From: Rhizophagus irregularis
Lineage: Eukaryota > Glomeromycota > Glomeromycetes > Glomerales > Glomeraceae
DNA: 64,000 nucleotides
Assembly: GCF_026210795.1 (NCBI RefSeq)
Contig: NC_089459.1
Coordinates: forward strand, 620,001 to 684,000
Reading direction: 5' to 3'
The notes beneath the pieces were generated by a model. The model was not told where the DNA came from and ran no database searches. It saw only the letters and a list, made by a program, of their open reading frames with translations. Below are positions 1-64,000 of this stretch, piece by piece. Within the stretch, counting starts at the first letter, position 1, and each line of letters starts with the position of its first letter. The position numbers were made by a program, and so were the translations under genes.

Positions 1-1298
1 CAGATGCAGGGGTTGTAGAATAAGTAGGAACTGAGTAATCAGGAAGTAAGGATGCAAGATTTTCAAGATGGGAGGGCAAAGCGGCAGTCATTTGCGCAAT
101 CTGAGTAGGCCGATTAGAACGACGAGTAGTAAGGCGATATAAAAATCGATCTAAAAACTTGTTAATAGCAATAAGTTTTGTCAATTCAGGAGAGTACGAA
201 TGTCGGTGTGTATTGGAGACTTTTTGAAAGGGTAAGGTTTCAATTGCAGCACTAATTATGGCAGCTTTCAATGCATGCCACATACGATCAAGAGAAAGAG
301 AGGAGAAATCAAAATTGGGGTGATATTGTCTATCTAAATAAACTCCAAGAGAATCATCTACTTCAGTGGTAAAATTATTCCATTGTTCAACTGAAGTGGA
401 AGCGTAAGAGAAAATAGTACGCAATTCTTGTTTTTGTTTAAGACGAGATTTAGCCAAAATAGCCAGGCAAGAACTGAAATCAAAAACAGTTGAAAGAACT
501 TTGTGATCTGTGAAAGGACGCTCAAGGAGATCTGGGCAAGTAATCACTTGCGAAAAAAGACCAGGGGCAGGAAAACCAGGTGAAGACCAAATATAATCCA
601 GTCTAGAAGATCCATTATCATGAAAGAAAGTGGGATCAGGACCATTTGTAGAGGTGACGATGATGGTCGGTAAAAAACCGAGAAGAAAGCAAGCAAAGCT
701 TAAAATGATTAGGTGAATAATTAGAATGAGCGATTGCATCAACATTGAAGTCGCCAAGAATAACTACAAAATAATTATTAGCTCGGGCATAATCGAGCCA
801 AGAAAGAAGTTTGGCAATAAGATCCTTGCAAATAGATTGATGAACAGAACCAGAAGGGGGATAATATATAGAAATAATAGAAATTTTAGTTTGATGAAAG
901 AACAAGTCTAATTTAAGAAGTCGACCGTTCCAAGGATCAATCGTTTGAACATGTTTATGAAGGGGATTACGTAACAAAATGCCAACACCATCATGAGGCG
1001 AGAAGAAGAAGATGAAGCAAGCAATAGGATTTAAAATGATGTTGGGAGTGTTCGTTTTGAAAATAAATTTAGCATTTGAAGGGGAAAGACGCGTATCATT
1101 AATGGATAAAGCACTAAAAGAGGAGTGGAGAAAAAAATTAAGCAAATGTTGTTGTCGAACTGGGGAACATAAACCATTAACATTTAATTGACCAAATTTA
1201 ATAAGGGGAGAGGGGTGAGGGGAAAAATTATGTTTATTGTTGTCCATCATTATTACACACTGATAAATCGGTAATAAAGAAGGGGAAAAAGAGAACAA
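1..1298 (-). pseudogene. LINE ORF2, endonuclease part (EEP domain), frameshifted and partial
   Basis: The frame 1298-636 shows endonuclease motifs: LNVNGL at the start, SINDTRL (the catalytic Glu position reads Asp), YYPPSG, and GDFNVD. A shift in the T-run near 668-673 moves the frame to one that reads HDNGSSRLDYIWSSPG and later ERPFTDHKVLSTVF, which matches the end of an EEP domain (SDH motif written TDH). After that a linker (RMWHALKAAI...RFLYRLTTRRSN) runs to the window edge. The reverse transcriptase would lie outside the window. In LINEs this enzyme nicks target DNA to prime reverse transcription. Confidence 0.8.
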
Positions 1299-1689
1299 TT
1301 ATTGATTAGCTTGGCCTTGTTGCCGAGCTAAGATGAGGTTGTTTTGTTGGATTCCTTCTTTAATCGAGCCAGCCAAAGAGGCAACAGTATCAGAGAGAGA
1401 GGAGGAGACGCTGTTCCATATCAATAGGGGAGGAAGGAGCGACGTTGGAAGGTGGAATGGGAGCAAAATGAGGAATCGGTGAAAAACCACTTGTTGATTG
1501 CAAAGGAGGAGAATTAACATCAACGAGGATATTATTATCATTTCGATTCACTGTATCATCCCATCCTTGCATAGAGGAAGGGATGTAGGAAGGAGGTTTG
1601 GTAATGAAAAGAGGCCAGGAATAGGAGCACGAGCAGCCATAGCAGATTCCAATTTAGTGATGCGGCTGTTCATAGAAGCAAATTGTATG

Positions 1690-3325
1690 GCAGTAGCATG
1701 CTAACTCTTCAACTACTTTTTCAAGAAAGCAGCACCAATAGATTTCCAATCAGTAAGTACAGTAGGAGGAGCAGGGTACGTAACATCCATGCCATCAATA
1801 TAATAATCAAGTTCCTTTTCATCAGGAATGCGACGACGTTGATCATTATTATTATTATTGAGATTATCGCGATTCCATGGTCGGCGTTGAGAACGAGAAC
1901 GAGATTGTTGTCGGTTATTAGCTCTGGATTTAGAACGATGGCGAGAAGCATTGGTACGGCTTTGTCCATCATTATTGTTATCAGGGCGGGCAAAACGGTT
2001 ATGTCGTTTAGCAGGATGAGAAGGAGGTAGATGCTTGTTATATAAAGCACGTAATTTATCATTAGATTGCCAAGGGCGAGAAGGGCGATTAGGTCAGATG
2101 AAGAACCACATCGATCAGGGTTACAATTAGGGCGACCACATCGATGACAAAGAGAAGTGACTTCATCGGAGAATGCCAAGTAAGGCCAACTTTCTTGAGG
2201 GCACATGAAATAGATTTAGCATTTTCCATAGCCATTTCAGAGGCAAAATGGCAATAGGCGTAAGGTTTGGGATTGTAGGAATTCATAGAGAAGGGGACAT
2301 TGATAGATTTAGCGGAAATTTCATCGGCAATTTCAGCAAGATCGGCCGCTATAGTACCACGTGGAAGACCGGCAAGTAAAGCAACATAAGCGCGTCTTTC
2401 AGCACGCTGGTCAGGAGAGAAAGAAGCGGGGCAAATTCGCAAACAATGTCCTCCACAAAGGACGCCCCAGGTAGAAGTCGGGGTTCTGTAAAGCACCAGT
2501 AGATTCAAAGGTAATGTATGCAGTACGATAAAGTTTAGATAAACGGGTATGGCAGCGAACAATATTGCCGTAACGGGAAAAGGTACCACGCGAGCGTCGG
2601 TTATAAAAAGAGGGATGTCGGTAACCACAGGGGTACGCGCGTGTTCATCTGCTTTAATAGCCTGGGGGGTCATATGCATGGAAATGCAAGCCAAACAAAG
2701 AATCCATAGGGGAAGCTGTGGCTGTGTCAAGATCATCCTTTTTTCGGAAGTGGACGATGATCCTCTTCAAATCGTTGGATCCACTACACATGGCACGACT
2801 ACCATAAGAGGAGAACAAGGAAAGTTGTCGATCAACCGCGTCGCACGCGTCGCGGTTCGAAGCGAAGTGATTCCAAAAGCCATCAACGTCATTAGGAGCG
2901 GCCGCGGCGTGAAAAGTGTAGGTTGAGATTGTACTGCAGCTTGGGACGCGTCCGGAGAGGCAGCACGTTCTGGGGAAGCGAGACTGCGGGAGTAATTTCA
3001 GGGCTTTTGCCTTTATCGTTGTTGTTAGCAGGGGCGTGTTGCGAAGCATCGAGAGAGGAGGTATCGGGTTGAGAAGGTATCTCAGCGGAAGTTGTCTCAA
3101 CAGGGCCAGGAGGCGTGAGAGGTTTATCAACATCCTGACGAAGTAGCCTTCAGCACTGACTCTGGTACGTTTATTAGTAGAGGTGGTCAAAGGTGGAGTG
3201 TTCGAAGGGCCAGACATAGAGGAACCTTGACCAGAAACGTTGCCAGTTGGAGAACTAGAGGCAGGACGTTTAGACGTAGTATCTTTGTTAGACTGGTTAT
3301 TTTTCTTTTTGTTATCTTTACCCAT
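1690..3325 (-). pseudogene. LINE ORF1 (gag-like, zinc knuckle), frameshifted
   Basis: The start is at 3325 (MGKDNKKKNNQ...). The reading frame then moves between all three minus frames: about 3325-2654, then about 2736-2170, then about 2206-1700. The middle part (residues such as ERRAYVALLAGLP and CHFASEMAMENAKSI) has an RRM/gag-like look. A zinc knuckle C-x2-C-x4-N-x3-C variant follows. After it comes an Arg/Ser/Asn-rich basic segment (about 2030-1830, in another frame) and the run DEKELDYYIDGMD. One frameshift is visible at about 2165-2185, where the frame encoding ..KKVGLTWHS must change to read ..DEVTSLCHRCG. The usual role of such proteins is RNA binding in the retrotransposition particle. 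This copy cannot make the full product. Confidence 0.75.
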
Positions 3326-3605
3326 TTGTAAAGTGTCGTAGTAGTTATCTAAAATAAAGAAATTATAAAGAAAAAGTAATAAAAAACTCCGAAAAAATTT
3401 TTTATTTTTTTCGTAAATATTGTCAAGTGAGCAGAACGGGAGAGAGTTTTAGTTTTATCCTTTTCCGATCACTGGCTGACGAGTTATTCAACAAAATGTT
3501 AAACATCGGCATTATAATATTTCTTGATTTACGTTTACTGCGCCATTTAACATTTTGCTAGATTTCTCAGTACCTAGTGATTATAAAAAGACAATTTATA
3601 GCTCG

Positions 3606-3965
3606 TTAGAATCGCCTCATCGAGACGAATCGAATGGTGGTAAGCTCATCTTTCTGTGATCAATATTGACGGAGTTATTACTTAAAAACCATTTAATATT
3701 TTTTAATTTCGGAAATTGATCTAGTGATTGGATTTCGATGTATCTTATACCATTAGATTCGTCTCATCAAGACGAATCGAATGGTAGTAAGATCGTCTTT
3801 CTAGGATTAATATTGGCAGAGTTATTACATAAAAACCATTAATATTTTTTTAATTTCGGAAATTGATCTAGTGATTGGATTTCGACGTATTTTATACCAT
3901 TAGAACCGTCTCATCAAGACGAATCGAATGGCGGTAAGATCATCTCTCTACGATTAATATTGGCG
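3606..3965. repeat. 147-bp tandem repeat, about 2.5 copies
   Basis: Units begin with TTAGAnnCGnCTCATCnAGACG at 3606, 3753 and 3900, so both steps are exactly 147 bp. Each unit contains GAATCGAATGG, a GGAGTTATTAC-like segment, ACCATTTAATATTTTTTAATTTCGG and CTAGTGATTGGATTTCGA. The third copy fades after about 65 bp. The stretch before 3606 (from about 3480) shows only weak likeness. It lies just upstream of the LINE ORF1 and may be its promoter or 5' UTR repeat. Confidence 0.85.
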
Positions 3966-4071
3966 AAGTTACGATACAATAAAGTTTTAAGTATAATTCT
4001 GGCTAAAATTATGTTAATTTTTGGCCGGAATTATGATATACAAATATAAGAAATTTTTTATATAGTCACAT

Positions 4072-5151
4072 CTCTTTATAATCACCAAATATGGGTTGGT
4101 CACCCTATCTTAGTGGTTAGTCACTGAGACCCTCATTAAGCCTGGAGGACTGCAGGTAGGCCAGGATTGCAATTCCTACGATTTCCTTACGGAAATAAAA
4201 AGAATTTTACTGCGGACGCTACAACCAATAGCGTGAAGGTACAGAGATTAGTGTAGTTGGACTGCATCATGGTGAATTAGTGTGTACGGTTAGGCCGCAC
4301 ATTTCAACTAAGGGTCATGGTGTCCTTCTAACGTTCCCCACCCTGGCTGACCGTGGCATGTGCGCAGTCCCTAGTGCCCGAGGTCACTACTATACCTTAG
4401 GGGGACTTCCTGTCCGGGTGGTCACTCTACGATACCGCTTGGGGTCAGTAATGGCTAGATGGTCGTCCTAGATGGTAAAGCTGAGGGTGCAATGTCTTAG
4501 TGGTAGTTTGACCTTCTGTTAGGTCGTAGACCAACCAAGGTGTTCGTGCGCAGACAGATAGCTTGGTGATTGGGTTCGATCCCTTCTCTGATGGGCCCTG
4601 GTTGGTGATTCCTGGTGGTTGATACCCACCATAAGGGATGATCCTGGGTAACACCTACAAGCTTACTGTCCAGGTGGTCACTACAAAGTATACCACTTGG
4701 GGATTACAACTGTACTATCGGTGATGGGTAATCGCGGGCTGTAGTGACCTTTGAGTGAGACCTGTTACTTAATATGGTGGTATGGAAGGGGTCTAGATGT
4801 TTGAAGGTTATCTGACAAAAGTCCTCCGTGACAGTAGTAGTGGTGAGGGGTTTATAATAGTAGCCATTACAGTATCATGCAACGGATTAAAGGACGAGTA
4901 GGGTGGTGTTCTTTCGATCCAAAGGCCTTCAGGTCCCTGGGGTATGCCTGATTGATGGACGTGCTGGATAAGTTGTCTTGGTTAAAAGGTGGTTTTGATG
5001 ACATCTGGTGGTTTAATGATGGTGAGGATACGAACGACCTACCTCCATAACCTTCAATAGAGGGTGCGAAAAGTAGTGGCCACTAAACGTACAATACACT
5101 TGTAAAATAATCACCAAATATGGACTGTCCCAAATGTGTGACTATAAAGAG
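4072..5151. mobile_element. 1.08-kb GC-richer element with tRNA-like pol III boxes and terminal repeats
   Basis: The ends carry CTCTTTATA (4072-4080) and its complement TATAAAGAG (5143-5151), followed inwards by imperfect inverted similarity. The sequence AATCACCAAATATGG also occurs directly repeated at about 4080 and 5109. The inside is much richer in G and C than the flanks. Two tRNA-like promoter pairs can be seen: A-box-like TCTTAGTGGTTAGTCACTG (about 4109-4125) with B-box-like AGGATTGCAATTCC (4163-4176), and TCTTAGTGGTAGTTTGAC (4495-4512) with GGGTTCGATCCC (4572-4583). A segment CTGTCCnGGTGGTCACT...CTTGGGG is repeated at about 4409 and 4667. No convincing protein is encoded. It is probably a composite SINE-like or non-autonomous element. 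Confidence 0.6.
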
Positions 5152-5159
5152 AGTTGACT

Positions 5160-5712
5160 GTACAAGTAGTTTTGACCTTGCTGAACAATTTTCAATTAAG
5201 TTAGAAAGTTGATTTCATTTGACTAAAGTAGTGAAATTACGCGCTGATGTTAATAAACAGAAAAAAATTTTTGAAAGTTAGTACTATTATGAAAAATGTA
5301 GAATTCTCCATATGTATTATACCTACACCCATGAAAATTAATACACAAGTAGTTTTGACCTTGCTGAACAATTTTCAATTAATTTAGAAAGTCAATTTCA
5401 TTTGACTAAAGTGGTAAAATTATGCTCTGAAGTTAATAAATAAAAAAACAATTTTGAAAGTTAGTACCATTATGAAAAATATGGGTTTTTTTATATGTAT
5501 TATACCTACACTTATAAAAAATAATATACAAGTAGTTTTGGCTCTGTTGAACAACTTTTAATTAATAAAAGAAATTGATTTCATTTGACTAAAGTATTGA
5601 AATTACACTTTAAAGTTATTAAATAAAAAATATAAAACTTTAGGAGTTAAACAGTTAGTAGTGTTATAAAAAACACAAATTTCTCTATAAATTTCATTTC
5701 TAATTTATGAAA
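5160..5712. repeat. 183-bp tandem repeat, three diverged copies
   Basis: CAAGTAGTTTTG begins at 5163, 5346 and 5529, two steps of exactly 183 bp. Each unit goes on with GAACAA(T/C)TTT(T/C)AATTAA, TTTCATTTGACTAAAGT and GTTAGTA-TTAT-AAAAA. The third copy is most diverged and carries a small insertion. It directly abuts the right end of the 1.08-kb element. Confidence 0.85.
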
Positions 5713-7231
5713 TTGAGTTGTATGGGTTTAATAGTATGTTTGAAAAAAAAGTTACAGTTAAAAAAATTCATAAAAAAATTTTTATTACATGTATGAAATT
5801 GTAAAACGTAATACAAACAAAACTAATATAAAACTAAAATTATCATATTACTGGTGAATTTCACCAGAGGTAAATTCACCCCTGGTGAATATAAAATTAA
5901 TCCTAAATTTTATATCATCAATAAATATATTTATATTTACTATTAAAAAAAAAAAAGAGTAATTTATTTAATTTTTTTATTTTAATATGAAAAAATCTAT
6001 TAATATATATCAAATAAATTGATAAAACCGTTATCTTTACTCAAAAGTACTTTGAAATTATTATAAAAGCCAGAAATTAAATAGTTTGTAAAAATAAGAA
6101 TAAAGGATTTATTTAACTATTAATATAAGTGTATTGAAATAGTAAAAAAAAAAGCAGGAAATCCATTTGATAATTTGAAAGAAATGATAATATTTTAGGT
6201 ATTTATAATCATTATAGAAAATTTACCAATTGAAAATCTTTAGTTATAAAAATGATCTGATAAGTCTATTAATACTATACCAAATATACCAAAGAAGTGT
6301 CACCGCAGTATTCCTAGTTTAACAAATAATCATGTGAACAAATATGATTTGTGTAACAACGTGCAAAGTGCGCCAAAAATATTGCTAAACTAACGTTGTA
6401 AAGAATAATAACGAATTTAAATATTTGCCATTTTAATCATGAGGGAGAAAAGTTTAACCGATTCAACCAATATGAAATTTATATCAGCACTTTTGCACTA
6501 AATGATCGGTGTTTTACGAGCAGATGCATAGAGTTGTAGTAACAAAACAGACTAAGTTTATGTATTCTTCACTTTTCATCTTTAATAATGAATAATAATG
6601 ACAAAGGTGCGTTTTTTTTTTTGACGTCGGATTTTTTCATGATTTATTTTAAAAAAAAAAAGAAAAAGGGAAAGAGAAAATTTAGAAAAATTTAAAAAAA
6701 ATGAGAGATTCGAATGCGTAGTTTCTTTTTATCAAGCCAATCTAGATTTAATCTGAACTATAAAGCTAAAAATCGTAATGGATTTTCGAAATAAACATTA
6801 GCCAGCCATGATGACTAAACAAGAGATGTGGCAGATCGACATATTTCGCATCGATCTTATGTAGAGATTAGTACGACGATCCTCATTCTTGGCTTTGTAT
6901 GGTAAGTGATTATTTTAACGTTATTTTACTCTTTTCTTTTCAGTTATTAAAAGTTAATCGTATTTTTATTTACGTAAAAAAAATTTCGTCAAGAGAAAAA
7001 ATTATTAAACTTGTTACTTCTTAAACTAAATCTTCAAATAAATTAAATAAATTTAAGTTCTTATATACACTTTCTTGATCTTGTGAAAAGAATTATGCTT
7101 ATGAGAATCTCATATGACATGCAAATTATGTATTAAATTTATAATAATATCTTAAGAAGGTACTAACATACAATATAAGCTTATTTATCATATATTCTTT
7201 TTTTATCGTGTATATACATATATATATATTA
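5713..7231. other. AT-rich intergenic stretch
   Basis: There is no gene that can be supported. It holds two small near-palindromes, CTGGTGAATTTCACCAG (5851-5867) and ATTCACCCCTGGTGAAT (5874-5890), plus T and A runs (about 6607-6670) and a short TA repeat just before 7231. Confidence 0.6.
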
Positions 7232-8988
7232 TCACCTAAAGCTTTTTGTGGCGGTGACTAGATATATGTTGGTGTACGCCTGGGCAATATTCAACTTCTC
7301 GATGCATTCTGAAAGATATTCTTTAATAGCTTTATCAGTCATGTTTAGTTTCTCCTCCATGACTGACGCAATAGTAGTAACTGCACAGATAAACGCTTCA
7401 GCGTATAATTCACCGACCTACGAAAAAAAAAAGAATGATTTAACTTAAATTTTTAAATCCAAAATAATTAATATATGTATATTTCCTTACCTTTCCGCCA
7501 AACCCCCCAATAGGTATTGATAATTTTGAGTTCGTTATTCCGAAAAAGTCCCTCTCCAGGAATTTATCCAATTCAATTACATTATTGGGATCGTAACCTT
7601 TACATGCACATAAATCCCGCCAGATCTTTCCAAGTTTCTCTTCATAATGTTCCGTCGCATTTCTAATTTATTTATATACACACATATATGAATTAAAAAT
7701 AGTAAAAATCTTTCATCCAAGGATAAGTAATGATTACTTACTTTATGATGACGTCGGTCTCCTGAAAGTGAAAAGTTAAATCAATCAATTATTTTTATTT
7801 AAATAATTCTTCAAAAATATGTTGGAAAAAACATACCAGCATCTCGAGTTTCCCGCCAGGGATCGTTACCCTCCTTATTTCCTCGATCACAAACGAAATC
7901 TTGTCCCTGGGTAACCAACCTAGTAAAGACCTCACTTATTAAGTTAAATAATAAAAAATTTTGTTATTAGTAAATCAAATAATGACAAATATTTTTCATT
8001 CATGAGCTTACCGTTAACGTAATCAAAATAATTATCCGGATAGGGAAGACCATCTTTTAGTGAAAAAAAAAAATAATTATATTACTTGGGCAGTTATAAA
8101 AATATCAATCACGTGATCGTTCAGTTAAAACTCACTCTCAAAAATATTCCCGTGAGTGAACGTTAAATTTTCCGGCAACGAATTCATGTCGATATTCCCG
8201 GTCTTAATATCGAATCCCTCAAATTGGATCTCTCTGTTATCACTGATGAAATAATTTTTTTATTAAATGATATACATCATCATTCATCAATTAAAACAAA
8301 AACATCCTGAATTAAACATAACTTACTTAGCCATCTCAATTAGCCAAATATTATGTCCCGACCTAAATATTAAAAGGTTAAAAAATAAGTCAGAGGAAGG
8401 CATATTTGCCCCAATATTTACCATACAACTTACCCGATATGTAAGCACCTCTTTTTTTAATGTACAAAGATAAGGCAAATATGAATAATATTGCCTAATT
8501 AGTTAAAATGGAAAATTATTTTGGAAAAAAAATGTAACATCTTGTAAATCATACCCTGATTGAAGTTAAAGGGGTTCTAGTATTTCCCCTCAACATATAT
8601 TTATATATATCATGCATCTATTTTTTTTTTAATAAAAGTTTTTACTTGTATGAATATTATATTAATAAGAAGTATAAAAATAATAATAGAAACATACCAA
8701 AATGCCTAATCGATCAATCTTAAAATTTACATTCATTAAATTAATTAGAAATTTCAATTTATATGAAAAAAAAAAAATTTGAAATTCATTAAATTCATTT
8801 CTTACTCCTTCAACTTGTCGAGCTATGGGAAAAAAATCGTCTGCTGAAACACGGCGGCCTTCTAGCCATGAAAAGTTAGCATCCCGAATTGTATCAACGT
8901 ATATAAATCTATGGCATTTAGAGCATCCATCAACACTCTTTTTTCTCTTAATCTTAAAGGGTTTTCGTCCTGAGAATGTATTTCCCAT
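7232..8988 (-). CDS. SAM-dependent methyltransferase-like protein (copy 1), ten exons
   Basis: Exons in coding order: 8988-8806, 8617-8555, 8450-8434, 8362-8327, 8242-8136, 8053-8012, 7934-7837, 7761-7742, 7662-7491, 7417-7232. All introns are GT-AG, all phases join, and the product is 307 aa. The fold signature is a class I methyltransferase: motif I region reads CLHIGSGHNIWLIEMAK (about residues 84-100), then THGNIFENGLPYPDNYFDYV (motif II/III region), EEIRRVTIPGGKLEM (the PGG motif) and a C-terminal IPIGGFGGK-VGELYAEAF block. The substrate cannot be told. Oddities are two tiny exons (17 and 20 nt) and a motif I in which the usual first Asp is His and the G-x-G pattern is altered, so cofactor binding is uncertain. 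The start at 8988 follows the long first exon (MGNTFSGRKPFK). It is related to 14246-15353. Confidence 0.8.
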
Positions 8989-11900
8989 TATTTTATTAAA
9001 AATTATTGATATTATAAAAAAGAAAGAATAAGTAAGTTTGAACTAAATGAAAGAAAGGGTTAGGAATGAAGACGGAGTGGAGTGTATTGATATTAAGGAG
9101 AATAAAAGCAAACAATCATTCAGTTCTAATATCGTGCCTATAAAATATTGAAGTAGGTAAGTTTTGAAGTTAGTTAATTGCTTTTGTGGAAAAATGATAA
9201 AAGAAAAATTTTAAGGTACTATATTTTTTTTTTAAAAAAAAAAACTTGCTCACATATATGTAAATTCGAATAACGAAGAGAATTCGATAAAATTTTTTTC
9301 ATTATGGACTAATGGCTAATTTATATATATTTTTTTAAAAAAAATATTTTTAAGGAAATAAAAATAATAACGATGAATTAAATATCTTTTTGCGCCAAGT
9401 TTCCCATAAAGATTGTTTTACGAAAAATTGATGCATAAGAGTACAACATATTGTGAGGACAATATAATATCATTCAAGGAGGCGCCAGAACATAATAAAA
9501 ATAAAAATAAATAATACTCTGAACGCGATTTTAGTCTTTAAACCATTTTAGGAACTATCATTAATAAATAACCCTGGTTAAAATGTACTATCCGATTTCA
9601 TTACATCTATTAATTAATTGGTTCAAATTGAATTGTTGTACAGAATTGTAGATTCGGGGGATGTAAAAATACAACAAATAGTATATATTCATTCATGTTT
9701 AGTAATTTAGAGCCTTTTTTTTTTTTTGTTTAGAAAATCCTCCACAATATTTTCTGTATAAGGTGTATCATAGTTTTTTTTTTTTTCAGCCGCCGGCAAT
9801 AAATAAAGAAATCTCGGTATCTCCCATTATAAAAGATATAAAGATGAAAATTATCAAGGGTTTTTGCTTGGCAAAGTCCAATATCAGATTAACTTAATCG
9901 CGAGCAAATTAGACAATTTGTAAGTCAAAATTGTGTAATAGAGTAACAGTTTCAGTGGTACTGATCATAAGTTTATGAGTTAAACCTTTTTAATCAATTA
10001 AAATAAGAATCAATAAGGAATCGATAAAAATCTAAAAAAACTCCTTGTAATGAATATTCAAATTAGGAATATTAGAAAGGAGTTTATTTGTAAATTTAAT
10101 TATTTAAATTTTTTATCCCAAATTTATATATTAAAAGTTCCACTAAGATTGTTCTTTTTAGAACTGGATTATATAACAATTCACGTGTGTATGGTGTACA
10201 CATGATTTTTTGACATGAAACATCTCAATAATTTATATGGACCAATCAAAAGTGGAGATTCTGTAATTTCCTAAACCGATATTTTCTCTCAGCCATATTA
10301 CGATTTTTTTTTTTTTACGAATTAGGACTTTTTTTTTTTTACGAATTAGGACTTTTTCTTTTTACGAATTTTCTTTTTATGAATTTTCTTTTTATGAATT
10401 ATCTTTTTATGAATTATCTTTTTACGAATTAGGAATCTTCTTTTTACAAAATTGGGAATTTTCTTTTATATATATATATATTAATATATATATAAATTCA
10501 CTTTCATAATTTAAAAAACATAATACTAAAAAGATCAATTTTTAACAACAAGATTTTGTGCTAATAATGATGTCGGATCAATACTCAACATGTGTTTAAA
10601 TATTTGATATCTAAAAAATTTGATTTACAATACATCAATGATTTATTATGTTACAACATATAAAAACTTTACAATTGGATAAAATTTTGCCATTATCTTT
10701 TATTTATTGTATGAACTAATTAGTATATGTTATTGTTATTACTTCTTTACTAAAATTGTTAAGATGTTCATAACCGATGCATTGTTTTGCATGTGCAACA
10801 TTTTACTTTTTTTAAAAATAAAAAATTTACTGAAAAAAGGAAAAAGGAAAAAAAAATAATAATGCCTGATAGGATGAAATAATTCCTTAAACATGTTGAC
10901 TAATTAAAAGTATAGTCCTCCCGATGAATTGCAGTTAAATTCCTCCCCGCTAGTTGAAATTAGGAATATTTTCGGGGAAATACGGGAATCCCAGAGGGAC
11001 ACATGTAAGGATGTACCAAATAAACGATTCCTATATAACCGATTTTTTTTTCTACAAAAAGAATTTCGGACTCGCGTTTTGATTTATATCCTTTCACGGT
11101 ACCAATACTATACAAGTAGTACTAAAAAGGATTCAGAAATGTTGATTGGCAAATATGTTGCTTGATGCTATTCAGTTTTAACATTTATCCGTTGTTTCAA
11201 AAGGTCGGATGTTTCCTGATATTTTTTTGCAAAAAACTTTATCCGGTTTATTTTCCATAAATTATAAATTCCGTGAAAACCCATTAAATATAACTGATAA
11301 ATTTGCAGGGTATCAAAATTCGGGTATGAATAAATTAATGTTTTTGTGTTACACTTAATATTGTAAATCATTTTATCATTGGTAGTCCCTATATTATGAA
11401 GGACTACTATATATTAGTTAATATTCATAATATTGGTACATTTTATATTCGTCAAAAAAAAAATATTTAGTTCTATTTTGTTAATTTCTTTCGATTACCA
11501 AAAGTCATAATATTAATTACTCATTTCCATCCCCCTTTTTTTTTTTTTTAATATGCAGTATCAATAATAGTTAATGATCTAGGCGAGAGTAATTAGATAA
11601 TCAAATTTTTTATGAATGAAAAACAGTAACCAAATTTGGAGACTTATACCCATATATAAATAGTGGATTTATTATTGACGAAGCTGGATTTATTATAATA
11701 CTAAAGAATTTTTGATTTTTGAATCTAATCTAAAGATAATCGTTATTTTTCATTTCAAATTAATTGGTGGTCCAATTAATTAGGCAGTTCTTTGAATTTT
11801 ACTGAGAAATGTACAGAGGATAAATTATTGTTAAAAATATAGACCTAGAAAACTTCTAATAAGCATCAATGATAGGACTAAAAAATTATAAATTTCTATT

Positions 11901-14245
11901 GTCTAAAAGTATTCCCTCGTTCAAGTATTGATGGTCAAATATGCAATGAAAATTAAACTTATACACAAATAAAAATAGTTTCTCGGAAATACATACATTG
12001 CTATAACTATCTAAATTAACTATCTAGATTCCGTCATTTCAGCAAATTTTATAAGATATCCGTCATTTTCGGTAGGATATAAAACTACATCAATGTTGCC
12101 CGAATCTAACTATATGATTTTATGACTTACCGAATGTGTCGAGTGTCGAGTGTCTTTTAGCATTAGACGTTAATAAAAAGGTTTATAAATTTGTTGGATA
12201 ATATACGCTAAAGTCTGATTTATAAAGTAAATTTGCCTCAATTTCCAAAGTAATTTGCTATAAAGACAATATTAGGGATCGGAATCGATTCTCGAGAATC
12301 TATATTTTTTACACATTGATAATCCAGAATTCCACTTCATAAAAACTTATAATTCGACATTTTATTCCAATTCTAGAATAAATTCTCATTTTTTTTCAAT
12401 GTCACAATTATCACATGATCCCTCTATATCCTCACGGAAATATGTAGAATTTCAAATTCTAGATTCATCCGTTAGTTAATGATTCTATACTACAGTATTG
12501 TTCTATTTATCTAGTAATTTTTGCGAATTTTTATATAACGAATAACTTGCTATAATAAAGAAAATTTCAGGTGCAAATTTCTTTTAATAAAATAACCCTT
12601 AGTATAGTGAATTTCTCACTATATTATAACGAATTTTAATCTCCAGCCCATGGGAACTGTATACTATGATTGCTATTCCACTTTTATATCTTATCGTACC
12701 ACTGTTGTTGATAACTGTTTCGCATTAATATTGTTGTCCAACAACAACCTTTCTTTCTCCTCCGTGTCCAAGGGATTATACACTCCGTCTGTACCTTTGA
12801 ATCGGTATAGGTTTATATGCTATGTATAGTACAACCTTCTTAAATAAATACACATTCTGTTTAAATCCCTAACCATGTCGTGCCTCAGATGACGATTGTA
12901 TCATATTATAATTTTAAAAAGAAGTTATGACTGCTGGAAAAAGCTTAATTTTATTGTATTACAGATTATTCACATAATTGATATCTGAGGCGCGTCATTA
13001 TCACAACATAATTTTTTCGATCGTAATTTCTCAACCTTCTCAAAGAAGATAGTTAATCTTCGAGACCTAAAATTAGTTAGTTCAAATACTATTATGTAAC
13101 ACGAAATTGATAAATATATCATTATAATGAATTTTGTTTTGCTGGCAAAAAAATAACGTACTGTTTAATTTATATTGGGAAGTACATGTACGTTGACAAT
13201 CCAGAAGAAAAAAAAGTGTGTACAGATAAAGAAATTATGAAGAAGAAAAATTTTGTTAATCGCGCTTTTTTATATCTTTCGATTTGGTAAGCGTGACGTT
13301 AAAATAAACTAAGACCAAAATAATGGTGACCTTCCGTTTCATTACCTGTATTTACTAGTTATATTATTAAGTATGGGTAAATGCGCGCGACCTGACTTTG
13401 ATGCAATATGATAATATGATGTAATTGTGTAACGATACATCCTTATATGCACAGTTTGGTAAGGGGTTTATTTTTTTTTTTTGATCTAAATAATAACCAA
13501 ATAATAATAAATATCGCAAAGTGTTGATCAAGTTATTAATTGTTTTTTTCGAAATTGTGCCACCCCCTTATAATCACAAATGAAAAACTAAAAATTACTT
13601 GCAATTATTATGAATTCTTTTTTTTTTGTGACTTGGTAAATTTACTATATAAGTAAAAGATTATTGTAACATGATATGTTTTTTATATTTTTAGCAAATT
13701 TTCCGAAAAAAAAGAAAAGATTTCGGTGATTAATGATAATTTAAATCCTCTTTTTATTTATTTTTTTTTAAAAAAAAAAATAACAAAAGTAAGTAATTCC
13801 CAATTTAATTGTTTGTGATTAGAACATATAGGGGGTCGTAACACAGAATCAGATAAGAAGGATTAGTAATTTAACTCCACGTAAGATAAAAAAAAAAACG
13901 AGTACTGCGCCACGGACATTTTTGTGACTGTGAGACGGAAATTTAAGTTTAAAAACTTAAATATTGAACTATACCAAACTTTTACTCGATCTTCTTTTGA
14001 TTGTAACATTGTAAGATTCGGGGTATTTGCGTAATTTTAAGAATTATATTTGATTCGCATTCTAAACCTGTCTTAAAGTTTTTTAAATGTTGTAATACAT
14101 GTGTTTACATATTTATTTGTAATGTCACAATGCGCCATGATTTTTTTTTTAAAAAAAAAACCTTCCTTTTGATATCACTATTACCACGATACAAAAAACA
14201 TTTAAATAATTTCCTTTTCTCTTTATTTTATACAAATAACAAAAA
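8989..14245. other. Gene-poor AT-rich stretch with simple repeats
   Basis: No gene with supportable exons is seen on either strand. It contains T-run/A-run blocks (9224-9244, 13761-13780, 14141-14160), the short tandem repeat at 10310-10460, several homopolymers, and a palindrome-like TTGTTGTCCAACAACAA near 12732-12750. ORFs of 60-80 codons at 10929-11371 have no recognisable motifs. Confidence 0.5.
10310..10460 (+). repeat. Short degenerate tandem repeat (ACGAATTnnnCTTTTT type)
   Basis: Units of about 14-22 bp read TTTTTACGAATTAGGAC, then TTTTTACGAATTTTC, TTTTTATGAATTTTC, TTTTTATGAATTATC and so on, at least eight copies with drift. It ends in a TA repeat (10469-10496). Confidence 0.75.
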
Positions 14246-15353
14246 ATGGGGAAAATTCATTCAAAATTTCCAAATTATTATGATAATCATGTACTGAATG
14301 ATGATGAAAAATATAATCTGCATTTAAGACATCATCTTGTAAGAGAAATTTTTAAAGGAAATTTTTCTTCACCTGTACATAATATTCTTACAGGATGGAG
14401 TGCAAGAGTCCTTCATGTAAAGTTAGTTGATTTAAAACCTTATGTCAAAAAAAAAAACGTTCATTAAAAATTGCAGTAGCTTAAATTTTTTTTTTTATAT
14501 AATTTTTTTAGTAGTATATTAGGAACATGGTTGGCTGAAATGAGTGCGAATTATCCCGGATGTACATACATAGGGGTGAATTCTATATCTTCGGATGAAG
14601 ATGGAAAACCATTTGATGTTGAATTCATTAAATCGGACATTCAGAATGAGGGACTTCCCTATGACGATAATAGATTTGATTTTATCGTTATTAGATTTTG
14701 TGCATGGGAATATTCTGAATCCGAATGGAAAGATATAATAAAAGAATTAATCAGGTGTTTGAAACCTGGCGGTTGGGTCGAGGTTTGTAACAAAAATAAA
14801 GAATTTTTTTTTTATTAACATGTTTCTCTTTTTTAAAAGTAGAAAAAAAAAAATTTAAAATTCCTATTGTCTGAATTTAGATTACGGACTTTGGCATGGA
14901 TTTTCAGAATCCGGGACCAAAGCTGATAAATTTTTTAAATAATTGTAAGTAATAATTTAATAGAAGCTAAATTTTTCATTTTTTTAAAAATAATAATAAT
15001 AATATAAAATTCTTTTTTTTAATCATATGATAGTAACCAATATTAAATGTACGAAAGATAAAAATATTAATGTGGTTAATAAATATGAAGAATTTTTAAT
15101 GGAAACAAACGAAATGGAAAATATTCAAAAACAAACAGAATATTTACCAATTGGTGAACATGGTGAAAAACTTGGTGAAACTGCTTTACAATTTGCTCAT
15201 GATAATATTAATATGTATTTACCACGTTATGCAAAATTCATGGGAATGCAACTTAAAGATATTCCATGCATCGCTGATACACTTTGTGAAGAAGCAAATG
15301 AAAATAATACTATGGTTCCTATTACTCGTGTTTTCGCACAAAAAATATTATGA
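14246..15353 (+). CDS. SAM-dependent methyltransferase-like protein (copy 2), four exons
   Basis: Exons 14246-14421, 14512-14782, 14881-14944, 15034-15353 join in phase to 276 aa. The first donor is a less usual GTTAGT. With it the motif I region reads VLHVNSILGTWLAEM, which lines up residue for residue with the usual VLDxGCGxGTWLxEM. Other class I methyltransferase marks follow: an acidic strand-2 loop, FIKSDIQNEGLPYDDNRFDFIVIRF, the post-motif block IIKELIRCLKPGGWVEI, DFGMDFQNPGPK, and the C-terminal IGEHGEKLGETALQF. As in copy 1 the motif I Asp is His, and two motif I glycines are lost, so it may bind cofactor poorly or not at all. It has fewer introns than copy 1 and lies head to head with it, 5.3 kb apart. 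The substrate is unknown. Confidence 0.8.
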
Positions 15354-15686
15354 TTATTATGATTATTTAATTTATTATAATGATAATAATTTATCAGTTT
15401 TTTTTTTAGTTTTTCTTAAAGCATATACATAATATATATTATTATAATTATTTATAATTTATCATATAAAATTATTTTAATAATAAATCATATAAGAAAT
15501 AGATAATTGATGTCACAATATGACATTTTGAGGCTGATCGACCGTGCCTTTTTACGCCAGTGGCTTTTACCGCTTTCCGTATATAATAAATATGCTCTTA
15601 CCGTAAACGTGCTTTGTCCCGTCAAAAAAGCTTTAAATATTTAAATTTTTTCACAGTCACAAATAACGGACTATAATTAATAAATC

Positions 15687-16261
15687 ATGAATAAATTATT
15701 TTCCATCACATTTCTCTTACTTCTCTTTGCCCTTGTCACTACATCATCTTCTAATCTAATTCCTCGACAATTAAGTCAATTCCAATTATGTGATAGTGGG
15801 AAAACATATCCATTATCCATTACAACACTTACTTATACTCCTAATCCAATAGTTCTTGGTCAAAATTTAACACTAAAAATAGTAGGAACATCGCAAGTTC
15901 AAGTTGATCAAAATTCAAACTTAAAAGTTCAAGGGACCGGTCTTCTCTCATTTCTTGTTTATAATATTGATTTTTGTAACGAACTTCTTGCCCCTAACGT
16001 GCCTAGTGGTTCACAATTATGCCCCATTCCTGTTGGTAATTTTGATTATGATATTACTGTTACTGTACCTAATAGACCGGAACTTAAACCCTTCAATGGA
16101 GTTACTGTGAGAATTACTCGTAAGTATTTACTGTATAAGAGTATTGATTTTTGTACATTAATATTTATATATTAATTTTTTTTATTGATTTATTATAAGT
16201 TATAAATCCGGATGCTACAGAGTTGATATGTTTAGAAGGTCCAATTCAATTAACTTCATGA
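15687..16261 (+). CDS. Secreted ML-domain (MD-2-related lipid recognition) protein
   Basis: Exons 15687-16119 and 16200-16261 join in phase to 164 aa. The first about 22 residues form a clear signal peptide (MNKLFSITFLLLLFALV...). The mature part has the pattern of fungal NPC2/phosphatidylglycerol-transfer-like ML proteins: an early Cys in FQLCDSG, then LTYTPNPIVLGQNLTLKIVG, a central Cys (DFCNELL), Cys in QLCPIPVGNFDYDITVTVP, and a last Cys in the second exon (TELICLEG). These cysteines usually form the disulfides of the lipid-binding beta sandwich. The length fits the family. The likely role is binding or transfer of sterol or phospholipid in vacuole, secretory path or outside the cell; this is inferred from family. 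Confidence 0.85.
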
Positions 16262-18404
16262 ATGTACATATAGAAATTTTGAAATTTGTAATTACATCAT
16301 CCAAATAAATCTGAAATAGATTATGAATCTTTAGAAACAGATGTACTATTAGTCACCATACAAAAAAAAAAAATTTTTTTGCATATACTTTTTATTTTTT
16401 TAAAAATCGTCTTAAAGATACAATATTTTTGTAATCAATTGAATTTTGATTTTTGATATTTTATGCTTCAAAAAATGGCTTAAAGCAAGTTTCATTTCGC
16501 TTTATTCGATCTGAAAATAATAATACCAGTATACAGGATTAGAAGCCCGGATTAAATATCTGTTCAAAATAATTAAAAAGCCAGTTTAACAAAAATTTCA
16601 AGCATAGCCACACACACGGTCATTCGACCTATAATTTAGTTTTTTTTTCAGATACTACGAAAGATTTTATAACACTGATGATGCAGAATTCGTGATTTTT
16701 GGAATGTAATAATCGATAATTATACGAATAAGTTTCATTGCGACTACGAGTGACGTTTTTGATGTGAGAATGATTCACTGTATATTTATGAATATACTGC
16801 GCCTAATAAAATTCCTAATTGTATAGAATTAGGGTAGTAAAAAATTTTTCATTAATTAATATGTATATAAATTTTTCATAAAAATTTTATTGACAACCTT
16901 ATTGTATATCAGAGATGATAGAGATATCGTATCATTTTACTAAATTTATTAATTGAATAATACTATTTTTTTTTTCACATAGTTAATATTATTATGAACA
17001 CGGTAATACCGTATATACAGTATGTATTATCAAATTTCATATAAACACATACTCATGTAATAATTACTACGAATCGTCGAATCGTCGGACTAAGTTCGAT
17101 ATACTGTGATACGTACGTATATCTTTATTTATGCGATATTACTCTTCGATCCTTCATATAAAATGTCACACAGCAGTTAATTGATGAAAATCTTAAAGGT
17201 CAAAGTGATATCAAATATTACAATGAAAGAAAAACTCATTAAAATAATTATTGTTTTATATTTGAGTTACTGTACATAGATCTACGGACAAAATTATATT
17301 ATATATGCTGCTTACAATAATATGTCAAATATGATATACTGACAGACAAATCATCCAACTTCAGTTTTTATATTCGTTCAAGTATATTTGACCGTGTGGA
17401 GAGTTGGTTGTACCTTACCTTCACTATACTTGATGAAATATAATAGAAGGAAAAGGAAGAAGAGAAAGAGGTAATTTTTTGCAATTTGCTTCGCTGCGAA
17501 CTATTAAATAGTGATCTGGTGTAATAATAATAATAATAAATGATGAGTCACATATTTTCGGTCACACAATTTATTAAGATCTTTGTGTTTGTAAGTGCTA
17601 TATTGAGTCGCACTGACTGCTGTTATTTTAGAAGAAAATCCTTTTTATTCATAATCATGTAAATGAATGGCAACGTGGCAAATGATCATGTAAAGATTGC
17701 AATGAAAATGGAGCGTAATAGTTTCTTTCGTCCCAAGTTGAAATTTTTGTTCGTCCTCAATTTAGACGACACAAGTTAGGATAAATATTTTATTTTCGTC
17801 CCCAGATGAATATTTATCTTTCTCAAGTTCGATTAACAAATAGATTTCATAGTACATGCGTATTTTTGATGTTTCTAAGTTCCTTTGTCGTCGTTTCACT
17901 CATTTGATGTTTTCGTGGTGGTGGTGTGATGGTTAGTCGATACGGTGATCGATGTGGGGACTGGTGGTTGATGTGGTGGTCGATACGAAATTCTGATTAT
18001 TGGCATCGTTGACAATTTTAGTATTTATTCTAACGAAATTGTTAGTTCAAAATCAAAGTGTGATGTTCATTTATGATTATCAAATATATCAAAGAATTTC
18101 ATCGTTTTAAAAAAAAGAATCAAAAAACTGTTTTGCTGAAAAAGGAAGGTTATTTCATTTTAAATTCAAATTATTCACCTAAATTTTTGAGATATTTTTC
18201 TATATATTATAGTAACTTTTTAAGATAAATGAAATATTTCTATTTTCTAATATTTTTTTTTTTATATATTTTTATAAAAGCTGGCTTAACAAAATTACAA
18301 TCCTGTGACATTTATTACAAAAATTTTTTAGAAAATCGTTATCGTTATTAAAAGTGTTATTGAAATTATTGAATTAGCTTATCAAAAGTATCTTATAAAT
18401 TATG
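16262..18404. other. AT-rich intergenic stretch
   Basis: No supportable gene. It contains an A-run followed by a T-run (about 16364-16380) and, at 17911-17993, a G-rich stretch of short repeated words (GGTGGT, GTCGATACG, GATCGATGTGG). Confidence 0.5.
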
Positions 18405-18414
18405 GGGTCAATAA

Positions 18415-18579
18415 CTTGATCAGCCTCGTTTAAAATTTCTTACCTTTAATCCATCTATCTTAGAAATGATTTTAAACGAGACTATTTTATATTATTATGA
18501 AATTATCGCTTGGAAAGATTTATTAAATTGGGCATTTGGTCAACTTCAACAAGATATAACAAAAGTGAATTTACGGTGA
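18415..18579 (+). pseudogene. Fragment of a BTB-type gene (BACK-like domain)
   Basis: One frame reads KFLTFNPSILEMILNE followed by TILYYYEIIAWKDLLNWAFGQ, then a stop at 18577-18579. The pattern (L.L...LLE..L....E...W..L..WA..Q) matches the region following the BTB domain in the large BTB/Kelch/TLDc families of Glomeromycotina. No BTB domain or other exons are found around it, and upstream frames hold stops, so it looks like a relic. The assignment rests on pattern only. Confidence 0.45.
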
Positions 18580-18835
18580 AAAGAAGATTAAGTAGATTTA
18601 CTTCATTTATAATATAACTTCGAATTTAAAAATATATCATAGTAGATAAAAGATTTGGATATAACCTTGTCGAAAATAACGATATGATTCAGATATAATT
18701 ACATATACAGTATATTTTTTGCTAGTTGGGATTTAAAAGAAAAATAAATTACATTATATCGCGAGAAATATCCCATATAGTTATAGTTTACTTTATCGTG
18801 CTAGTAGGGATGGTAGCATTTCATAAAAAATGAGA

Positions 18836-18973
18836 TACCGTATTCATCGGAAAATAAGCACCCCCCGAAAATAACCAACATGGGCGGAATATGGCATTTT
18901 TTGGCCCGCATTACTAAATCATGGCCTGCATTACGTGCAAAAAGTTGTTGCTTATTTTCGGATGAATACGGTA
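18836..18973. mobile_element. MITE with 25-bp terminal inverted repeats
   Basis: The left end TACCGTATTCATCGGAAAAT (18836 on) and the right end, read on the other strand, agree at 24 of 25 positions. The element is about 138 bp, flanked by and ending in TA, as in Tc1/mariner-type MITEs. The centre is richer in G and C (TGGGCGGAATATGG, GGCCTGCATTACGTGC). There is no coding capacity. Confidence 0.8.
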
Positions 18974-19063
18974 ATAAATGATCTATCTACTATAGTTATA
19001 GCGAGAATTATATATTCAGAAAAAATAGTTGGAAGATATTAATCCACTTCAGAATCCCACAAT

Positions 19064-19460
19064 CCTGACAAATCATAATCCTGAAACTTCAAAATCCCGT
19101 AATCACATTATTCCCGACATTCATTATCCCGATTGATATATCCTTAAGAAATATTTAATTTTTACAATAAAACAATGTTAAAAAAAAATCATTACATATT
19201 AATAAAAATATTAATTGTTACTTAAATTTTGCAATGTATTATTAAATATTAATAAAAAAGATAATAAAAACATTTATTTTTGTTAAAATTATTAAATATT
19301 AAAAAAAATTATTAATTTTTTACAATAAAAACTGTAATTTTGCGATATATTTTAAAAATTATTACATATTTATTACAAAATATTACAATAATATTACGTC
19401 TATAAAAAAAGTAAAAAAAAAAAAGTGGATTTTGAAGTTTCGGGATTATGATTTGTCAGG
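19064..19460. mobile_element. MITE-like element with 34-bp terminal inverted repeats
   Basis: CCTGACAAATCATAATCCTG...CAAAATCC at 19064-19097 is matched as an inverted copy at 19427-19460, 33 of 34 bases. Weaker similarity extends outwards a few bases (AATCCTGAC). The interior is AT-rich with repeated ATTATTAAATATTAATAAAA words and does not code. Confidence 0.8.
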
Positions 19461-19755
19461 ATTATCGAGCGTCGGGTGTTGTAGCGGGATCCTGATTGTA
19501 GGGATTTCGTAGTAAAACCGATTCTTTTAGTGGTTATAAGTCATTTTATTTTCTCATTTACAAACAAAAATAAACTCCAAACTGCAAAAGTAAGTTATTC
19601 TAATAGTGTAAAAGGTTTTGGGCTAGTATTTGATGAATTTATGATTTATTATGTTAAAATAGCTGGCTTGGCTATCCAATTACTTTAGAATATTCTCCTC
19701 GTCGTGATATATGGTACTGTATATAGATTAATTAAATTGTCAATTGTAATTATTC

Positions 19756-19916
19756 TTCACCGACAATTATTTTCCCGACAAATTCACCGACAGGGTCATT
19801 TTGCAGACGTTCTCACCGACAAGATTAGATTAGGGTTAGACTAAGGTTAGAATAAGGGGATTAGGATTTCAAAACTGTCAGTGAAATAATTGTCGGTGAA
19901 ATGTTTGTTGGTGAAT
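19756..19916. mobile_element. Small inverted-repeat element built from CACCGACAA words
   Basis: TTCACCGACAATTATTT at 19756-19772 is perfectly inverted at 19884-19900. Further copies of (A/T)CACCGACA occur at about 19783 and 19816, with partly matching inverted copies at 19874-19886 and 19906-19914. The middle (19824-19868) is a run of TTAG-type words (GATTAGGGTTAGACTAAGG...). It is probably a foldback or MITE relic. Confidence 0.65.
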
Positions 19917-19999
19917 TGAACCAGTCCCTTAATAGGTGGTGATTTCATACATTTGTAAATTTTTATTATGTTTGATTATCAAGGGGGACACAGTAAAGT

Positions 20000-20990
20000 A
20001 TGTTTAGTTTATTCATTAGTTACTTTATTTGCCGTAACAGTATCTATCTTAAGTCCGTTCAAATGGCTAGTAAATTTAAAAGAGAAATGACAGAAAGTCT
20101 TGATTACGAAATTCGTAGTACCATTCAGTTAATGAGAGGGACTGGAAAGAGAGTACAACGAAATTCTGAACAAATTCAAAAAACGTATTGTATATAGAAC
20201 GAAGCAGGAAATCACACCCTTCGCCCAGGAGGGAAAAACAATATTTTACACAAATTTCGTCCAATACCGATTATCACTATTTGGAATGCCTGGGCTCTTC
20301 TCTGGACTCACGCTTTCCGACCCCAAAGGAAAATGAAATTAAGTATGCAAATAAATAATAATCAACCAAATTAAAAATTGAGACCATCAACTGTGAATCT
20401 AACGTACTCGAAAGAGATTTCGAAACGAAAAGAAATGGTGGTGAGATTCATGATGGGCACATCAGTTCGTTATCCAATACGGATGAACAAAAAGTGTGCA
20501 CAATCGAGAGTAGAAAAAATGGAAACGTTACAATGGGCAGCAAATTATCGAGATGTCCTAACCAAAGAACAGCTGACCGGTGGAGACTATGATTGGACAG
20601 ACTTATATATATATATATACATATATATGCTCACCCTCTTCCTATCCCTGAACTTTCAAACACAATTGAGTGTCAAGGAACCGTGCGACATCTGTCAGTA
20701 TGTGATGAAACAAGTTTCATCTCATCGGGTAGCAACAATTCACTTATCTTAGTTGATACATTCGAGGAATCTGTTTGATCTCGAATTGCAACCATTATCG
20801 GTTGCAAGTTTCTCTCCAATAGTAATCCTAAAGAATTGGGTTTCTATATAGCAAATGCTGCAGAATTAGGCTTTGATCATATAATCTTCATCGGGGAGGT
20901 CGATTTTTTTTAGATTGTTATGGCCGTGTATTTTATTTGGGAAGACATGGGTCGAATGGCGTACCCGATTGAAGATATAGCATGGTTTGT
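20000..20990 (+). pseudogene. Decayed coding stretch, family not recognised
   Basis: Open stretches in changing plus frames have protein-like composition: MASKFKREMTESLDYEIRST (about 20064), RFMMGTSVRYPIRMNKKC (about 20444), TIECQGTVRHLSVCDETS (about 20665), and NPKELGFYIANAAELGFDHI with FIGEVDF (about 20822-20910), then IWEDMGRMAYPIEDIAWF (about 20940-20990). They are separated by stops, and a TA microsatellite lies at 20601-20625. I could not join them into one frame with good introns. It is either a pseudogene or a gene with many small exons that I failed to resolve. No function is claimed. Confidence 0.35.
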
Positions 20991-20999
20991 GGTATATGA

Positions 21000-22391
21000 A
21001 CTTATTGAGGAGCCTTAACGTACTATGTGTGCAAAAATGCTATAGCACATGTGTTAATTGTTGGTATTTTTTTTACTTAGTTTTTGTACTATTTTCTCTA
21101 GGTGTATATACCGATACAAAAGGAGGAAAGAAAAAAGAGTTCAAAGAAGTAAATTATATATAATATTATAAAAAAATTTACAACAGACAACGTAAATTAA
21201 TATAATTATGTATTGCATCATTTGGCATGTTTGGATCGTGGTTCGTGGGAAAATTGTTGGTGCATATTTTTAATATAGAAATTTAATTTTTTTTTGGTTC
21301 ATATTTTTTTTAACTCTTCCTGGGATATTAGCGGTATTGTCATTAATATCTTATTATTTTGCAAATATGAAAAAAAAAATTTCAAAATATGCGGATTATC
21401 CGTAAATTCAAAGAAATCCGAACATCAATATGCAAAATAGTAGCGCACATTTATTACATTTATTCAATTTGTTTAGTAATATATAGCGCACATCATCTAT
21501 AAAAATTTTCACACAATCAAAAATTACCATTTATGCTGGGTTTCCTTTGAACATTGTCCCGTAATCCTATTGACAAAATAAGTTGCGGATCGCTGTACTT
21601 TCCGGGTTAGCTGGATTGTCGGTAATATAAGTAAAATAATCATCGTCAAATAATAGAATTTATTATTTGTCATTATTATTAATTATTAAATAAGAAATTT
21701 TAATGATAGGAAAATTTTTAAATTAATATTTTTTAACAATAAATTAAAATTAATAAATTAATAGTACGAAAAAAAATAAAACCAGTAATTTCACCATTAA
21801 TATACTAGGTCTTGAAATTGCTTACATAATTAAACGAAAATGAAAAAAAAGTCCGAAATAAAAATTTCTTTCGATCGGGAAGACTATTATTTTCGGCAAA
21901 TATTGAAAATCTATGTAATTTAATAAGCAGTACAAATATTACATAACGTTACAATGAAAGAACACAATTTATTACCGTACTTACAAATGAATATTATAGG
22001 ATTACAAGATTACATTAAATTAAATTACGAATTTAAGTATCTACAAGTAATCTAATTTAGTGGTAGATTTTAGTTGAAGATCTTTTCTTATTAATAATTC
22101 GTAATTCGGGGTATTTCTATATATAGTACAAATTAATAACTACCCTGTTAAAAAAAAAAATCCATGTATAGATATATAATAATAATAATAATCGCATACT
22201 GTATACAATATAATTGTTAAGAGAGATAATATATATATTATAATTAATAAATAAATCATATGTACTAAATATTAGGTGCAGTCGGTCCGAAATAAATTTC
22301 TGTCGTTATATTTTTATAGCAAAGAATTCAAAAATTAATTGATTAACTTGGTCATAACGAGAAGTTGACCGAATTACGTAACTTACGTTAA
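21000..22391. other. AT-rich intergenic stretch
   Basis: I see no gene, only A and T runs, a short AAT repeat (22182-22192) and TA-rich words. Confidence 0.5.
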
Positions 22392-23538
22392 TCAATGCCA
22401 GGCATTTCTAATTTCTTTACTAAACCCAAAAATTAGAAAAGTGCAAATACCAATAACACTACCAGCCCAATCATTGAGATTTACTTTCTTTGAAAGTGAT
22501 TCATGGGTCAGAACACTTATTATAGTACCTATACTTCCTAAACAATGTATTAAAATAATACTTGAAGAAAGAATGGACATTCTAATTACAGCCTCTTTTG
22601 TCAAACTATATCTTTTTTGATCAAGATTGTTTTTAGTTTGTGAAAATTGTCGCGATATAGGAGATTGCGTTATTTGTGAATTTGGTGAATTAGGGAATGT
22701 TTGACTACTTTGACTAGTATCTTCATTTAATGAGAAATCTTTAAATCGATCCAAATGTTTATATAAAATATATGCTGAGCGTGCTGTAATAAAAAAGAAA
22801 AAAATTAATATATAATTAAAAAAAATTTTATCTCGTGTGATAATTAAAACTGAATAATTATAATTACCGCTGAAATACATTCCAGGGATACTTAATATAA
22901 AATTAGCACCAGAATATCCCAATAATCTAACCCATATAGGATTAGCCACATCACTATAGTGAAATTATCAAAAAAATTATCATGAATATATTTAAATAAA
23001 AGGTTATCATATAATAACAATAATGAAATAAATATCTTACCATTTTAGTTCTCTTGGAATTATGGCATCAGTTTTAAAACATACAATAAATAATGGTATA
23101 CCCATAATTAAAGGATATAATATTATTAACAAATAATAACCCTTTTTACTTTCAAAAAATGTTGAATGTTTGTGATTCATTAATAATGAATAAATCTCAT
23201 GTGAAAAACATATCGCTGACATTGAAGTTATATAACAAATAAACTGAACCTATTATATAAAAAATTGATTAATACAATAATAAAATACAAATTATTAAAT
23301 TATTAAGTCATAAACTTACCATGTATCCTTGGAAAAAACAAAAAGCTTTTGGGGCGGATGACAAATCATTCTTGAATATAACTCCGCTTAAAATATTACA
23401 ACATAATAAACAATAAGCACAACAGTATATACCAATCAATGGATTTTTTCTAAGTTTTAATAAAGAAAGTGCTATATAAATTGAGCATATGAATGATATT
23501 AAATAAACTATGTTAATTATCATTACACTTAGCCCCAT
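22392..23538 (-). CDS. Seven-helix receptor-like membrane protein (copy 1)
   Basis: Exons in coding order: 23538-23320, 23249-23041, 22953-22868, 22783-22392; phases join to 301 aa. Hydrophobic segments suggest seven helices: MIINIVYLISFICSIYIALS, LIGIYCCAYCLLCC, the exon 1/2 junction with VQFICYITSMSAICFS, YYLLIILYPLIMGIPLFIV, WVRLLGYSGANFILSIPGMYF, then after a hydrophilic Ser/Asn/Gln-rich loop (DTSQSSQTFPNSPNSQ...) MSILSSSIILIHCLGSIG and SVIGICTFLIFGFS. A conserved CD.(A/K)NP.WV.L.GY block follows loop 2. The layout fits a fungal G-protein-coupled receptor with its long third inner loop, but I cannot name the class or ligand. It is a paralog of 25215-26387, transcribed away from it; the 1.7 kb between them holds both upstream regions. 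Confidence 0.75.
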
Positions 23539-25214
23539 TATTAATTATCATTGACAGAGTAAGGAGTGGAAAAAGTGGGTAATTTAGGAAGAAGGATTTT
23601 TATGTGAAAAAAAAAAATATAAAAATTAAAAAATAAAAAACAATTGAGTTTTATAAAATATATCAAAAAGTTTTTGTTTATTGGGGAACCCCGAATTATG
23701 CCATTTTTAGTCAAACTTTTAATTTTAAAGAATCTATTTTTGAGGAATAAAGTGATTGTAATTCAAATTAGAGAAAAGATATCAAAAAAGGACGAATCAG
23801 CTTTCGATATCAAATTCTTTAATGTGCCACAAAAGTGTATTTTGACAATTTCCATTGTTTTGATGTTTATAATATGATGAATCAAATAATCCAATATGGT
23901 ATAATAAGGCGTAAGAGATAAAATCCAAAGATAGGTGAAAAGAGTTTTAATATATAAATATAACTCTATGATCATTGTTGGCTATAAATCACATGATTAG
24001 CACATTATTAATATGAGCATTTCGGGTAAATAAAGAAATACTATTGATGTATATTAAAGGTATTAAAGGACACTTGTATCATGGGACATCATGTGACATC
24101 CGTGTACACGCGTACACAAAGTTACCCACAATGACGTGATTAACATATATGTTAAAAACTATATTAATAGAGTACATTTGTTCCTCTCAATTCTCGTATT
24201 CCTCAATTCCTGTAAATAAATGAAAAGTTGTCATGAATATCAAACAACATTAAGATCAAGTAAATTTGTAAGAAAGCAAAATCACCAGAGGTTATAAAAA
24301 ACTTACGATATACCTAATTACACCATTTTTAGAAATAATTAAAAAAAGGTCGGCATTGTGTAATGGTGCAATTCCTTATATTAAAATTTATAATTTTAGT
24401 CGGTCAATCATTTGGTTTATTAACATTATTTTTGAATTTATCACGGTTGATACATTAACTCCATTTCTAATCTAGTCCTTATAGAGGTGGTACGTACGAT
24501 ATTCAATTGAGGATCAACGGTTCCGGGTTTACTATTAATTTTTTAATTATTGGGAACGAAAATTACTTTATATTCGTTATTCAACCGATATTGATAACCA
24601 AAGTCTTTCGCCCTATAGTAATTATTCATGATGAAAATTAAAAAATTTATGAACAAATTTTATTAGAATTGAAAAGATTATTCTATCGAAAATTATAGAA
24701 ATTTCAGGACTCGGGAGTTGCAAGGATTATCCAAAGCCGAAACACGGCAATAAAAAAAAATTCAGGGTGATGTATAATCAAGACGAAACACTTTGGTAGT
24801 TGAAGATGTGAGAACGTTTGATGTTACACAATACATATATGGTAATTCCGAATTTGTTAATGAGTATTACAAAGGATAATGAGACTTTTTAAGGCTATCC
24901 GAGAATCACGAAGGATCTTACAGTATTTTTTAATATTAATATTACCCCAGAAGCTTCTCACGCAAGTTGTTTGAAAATCTTAAAACATAACACATGAATG
25001 CAGACAATCGAATTTACTTAAAATAATATTATAGTATGAGATTAGATTACGTTCATATAACAAAGATAATCCTTTCTTTTTTTAAAAAAAAAAACTATAT
25101 ATATATATATTTTTTTATCCTTACTTTCTTAATTATCAATATCCATTTTTTTTCTTCTTCTTCTTCTTTTTCTTTACTAAAAATTTTTGTTAATATTAAA
25201 AACTTTTTTAGAAA
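23539..25214. other. Shared upstream region of two receptor-like genes
   Basis: The genes at 22392-23538 (-) and 25215-26387 (+) diverge from this 1.7-kb stretch. No gene is supported inside. Some words around 24300-24960 look less AT-biased and may be relic sequence, but no frame stays open. A TA repeat and T/A runs lie just before the second gene (25077-25112). Confidence 0.5.
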
Positions 25215-26387
25215 ATGGCAGACTTAATCATAATCGTATATATAATAATATTTATTTCTATTATATGTTCATCATATGTTGCAATAAAATTATTCAAAAA
25301 CAAGATAAATTATTTAATCGGTATTCTATCAGTAGCAACAGCATTAATTGAATTGGTTGTATTATCTAGCGTTATTTGGATAAATGATTTTGAGAAATTA
25401 GTTCCAAGAGAATTTTGCATTTTTCAAGGGATAGCTGTAAGTTGAGAAACCTTTCTTTTAATTATAATTATCATTGTCATTCCGAATATGCAATAAAATT
25501 ACATAAATTGTTTATTTGTAACAAAATATAGCTTCAATATTGTGCATATTTACAAATTATATCAGCTTTATGTTTTTCGATTCATCTTTATCAATTACTT
25601 GTTCGACAAAAAGAAGGAAATTCTCAGACATTACATAAAGCATATATATTTGCTATAGTAATTATTCCTATTATAATGACCATAATTGTATCTATTGAAT
25701 CTATACAACACGATGCTATTCAACCATTTAAAATAGCCTGGTAAATTATTATTATATTATTTATTATCCATTTTATTATTATTATTATTATTATTAATAA
25801 ATTTTCTTTTATTTTATTATTAGTGATATTAAAAATCCTCAGTGGGTTAAATTAATTGGATATCCTGGATTTAATTTAATAGGAACTATTATTGGCGCAT
25901 ACTTCAGCAGTAAGTAACTGTAAAACACTCAAAACACTCCTAATGTAATTCGTCACATGAAAACTCAATAATTTTTAATTTTACAGTAAGAGCGGTCTTC
26001 AAAGTCTTCAGACATCTAGATCAGTTTAAAAGTCAAATGACCGATACAAGTAAAATTGCAGCAAATAAATCAAAACCAACGGGCGACGTGAATGAAGGGG
26101 GGGTCACTAATGAGATAGCCGAAGAAACCGGAGTTAAGAAAGATTTTATACGGAAGATACGGAAATCGTATAATATGACAAAAGCTGCAGCAATACGTAT
26201 GGTATTATTTTCATTTGGACTTACATTAATTAATACTCTTGCTTCTGTACATACCGTACTTCTTTTTATCAAAGGTGGTGAAGATAAAACAACAGGTTTA
26301 CGCACTGCAGATTTTGCTGTCGCCTTTACTGGCATAATTATTTATGTTATTTTTGGTTTACCTAGTCTTTTTAGGAAAGGGTCGTAA
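25215..26387 (+). CDS. Seven-helix receptor-like membrane protein (copy 2)
   Basis: Exons 25215-25436, 25532-25740, 25824-25909, 25987-26387 join in phase to 305 aa. Exons 2 and 3 have exactly the same lengths (209 and 86 nt) and phases as those of the gene at 22392-23538, and exon 1 differs by one codon, so the two are duplicates. Hydrophobic segments: LIIIVYIIIFISIICSSYVA, LIGILSVATALIELVVLSS, LQYCAYLQIISALCFSIHLY, YIFAIVIIPIIMTIIVS, WVKLIGYPGFNLIGTIIGAYF, then a charged loop (KSKPTGDVNEGG...KKDFIRKIRKSY), MVLFSFGLTLINTLASVHTV and FAVAFTGIIIYVIFGL. The shared signature is CDI.NPQWVKLIGYPG and the R.V.K.FRHLDQFK block at the start of loop 3. Role as a G-protein-coupled receptor is inferred from layout only. 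Confidence 0.75.
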
Positions 26388-26589
26388 TGAATGAATTCAA
26401 TTTTTATTAATTGTTTTTATGTTCCAATTGTTTAAGGGAACGCGCCAATGAATAATTATTATAGAATTTTCTTCAAAAAACATCATCATTTTATAATTCG
26501 AACATTTTCTCATTAATTTAAATTATTTGTATAATAATTTTAACACTCTCATGCATATTAATTCACTCCATTTATTTCCCGTCCTTTTA

Positions 26590-26770
26590 TTTATTTATTT
26601 TTATTTTTTTTTTATTAAAAAAATAAATAAATAAATAAAACAAATTTGTAAATGAAAAAAAAAATAAATAAACCAAATTTGTAAATGAAAAAGATAAAAC
26701 AAATTTTGTAAATGAAATCCAAATTTGTAAATGAAAAAGAAAAAGCATTTGGATTCTAAAATAAGTGGTA
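26590..26770 (+). repeat. Degenerate repeat of CAAATTTGTAAATGAAAAA
   Basis: Four close copies of (C)CAAATTTGTAAATGAAA occur at about 26641, 26674, 26701 and 26721, set in A-rich sequence after a run of TTTATTTATTT / AAATAAATAAAT that is itself an inverted pair (26588-26640). Confidence 0.7.
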
Positions 26771-26998
26771 TAATTGGTTAAAAATGGGATAAATAACCAT
26801 TAAAATGCATTCCAAAATGGCAATCAGAATCATCATGTCAAATGATATGAGCATGTCTTGATAAACAAGCTGAAATGCTGAATGAATATCAAATATGCCA
26901 AGAATCTTCAAATTAAAAATATAAATTCCTTCAATTAATCCAATTTCAATACTTATACAATAGTATTAAATATTAATTCTTCTTTTCCTATAAAAACA

Positions 26999-27684
26999 AT
27001 GTCGCACGAAAAATCAACTGGTAAGACTACTTATTGTAAATATTACATTATCGCCTTGTTTTTTAAGAAATAACTTACCAAGCCTTTGAAATGCAGTTGA
27101 TGTATACGAAGCCTGTTTAATGACTAATGAATATGGTGAAACGTACTTAGATCCAGAAAAATGCAAGGCTAGAAACTTTGATCCAGTAAGGTAAATTATT
27201 TGGTTATTTGGTTATTATTATTTCTTTTCATCATTTTTGCTAACGGTATCTTTTTTTGTAGAGCAAGTCAAGAGCAAAGAGAAAGAATTAGCTCATACCT
27301 TGAAGGATTACAAGAAACCAGCAAAGAAAAGAGATGGCGTGTTTCATTTAAAGCATTCGAGTCCATGACGTAAGTTTGCATAAAGTAAAATTATAGCCTA
27401 ATACAAATACTAATACCAACTTGCTTTATAGGTTAAACCCTTCAAGAAAAAGTCAAGTAAGCGTTTAAAAAACAGATGTTAAAAATTGACCAATGAAAAG
27501 TATTAATGCTTCTTTATAATTTTTACAGGAAATTCGTTCTTTAATTACCAAAGCAGCTAAACATATTCGACATAAACATAATCATAATGATGACCGTGGC
27601 AAAGATGTTGGTGCCAAAGTGAATGAAGTTTTGTTAGAACGTAGAAGAAAAACTGAAAAAGTTAAAGAGAAAAGAATTATATGA
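26999..27684 (+). CDS. Small charged protein of unknown function, five exons
   Basis: Exons 26999-27020, 27097-27190, 27262-27369, 27432-27456, 27529-27684 join in phase to 134 aa; two exons are only 22 and 25 nt. The protein begins MSHEKSTVDVYEACLMTNEY, continues with GETYLDPEKC, has a basic/acidic helix-rich middle (EQRERISSYLEGLQETSKEKRW) and ends in a Lys/Arg-rich tail (LLERRRKTEKVKEKRII). There is no signal peptide or membrane segment. I do not recognise a family. Good splice sites and phases on all four introns make it a likely real gene. Confidence 0.65.
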
Positions 27685-29489
27685 CCATTTTAAATATTTA
27701 TAATAATATAATATAATAATATAATATAATAATATAATTTTGAAGTATGTAGCAAATGCATATACAACTTAATACTAACTGGTTTTCACATTAATATAAA
27801 AATGTGCTACTCAAGTAGCATATTTACTATAATGGAAACTTTTTCCTCCCTACTTGAAAAATAACCCATTTATGATGTAGTATTTAATGTATGCGACTAT
27901 GCGTATACACAGGGAAGGATTTGGTAACTATTCCAATTGTTCACTCAAGTACTTTAATATGTTGCTCAATATACAAGTCCTGAAAGGAGAGATATTACAA
28001 AACAAAAACCAAGGTTTTTCTGATAAAATTTCACGATTTTCACGCCCGCATTATTATATACGGTATCATTCTTTTCACAAAAAAAATATTATCGTACGGT
28101 TGATACGCCATCATAAATAAGTACTGTGCACGTCGAAATTCACATTGATACTTTCAACACACTAATACTTTTTTTCTTTTCTCTCGCAAGTTTTGGATCG
28201 ACTGGTAAAAGCCAGTCATATTGTAAAATTTTAGCCTTGCTTTAGAAATTTGGAAACTTCTGCCAGGCATATACTAGCAACTAATTAATAAGATTACACA
28301 ATTTGTAAGAAGAATCAGAATATGTATGTGGGAATCGGTTAATTTTATTTCGAAAATCATAGATAGCGATAAAAATTAGAGCACTCCCTTCAAACTTATT
28401 ATACGCCATTTTATTATATTTCAATAATCAAAATTTAGTATCAAAATCAATTTCCAATTTCCATTGAATCGTCTAAAATTCATATCTGTGAAGCCCACTT
28501 TCCAGGATCGGCTGCAGAGTCCGTATAAACGGGCGAGGTAGGATATTGTTAGCCCAGTGTTACTGTGACCTTGATTAGTTCATGCTGATTTGCGACATCA
28601 GATGTCGTACGAATATAGTAAAAAATATGTAGATTAAATTACACTTTACTGTTATTTTTCTTCAACCCATAACTTGAAGCAGAACAGGACATTACGTAAA
28701 TGGCGAGAGACTAAGAAGGTTAACGTTAATTTGTTTCTGCCACTACCTCGTATAACGGCATAACACCCATTTTTATTATATCCAGAATATATACGATTGG
28801 GACGAATGAAAACTGGAAGGAATCAATATTGGGTTTATGTGATAGTGTAGTTAGCTTAGACAAATGAAAAACTGGCGTGATCCGTATAGAAACACCATTT
28901 CACTTTGTAAACAAATCTATGTAATTTATTTTCAATAAGTGACCTTGTGGCCAATTTTTCATAATTGTTACATTGATAGAAATTAGTAATGGATGTGTTC
29001 CAGAATGATGGTTTATATTACAATGCAGTACTATGCTATTTTTAAAACTCAAATATTATATGGAATGTCCCCAGGATTACATTGGTTGGTATATTATGTG
29101 AATCAAACCAATTTTCTGATAAAGACATTGATATTATTATATTATAGATGCTTAATTTCATCACGCGTAGTCGCTTTAGCAACTAATATAATTTTATTCT
29201 GCTCCTTTTTCTAAATCATTTTGATATAGATATGAAGGCGTGCTAATAGAGAATAAAATCAGTACTTGAAACAAACACCTGCGACAGCTTGTTAAATTCC
29301 TGCATTTTTATAAAAATGTTAATATGCTCATTCTCTATTAATAACCTTTTTTTAGATATACTTCATGTGTAATTTATTAAGAGCAAATGATCACTGTATG
29401 TAATTTTGAATTGAAGTTTCGTAACGAGACAAGAATATTAATACATTACAAAAATATTACATATTCCAAAATCAAATTATTCTAATAAA
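27685..29489. other. Intergenic stretch, no supportable gene
   Basis: It starts with a 15-bp ATAATATAATATAAT-type repeat (27696-27738). Around 28480-28580 it is richer in G and C (for example GATCGGCTGCAGAGTCCG), which may be transposon relic. Small ORFs at 27887-28120 and 28993-29214 show no motif. Confidence 0.5.
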
Positions 29490-32400
29490 TTAATCAATCC
29501 CATTACTAACAGTATTTTCACTATTATTACTATTTTCTTTACTATTAGTAACATTTTCAGCAATGCTACTTGGTTTATTGTTATTTCCTTCTTCATACAA
29601 AACTATAGCGTCATACATATGAGCACCCAATTCTGTAGCTGTAGCAGCATTTTTAAAAACAGCTATTTTAAGTGATTCACATGTAAACTTTGCGTTGTAA
29701 TTTGTATGAATTGCTCTTCCCATTCCCTATAAATAACGAAAAAAGTATATAAGCAAAAAAATTTAAAATATACATATATGTATTATAAATTAAGTACCTC
29801 TAATACAATTAAATCAACATCTTGACAAGCTTCAACTAAATCCTCATTAATCCTTCTCAAATCTAAACAGAGACTTGCACTACCCGTTTCCATAACTGAT
29901 ATTTTTTTAGATGCCCAAGCTGCTGCTACTAGACTATCCAATTCTGCTATAGATGCTACCACTTCTGATAATTCTTCAAACTATACAAATTAGTAATCTA
30001 TAATTAATAATTTAATAATCAAGGATAATACTTACAGTAATGTCATTTATAGCGGGATGACTATTAACAGCCAATATAACATCCATTCCTAATGACACTA
30101 AAAATCTAGCAAAAGGTATTACACCTAAGACTATGTCAGCGCCAGAGTTATCCACAAAGATAACAGCTTTCTTAAGAGGAGGCTTATTTTTACTAATAAT
30201 TCTTTCTATAAATTTTTTTGTATGATTTAACTTATCGGGTTTATTTGCTTTTTCTTTAGCTGCTTCAAAGGATAACTCTCCATCTTTTATCAGTTTCACT
30301 ATTTGGCTTGATCCCCAATCAAACATATTTCCAGCCAGAATATTATCTATCAATAACTCAATTTTATCTTCCAATGATTGTAAAGAATCCACTTTTTTTA
30401 ATAATCCTGGCAACTTATGTAGTGCTGATTTATTTTCTGCGGCTTTGACTTTAGAAAAAATATCAGGAAATCCTAGTTCATGTAAACATTGTTCCCGAAG
30501 GTTTAAAAGGCTTCGAACCGTCAAAGCTCCATACATATTAGGTTGGTCTCTTAATCTTGCTAAATGGCCTCTAAATAATGTATCAAAAGAAGATGCCCTA
30601 CTTTGGACATCTTGATTTTGTCCGTCATTTTCGCTATCTGAAGTCCATTCTTTAGCCAATTCAACAAGACTATGAAGGTTCCTCTCTAATACATCAATCC
30701 AATATTTTTGAGCTGTTGAATCTGTTAATTGTAATGTATCTGGTTGATATTCGTCCAGATTCTCTAACTTTGGAAATGCTACCAATTTCGTTGAAGTGCT
30801 TTCCAAAATTCCATAAGCATTAACAGAATTTTCTGTAATCATTTGTGGAACAGTGAAGATTTCTGAGAATGAATATGAACGTTGTTTTGTTCTATATTGA
30901 AGAAAAGCCCCAACCGCACCAAGATATCCTTCGTGACGAAGGAATAATGCCTTCATCGTTCCTTGTGACCAAAAGTTGATGGCATAAGATAACGTATTCA
31001 TTGTAATCGGATGCCCTACAAAAGTCATGTGTAAAATAATTTTTTTTTTTAAAAAAAAAACACGAGGTAAAGAAAGTGACTTACCTCTTATGAAACATCC
31101 ACCAAAATAAATTCTCTTCAATCCATGAGCTTGAGCATTTAAATATGCTATTTGTCCAATATTATTACTGCATCGTATATATATTAAAAATTAAAACAAT
31201 AATTGAAAAATAATATACGGTTCTAGAACAACACTTTACCTCACCATATATAATAAAGATTTCGAAATATCCTCACTTCTGAAATTTCCAACACTTTGCT
31301 TAATATTCTTTTTGAACACTTTACCCATGGAAGAGGCAATTGTTGTAGACTTTAACCCAATTTTATTGTAATCTGATCCATAAATATCACCAACTAACAT
31401 ATCCTAAAAATATATATATATAATTAAATTAATTAATTAATTATAATTCATTTCATATATATTAAGACCAAAAAAATAAACTTACCACATTCGTGTTATC
31501 ACCGTGTTTGCTTAATTCCAACATTTCTGTAATTAATTAGCTAAATGCATAATCAATCAAATTTAAACATTACATTTAAGTTTCAAATAACATACCGTCA
31601 AAAGATTTAGCTCCAGTCAATAAAGATAATAAGCCCCAAAGTGTACCTCCCCCTAACTAATTAAAAAAAATTAGTTATAAAAAAATGTTTGTAGACAACT
31701 TTAGTAAATGACTATTTTTAAATCTTACCGAAGTACCAGAAATACGCTCAAATTTATTAGATTCAGTTACTTTTAATATACTAATAATTAATGGGATTTA
31801 GTAAATATATTGCAATGAAATATAAAATTAAATTAACATTTACCTTACACCAGATCCGATATTTACAAGCTTATAAATAAATAAATTACAAATTTTATTA
31901 ATCATGCCCTCTCAAATCAAATGTGACTAAAAAAGTTACCATATACGGGAACATATTCGTTGGATTTGGAGTATCTTCAAAACACATAGGATCATTCTCA
32001 TTATATGTAAAAACTTCATATGGAATCTCAGAGATCAAAAAATTCAATCCTAAAATAATTTATATAACAAAAAATTCAATACTTTGAATTTTCATATATA
32101 ATTAGACATTAATATTTTTTTACCAGTAATTAAACATTCCATTTCATCTTCCTTTTCCACTTTAACTTTTAACTTATCAATAAAAGCATCATAAAATTTA
32201 TGAGCACCACCACCTGTGGCTTTAATAACTATTCTTTTTTTTAAATTTAAATCGGATGAATCGGGATTTCTTCTTGCAGCGATCAAATTTCTTATAAAAT
32301 CTATACATTCATCAATTTTTTCGGTTTCAAATTTAATGAAATTCAATCTTCCACCTTTGGAAATATTTGAAAAATAAACTACTTTAGCTAAAGAACCACC

Positions 32401-32595
32401 AATCTATTATATGATCCGAAAGTATGTGAATTAAAAATATAAATTTAGGATAAGTTCACAATAATAAATAAAGACTACTTAAAAACTTACATCAACGGCA
32501 ATTTGAGAAACTGATTCAGTTTGATTTGGTAAAACGATATCTCGGGTTTCTGGATGAGGCCCCTCATCACAGATTTTTGCGCCTGTGACATTCAT
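29490..32595 (-). CDS. PANK4: Pantothenate kinase / DUF89 phosphatase fusion (PANK4-type)
   Basis: Twelve exons in coding order: 32595-32491, 32403-32124, 32049-31940, 31869-31844, 31780-31729, 31656-31596, 31526-31486, 31403-31240, 31167-31085, 31015-30036, 29980-29798, 29726-29490; all phases join and the product is 773 aa. The N-terminal half is a type II pantothenate kinase fold: VDIGGSLAKVVYF (phosphate 1), ATGGGAHKF, LVNIGSGVSILKV, SGTSLGGGTLWGL, KRIYFGGCFIRG and FLRHEGYLGAVGAFL. The C-terminal half is a DUF89/ARMT1-type metal phosphatase: VDNSGADIVLGVIPFARFL (D596, N597, D601), NSHPAIND, MGRAIHTN. Such fusions act in CoA formation, the DUF89 part being proposed to remove damaged phosphopantetheine. 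Kinase catalytic residues appear kept (E122 in EMECL, R186 in FERISGTS). The protein ends with a short Asn/Ser-rich tail. Confidence 0.93.
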
Positions 32596-33251
32596 TTTTT
32601 AGAAATGTGATTCACAGAATAAATGTTAGGATTATTTTGAGACTTTATAACAAATATTTTAAAATTAAATCATAATGTAAAAATTAATTTAATTATTAAT
32701 TATTTTTAACAATGCAAGTGGAAAAAGTAATATCTTACTTAAATCTAATCTTACAAAATCATCTTAAATTTACCAGGTGAAAATGACGTTATGTTACTTA
32801 TTTCGGATGGTGGTATGGATTAGTTTGGGTCAAAATGGTAAAGATTTATACGTAATGATTAATAATTCATCCATCACTTCCATTAACTGCCCGTTTTTGA
32901 TGTATATTGCTGATCGCTATTATTTTGACAGCGCCGGTATTTTAGCCGAAAATAATAAAGTAATTCCGCAAATTTGGCGTAACTAAATTTTTACTCCACA
33001 CCAATATGTCATCTTTTTTCAATTTCTCCGCATGCAAGATTAAATTTAGCTTATACATTGTTGCACTTACGATAAAAATTCGTTTATGTTGTGATGTATG
33101 CGTTGAACAAACAAGGGGAATTTATTTCCAAAAATGTATTACACCATATTTTTAATGTACGACAATATGGCCCGTCGTTAAAACATTATCCCTTCCGTAA
33201 CTTCCAATAATCGGTTTTCTTTAATTTGTTTCTAAAAAATTATCATTATAT
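32596..33251. promoter_or_regulatory. Bidirectional upstream region (PanK-DUF89 and PX genes)
   Basis: The two flanking genes diverge from this 656-bp stretch, so it should hold both promoters. No standard element can be named with certainty. The ORF at 32777-32986 has no motif and is not called. Confidence 0.4.
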
Positions 33252-35117
33252 ATGGATTTGCAAAGTCAAGTACAAGATCTTTTGGATTTATCCGGTCATG
33301 TCACTTGTAAGTCTCGTTCTCAAAATTGTATTTTTGTTAGAATGGGAGTTCTAATGACTTTTTATTTTCAATATATTTAGTATTGCTACAAAAACAGTCT
33401 GATACTCTTATCCGAAAAAAAACTTTAGCAAAGAGCGATTGCGAAGAAGACTTGAATGATTTGTCTTATGACATAGCTCTAGCCTCAAAATCCTTACAAG
33501 GTAAATATTTATTATACACGAATATAACGGTTTACAATTTATTCCCATTCTCACTAATGAAAATTTATAGTATGATTAGCTTTTAAATAATCTTTATTGA
33601 TTTTATGTTTATCGAAAATTAATAGTCTTAGAAGTACGTCGTGAGATTCGAGCTGTTATTGGTGAATTAACGGAAATTAAAGAAAAAATTGAAAATTATG
33701 GAGATAATCTATCTAGTAATTGGTTTGATTACGTCCAAGACACAATGGAGAGTTTACACTTACTTTTGAAAAAAGGAATTGAAAGTAAGATTAACTTTTT
33801 GTAGCAAATCTCGTGAAAATTCAGTCGAAATTTTTAAAAATATATTTTTTTTTTGTTTCTAGTCGCATCCACTGAAAATCCGGCCCTTGAACAAAAATCT
33901 AATTCGTATGAACATTATAAGGAACCACCATCATCTGAAAATATTGTATATAGAAACCGTATTCATCGCGAAATACCACAAACACTACAACCTCCTCACT
34001 GTAATAACTCCAAAGATAGATCTATTAGTATTATCGTTCATAGTGATCATGATCTAGAGGATCTTTCAGAGACAATTCATGATAGTTGCACAGAAACAAA
34101 TACAATAAGGGGTCGTACAATGGACTCAGAAAATGCATCAGCTGCCCATTTGTTCGTTGCAAATCTTGGTTTAAAAAAATCTCCTTCAAAATCTTCCACA
34201 ACTACTTTCATTTCATCAGATCAAATTTGCACAAACACTACAAACACTGCACGTGTTCCATTCTGGTCTACTGAAGCTACAAAGGAGAGTGATTTATCTG
34301 CTGCAAAACACTTGTCTCAATTAATAATTCATGAGAATGATGAACTGGATGATGAGTTTGTTGATGCTGTTGAAAGTCAAGAATCTAACTTTGGAGATAT
34401 ACGAATTAAAGAATTATCGTCTTTTACACATAATTATAATATTTTAAAGCGAACAAGTTCTATTTATTCCCTACCGACTACTCTTAATACGATTGAAGAT
34501 GATTCATATTCACATATGGTATAGTGGTATAGTATTGTAAATTAAAAAATGTGTAAACAACAGCGCCTAATTACTTCTTTTATTTATAGAGTGATTATGA
34601 TGACAATTTTTCCGATACGTCTTTTGCTCCTTCCGATTCACTACCACCATCTTCACCACAACCTTTTCAGATTAGCTTAGATCGTTGTAGCAGATCAAGT
34701 AATCTAGTCGAAAATGTAACTGTCAGTAATCCTATACGAATAGGAACAGGAATCGGTTCATATGTTGTATACACTTGTACGATTAAATGCCCAGATGTAA
34801 GAATTAATAATTTTTCAATCATCAATTTAATTTATAAATTTATTAAATTTATTTTAACTTTTTCTTTTTTTAAAAAAAAGGAATTTGTAGTAAGAAAAAG
34901 GTATTCCGATTTTGTTAAATTACGGGCACAACTTATTAAAGCCCAGCCCAAATATCGTAAACTTATACCAAATTTACCACCTAAAAAAATTGTGGGTAAA
35001 TTTGTGCCTGAATTTATTGAAAAACGTCGTAAAGATATGGAATATTTTTTGACTTACGTTTTGCTTCATCCTGTTTTGGGTACTACCGGAGTAGTTAAAT
35101 GGTGGCTCATTGATTAA
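33252..35117 (+). CDS. PX-domain protein, phosphoinositide binding (endosomal type)
   Basis: Exons 33252-33306, 33381-33500, 33626-33784, 33863-34518, 34590-34796, 34881-35117 join in phase to 477 aa. The N-terminal 110 residues are helical and likely coiled (LLQKQSDTLIRKKTLAKSD, EVRREIRAVIGELTEIKEKI). The middle is a long, low-complexity, acidic and Ser/Thr-rich stretch. A PX domain fills the C-terminal about 120 residues: IGTGIGSYVVYTCTI, RKRYSDFVKLRAQL (the R-R-Y-S/D-F lipid-binding signature), IPNLPPKK (PxxP loop), FIEKRRKDMEYFLTYVLLHP. PX domains bind PI3P on endosomes or vacuoles. It resembles small fungal PX proteins such as Ypt35, but the long N-terminal part differs, so no symbol is given. 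Confidence 0.85.
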
Positions 35118-35549
35118 TTAGTTGTTTTAATATTGTATATTTATTCTTTTCAAATTTATTTATTTTTGGACATTGTTATTTTATAACGCATTTTTTTTAT
35201 AATTCATTTTATTATTTTATATTATTGTAAATATGTTCATCTATTATAATTTACATTTATTTTGAGAATACCTTTTTTAGAGAAAAAAAATCAAATGATA
35301 ATAAATATATATATTATTATACTTAATTTTTAATTTTTTTTTTTACAATATAAAAAGTATAGATATTTATATAATTTTTCATAATATATATAATATATAA
35401 ATTTAATACTAATTTTTAGATCAAGATAAATAAAAGCAAGTTACTAAAGGTTACTATAAATGAAATTACAACTACAATAATCTTTTTCTTTGTTTCATTT
35501 TTTTTCATATTCTTAATATAAATTAAAAATTAATTATTTAATGAAGAAC
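35118..35549. other. Convergent intergenic gap
   Basis: 3' ends of the PX gene and the CRT10-like gene face each other across this AT-rich gap. I see nothing else in it. Confidence 0.5.
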
Positions 35550-38500
35550 TTATATATAAATATTATCCATTCTCAAAGGGTTTGTTTCTTTCTTTCTTCG
35601 TATCTCATAACAAAACATTGTACCATTAATATACATTAGATATAACCGATAATAAAACAAGGCAGGATCTTGAAGTTTATTGTGTTTAGCAACGAACATA
35701 CCTTTTGTATAAAAAATAATGATGAGAGATTGACAATAAATTTAATAATAATAATAATAATAAAAACAATTTGTTCTTTTTACTTACCTAATAATGGTGT
35801 ATTCATTATCGTGTTTGGAAGATATTTTTCTGGGTGTAAATAATAATTTTCCTCCCCATCATCACAAACGATTCTAAACGAACGAAAAAAAGTTAACTAA
35901 TTTTAAAATATACAAAAAATTGTTAATTAATTTCATACCTAATGAGTCTAGTTAACGCGACCTTTCCTTGTTGACTAGCTACTATCATGAGTGAAAGTTC
36001 TGGAATCACCTATTAATAGACAATTTATATAATTATTGTTAGTCTTAATTTCTATTATAGAAAATAATTGATTTTGAACAATTTAAACGAAGAGAATTTA
36101 ATCGAACCTCAACCATATTTAATCGATCAAAATCTAAGTGAATTGGGTAACGTCTTGTATCTACTCTATGTACTAGGTCTTTTTCAGTACGCAAAATTTT
36201 CAAATTTAGTTTAGGGTCAAGCAATAGTAAATCATATTTTGTTGTGTAAAGGACAAGTTCATCAGGTAATCCTAAATCTGGACAACAATCCGACTGAGAT
36301 GAGCCAAGCGGTTGTATACGAACATGAGATCGGATATAGTAATCATTTGAAGTCCTTAATGGGGAATCTATGTTATTGACACTACTTTCACGTGATGATG
36401 AAGGTAAAGGCGAATCAATCGTAAGCGAGTCATGCGAACATATGGTATCATTATCATGCAAATCTAAGTGATCTGACTGAGAAATCGGTTCAATTTCATG
36501 CCTTTCGGGCGATGAATCATGTCTTATATTTGGACTATTTGGACTAGATAATGACGATTCCTGCCGTAAACCATTTATAACATCTTCGATAGATTCCTCT
36601 ATATACGAGTGATACGGAGATAGTTCGCGGTTCGCTGGAATATATTCCGGTGATACTGGAGAATAAGTCGGAGACACTGAAGAAGACGAATGTTGCAAAA
36701 CAATTGGTGAGTATGAGTGATGTATGTTTGAAAACCACGAAGGATGATCAATATGTTCAGGCGATATGGGAGAAAAATGTGGAGATGATGGTGAATAATT
36801 TGAAGAATTATGTGACGGATATTGTGTCGCATATTGAGGGGAAGTATTATAAGATGGTGGAAAAGTAGAAAAAGTAGATGAATATTGCGGAGATGTTGGC
36901 AAGTATGTATAATAGGGCGATGTTGGAGAATAATGTGGAGAAGTAGGTGGAGAAGTAGATGAATAATGTTGCGAAAAAGGTGAAACTTGTGTAGAAGTAG
37001 TAGGAACATATTGAGGTGAGAATTGAGGAGAAAAAGTAGGGGATGTTGGAAGATGTGTCGGATTTATGGGTGAAAATGATGAAAATTGAGAATTTTGATG
37101 ATAATATACAAGCGACGAACCAGTAAAAGAATCTGGTAAGTTACTTTGGGAAACATTATTCAGATTACCTGATAATTCGGGCGAAAAGCTAGTATTATGC
37201 GATGAAACTGGAGTTAAATCCTCTGAAACGGTATATGACCTTGGAGAATATAAAGGATATGCAGGAGATTCATAAGTATTTGTATTACTTTGAGTAGGCT
37301 GGCTTGATCTCTCCTCAATTATCTCCTCGGATCTCTCCTCATTGTGATTCTCTCTTTCCGGTATTGAGGATGAATTATTCTCATTTTGTTCATGATTATT
37401 ATTCAAGATATTTAATTCGTGTCCAACTGACCATCTATAATCTGGATTATTTTCCGTATAATTCTCCACGACGGGAGTTGCTGATTCAGCACGATCATAA
37501 TAAGCTGGAGTGGCACTCCCTTCAATTTCTGTTAAGCGTTCACGATTAAGAGAATGCTCATTATATTCATGTTGGTCATTGTTATTCGATCCCACTTCCG
37601 TATCATCTTCACTCAATTCCAACTCTGAATCACCTTCATTTGATTCTAATTCTGAAGCGTCATCGGTTGATTCCTCTTCTGTACCTGATTCAGAATGAGC
37701 TCCATTTTCTATATAACCATCCTCATATTCTCTGTTTCTAATTCTTAAATTTCTACTGATAATAATCCTATATAAATCCTCTGGAGCTCGTACATTCGGT
37801 CTTTGTCCAGACAAGTTACGTCTTAAATTCTGACGATAAAGATTAAGTGAATCCATTGTCTCAACAGACCGAGGAGACGATGGAATGCTCTCCGGATTTG
37901 AAATCAGATGTTGAAGCTCTTCACAATTTGAAGAAACAGTTTTGAAAGCAGATTTAGGAACAAAATTTGCTGTCCAGCCCCTATAAAAAGAAATCAAGAT
38001 AAAAGTCCAAGATACTTTATATTAATTTTTTTTTTATTTAATTATTGAATTTTTTTATATATATTAAATAACTAATTTTTTTAAAAAAGTCCATACCACT
38101 CATCATTATCATTCAAATCAGACCAATCTCCTGTTAATATTTTCTTCTGCATTAATTCCCCCGTTTTAATATTCCAAACTCGACATGTAGAATCGATACT
38201 ACATGAAACCAAAAACCGGCCGCACGCACTAAAACATATATTGGGAATATTGTGCTCATGACCTCGAAGTACAGATATTGCTTTCTCACCAAGTGCGTCA
38301 CTTTCTGAAATCTTTGTCAATACTGAAGCATAAGTTCTTGGTGTTTGTGATTCTTCGCCAGAACTTTCTAAATTATCATCATCATCATCAAATTCGTTGA
38401 AAAACTTTCCACTTTCTTTTAAATTAAAGATTGTAATTTCATGTGAATTGGAGCTCACTGCTAATAAACGTTTTGGACCATGTAATGCTATACCCCATGT

Positions 38501-39238
38501 TGATTCATTATTACTATATTATATGAATGATTTTTTAAAAATTTATATATATATTTATTATATATATATATTAACAAGTCTCTTGTTAAAAAGGATAAAA
38601 ATAAAAAAAAATCAGATAAATTTTTATAAATTTACCTAAATTGTATTGGATTTTTATCAAGATTAGACGTAAACCATATACGGATATCACCTGCTTCATC
38701 AACGCTAACAAGTACTTCTTCGTTACCAATCTTACCAACCTTAATGGCATTGATTGTATGACTCTATAAATGTATAAAATAAATATTAAAAAAGTCTAAA
38801 AAAAAATCGGAATAATTCCTTAATAATAAAATAAAATTATAAACCTTGTTTGTATAATCAGGTTCTGTAGAATATCTTAATTTCTTGAAAGGTTCACTTG
38901 GTTTACCATTAAAATTCAACCGATGCACGAAAATCGTATCATTCATAGCAACGAACATAATGTTCTTATCTATGTCAGAAATTGCCAACAAATTCATCCG
39001 CTATAAAATAAAAAGATTAATCATAATTTTACAATCATGAAATAATAAATAAATGGATCACTTTAAATTTTTCGTACCCATCGTGCACATAGTCCTTGAA
39101 GTCGAATTAGATGATTTTCAAGTACAGGTCTCACCTAAACAAAAAAATTATGATTTAATTGATGTAATAAATCTTTAAAAATAATAAATAATCTAAATAT
39201 CATTATTCTACCTCCAATTCATAATAATTATCTTCCAT
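35550..39238 (-). CDS. CRT10-like WD-repeat protein with CTD-like Ser/Pro/Tyr repeats
   Basis: Nine exons in coding order: 39238-39212, 39134-39078, 39000-38845, 38763-38636, 38513-38097, 37980-36108, 36009-35939, 35873-35788, 35701-35550; phases join to 988 aa. The N-terminal third is WD40-like: KIGNEEVLVSVDEAGDIRIW, STWGIALHGPKRLLAVSSN, LRGHEHNIPNICFSACGRFL, SIDSTCRVWNIKTGELM. The C-terminus reads MVEVIPELSLMIVASQQGKV and LHPEKYLPNTIMNTPLLG. This layout and length match the fungal Crt10 family (in yeast a regulator of ribonucleotide reductase genes). The big exon 6 adds an acidic Glu/Asp/Ser stretch (about residues 360-405) and a long region (about 555-710) full of YSPTSPY, YSPSSPH, YSPVSPE. 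Exon 6 ends with an unusual GTTCGA donor, which is needed to keep frame and gives the expected VEVIPELS joint. Confidence 0.8.
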
Positions 39239-39987
39239 GATGCTCGAATTGTTTAATTAACAGATGATAATTTCTCTCGTCCTATTAAATTGTTAATTGT
39301 GACATGTATAGAGACGAATTAGTTATCATATTACTTTTTGAATCCCTAAATTCTTTTTCTTTATCTTTTCTTTAAATACGGTTAAATACATTTGAAGCTT
39401 AATAATTTTTAAATAATTTAAACCTTAATGATGTCTTTACAGTAAAATTATATAAAGTTATTCAGTTTGCTTAGAAATGGAGAACAAATTTGTTGAAAAT
39501 GTACGTACACTATTAGGAAAAACTTTTTATTATAATAATTTTATTTACTTTTGTTTTATTTAAAGTCTTTGTTTAAAAATAAATCTCTTAAAAATTTTTA
39601 TATACAGATCTTTCTTAAGATTCTTAAATATGATTTTAATATTGGAAAAACACAAGCAGCACCAAAGAAAGTATCCATTAAGAAACTTTGAATTCTCTAT
39701 TACTGCCTGAGAAAAATAAATATGATAAGGTTTTAAATAAAATTTCCAGATCTTCAACTCTTACCGAATTTGATTATTTCAACTGATCCAAATGCACATT
39801 GGCTTAAACAAATTTTTTTAGATAAATTTCACGTTACAATAGTGCAATTTATTTTACAAAAAGTTCTATTATATACATAAAATTATACAAAAATTTTTTT
39901 TGTCTACAAGCTAAGAAAATATGCGTGCTTTAATTACAAAAGAAATTGTTTCCAAAATTCGCTGCAGTAGGTCAACTTCAATAATAT
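39239..39987. other. Intergenic stretch with possible coding relic
   Basis: Plus-strand pieces such as MENKFVEN (39477-39500) and LPNLIISTDPNAHWLKQIFL (39752-39811) look protein-like but are split by stops and do not join. It may be a decayed gene. It includes the 3' flank of the Argonaute gene. Confidence 0.35.
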
Positions 39988-42900
39988 TTACATATAATAC
40001 ATGACCTTTTTAAAAAAAGGGGGGTGAAAATTTATTATATTAGTATTATAAAATAGAAATATAAAGTGAAATATTTAAAGCGTACCCGTTGCAATTCCGG
40101 TTTAACCACACCAAAAGTTGATGTGGCTCCAATGCCTCCTTCAGAAATTTCAATATCGTCTCCGTGAGAATGAAATCTAGCACGTCGACACACGATATGT
40201 GCATAATAAACAGGAGGTACCTAAATCAAAAAGGGAGAAAATTTAACGAAAAATTACAAGTATTTTAACCGGATTATTGAATAAATATTTACAATAGAAA
40301 CTGCCCTGGTGCAACGCGCGTAAATATAGCAAAGGTTATTAGATAACTGTTGGATTCTAAAAAAAAATCAGAAAAAAAAAATCAATATTGAAAGAAATAA
40401 ATTTAATTATTCAATATATAATTTGATTCTTACCCATCTGAAGAGAATGAATTTTCATCGTACAATACGTGATAATGAGTTGAACGAGAAGTTCCTTGTA
40501 GTCCGGGATGACTTTGCAAATCTATGATAGCATTTTTTTTTAAAAAAAATTAAGCATTGAAAGACTTAAGGAGTAGAGAATACATCTTTATAGATAAGCT
40601 TACAAAAATCAAATTCAAAAGGATGGGTAATTGTTGATTCTATTACGGTTCCAGGTAGACAATTGCCAGTACGATCAGCGTCGCGTTTATCTAAGGGGAA
40701 GAAAATAGTGTGGTGACGTTTCTGAACAATGACAAATGTGATGGTTGGTCTATAACCAGGTTCAAGAGATGCGCAAGCGGCTATTTATATAATAAGATAA
40801 TAAACAATTAATGAACACGAAATGAATATATAATACAGGATTGATTTTTCTTATATTACCTCTTAAAGCGTCAACCTCTCCCCTTAGAACTTGAGAGAAT
40901 TGACCCTCGGAAACACCATCACGGTAAAAAAGAATTCGTTCAGGTTTTCTACCACAAGATTGATAAAAAGTTTTTAATAATTCCTTCGCCATATTACCCA
41001 AGTCAGCAATAATATCAGTACGACCGGACTGAACTCGGATAGAAGCAGAATATCTTGAAGCTCTAGAATCCATAGAACCACATAATGCAGCGATAGACGG
41101 AAGATTTAAGTCACCTAATCGACGGAGATAGAAATACATTAGATAATTTAATTATTGTAAATAAGTTCTTTAATCCTTTACAAAAATAATTACCGGGTCC
41201 TGGATGAGAAACATCTGCTCCCATAAGAATGGTTGGACGATCAGTAATGAAAGGAACTTGAGATGGAGAGATAAAAGAATTCATTCCTCCTAATTTTACG
41301 TTTATTTTTAAACAGATATTTGCACAATACTGCTTTTTTGCCTGTATCATGTGTTTGTTTTGACAACATTGACTTGCAACTCCAATGACTGTATCAGCTA
41401 CACGTTTAATTTCCGCGTAAAGCGGAACTCCAATGTTGGGAAGGATACATAAGATCAATTGGGGTTGAGCTTTAGAGATATTTCCGGCGCGAAGCCAAGC
41501 TTGCTTAAGAATATTCTCAATGTCCCCTTGTGGGCTCGCATGAATTATAGGTGGTGTTTTATTTGGAATATCCTATAATGAAAGTAATTTTTTAAATTAG
41601 TATTTAATTACAATAAAAATTCAAATATTTACGTACCATTCCAGTATCAGAACATGTAATAACAAGTTGTCTGATAAATGCTTGAATCATTTGGGGTGGG
41701 GAATCACGTTCTGATCCAAAACAAACTACCGCCCAAGAACCAAGAGTGGCACCAACAGCAACTTTTTTATCTCTCAAATTCCAAGATCCTTCGCGTGGTT
41801 GAAAGGCAAAATCACGTGAGGATGGATGATAAGTAATGGTAGGGGTAGAAAGTACACGAGCTTCAAGCTAAAATATAAATAAATTGATTAATTATTTCAT
41901 GTGAATATTAATTCATGTGTTATAAAAATTACTTACCACGACCATGTCATTGTTAACTGTAAGACCAAATTGTCTAAGGTATTCATTAGTGCGATAATTT
42001 AATATATCCAGGCCTTGTCTTATTTTGTTTGCACGTTCATGAGGTTGCTGACAAGTGAATTTGATCATATCGGCTGTCTGTTTCTCACTTAGTTTTCGAA
42101 TATGACGTTGTCCCTATATTTAAAAATATTAGTTTTTTAATATTAAATGATATTAAAAAAAAATAAATAAATATTTTCTTACTTCAACTACTTCACAAAT
42201 TTCAATTGGAAGATAAATATTTCTTTTAACAACAACGCAAGGTAAAAATGAATAATTGAGACGTCTATTATAAGTTTTTTGAAAATATTCGGAGACACTC
42301 ATAGTAACTCCATTACTATCAAATTTAGTATTATCTGCACTACTTGGAGTAAATTTAGATATTTTGAAATTTTTCTTAGATACTAATTCTCCACGATGTG
42401 TAACACGGATTTTTAAGTTCTTGATGGATCTTTCAATTTTTTGATAATCCTTGTCAGATACTCCACGGCGGAGGTCATCAGGTGTTCTACGACCAAGCAA
42501 CTTTGTAATCATTAACAAAAGAGGACCACGTTCATAAAAAGCAGTAGCACTCAGATCCACGTTGATCATCATTTTTCCTAACAGGGTAATAAACAAAAAT
42601 TAGTCAAGACTTAAACAATAAACAATCGAATTATTTAAAAATTCACCTTGAGTGGGACGCGCTGATTGGTAATACCCTTGCCAAATTTCTGCGCCTCCAG
42701 AAATAGGTCGAGAATCTCGTGGCGTAAAAAAAGAATGACCAACCGTCACATAATCCATAGATGGTTGATGGTGAATAATAACGTCAAGAGCCATAATAGC
42801 TATATCATAATAATTTTAATCAGTAATCACCGACAAAAATAATAAGGGCGCAGTAAATCGTAAATGAAACGAACCGGTTAAACAATTAGGAGTCAATTGT

Positions 42901-43475
42901 CTCTTTCCTCCGAGGAATAATACAAGTTCCTCATAATTAATCTTACCAACTTTCTTCACCTTGAGTTCAAAACATTTTGGAAGTGGCTTGCCAGAAGTAT
43001 TTTGATTATTCGGGAGAGAGACCTAATAATTAGTAAATCATGATTAATGAAATTTTATTCAAGAAAATTCGAAATAAATTTAAAGATATTACTTTAAATA
43101 CTTGAGAATCTTTAATGGGCAATTGTCGAGATGCAAATATATTCTTACGTCCTATTAAAGTGTAACGTTTAAAAACATGTATACGTTTATGATTACACAA
43201 AAATTTAATTTTAAAAATTTACCATCGAAAACACATCGAACATTTCCTAAAGCTCCAGAAAGATTGAGTTTTTCAAACTCTGCAAAAATCTTTCTATTCA
43301 AAATTGGAGGTACATCCGGAGTGATAGTAACATCATAATGAATAATTTCCATGTCGGGAAGACTTGTAATTTCGAAGAAATTAGAACGAACACGAATATG
43401 TCTACCCGAGGTACCCAAATTGGGGCGTAAAACAAATTCGGTAAGTTCAGAAGGAGTCTTTGAAATAGTTTCCAT
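39988..43475 (-). CDS. AGO: Argonaute (Ago clade), RNA silencing effector
   Basis: Fourteen exons in coding order: 43475-43223, 43151-43093, 43022-42875, 42799-42647, 42577-42183, 42113-41937, 41867-41637, 41572-41194, 41114-40860, 40780-40604, 40521-40434, 40356-40293, 40220-40086, 40005-39988. All phases join; product 843 aa, the usual Argonaute size, ending in the typical VMYYM-type tail in an 18-nt last exon. Order: N domain, linker ([33 protein letters not shown]), PAZ ([10 protein letters not shown]...[11 protein letters not shown]), MID ([37 protein letters not shown]) and PIWI ([62 protein letters not shown]). It would bind small RNAs and guide silencing, plausibly against transposons. 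PIWI catalytic positions read D592, D632, D664, H801: the second, normally Glu, is Asp. Exon 3 uses a GTTCG donor. Confidence 0.95.
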
Positions 43476-44212
43476 ATTATAGTTTTGATGAAGTTAAATT
43501 GATAAAAATTGGATGATATATGAATTGATAAAGTTGTAGTGATATATGGAAATTGTTGAATTTTATTTTTTTTTAAAAAAAAAATAGAATTGAAAAAATG
43601 AAAGAAAAAAAAAGGAAAAGGAACCCATTTTATGTCCTCAATTTTAGTAAGCTAAAATTAAGCTAAGCAAGCTCGTAAGTTACAAAAATATGATTAATTA
43701 TACGTTTAAGCATGAATAAGAAACAACAATTTTATGAATAAATTCCACGTGGATTTCAAAACATTGAACCTACTCATTGAACTACTCATTTAACTAAGTA
43801 AAATGATAAATCTAAATAATTATATGCATATATACATTTTTTTTTACTGCGATTAAATTTGAGACATTTTTTTTCAAAGCGAGCATCAACGCGAGCGACA
43901 AAAATAAGCTATAATGACAATATAATGATTCTATAATTTATTAAAATTTTATTCATGTGATAATTACCCAAGAATAGAAAAAAAAAATATTATAAACAGC
44001 CGAATTCATAAAGATCATTTTGATATACAAATATTAAAAAATAAGAATATCTTTGGACGCTCCGACAATAACTTTCAAACGGACGATCGAGAATTTACGG
44101 AAAAGGGGATTATAATAAATACCTGCGATTCTTGGAAATTTTGAATTATTTTATTTCATTTATTATTATTTTTTTTTTTAAAAAAAAAAGAAAATTTTTT
44201 TTAAGATTGGAA
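43476..44212. promoter_or_regulatory. Divergent upstream region (Argonaute and bPH-like genes)
   Basis: The two genes are read away from this 737-bp AT-rich stretch. It contains two T-run/A-run blocks (43566-43584 and 44169-44189) lying about 90 bp and 25 bp from the two start codons. Promoter role is inferred from position. Confidence 0.4.
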
Positions 44213-44864
44213 ATGTTACAAAACGGAGAGGTAATTAATTTAGTAGTAATTTCTCTCAGAATTTTTTTTGCTCAATAATAAAAAATTTCTACCATCGTTT
44301 TTTTTTTTCACAGAACATTATTTGGAAAGGAACGACATGGCCTATGGGAATGTGTTCTCCATTATGTTGCAGTACAGGTAATTATTAATTATTTTGTGTT
44401 CAGTTAGTTAAAATGACAATATTGATTTAAATTATTTCGTAGTTAAATGGAGAATAACAAATAAAAGAATTGATTATGTTAGAGGATGCTGCGGTTCAAC
44501 AGAATCAACTTTGGTGAGTATGTGATATCCATATGCGTAATTATAATTAATAAGTTTCAATTAATGAAATTCTTCTATTCTTCTAATTCTTCTAATTCTT
44601 CTTCGTTTAGGACGTTCGACTAATAACTGATTTGCAACTTCACAGGAGTTGTTTTCAATTAATGTTTGGTAGAGGAACATTAACAATTTATTCTAAGTAA
44701 GTTTTTATAATTTTTTTTTTTTTGATTTATTAAAATTATATTAACAATGTTTTTTAACATTTAGTGATCGTACTGATTCTCAGATAAGGATTTCTACGTA
44801 TGGTATGAAAAGAACATATCATAAATTGAGAGAAGAATGGTTACGCACAAAAAATGGACAATAA
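44213..44864 (+). CDS. Small PH-like (bacterial PH-type) domain protein, five exons
   Basis: Exons 44213-44230, 44314-44377, 44443-44513, 44611-44696, 44765-44864 join in phase to 112 aa. The order GENIIWKGTTWP, VKWRITNKRIDYVRG, STLDVRLITDLQLHRSCFQ, GRGTLTIYSNDRTDSQIRI fits the short PH-like fold (bPH_2 type): W-x-E-T-N-x-R-I core, then an D-I-x-x-V-x-type strand, then a G-x-G-x-I strand. It has no signal peptide or clear membrane helix; a Cys cluster (CSPLCCS, GCCGS) stands out and could be lipidated. Function unknown. The first exon has only six codons; the start ATG at 44213 is the only one that joins. Confidence 0.65.
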
Positions 44865-45243
44865 GTCAATAATCAAATATACTTATTTTACATAAATAAT
44901 ATAGTGGTTAATTGCATTACATCAATAACTATAATTTATTCTGGAAATTCATTGATTTAACGTTTTCAGTTTAGATCGATTTCGATTTCTAATACGCTAA
45001 GGCGTTACCCCTTATTTTCAAATAATAAATATTTATATTTAAATTCAGACTGACCAATCATTTAGTATCTATGATACAATATTAATTTTTTTTATACGTG
45101 TGTAACGGGGTGATTGATGTGATAAATTCAAACCGGAAATTGAAATAATTAGGAATAGTGTCTTTTATCGTTTGTCAAAATAAGTCTGTCAAGTAAATAA
45201 AATTCCCACCTTTCCTCACCCCCTTCTACTCATTACTAATATC
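44865..45243. other. Short intergenic gap
   Basis: AT-rich; no gene or repeat seen. It should contain the promoter of the dioxygenase-family gene. Confidence 0.5.
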
Positions 45244-45890
45244 ATGTTGATTAATAATTTTAATAAAGAGGAAGATGATAACTTGCTTTCAAAAGCAGAA
45301 GCTGAAGAAATAAAAGAATATCATTTCCATGTTTATTTTCTTCAGGTATTTTTTTATTACAAGATGAAAAATAAAAAATATATATGCAGATAATAAATAA
45401 ATAAATAAATTTTTATTTAGGACAATAAACAAAATCGTGCATCAGCTCTTGCTTTACGGGAAAAGATATTTAAACTAATCGAGAAAGGATTTTTTCATCC
45501 CGTTCCGTTAGATACTTATAATGATTCACCAAGGGGACCTCACTCAATCGTATGTTTGTTTTTTACCTTTTAAAAAATTATTTATTATTTACTAAAATTT
45601 AATAACCTAATTCTAAATTTTCGTAGGGATCTTATGAAGTGTGGTGTCCTAAAGAACATTTCTCTAGAGTCTATTCATGGTTTGCTCTTCATCATGGGGT
45701 ACATTCGATACTTATTCATCCTTTAACTCAGTATGAAGTATTAGATCATAGTGACAGAAGTGCATGGATGGGAAAGCCTGTTCCTTTGGATTTATCCAAG
45801 CTTCCGGAATATGTGGATAAAATTCCTTTACAATATCCCGAACTTGGTCTCGGATATTCTGCACCCAATAATAATGATAAGACTAAATAG
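45244..45890 (+). CDS. DOPA 4,5-dioxygenase family protein
   Basis: Exons 45244-45345, 45421-45549, 45627-45890 join in phase to 164 aa. Family marks: EIKEYHFHVYFLQ near residue 22-34 (the His pair that binds metal), NRASALALREKIF, FFHPVPLDTYNDSPRGPHSIGSYEVW, and LHHGVHSILIHPLT (a second His-rich motif), then the D-H-...-W-MGKPVPLD segment. In plants and fungi such enzymes open the ring of catechols such as L-DOPA (betalain path in Caryophyllales, Amanita pigments). Many fungi have this short protein without pigment, and its substrate here is unknown. The length is normal for the family. Confidence 0.9.
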
Positions 45891-46590
45891 GTAATGATTT
45901 TGGCCTAATAATTTTTTTTTATAATCACAAATTTAAGAAATAATTAATCTGCCGTACAGTATATGCATGTGTTTGATGTTGTACTCTGTAATGTAAAACA
46001 CAAAAATAGATTATAAATATATCATCTGGGTTCGAATTTCTAATTTATATAATTAAAAGAAGAGACTTAAATAAGATTATAATTCTATTAAACATTTATT
46101 ATTATTATTTTTATGATTGTTTCCAAAAAGAATGTAATGCTTTAAATGGATATAACTAATAATAAAGAGTTTCGAATTCTCATGATAATTTTATAACAAC
46201 TTCATGACTTTTTGTTTGTTTTTTTTATTAGGTTACATTAACATCAATTCAATACTATTTTAGAAATAAAAAAAAAATTTTCTTTTTGTAAGGGTTTATT
46301 TGATTATCATTATACATTAAACATGCTTAATACTATTATGGTCTTGTGGTAGGACTTAATTTTTTTTTTATATAAAATCCTCAAAATTAAAATTTTTTTT
46401 TTTTCTTTAATTCGCCGTCCCTTTTTTGACGTTGAGTTTTGAGCTATTAAAACTGGTTTTTTTTTTGAACTTTGTTCCCTAAAAAAAAAATCAGTTTTCG
46501 TACCCTTTCATCTTTATAAATTAATAACTGTATTTTGGATTATCACACAAAAGTTATTCATTATTTTCATGCCACCTTGAGGGTGAAAAA
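45891..46590. other. Intergenic gap
   Basis: T and A homopolymer runs, TTATTATTATT (46100-46110); no supportable gene. An isolated GGGTTCGAAT at about 46028 has no tRNA around it. Confidence 0.5.
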
Positions 46591-48506
46591 ATGCCAACCT
46601 TTAGCGATACAAGTTATCTTGGTATGATCCATTCTTTAATATAAAAAGAAAATTATAATTTAACTAAAATTTACTAAATTTATTTGTTCACTTTTATTAT
46701 AATAGCAAGAATATGTTATATTCCATTCATTTTAGTTTGGTAAGCTATCAAATTTTCATTTATACTTTTAAAAAAACCAAAAAAAAAATCAAAAAATAAT
46801 TTGAGAGTCACAAGTTCATGAGATTTTTTTAATCATTTTTTTTTAGGATGATCGTTCGAACATGGCAGACAAATCGTTGGGAACCTGTTTCTTTTCTACG
46901 CTTAATTCGACTTGAACCTCGTTCCCTGTTCACCTTTGCATTCTTACTAGCTTTACTTGTTCGTTTTGTACATGATATTATATTGTATTCTATTAAAATT
47001 AATGAAGGATACCTTACCGAACCAATAATAATCGAAAAACCGGAATCATTTTGGATTCTTAAAAATTTACGGCTATATAATATATCACATTACCTAGATT
47101 CAATTTCATTAAGTTTCACCATGTAAGTAGTTAATAAAAATACAATTTTTTCATTTGTCAATTGGTCTTTTCCGTGTCACATTAAATTTAACGGATAATC
47201 TAAGCTAAAGATTTTGGTGCGACAAATATTTAGGGTTACTGCGCCATCATATTAATCTTTTTTTTATTATTTATTTATATTATTATTAGAACGAGCTTAT
47301 TTATATCGCAAATATTTTGGAATTATATCATGGAACAAACATCTAGGAAACAACAAACTGGAGCATGGGAATATTGGACATGTCTAGTATTGGCCTTATT
47401 ATTATTACCAATGTAAATTAATTTTTATTTTTATTTTTATTTTTTTGATTTTTGAACCGAAAATTTTGGATCTAATATGTATATATAATATTTTTCTTTT
47501 TTTTTTTAGTTTCCCAATTATTGTTTACCTTTTCGATGCTTTATTTGAAAATCCTAAATATAAGGAAAATGTTCCCCGACTTTCAGCTAGTGGAATAGCA
47601 TTAATATTATGTTTTATTGGAGGATTAAGAGTACATATTAGTATTGAAAAATTATTAAATTTAAATACTAGACCTATATTACAAAATAGTGGAAAATTAA
47701 AATATTTTCAAGATTTAAATTTATGGTTTAATATATCACTTTTTATATGGTCAATAAGTTATATAATAATTAGTATAGATGGAATGTTAACATCATTTAT
47801 AATTACGAAAGATTTTATAAGTGATTTATTAATTGCTAACGCAAATTTTGGGGAATTTATATTATATATTTGTTTAATATCAATTTTTAATCCGGATTTT
47901 TCACTTACACCAAAACAAAGGATTATTTCTACACCATTTGATGTAATAAAAACAGATAGTAGTATAAGTGTGGCAGAAATATTAGGACCTGATTTTGATT
48001 CTCAAATAAGAGTTGAAACAAGTCAAAATATTAAGATTGAACATGCATATATTAATCCAAATTATAGACCATATTCTACAACTCCACCTTTATCACCAAT
48101 TTCAAATGGAAATGTATTATTAACTCCTATGCCATCGCCATCTTCAACATTTGCTGTTCTTAATAGAAATCAACGATCTTCACCTTCACCTTCACCTTTA
48201 CAACAAAGTTGGAGACAAGGTCAAAACAAAAGTGAAGTTTCTAGTCAACAAACTTTAGATAATGATCAAGCAATTTTAACTGAACATGTTGATAAATTTG
48301 GAACTGCTTATGATGATGAATCTATACAAACTATGAATGAACCTCAAATTTATATGGAAAATTATAATAATAATAATATTTATTATAATAATCCTATAAG
48401 AAGATTACCATCACAGGACAATGATAACATATCATCATCATCATATAATAATAATAATTCATCATCATATAATAATACAATATATGATCGTAGCAATTCT
48501 ATGTAA
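46591..48506 (+). CDS. Multi-pass membrane protein with Asn/Ser-rich tail, unknown function
   Basis: Exons 46591-46621, 46706-46739, 46847-47122, 47290-47412, 47510-48506 join in phase to 486 aa; the first two exons are 31 and 34 nt. Membrane segments: ARICYIPFILVW, FTFAFLLALLVRFVHDIILY, ISHYLDSISLSF-MITSLFISQIFWNY, YWTCLVLALLLLPMFPIIVYLFDALF, SGIALILCFIGGL, LWFNISLFIWSISYIIISID, FGEFILYICLISIFNP, about seven in all. After residue about 320 the tail is low complexity: Ser/Pro (PSPSSTF, SPSPSPL), Gln, and long Asn/Tyr and Ser/Asn runs from AAT and TCA repeats. It could be a seven-helix receptor-like protein, but no family signature is recognised. Confidence 0.75.
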
Positions 48507-49551
48507 AATGTGTTTGCATTTATCAGGCATTTATATCATTACAAGTCGGTTCTCGAAAAAAAACAAAAGCATTAATTAGAAACATTAATTCGATTGTTTT
48601 ATATTTAGAAATTATTCAAGTATTTCAGTATTTGTATTATTAGTAATATATGGTATTAGTAATATATGGATAGTTATTCAGTATTAGTATTAATATGGAT
48701 AGTTATTCGGTATTAGTAATATATGGATGGTTATTTAGTATTTGTAGTAATATACTGTATATGGATGTATTTGTAGTGTTTTCAGTATTTGTAGTGTTAG
48801 TTATATATGGATGGTCATGTATTTTTTATTTTATTTTAATTATTTTATTTTCTTTTTGTGAAATATTTTTTTTTCATCTTTTAAAAAACCGACTTGGAAG
48901 AAATCAATAGTATATTAAAAAAACATTTCATTACATTTCAGTCATATCAAATAATCAAATAGTAAGTAAAATCACATTTATATATTTATATTAAAAATAG
49001 ATTTTTTTATATACCTGATCATTGTATTATTTGGAGTACATCATCATCAAATATCTTCAAAGATCTTTATTATTATGTACATACAACTATTATACTAAAA
49101 AAAAAAAATTAACATCAAAAATATTTGAATTTTCCATTTGTTTGTTTGGGGGAATCAAGTGAAGATCAAACAATATCTTTATTTGGATCATAAAAAAAAA
49201 AATTTTTTTTCTTTCTCTTGATTATTTATACTGCGAATCATTAAATGACTAACAGTTGTCGATAAACCAACTTAAAACCTATGTATGGTAAATCTAATTT
49301 TTTTCGTACTAACCGTAATCAAATAATTAACGTCAACGTTACAACATCTGGCTTAGCTCATGGAGCTTTATTTACCATTATTGATCATCTGACATGTCAC
49401 ACGTTCAACATTTTAGCATATATTTAAAGCCGTTTGAAATCGAATTTTTTTTTTCTCAGTTTTTTTTTCTTTCATCCTAAAAGAATTATTATTTATTAAA
49501 AGAATTATTATTTATTAAAAGAATTATTATTTATTTATATAAAAATAAGTT
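48507..49551. other. Intergenic gap with degenerate repeats
   Basis: From 48618 to about 48820 words such as AGTAATATATGGATAGTTATT, CAGTATTAGTA and GTATTTGTAGT recur with a spacing of about 35-45 bp. An A-run/T-run block lies at 49190-49210. AAAAGAATTATTATTTATT occurs three times in a row at 49479-49533, shortly before the next start codon. Confidence 0.55.
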
Positions 49552-50801
49552 ATGATAACTACATTACCAAATGAATTATTATTGAAATTTTTCAATTATG
49601 TATTACTAGAAAATAAGTAAGTTATATTATATTATTATTTTATTATTATTATTATTTTATTATGAAAATTATTACAAATAAAGAACATTATTATTTAACA
49701 ATTAATATTTTCTTAGTTACAAATATTTATGGGGAATAAGAAGAACATGTAAAAAGTGGAATATATTAATTCCTGTTGTGATCGGTGATCATATAAATGG
49801 TAGATTTGGAAATGATTTAAAATTCGAAGTAATGTATTCAAATCGGTATCGATTTAAAAATTTATAAATTTATAATTTTTTTTTTGTAAAAAAATTTAAA
49901 AAATTTCTTTTTTTTTTCTCATTCTCAAAAATTATATATTTTTCTATTTTATAGTTAAAAATGGAATTTGCACATAAATTAATATATTTTCATAGTAAAT
50001 TTGAAAAATTTGAAAATATTTGTACACTTCAACTTATTAATTCTTCATCATCATCACCATCATCATCATCATCAATTACAGATGAAGAATTAATGGGAAA
50101 TCCTGGAGATACATGTTGTGCAATACATTTAGAAATGTTTGTAAAAAAATTCCCAACATCATTACCATTTGGTTGGCGTACTAAAGAATATATTCCAACA
50201 ATTTTATTACCAGGTGAAAATCCTTGTGATATTAAACAAGCAAAATTTGGTATGGGAATGATTTTAGGTTATAAATTATCTCCCTGTACTAACATTTTGG
50301 CAAAGGATATATTCAAATTTCAAGCTGATGATGATGATAATGATGATAATAATAATGAAGTTAACGTTAGTGGGGTTAATGAAAGAAGAGAAGGAAATAC
50401 TCTCTCTCCTTCAAGTTCGACTTCAAGTGATTTACATATGAGCGTTGGTCCTAGTAATGGTGTTGAATTAATTTATTTAAATGTACCAAGAGAAGTCATG
50501 TTAGAATTAATGGATGCATTGGATATTCTTGCTGGTTCGTTATCATTATTACTTTATATCTGATATGTAAATTTTTATTAAAAAAAAAACTTTTTTATTT
50601 GAAAATATTTACTTAAAAATATTTTTTAAAAAAAAAAAATTCTATCGTTTCGGTTACGCATTTTTTGTTTCTTTCGTTTTAATAGTTTCAGATCGTGTTA
50701 CAGGAGGAAAATTTTCTTTTACGGGAAAATTTTATAAATTTAAAAAATATGAAGATGTAATTGGGAATCCATATCAAAGAAGATCATTAATTATGAGCTA
50801 A
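49552..50801 (+). CDS. F-box protein
   Basis: Exons 49552-49616, 49717-49828, 49955-50534, 50686-50801 join in phase to 290 aa. The N-terminus is an F-box: MITTLPNELLLKFFNYVLLE, then YKYLWGIRRTCKKWNILIPV. The rest (HKLIYFHSKFEKFENICTLQ, FPTSLPFGWRTKEYIPTILL, TCCAIHLEMFVKKF, VPREVMLELMDALDILA) is not a known substrate domain, and it contains a Ser run (10 or more, from TCA repeats) and an Asp/Asn run. The likely role is an adaptor of an SCF ubiquitin ligase through Skp1. Exon 2 must end at GTAATG (not at the later GTATCG) and exon 3 at a GTTCGT donor to keep the frame, so exon ends here are less sure than elsewhere. Confidence 0.7.
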
Positions 50802-53800
50802 ATTAGGTTATTATAAGTTTTGAGTAATATGAGTTAAATTTAGATTTTAATCATTGAGTCAATTATGAGTTTACCATGAGGTTAAAATTCAGTTAATCGT
50901 ATGTTAAAATCATGAGTTAAAAAGAAAAGTAAACAAGTATTTGAAATGTACATTGGATACATTAGATACGTGAACTTTTGGTCAAATAGATGAGTTAGAT
51001 CTAAATTATTTAGAGGTTTCAGATGACGTATGGTCTTACCTATGCGAGTCTGGTATCATTTAATTTAATAAATGCTTTTTTTAATATATGTAAGTCAACT
51101 TTTTTTTTTTAGTTGTAAGAAAATATCGTGATATCGCGTTAATGATAATCCGATTGATCATTTTTAACGTTGTAATCATTTTAACATTGTAATTTATTTT
51201 AACGTTGTAATATTTCTAAGGATAAACCAATTGTTAGATGATCTAATGATAAATCGGTTGTTAAATGAATCTAGAGAACTTAACTACGAATTTAGCCGTT
51301 GTTTATAATGAATCATCGGGTGTCATTAAACTGTATACCAATATAATTAAATTATAGGTGCTTGACGAAATGTAATTTCGGCTGCGATACTATTACAGCA
51401 TATGCCGTAATGCCTATAATGTCGTATTTGTGGCGTAACCATAATAAAAATATGTCGACGTATTTTCGACGTCGAGAATTTCGACAATGCTTACAAATTA
51501 TACAGTACATTTGGCAAACGTACTTAATAAAATATTTTGGAGACTCGAATTTTTTTTTTTTTTAAATAGAATAAAATCTTATCCCGGCGGTGATCATACA
51601 TTCATACTTTTAAGAAATTTTCTACCAGCCGGCATTACGATTTACGACCCGGTATTACGATCCGGCATTACGACATTAAGAAATTAACCATCATAAATTA
51701 ACAATAAATACGTCAACATTAACGTGACAAAAAGTGTTGTAGTTCAAAATTGGAGAATAATAAATTTCCATATAAAGAATTAACAAATTTAACGAATTAA
51801 CGAATTAATATATTAAACATATTAAACATATTTAAAAACATATATTAAAAATTACGGCAATAACCGGATCGATATTAAAAAAGTATAAACCAGGGCATGA
51901 AACAATTGAAACATTTATCGAACGGTTGCATCCGTTTTGACCGACCATTTAAAAAAAATAAATAAATAATAAATAAATAATAAATAAATAAATGAAAAAA
52001 AAAAAATTAGATCATAAACTCCTTGGGGGGTTTTTTGTAGAATAATGAGAAGTTTCAGAAATTGAGACATGTGGGACATATGGTCAAACGGACAATCAGT
52101 AAAACCGGTCGCTCAACCGGATAAGTTAAGCTTGGAGGATTTTATTATTTTTTTTTACTTTTAAAAGAATATTATTTTAATAAATATTACCGTAATACCG
52201 TAAAAAGAACGAATGTTTACCATTGTAAAACGAATGAAACGACCGCAATATTTTCTCCGTTCATCATTTCTAAAAATATAATTTCATTGATAGAATGTAA
52301 GAAGGTTGTGGCGGAGTCTAGAAATTTCAACCGATTATTCATTTACTCTTATTATGGTAAACAAAATTTGATCTAGAGAAATAAAATAAATTCTGAGAAA
52401 GTTTTTTTTGTAAACATGTGATCTTATTTTGTAAACTAAAAAATATTAAATATGGCTAAATTAAAAAAAGAAAAAATTCTATTTTTGAAAAAAAAAAAAT
52501 ATTTACACAAAATATATAATAATGAATTTCTTAAAAAAAATATGTACAGTGTATATACATACATATATATATATTTTTTTTGGTCTGTTACCTAAAAAAA
52601 GTTAAAGAACTCCGGAAAGGAAGAAAAGAACCAAAGATATTCGAAAGAGATTAATGACTTTAATAACTTTAATATTGACTAATGACTAATGATTTAATAA
52701 GCTTTATTAAACTTTAATAAACTTTAATATACTTTTAATAACTTTAAATAATCTTTTAGTAACTTTAAAGTAACTTTTAATAATCTTTTAGTAACTAATA
52801 ACTTTGATATAACTTGATAAACCTTTTAAACCTTTTATAACTTTAATAAATCTTTAAACTAATAACTTAATAAACCTTTAATAACTTTAATAGACCTTTA
52901 ATCACTTTAATAAACCTTTAATAATTTTAATAAACCTTTAATAACTTTAATAAACCTTTAATAATTTTTTTTTTAACTTTTTTAAACTTTAAAAATAACT
53001 TTTAATAAACTTTTTTTAACTTTAAAAAACTTTTAATAAACTTTAATAAACTTTAATAAATTTAATACCGTAACTCTACTATACTTACATTTCAATTGCA
53101 TCAACGTACGTGTTTTGATAATGCATATCGATTGTATTCGTTAAAAAAGATATGTACTGTACGTATGTTTAAATGCTTAAATGCTTAATAAATAATAAAC
53201 AATAATTACCTAGAACATTTAAAAGATCATATGGAACGGACGGAAGGATACCAAATGTTTCATAACATAAAAAAAAAATATATTAAAATTATAATTGGTT
53301 CAAATGATTGTTTGGTGACAAAAAAAGATGAATTTTTCGGGTTTGAACCATACAAATTACTTTCTCATGATATTTATAGTAACGATTACTTCTCTTTTAA
53401 TTGAAGGAGTAAAAAAACTTGGGCTCTCTAAATCAGGAAAGTTTGACTAAAATCAGTAAGTATTAATAAAATTGAGTTCCCCGTAAATTTCCTTTTCATT
53501 TTTACCATTGTTAACAAAAAGTTTTGATCAATCTTTTTGCATAATTTTACAAATTAGTATTAATTAAGTAACTTGCATCTTTTTTATTACATTATTATTT
53601 GTATAAGAAATTTAAGACTGATAGACTTTGTTTTACTAATTTGGCAAAAATTTTAATATTGTAATGAGGAAATCATCATTTTATTTTATTTTTACTTTTT
53701 TTTTTTGAAAAAAAAAACTTTAATTTGATCATTTATATATTATATGTATATTATACATTATGTTGTATTCTTTTAATAGGCTAAAAAAAAAAACGTAAAT

Positions 53801-54037
53801 GTAACAAAAAATTAAACAAAATTAATTACGTAAAGGGAAGATATTCTGATGATGAAATAATAATACAAATAATACAGATGAGCAAGAGATAATAATCTTA
53901 TGATTTTTTTTTTTAAAAAAAAAAATAATAATAATTTTCCTCACCCTATCGTCGTCGTATCCATGGTAGTAGCCGCAAATTACATTTGAATTTTTAATTT
54001 TTATTTTTTTTTTCTCCGACAGAAAAATTATTTTTAG

Positions 54038-54070
<33 letters not shown>

Positions 54071-54634
54071 GCGAAGTTTATTGTTTGTTTTTGATGAAAC
54101 AAGTAACGTAAATCAAGCCTAACTTTTACCAGAAAACAACACATAGTGTCACCATCTTGTAACATATCCCCAATATTGATTTACGGTACATGGTATTTTT
54201 GACACCAACACAATTATTTATTAATGGTTTTTCTTTACCTTATTTGTCTTTGATAAACGAAACTCGATTTTTAAATCTAGAAAAAATACAGCCTAATTTT
54301 TTTTTAAATTTATTTGCATAACAAATGATTTTTTTTTTTTTATCAATCGAAATTATGTATAAATACATTAAATAAAAATATAATTTATAATTATTTATTC
54401 ATTTTTGGTCATCAAAAAGATTTCCCTGAAAAAAAAATATATTTTTTTTTATTATATTATTTTAAAAAAAAATTAATATAATATATTTTTTTTTAAAAAA
54501 AAGGGAGTCTTTGTTTCTTTCTCTCTCTCTCGAATTTTCTTGGAAAAGAAACAAAAACGAACAAAGTAACAACAAGCATAAGTTAACAAAGAAACGCATA
54601 CATATACAAGTTCATAAGTTTATATGATAAAATT
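50802..54634. other. Long gene-free AT-rich stretch with repeats
   Basis: No supported gene. It contains repeats of CCGGCATTACGA/CCGGTATTACGA (about 51628-51675), AAATAAATAAT repeats (51955-52000), a 20-bp tandem repeat (52640-53070), several T-run/A-run blocks (53904-53925, 54486-54502) and a T30 homopolymer (54040-54069). Confidence 0.6.
52640..53070. repeat. 20-bp tandem repeat (ATAAACCTTTAATAACTTTA type)
   Basis: Between about 52863 and 52965 five units ATA(A/G)ACCTTTAAT(A/C)A(C/T)TTTA follow each other at 20-bp steps. On both sides the same words continue in irregular order and with shorter steps (CTTTAATA, ACTTTTAATAA), which gives a larger decayed array. Confidence 0.8.
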
Positions 54635-56401
54635 ATGGAATCAAATAAGGAAATACTTACATCTTCATCTAACCAAACAAATCCTAAAAGTCCCAATTCT
54701 AACAATTCTAATGATAATTTAAAATTCATTGATTATTCTCGTTTTGAAAAGATCAATGAATTAAGACTTAATTTAAATGAATTGGGTATAGAATTATTTA
54801 AAGCAATTTGGAAAGATACAAATTCTAATGTTTTATTAAAGAAATTTCATTCTCAATATTTGGAAAATGTAAGTTATCTCTCAATATTCAAGTTCTTTTC
54901 TTTCTAAAATTAATAAAAATAATAAAATTAATAAAATTAATAATTTTATAAATTTTATAAATTTTTTTTTTTAGATAAAATTATTTTATAAATCATGTCA
55001 CCAAAGTATTTTACCAATATTCGGTTATACTAAAAATCCGAATAGCGAAGATGTCGAAGATTATTTTTTGATAATAGAATATCCTAACGGAGGAAATTTA
55101 CGAAATTATATGAGTGAAAATTATCAAAAACTTTCTTGGAATGATAAAATGAGATTTGCTGTTGACTTAACAAGTGGTTTACAATGTATACACAGTTATG
55201 ATATCGTACACTTAAATTTGGTAAATATTAATATATAAATAAATAGTTATAAATAATTACTTATAAATAATTACCTATAAATAATTATAAAATGATTTTT
55301 TTTTTTACTCACCTCAACTCCTTCTTTCTTCTTCCCCTTTATAGCATCCATTTAATGTATTTATCCATAATAATAGGTTATTAATAGGAGATATAGGACT
55401 TTCAAAACCTACACCTGATATTACAATACCCGAAAATAAGAAAATTTTACCTTATGTTGAACCTGATTCGTCCTTACCACGTGACAAAAAATCTGATATA
55501 TTTAGTTTAGGTTTCATATTGTATGAATTATCAAGTGGAAAACCACCTTTCGCTTCGGCTCGTCATAATCTTGATTTAAGTAAAAAATTATTATCAGGTG
55601 AAAGAGAAAAACCTATCGCGGGTACTCCTATTGAATATATTGATTTATATGAACAATGTTGGGATAATGATCCTATTGTAAGACCAAGTGCTGAAGATGT
55701 ATTATCTAGATTAGGTAGAATGAATTTATCTACAATTTATGAGGATACAGAAATTAAGACTTTTAAGACAAACATTGAAAAAAAGAATGTTAATTTTAAT
55801 AACAAAAGGAATGAAATTGAAGTTATATCCGAGACTTCAACACACAATCGACTCGATTCTGTCGTACTTGATTTTGGTGGCGGAGTAGATAGCGGATTTG
55901 GTAGTGGTAAGTAATAAGTTATTATAGTTATTATAGTTATTATGATTGTTAATGGTTATTATGGTTATGATTCACTTGTCGGTCTCGCTAATTTACTTTA
56001 TATCTATTTTTTTTTTTATGTATTTGTATTTTTTAATAATTTATAGGGGTAAGTTATTTCTTTTTAAAAATTAAATTAAAATAAATGAATATGAATATAT
56101 TGTTAACCTTACTTGATATTTCTTGATATTTCTTTTTACAGTCACGAGAGAGACGACCAATTCCAAAAGAAAAGAAAGGTAAATACCAAAAAAATTTACA
56201 AATAATAATAATAATATAATAATAATAATAATAAAATATTAATTATTGTTTTTATTTATTTTAGGGAAAAAATGTCAACTTTTACCATGCTTACCAAAAT
56301 GTAGAATCACTTTTGGAGTTTTTCTATGTTGGATGTGTATAATTCTTTTAATAGCTTGTGTATTTTTAGGATTCTTTCTAACAAAACTTATTAAAAAATA
56401 A
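54635..56401 (+). CDS. Tail-anchored pseudokinase
   Basis: Exons 54635-54868, 54975-55220, 55345-55906, 56047-56048, 56142-56178, 56265-56401 join to 405 aa. The middle has a protein-kinase fold of the Tyr-kinase-like type common in Glomeromycotina: ELFKAIWKDTNSNVLLKKF, YFLIIEYPNGGNLRNYM, LTSGLQCIHSYDIVHLNLHP, LIGDIGLSKP, LPYVEPD, KSDIFSLGFILYELSSGKPPF, CWDNDPIVRPSAEDV. The Gly-rich loop is shortened and the catalytic HRD reads HLN (N159 in place of Asp), so phosphotransfer is unlikely; DFG reads DIG. The last exon gives a single membrane helix (FGVFLCWMCIILLIACVFLG) followed by KLIKK, a tail anchor. That helix is in frame only if a 2-nt exon (GG) is used between perfect splice signals; without it the protein ends early in a non-hydrophobic frame. 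Confidence 0.75.
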
Positions 56402-56544
56402 TTTTTTTTAAGTTTTTTACGTACAATCCTAATTTTGTATATTATATGCGTTTTATAGTATAATATGTTTTTATGTAATTTATAATTTATGATTTTTTTT
56501 TTTTCATGTACCATTTTGAATTATTTGTGTTTCTTTTTATTTTT

Positions 56545-56755
56545 TATTTCAAATGTTCAAATGTTCAAAATATTCAAATGTTCAAATATTCGATTGTTCA
56601 AATATTCAAATTTCGAATATTCAAATTTCGAACGTTCAAATGTTCAAATGTTCAAAATATTCAAATTTCGAACTTTCAAATGTTCAAATATTCAAATTTC
56701 GAATGTTCAAATGTTCAAATATTCAAATTTCGAACGTTCAAATGTTTAAATGTAA
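56545..56755. repeat. TTCAAATGTTCAAATATTC / TTTCGAAC satellite-like repeat
   Basis: The array is made of short words TTCAAATG, TTCAAATA and TTTCGAA(C/A/T), grouped into longer units of about 52-55 bp (ATTTCGAA..TTCAAATGTTCAAA repeats at about 56610, 56664, 56696 and 56725). It lies just behind the pseudokinase gene. ORFs across it are artefacts of the repeat. Confidence 0.8.
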
Positions 56756-59538
56756 TAAAAAGTATCAAATTGTATTATAAGAAAATTGTATCAAATTGTG
56801 ATATCATGTACGTACGTTGTTGTAATGTTAGAACCCCTGAATCTTGGAATATTTGATTTGTTTCAGAAACGAATTGTTTTAATCATTGTGAACTTTTTTA
56901 GAAAAAATACGGATGAACATTTAAAGATTGCGAAAACACTGAACTTTGTAACATTGTAACATTGTAACATTTGGTACGTTGAAATAATTGTTAACGAACC
57001 ATTGTTAACGAACCAGTACCAAGAACAACAAATGGTAGTCACCGACCTGCATCTGGAACGCCCAACATCCAAAGGTCGTAAACAATGACCTTACCATTAT
57101 GTACATTGAATTACGTGCACTTAACCACTTAGATTACCGTACTTAATATGCTTAGTATGCTTAGTATGCTGTAAACCGAAACCCGAAACCCTCTTGAAAC
57201 GTAAGCCAGTAAGTCGAAGTCATTGTTGACAAAAAACGTAATCTCGCAGACCACCGAAAGTTGAAACAATGCAAGAATGTAAAATTATCAAAGATGTAAA
57301 GAATGTAATTAAGCTACACTAAGCTACAATAGGATACAAAGTGTTATTTACTCTAACAAGTCTAACTCTAATCACATGATCAAAAAATATCTGATGCTGC
57401 GCCACAAAGAAATTTAGGTATTATTTTATATATATAGTATATTTATATTTATAGTATATTATATATCAAAGACTCTTTGAACCATTTACTTGTACGAGAC
57501 TATTACTAATATGACAAATAAATGTATGATAAAATTATATTTTTAAATATAGAGTAAAAATGTAATAATATTACGTATCAAAACGTCATGAACTTTATGA
57601 AACTTTTTAATACCAAAGTAAACAATATCTAACATGTAAAATATATATTAAACATGATTTAATATAACCTTTGCTTGATTAGTAATTATGTCAAACTTGA
57701 TAAACCTGTTTCATAATGGTACAAAAAAAAAATAAAATGTTCTTTGAATCAATGAAATTTTTTTTTATCGATGAGTACAAGAAAGGAAAATTTATTTTCC
57801 GGTAAAGAAAAAAATTGCCTTTATATGGTATAAAATTGTAGTTTTAAAATTTATAATCGGAAGTTTTAAAATTAATTTCACGTTTAAAACAAGTTTTTTA
57901 ACATGATTTTTTATTTTGATCTCTTTCTTCTTTCAGTCAAAATTAATCTTAAACCTAATCGGAATTTTTCTATTCCATTAAAGGAATAAAGTTTGATATT
58001 TTACGAAACAACCTTTTTTTGGCGGGAAAAAAAAAAGGAATGTTTTTTTGTGTATCAGATTTTGTTTATTTATTTTCTTAATGCAAAAAAAAAAGATGTT
58101 TTGGACTTAATACAACTGATTACATTGTGACATGTTTTTTAACAAAGCTTTAAGTTTGGTGATACAATAAATTTTTTTCTTTCCAAAAACGTTGTAGAAT
58201 GCAATATTCAAACATTTTAGGAACTTGTTTACTTTAAACGCACGGATTTCTTTATTTTATCCTAAATCAAGGGACAAAGATAAATAAATTAATCCGATGC
58301 TTCAGAATGACGTAAACATCAAACAAATTAATTTATTGGTACGGGAATATTTTTATTTCGTTGTTTATTCATTATATTTAATATTTTTATATATAATGTT
58401 TTTTTTTCCAAGTTTGTAACTTCAAAATTTCTAACATTTAATATCCTTATATTAAATTTTTAATATTAAAATCGTTGTTTATTTAAAAAAAGAACAAGGT
58501 TTTTTTTTTTTTGGTCTTTTGAAAAGAATTCTTTGTTCTTCAATATTCCTTTGTTGTTGTTATATGACGAATCATGTAACACGGATATCTACATACCAAT
58601 GAATTTATTAAGTCCGATCGTATTTAAACGAATCATTTTTATTACATGTGATTTTATGTAATTTTTTAAAATTTAAATTTAATTATTTTAATTAAATTTT
58701 TTTTTTGTCTAATGCATATAAATATTTATATAATTTATATAATTTAATGGTTTTGTAGTTAACCGATTCTTACTTGGCAAAAAAAAAAAAAAAAATTTTT
58801 TTTCTTTTTTTTTTTTATTATAAATAAAATTTTTAGGGGTGGTCTTTGTCTTCAAAAAAAAAATTATTTTTTTTTTGATACACACGGTCCATGCATTTTA
58901 GAGTTGGCATGATCTATTTTATATTTTATATAACCTTATATAGAATTTTAGATTTAAACATAAAAAAGAAAAAACTAAGAACAGTTACACCACATTTTTT
59001 TTTAAACAAGACATAAACAACAAGCAATTTTTTTTTTTTTTTTTTTATTTTATTTTATTTTAATTTTAATTTTAATTTATTTATTTTTTTTTTAATTTAA
59101 AAAATTGAAATAAAGAAGAAAACGCTTAAAATGTTTTTTTTTTTGTTGTTTGTTGTTTGTTTATTAACTCGATTTAGATTCTTTTTCTTATATAAAAATC
59201 ATCATTTTTTTCATTTCCCAAAAAAAATTTAAACTCATGAAATTTAGGAAAAAAATTATATATATAAATCATCCTTCCACCTAAAAAAGATTTCATTCAG
59301 AAAAAAAAGAAAAAAAAAGTAAAAAAAAAAAGATTTATTATTTTTTTTTTTTTATTATTATTATACAATTAATAATAAAAAAGGAAAGGGAAAAAAAAAA
59401 TTTTTTTAATAAATATATATATTTTTTTTTTAAAAAAAAAAAAATAATCAATTCATTATACACACAAAAACTCGCAAAAAAAAAACTCCTTTTTATTTAT
59501 TTATTTATTCTTTTTTTTTATACAATCTATAATCTACA
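56756..59538. other. Gene-free stretch with many homopolymers
   Basis: No supported gene. 57135-57165 has ATGCTTAGT repeats. The last 800 bases before 59539 are almost only A/T, with long T and A runs (for example 58781-58809, 59027-59046, 59346-59355, 59422-59444), and should include the promoter and leader of the next gene. Confidence 0.55.
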
Positions 59539-60879
59539 ATGGTTCATGTAAAATTAAATTCTGACATTATTCGTCAGATTATTTTATCCCTCGCCGATTC
59601 AGATCCGAAAACTGGAGAATACAAGTCTTATTCTATTTTATATCCTTGCTTGCTCGTTAATCGTGAATGGTGTAGAATTACTGTTCCAATTTTATGGCAA
59701 CAACCTTTTAGTTTCGATCATATTAGAGGTGCAAGAGCGATTGTAACCTATTGTAGGTTTCTTTCTTTTCATGAAAAACAAATTCTTATTGAAAATGGAA
59801 TAAATATTAATTTACTCTTTCAAAATGGTTCAAAATCTCAATATGAAGAGGAAGAAGATAACAATAATAATTTAAATAGTTTAAATAGAGGAAATGTCAT
59901 GTCTTTAGAATTTATAACAAATTCATCCAATTCATCGTCATCATCATCATCATCATCATCATCATTTTATAATTATGATCTTAGTGGATTTAATTATCCA
60001 TTATACCTTCGAAGATTGCATTATGAAAATTTTTTTAAATCAGCCGAATACATATGTATTCGGCTGTCGGATTATTCTGAAGGTGATTTGTCCGCCGGAG
60101 AAGACGAATATAATGAAGAATATTATGATGATGAAGATCAGAGGGATTTTAGTGAGCAAGCAAAATTATTGGTCAATAGTTTGTTAACTCTTTCACAAAA
60201 AAATGGTGCAAGATTAAATGGTCTTTGGTTTTCACCTGATTCTCCTTACAATGATATCGATAAATATGAACCGCTTTATGAGTACGGCAAGTTATTAGAA
60301 GATGTAAACGTGCTCGATATCTGCTGTCTTTTTCGAAAGCCCGCCTTGTTTTCGATCTTAGGTCGTATGTGCCATCAAGTTCGGCATTTAAGAATACATA
60401 TGATATGGAGCCGCCATTATGAGGAGAAACATATCGATAAGACGGGAGAGGTCATTCATGAATTAATCTCTTCTCAAAAGTCATTGGTCTCATTTCATTT
60501 GGAATCTTGTAAAGCCTATACAAGAATCTTCTTTCCCCTCCTGTCTATTCATAGTCGAAGTCTCAGGCACCTAAAATTCGATCAAGTCGATTTTAGAGGT
60601 TGTCCATCTTGGGCTCCAATTTCGGACTGTGCTAATCTCCAATTATTGGAGATTATCCAATGTACGAATATGGAACCGGATATGGTTCGACCTCTAATTT
60701 CGAACAACAATACTCCCGGAGAGAAATTTAAGGTGAAGTATATAAAAATTAATCATTCTTGTAGAGAATTAGAAGAATGGGTTAAGAGGGTTAATGGTTA
60801 TAAACAAATAGATTTACCTATCGATATTCAGAAATTGGATGAAGCAAGCGGAAGTAATAATAGAACTAAAGAAATATAG
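59539..60879 (+). CDS. F-box / LRR-like protein, intronless
   Basis: A single open frame of 446 aa. The N-terminus is an F-box-like motif typical for Glomeromycotina (LNSDIIRQIILSLAD...YSILYPCLLVNREWCRITVPILWQQPF). After a Glu/Asn stretch and an 11-residue Ser run come irregular leucine-rich segments: ARLNGLWFSPDSP, LLEDVNVLDICCL, QVRHLRIHMIW, KSLVSFHLESC, RSLRHLKFDQVDF, NLQLLEIIQCTNM. Such proteins serve as substrate receptors of SCF ubiquitin ligases; these fungi carry large numbers of them. The start at 59539 follows a long AT-only leader, and the stop is at 60877-60879. G+C is higher than in its flanks. Confidence 0.85.
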   Translation: MVHVKLNSDIIRQIILSLADSDPKTGEYKSYSILYPCLLVNREWCRITVPILWQQPFSFDHIRGARAIVTYCRFLSFHEKQILIENGININLLFQNGSKSQYEEEEDNNNNLNSLNRGNVMSLEFITNSSNSSSSSSSSSSSFYNYDLSGFNYPLYLRRLHYENFFKSAEYICIRLSDYSEGDLSAGEDEYNEEYYDDEDQRDFSEQAKLLVNSLLTLSQKNGARLNGLWFSPDSPYNDIDKYEPLYEYGKLLEDVNVLDICCLFRKPALFSILGRMCHQVRHLRIHMIWSRHYEEKHIDKTGEVIHELISSQKSLVSFHLESCKAYTRIFFPLLSIHSRSLRHLKFDQVDFRGCPSWAPISDCANLQLLEIIQCTNMEPDMVRPLISNNNTPGEKFKVKYIKINHSCRELEEWVKRVNGYKQIDLPIDIQKLDEASGSNNRTKEI

Positions 60880-61559
60880 ATTAGACTTGGGGGAAAAAAA
60901 AAGGTTCTCAAAGTTTTTTTTTCTAAAAAAAAAAGAAAAAAAAAAAAATAATCATAAATAAAAAAAAAGAAAGTAAAAAAAAATATAAATATTATAATAG
61001 TAATATATTTATTTGTAAAAGGAAAAACGATTAAAATTAATTTATTATTTAAAAAACACAAAAAAAAAAAGGAATTTGTTTATTTATTTATTACAATATT
61101 TACTTATTTTAGATACAATACATGTAGTATATATATTATTAAAGAAAAAAAAATTAATTATTTTATATGGGTATGAACATTATTTATTAATTAAGTTACT
61201 AATTTTCTTTTTATGATAATATTTTTAACAAAAAAAAAAACAAAAACAAAAACAAAAACAAAATAATTTATTTAATCTAAGACTTATTATAGGAGAACAA
61301 AAAAAAAAGAGACATTTTTATATAAACAAAAATATTTATATATATATATATAATATGATTTATAATTTATTTTTTTTCTTATTTTTATGGGAACAATAAT
61401 AAAAGATATATTTTTTTTTTATGAATTTTTTTTTGCTTACCAAAAAATCCTTCTCTCTTTCCTTCATTTTTTAAAGATTACACAAAATAGTGAGAAATGT
61501 CGCCAACATCAACCAAGTCTTATTATTTTGCCGAATTATTGTTTGATAGACGCTCATTA

Positions 61560-61695
61560 AGGAGGTTCGTGGTATCATCGGTAATCGGTATAGGAGAATA
61601 CTTCGTGGTATTATCAGCAATCGGTATAGGAGCTTATTCGTAATCGGCATATACTTTCGTGGTATCATCGATAATCGGTATCGTCGGTGTTCTGT
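61560..61695. repeat. Degenerate tandem repeat (CGTGGTATCATCGGTAATCGGTATAGGAG)
   Basis: Units at about 61566 (TTCGTGGTATCATCGGTAAT), 61602 (TTCGTGGTATTATCAGCAAT) and 61653 (TTCGTGGTATCATCGATAAT), each followed by CGGTAT, with step lengths of about 36 and 51 bp. It is richer in G and C than its surroundings. Confidence 0.8.
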
Positions 61696-61929
61696 CCTTT
61701 TCGATCTATCTTTGTAACTTTGTAACTCATGTGGACTTTAATTAGCATTTATCAAATAAGGAGGTGAAATAAACAAACAATTTCAGTCAAATTACTTTTT
61801 TTTCGTAAATTTTGGCATCTGATCATTGCTTTACCCTGTACCATTGATCATGTATGATAGATTTTATAAATATTGGTATATAATTAATATAGACATATAG
61901 ATACAGTATATATATTAGATTACAATTCA

Positions 61930-62105
61930 TTGTATTTATTATTTTGAATTTATTATTTTGTATTTATTATTTTGAATTTATCATTTCGTATTTATTATTT
62001 TGAATTTATTATTTTATATTTATTATTTTGTATTTTGTATTTATTATTTTGAATTTATTATTTTATATTTATTATTTTGTATTTATTATTATATTTTGTA
62101 TTTAC
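61930..62105. repeat. TATTTATTATTTTGAATTTATTATTTTG tandem repeat
   Basis: About ten units of 14 bp, (G/T)(A/T)ATTTATTATTTT, follow each other in slightly varied form. There is no other content. Confidence 0.85.
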
Positions 62106-62559
62106 ATATAATTAATTAGCATATTCAGTATATATTTAGATATATTTTATCATTATTAGCATACTCTTTATTATTACCGTAAAAGTTTGTTCTGTATAGT
62201 AAGTACTTATACCAAGATACAGTACGCAAAATTTCAGGGGTACTTCTATATGAGCTATACTACCCAATACAAGGGGCAATTATATTCTAGGGGGTGGGTT
62301 ATCATGGTTATCATGCAGGGGAGGGTTATCCGTTATCATGTACTTTTATACAGAACGATTTATCGGTATACTTACATCTTATTATAAATCAATTAATTTA
62401 ATAAATCTCTTTATACTTCTGAGAACCTTTAATTAAGTAATAGTAGTATAACAAAATTTTTAGTTAAAATTTACTAATTGATCTTGAACGTTTTACAAAC
62501 CATTCAAGCAGGTTCAATATTGTTTAATAATTTTTTTAAACAATATTTGATATAATTTA

Positions 62560-62715
62560 TATCTGATATAATTTTTATAATCTTATAATATTTATAATTT
62601 TTAATCTTTATAATCTTTATAATTTTTATAATTTTTCCAACTTTATAATCTTTCTAATTTTTCCAATTTTTCCAATTTTTCCAATTTTTACCAATTTTTC
62701 TAATTTCTCTAATCT
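62560..62715. repeat. TTTATAATC and TTTTTCCAA short repeats
   Basis: First TTTATAATCTT(T)ATAAT words, then six to seven copies of (T)TTTTCCAA/TTTTTCTAA, turning into TTTCTCTAATC. Simple decayed array. Confidence 0.75.
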
Positions 62716-63743
62716 TTAACGAGAAAATCATTTAATCTATTATAAGGATACAATATTTAAGATTCCCTTCTAAATCTTGCGTTAAAATTTGGCGGAATTT
62801 TTAATATGATTTTTTTAATATTAGTTTTTGGCAATACTACTTTAGTAATTTTGCGGCATTCGAATTTTCGGCGTTTCAAACTATATTTTTTGGGGGGTAA
62901 AATTTTTTGATTTTTGGCGTTTTCGGCAAAACCTTGGTAATCTTTACCATTCAAAGATTTTCGGCCTTTCGGCAAAAATTTCGCCAAAAAAATTTCTTTT
63001 TTATTCATTCCTATCATCCTTAAACGGTAAATCATGAATTGTGGGCAAATTTGTCCATCAAATGAGTTAAATGAGTTTTACTAAGGAAGTTTTTGAACTT
63101 TAAATTACTTTAATTACATTTATCATTTTTTATTCGTTATTTAATGGTTAAAAATTCTTTTATTTAATGGGGTATCGGAATGATATCCCAAATAAGTTAT
63201 TGTAGGAAATATTGTGGTAACCAATAAAAGTTAATGCTACCAATACTGATTTTTTTTTCCATATTAGATGACATTGGGATGTCTCGGAGTAGTAAGTACC
63301 ACTTATCTGAACAATTATCATTTAGAGTTCCCACAATTATATTATAAAGTTCCCTGGAATAAAGAACTCGCTCAGAAACCGGTGAAATTTTTTTTTCTAA
63401 TATCGAAAAAATTTTATTTTATTTTTCTTTTTTTTTCTTTTTTTTTTAATTTGAAAAAATTAACTGTTAAATAATGTAAAAAATAAAATCTAAACTAAAA
63501 ATAAAATAAAAAAATAAAATAAAATAAATTATATTGTTTTGAAAATATTACAAAGCGAGATAGTGAGATAATAATTGTCTATAATGTCACTATTTCATTA
63601 TAAAATATTAATAATTTACATATATAAATAATTTTTAAATGATCCTTTGAAAAAAAAAAATATATATATATACATGCATACACATATATATATATTTTTT
63701 TAGAAAGAAAGGAACATTCTTTTTTTCTAAAAAAAAATCTTAA

Positions 63744-64000
63744 TTAAATATATCTATATGGTTCATATTTTTGTGCATAAATAACATGAAGATTACAATA
63801 AGTTTTTCCATTTTCAAATTCTTTTGCTGATTCATTTGTAAATTCTTCATATTGCCTTGCTCCAATACCCCATAATGGTGTAAGAACTGGACCCATTGCT
63901 TTTGTTATTAAAAGTAAATCTTCGGCCATAATTCTACCAGCTTTATCTCCCCATTTACCAACAGGTGCAATTCTAACTTGATGTTCAATGTTTGTTAAAG
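63744..64000 (-). CDS. SAM-methyltransferase-like protein (copy 3), C-terminal part only
   Basis: The last 85 codons of a gene that starts right of the window. It begins in frame at LTNIEHQVRIAPVGKWGDKA and runs over GRIMAEDLLLITKAMGPVL, WGIGARQYEEFTNESAKEF and ENGKTYCNLHVIYAQKYEPY to a stop at 63744-63746. The (I/V)-P-(I/V)-G-x-(W/H/F)-G-x-K block and the NLHVIYAQK end match the C-termini of the genes at 7232-8988 and 14246-15353 (IPIGGFGGK, PIGEHGEK; ITRVFAQK), so this is a third family member. Catalytic motifs lie outside the window. Confidence 0.75.
   Translation of the reverse strand, partial: LTNIEHQVRIAPVGKWGDKAGRIMAEDLLLITKAMGPVLTPLWGIGARQYEEFTNESAKEFENGKTYCNLHVIYAQKYEPYRYI

Follow-up and report, generated by a model that had tools for sequence, protein, structure and literature searches.

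An exon of two nucleotides lies near the limit of what the spliceosome is known to define. Single-nucleotide exons have been described from Arabidopsis, Fusarium and Cryptococcus, and the candidate two-base exon GG considered here, found in a kinase-like gene of Rhizophagus irregularis, joins this already known kind. The gene was studied in a stretch of 64,000 nucleotides (assembly GCF_026210795.1, contig NC_089459.1, positions 620,001 to 684,000), further referred to as the window; coordinates given without a locus name are positions in the window. Published systems are compared as they are described in the accessible portions of the cited papers.

Like GG, the exon of Fusarium CYP621A (PMC12940212) is an ultra-short fungal exon inferred from a phase clash of its flanks; it has a G core with consensus sites on both sides, and its omission breaks the frame. 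The sub-codon exons of Arabidopsis APC11 and plant VPS55 (PMC4674806, PMC8831610) are comparable as well, and leaving out the VPS55 exon alters the number of membrane helices. The CYP621A exon is 1 nt long, occurs in 24 genes and is backed by reads and an intronless relative, and the plant exons are kept across plants and were verified by RT-PCR, whereas GG has 2 nt and is predicted, from sequence, in one gene. Cryptococcus neoformans (PMC3990503) is likewise a fungus with tiny exons, down to 1 bp and supported there by RNA; however, it is a basidiomycete, and arrays are unmentioned in the accessible text. Stwintrons (PMC9024468) resemble the GG region in that two ordered splicing reactions take place at one site of a fungal gene. 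They leave zero exon bases, whereas the frame of the window gene needs two (with zero bases, the frame stops after 372 aa), and the GG region is not of the stwintron type.

The same genome contains arrays of predicted three-nucleotide exons, and for these the closest described systems are the micro-exon genes (MEGs) of flatworms (PMC5825161, PMC7653826), which also have rows of short exons divisible by three. Schistosome MEG exons have 6–36 bp, whereas nearly all array units here have one codon. Further, the arrays differ from MEGs in their near-copy introns, fungal host, and kinase and coiled-coil products. MEGs are defined (PMC7653826) as having at least seven exons, with at least half of them shorter than 70 nt and divisible by 3 and at least four of these in a row. 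On predicted exons, the loci L074, L075, L082 and L084 fall under this definition with 33, 69, 27 and 31 three-nucleotide units, respectively, whereas the window gene, having six exons and a microexon of 2 nt, does not. The open-access papers searched yielded no report of Rhizophagus microexons or single-codon exon arrays, and the accessible part of PMC10234402 makes no mention of tiny exons or arrays. Single-codon exon arrays in a fungus would be new.

Data and scoring

The splice model and the gene finder were self-trained on the window and 67 loci (278,683 bases). The last training round comprised 105 genes and 313 introns with the median length of 78 nt. Parses of the window gene were enumerated from exon 3 on, with at most four introns of 40–500 nt; tiny exons carry no penalty in this scheme. 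Tiny-exon sites were counted on both strands of 32 contigs (146,748,485 bases) for exon lengths of 2, 3, 4 and 6 nt, the reversed pattern serving as a control. Slashes in the motifs below mark predicted exon borders.

Structure of the window gene

The predicted gene is located on the + strand. Exon 1 (54635..54868) begins with ATG, forms an open frame and ends at a GTAAGT donor. It is followed by exon 2 (54975..55220; acceptor at the 91st percentile, donor at the 64th) and exon 3 (55345..55906; acceptor at the 78th percentile, donor at the 98th), which covers the C-terminal lobe of the kinase-like domain and ends in phase 1; paralogous exons of the same genome are up to 41–47% identical to it. 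The next intron (55907..56046, 140 nt) starts with GTAAGT, contains CTAAT 55 nt before its 3' end and terminates in TATAG. The candidate exon GG occupies positions 56047..56048, and the intron downstream of it (56049..56141, 93 nt) has GTAAGT at the 5' end, TTAAC 35 nt before the 3' end and a CAG acceptor. Hence acceptor and donor consensus sequences directly flank GG inside the gene, as in an ultra-short microexon (1–3 nt). Such a pair of sites two bases apart had been pointed out in the preliminary description, and TATAG/GG/GTAAGT is indeed present, with the phase-1 end of exon 3 at 55906 and the following exon start at 56142 also confirmed.

Exon 5 (56142..56178, 37 nt), which reads SRERRPIPKEKK in the frame set by GG, has a GC content of 0.405 compared to 0.16–0.19 in the preceding introns. 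Its coding score is 3.6 in the GG frame and -0.1 in the frame without GG, so that the former is ahead by 3.7 nats. An 86-nt intron (56179..56264; donor and acceptor both at the 88th percentile) separates it from exon 6 (56265..56401), which contains the membrane tail and the stop codon. With GG included, the six exons form a coding sequence of 1218 nt, i.e. the 406 codons counted earlier, stop included (405 aa). When GG is left out, the frame stops early, as had been foreseen, at 56302..56304 after 372 aa, and the product has no membrane helix. GG is needed for the long frame (405 vs 372 aa), and two weaker in-frame routes without GG exist.

The protein matches the protein kinase domain PF07714 (Pfam, E 1.5e-25). 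The catalytic HRD motif reads HLN in the window gene, whereas the paralogue L027 keeps HRD (by eye). Therefore pseudokinase, the term used in the preliminary description, is a fair name for the predicted protein, the Asp of HRD being lost within the kinase domain as judged from the sequence. No relatives were found in viral_contigs and genome_contigs.

Splice scores and chance tests

Among the 313 predicted introns, the GG donor and acceptor are at the 97th and 94th percentiles, respectively, and the percentiles are the same with the four introns of the window gene dropped (309 introns kept). Of 4,871 parses, the one with GG ranked first with the score of 68.7, and the best GG-free parse, in which GG is skipped, scored 62.4. 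Both the site percentiles and the parse ranking thus favor the initial suggestion that a two-nucleotide exon restores the frame into a tail anchor. On splice and coding scores alone, a prior penalty of about 6 nats on a 2-nt exon would make the models with and without GG equal; it is then the membrane tail that decides between them. The coding model disfavors exon 6 (score -7.0), and in this exon the tail frame does not stand out by its synonymous codon use (1.73 vs 1.80 in another frame).

The score rises by 6.5 nats when the 235-nt intron is split at GG. No such gain from any microexon of 1–20 nt was seen in 10,380 pseudo-introns cut from 123,193 noncoding bases in windows that overlap at 20-base steps and correspond to about 1,000 independent ones, and only 0.2% of the pseudo-introns came within 2 nats of the GG gain with a fitting phase. 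Nor did any other predicted intron of the 313 gain 3 nats or more when split, only introns of at least 90 nt being testable in this way. The pattern YAGNNGTAAGT has 1,769 matches in 2 x 146.7 Mb, or about 0.001 per 235-nt intron. The 12-mer TATAGGGGTAAG was considered as a signal by itself and rejected: it is found in 12 places of the genome, and so is the reversed control.

The most hydrophobic stretch of the tail, VFLCWMCIILLIACVFLGF (56318..56374), has the mean Kyte-Doolittle hydropathy of 2.92 and is predicted to form a C-terminal membrane helix with a basic tip. In noncoding DNA of the same genome (array loci omitted), 2 of 1,245 acceptor-phase trials yielded a frame of 40–80 aa with an equally hydrophobic 19-residue stretch, and none yielded such a stretch together with a basic tip. 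In an earlier run these numbers were 2 and 0 of 1,545. Except for itself, the exon 6 tail has no homologues in its own genome at E<=10. The best-matching paralogue, L011, was discarded as a model of the tail, as by eye it continues into ankyrin-like repeats rather than a membrane tail. Taken at the level of sequence, the gene very probably carries a 2-nt exon that keeps the membrane anchor in frame.

Genome-wide counts of tiny-exon sites

Sites of 2-nt exons are not enriched in the genome (1,769 vs 2,545 for the reversed control), and the same counts are 1,404 vs 2,975 for 4 nt and 1,548 vs 1,957 for 6 nt. For 3-nt sites (YAG/NNN/GTAAGT), 7,430 places were found vs 2,254 for the reversed pattern. 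Hence, of the four lengths, an excess is seen at 3 nt only, about 5,860 above the mean of the other three. At the loci that were read, such 3-nt sites are arranged in tandem. On contig C1, 82 of 100 three-nucleotide places among the matches listed fall into three clusters (32, 37 and 13 places), where none of the 2-, 4- and 6-nt places among the matches listed is found. Two of these clusters stop just before kinase exon matches (C1:1386225 and C1:2435826). The preliminary description regarded exons of two bases as exceedingly rare; this holds insofar as there is no genome-wide excess of 2-nt sites, but candidate exons of 3 nt and 1 nt are numerous.

Arrays of three-nucleotide units

When exons of at least 1 nt were allowed, the gene finder predicted rows of 3-nt exons in the kinase paralogues L027 and L038. 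These loci, both on the minus strand and on different contigs, share the row ATT, GGT, GGA, ATT/GTT, TTG, A. A comparison of exon and intron constraint between them was not discriminating: over six paired units (the seventh L027 unit, AGA, is partnerless), 15 of 16 exon bases agree and introns are 85–95% alike. The loci L004–L006, which were fetched for TATAGGGGTAAG, contain 23–27 unit candidates per 3 kb, all on one strand. Some units in them would break the frame if included: AG, GG and TATT in L004, GG in L005, and GC and GG in L006. Isolated exon candidates of 5 nt and 6 nt are present at the kinase loci L032 (499-503) and L033 (1283-1288) on the minus strand, with margins of about 5 nats.

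Many arrays end in a common module, TAG/TTG/GTAAGT, 55–85 bases, AG/A/GTAAG, 55–85 bases, AG/ATTTGG. The pattern, which was defined after examples had been seen, matches 78 places, its reverse matches none, and 75 of the 78 places end at a kinase exon (among the 150 kinase-exon matches listed). Exons upstream end in phase 1 (L004, L076, L027 and L038, by eye) and the kinase exon needs phase 2; therefore one extra base is required. Joining TTG directly to ATTTGG would give TGA.

Seven arrays that had not been picked for the 12-mer (L074, L076, L081–L085) comprise 171 clustered units, of which 161 are 3 nt long. The others are six terminal 1-nt A units, two units of 2 nt (both in L081), one of 6 nt and one of 4 nt (in L085); decayed units are undercounted, since good splice consensus was required. 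Intron lengths vary within these arrays (s.d. 6.7–19.2), whereas the core length is steadier. In L074 (1104-4646), the 3-nt units are followed by TTG and the 1-nt A before the kinase exon, and the arrays of L076 and L081–L084 end likewise (with TTA instead of TTG in L076). The gene finder chained tiny exons on L074, but with a weak start and some units omitted. At L085:1563-3445 (C17, + strand), a CAG-type array of 3-nt units lies upstream of kinase-like open frames.

With the phase set by the kinase exon, 178 units contain no stop codons compared to the mean of 4.70 in shuffled arrays, and 0.14% of 5,000 shuffles reached zero; the units' own phase gave 0 stops and the third phase, 28. These counts refer to nine stretches in which gaps were joined as if empty and L083 contributed its 6-nt unit as two units; they leave out L004, L027, L038, L075 and L085, the part of L005 beyond its GG, L081 in its second half and L006 in part. 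Ahead of the kinase exon, L081–L084 read D-A/P-F-E, and the Ala codon of L083 differs from that of L081 and L084 by one synonymous base (both by eye). Contiguous kinase exons in L033 and L047 have the sequence NF.NWTSG, where F is equally spaced, which may be taken as weak homology support. We also considered L070–L073 as contiguous homologues of the residues encoded by microexons and rejected them: the matches come from read-through of the preceding intron and the loci contain the same TTG + A module, so they are not independent homology.

The longest chain, 69 consecutive 3-nt units, is located at L075:679-8440 (C1:1723678-1731439, + strand; the stretch fetched was C1:1723000-1732500). Its introns have the mean length of 111 nt (s.d. 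18) and are 79–97% alike in 52 pairs (16 units apart), whereas the 3-nt cores differ widely. Homogenization of introns, repeated insertion of one element into an older exon, or fast codon change could each produce this pattern. In one phase the chain reads MDERLWEELEESLKGLLPPTIPPPPPLPGRLPLGTKIPSPPPLPGRLPIKKIINERNERPRRRHAIKG, a proline-rich stop-free peptide whose ATG is shared between units 1 and 2, compared to 3 and 6 stops in the other phases. The frame continues via a 26-nt exon and a long exon into a coiled coil, making 364 open codons up to where the fetched stretch ends. Both the 26-nt exon and the acceptor of the coiled coil (CTGAAG) were hand-picked because they close the frame, and the set of donor patterns was broadened once the sequence had been seen. 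One gap of 240 nt conceals a unit with a lost acceptor. The gene finder run with exons of at least 1 nt predicted in L075 only a three-exon coiled-coil gene and no 69-unit gene. A search for a contiguous copy of the array peptide returned its own coiled-coil exon and 10 matches at E>1, none of them such a copy. The best reading of the L075 units is that they would be exons.

We consider it likely that many R. irregularis genes, including kinases, contain arrays of up to about 70 predicted 3-nt exons and would build parts of their proteins codon by codon. As put here, this reading includes similar introns of about 75–130 nt, a 1-nt exon that often closes the array, and a splicing machinery permissive enough to have also produced, as an isolated case, the GG exon of the window. 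The alternative is that the arrays are tandem repeats within one long intron, excised whole or piecemeal, with the 3-nt cores absent from the mRNA. The units are near-copies of one another, 2-nt or 4-nt units occur in some arrays, and in L075 the gene finder failed to link up the array on its own, all of which would suit repeats. However, the excess of sites is confined to 3 nt, the cores are steadier in length than the introns, the phase of the kinase exon is stop-free, and the flanking phases demand the 1-nt exon. Moreover, the L075 frame leads from an ATG divided between two units to a coiled coil, and this frame and its start codon, as well as the core length, are left unexplained by repeats; we regard the repeat explanation as rather unlikely.

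If the arrays are spliced as read, a root-colonizing fungus has genes made of rows of single-codon exons. They would be an exceptional natural test of ordered recognition of splice sites three bases apart, of how such rows arise, and of whether kinases are varied in this way, and in this respect the arrays matter more than the GG exon. As omission of any 3-nt unit keeps the frame, one array gene could give very many protein variants. The splicing question is directly testable, since PMC10234402 describes long RNA reads of the DAOM197198 isolate.

Alternative explanations for GG

The product of the window gene is likely to be kinase-like, to have a degenerate HRD motif and to be anchored in a membrane by its C-terminus, GG being a constitutive exon between two ordinary introns. 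If GG were skipped instead, a single 235-nt intron would join exon 3 to exon 5, and the tail frame would be accidental. This is the second-best kind of model (62.4 vs 68.7), its intron is long (94th percentile) yet allowed, and the genome has no excess of 2-nt sites. Yet the two ideal sites around GG and the tail with its helix and basic tip (0 of 1,245 trials) would then both be coincidences, and exon 5 scores worse in the skip frame. Skipping as the sole outcome therefore appears unlikely. We hold in similarly low regard the soluble/anchored switch proposed in the preliminary description, in which regulated inclusion or skipping of GG would produce a membrane-bound or a soluble pseudokinase. 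The switch is possible because both outcomes are translatable, and the stop of the skip frame is located in the last exon. No sign of regulation was seen, however. Both GG sites are very strong, the two half-introns have ordinary signals, and the level of exon skipping in fungi is described as comparatively low (PMC6142364, in its accessible part). Constitutive inclusion is likelier than the switch, which is a special case of the preferred explanation, so the probabilities of the two overlap.

A real tail might also be reached without GG by three routes that all preserve its frame: via an acceptor AG at 56147..56148 (exon start 56149, 402 aa), by joining exon 3 directly to exon 6, or from the donor GTAGAT. 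Only the last of these was named in the preliminary description, where it was placed at 55886; the motif is present, but starts at 55885 (55885..55890). Among the tail-reaching routes, the one with GG scores 100.2, compared to 85.8 for the acceptor at 56149 (14.4 nats lower), 83.2 for GTAGAT and 82.7 for the direct junction of exons 3 and 6 (17.5 nats lower). The acceptor at 56149 is at the 1st percentile of acceptors, and GAG acceptors are used by 2 of 309 predicted introns; GTAGAT is at the 12th percentile of donors; and the direct junction requires an intron of 358 nt (96th percentile of length). Such GG-free routes to the tail are very unlikely. Still less probable is the explanation that the frame was disturbed close to the junction, either by an error of the assembly or by a recent frameshift, and that GG repairs it just by chance in the model. 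The AT-richness and the numerous homopolymers of the genome might favor this, but the matching assembly was built from Illumina and Nanopore reads (PMC10234402, accessible part), and the strength of both GG sites would still be a coincidence.

Proposed mechanism and origin of the GG exon

Under constitutive inclusion, we infer that the introns of 140 and 93 nt are probably taken out in turn by intron definition, leaving GG in the transcript. Removal would be stepwise because the factors of both splice sites cannot share two bases. GG would then supply the missing bases of the glycine codon that exon 3 begins, and exons 5 and 6 would enter the anchor frame, whose hydrophobic stretch may insert into a membrane. 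A combination of intron definition and recursive removal was suggested for the 1-nt exon of Arabidopsis (PMC4674806). In Fusarium CYP621A (PMC12940212), 1-nt exons were proposed to rescue the frame after a small loss close to a junction, which is easiest with G. Both mechanisms would fit GG. A rescue is also a likely origin of GG, in which a small indel close to where exons 3 and 5 meet would have been compensated by recruitment of a G-rich cryptic exon. The genomic setting lends credibility to a 2-nt exon, as 3-nt exons appear to be used by the thousand in tandem arrays and many kinase exons appear to be preceded by an exon of 1 nt. Likeness of the window intron to the array units, considered at one stage, was withdrawn: 41 of 100 shuffles score equally high, and no kinship is detectable. 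Exons of this size tend to be overlooked by gene finders, so that the protein could be annotated without its membrane anchor.

Other features of the window

In the parse with exons of at least 1 nt, a second 2-nt GG exon appears at 58837-58838 with a zero score margin and is probably noise. At 59533-60879 (+ strand), there is a stop-to-stop open frame of 448 aa with low-complexity runs; bases 59539-60876 have no match in Pfam at E 0.01. Directly downstream of the window gene, at 56548-56753, lies a tandem repeat of the TTCAAATG type.
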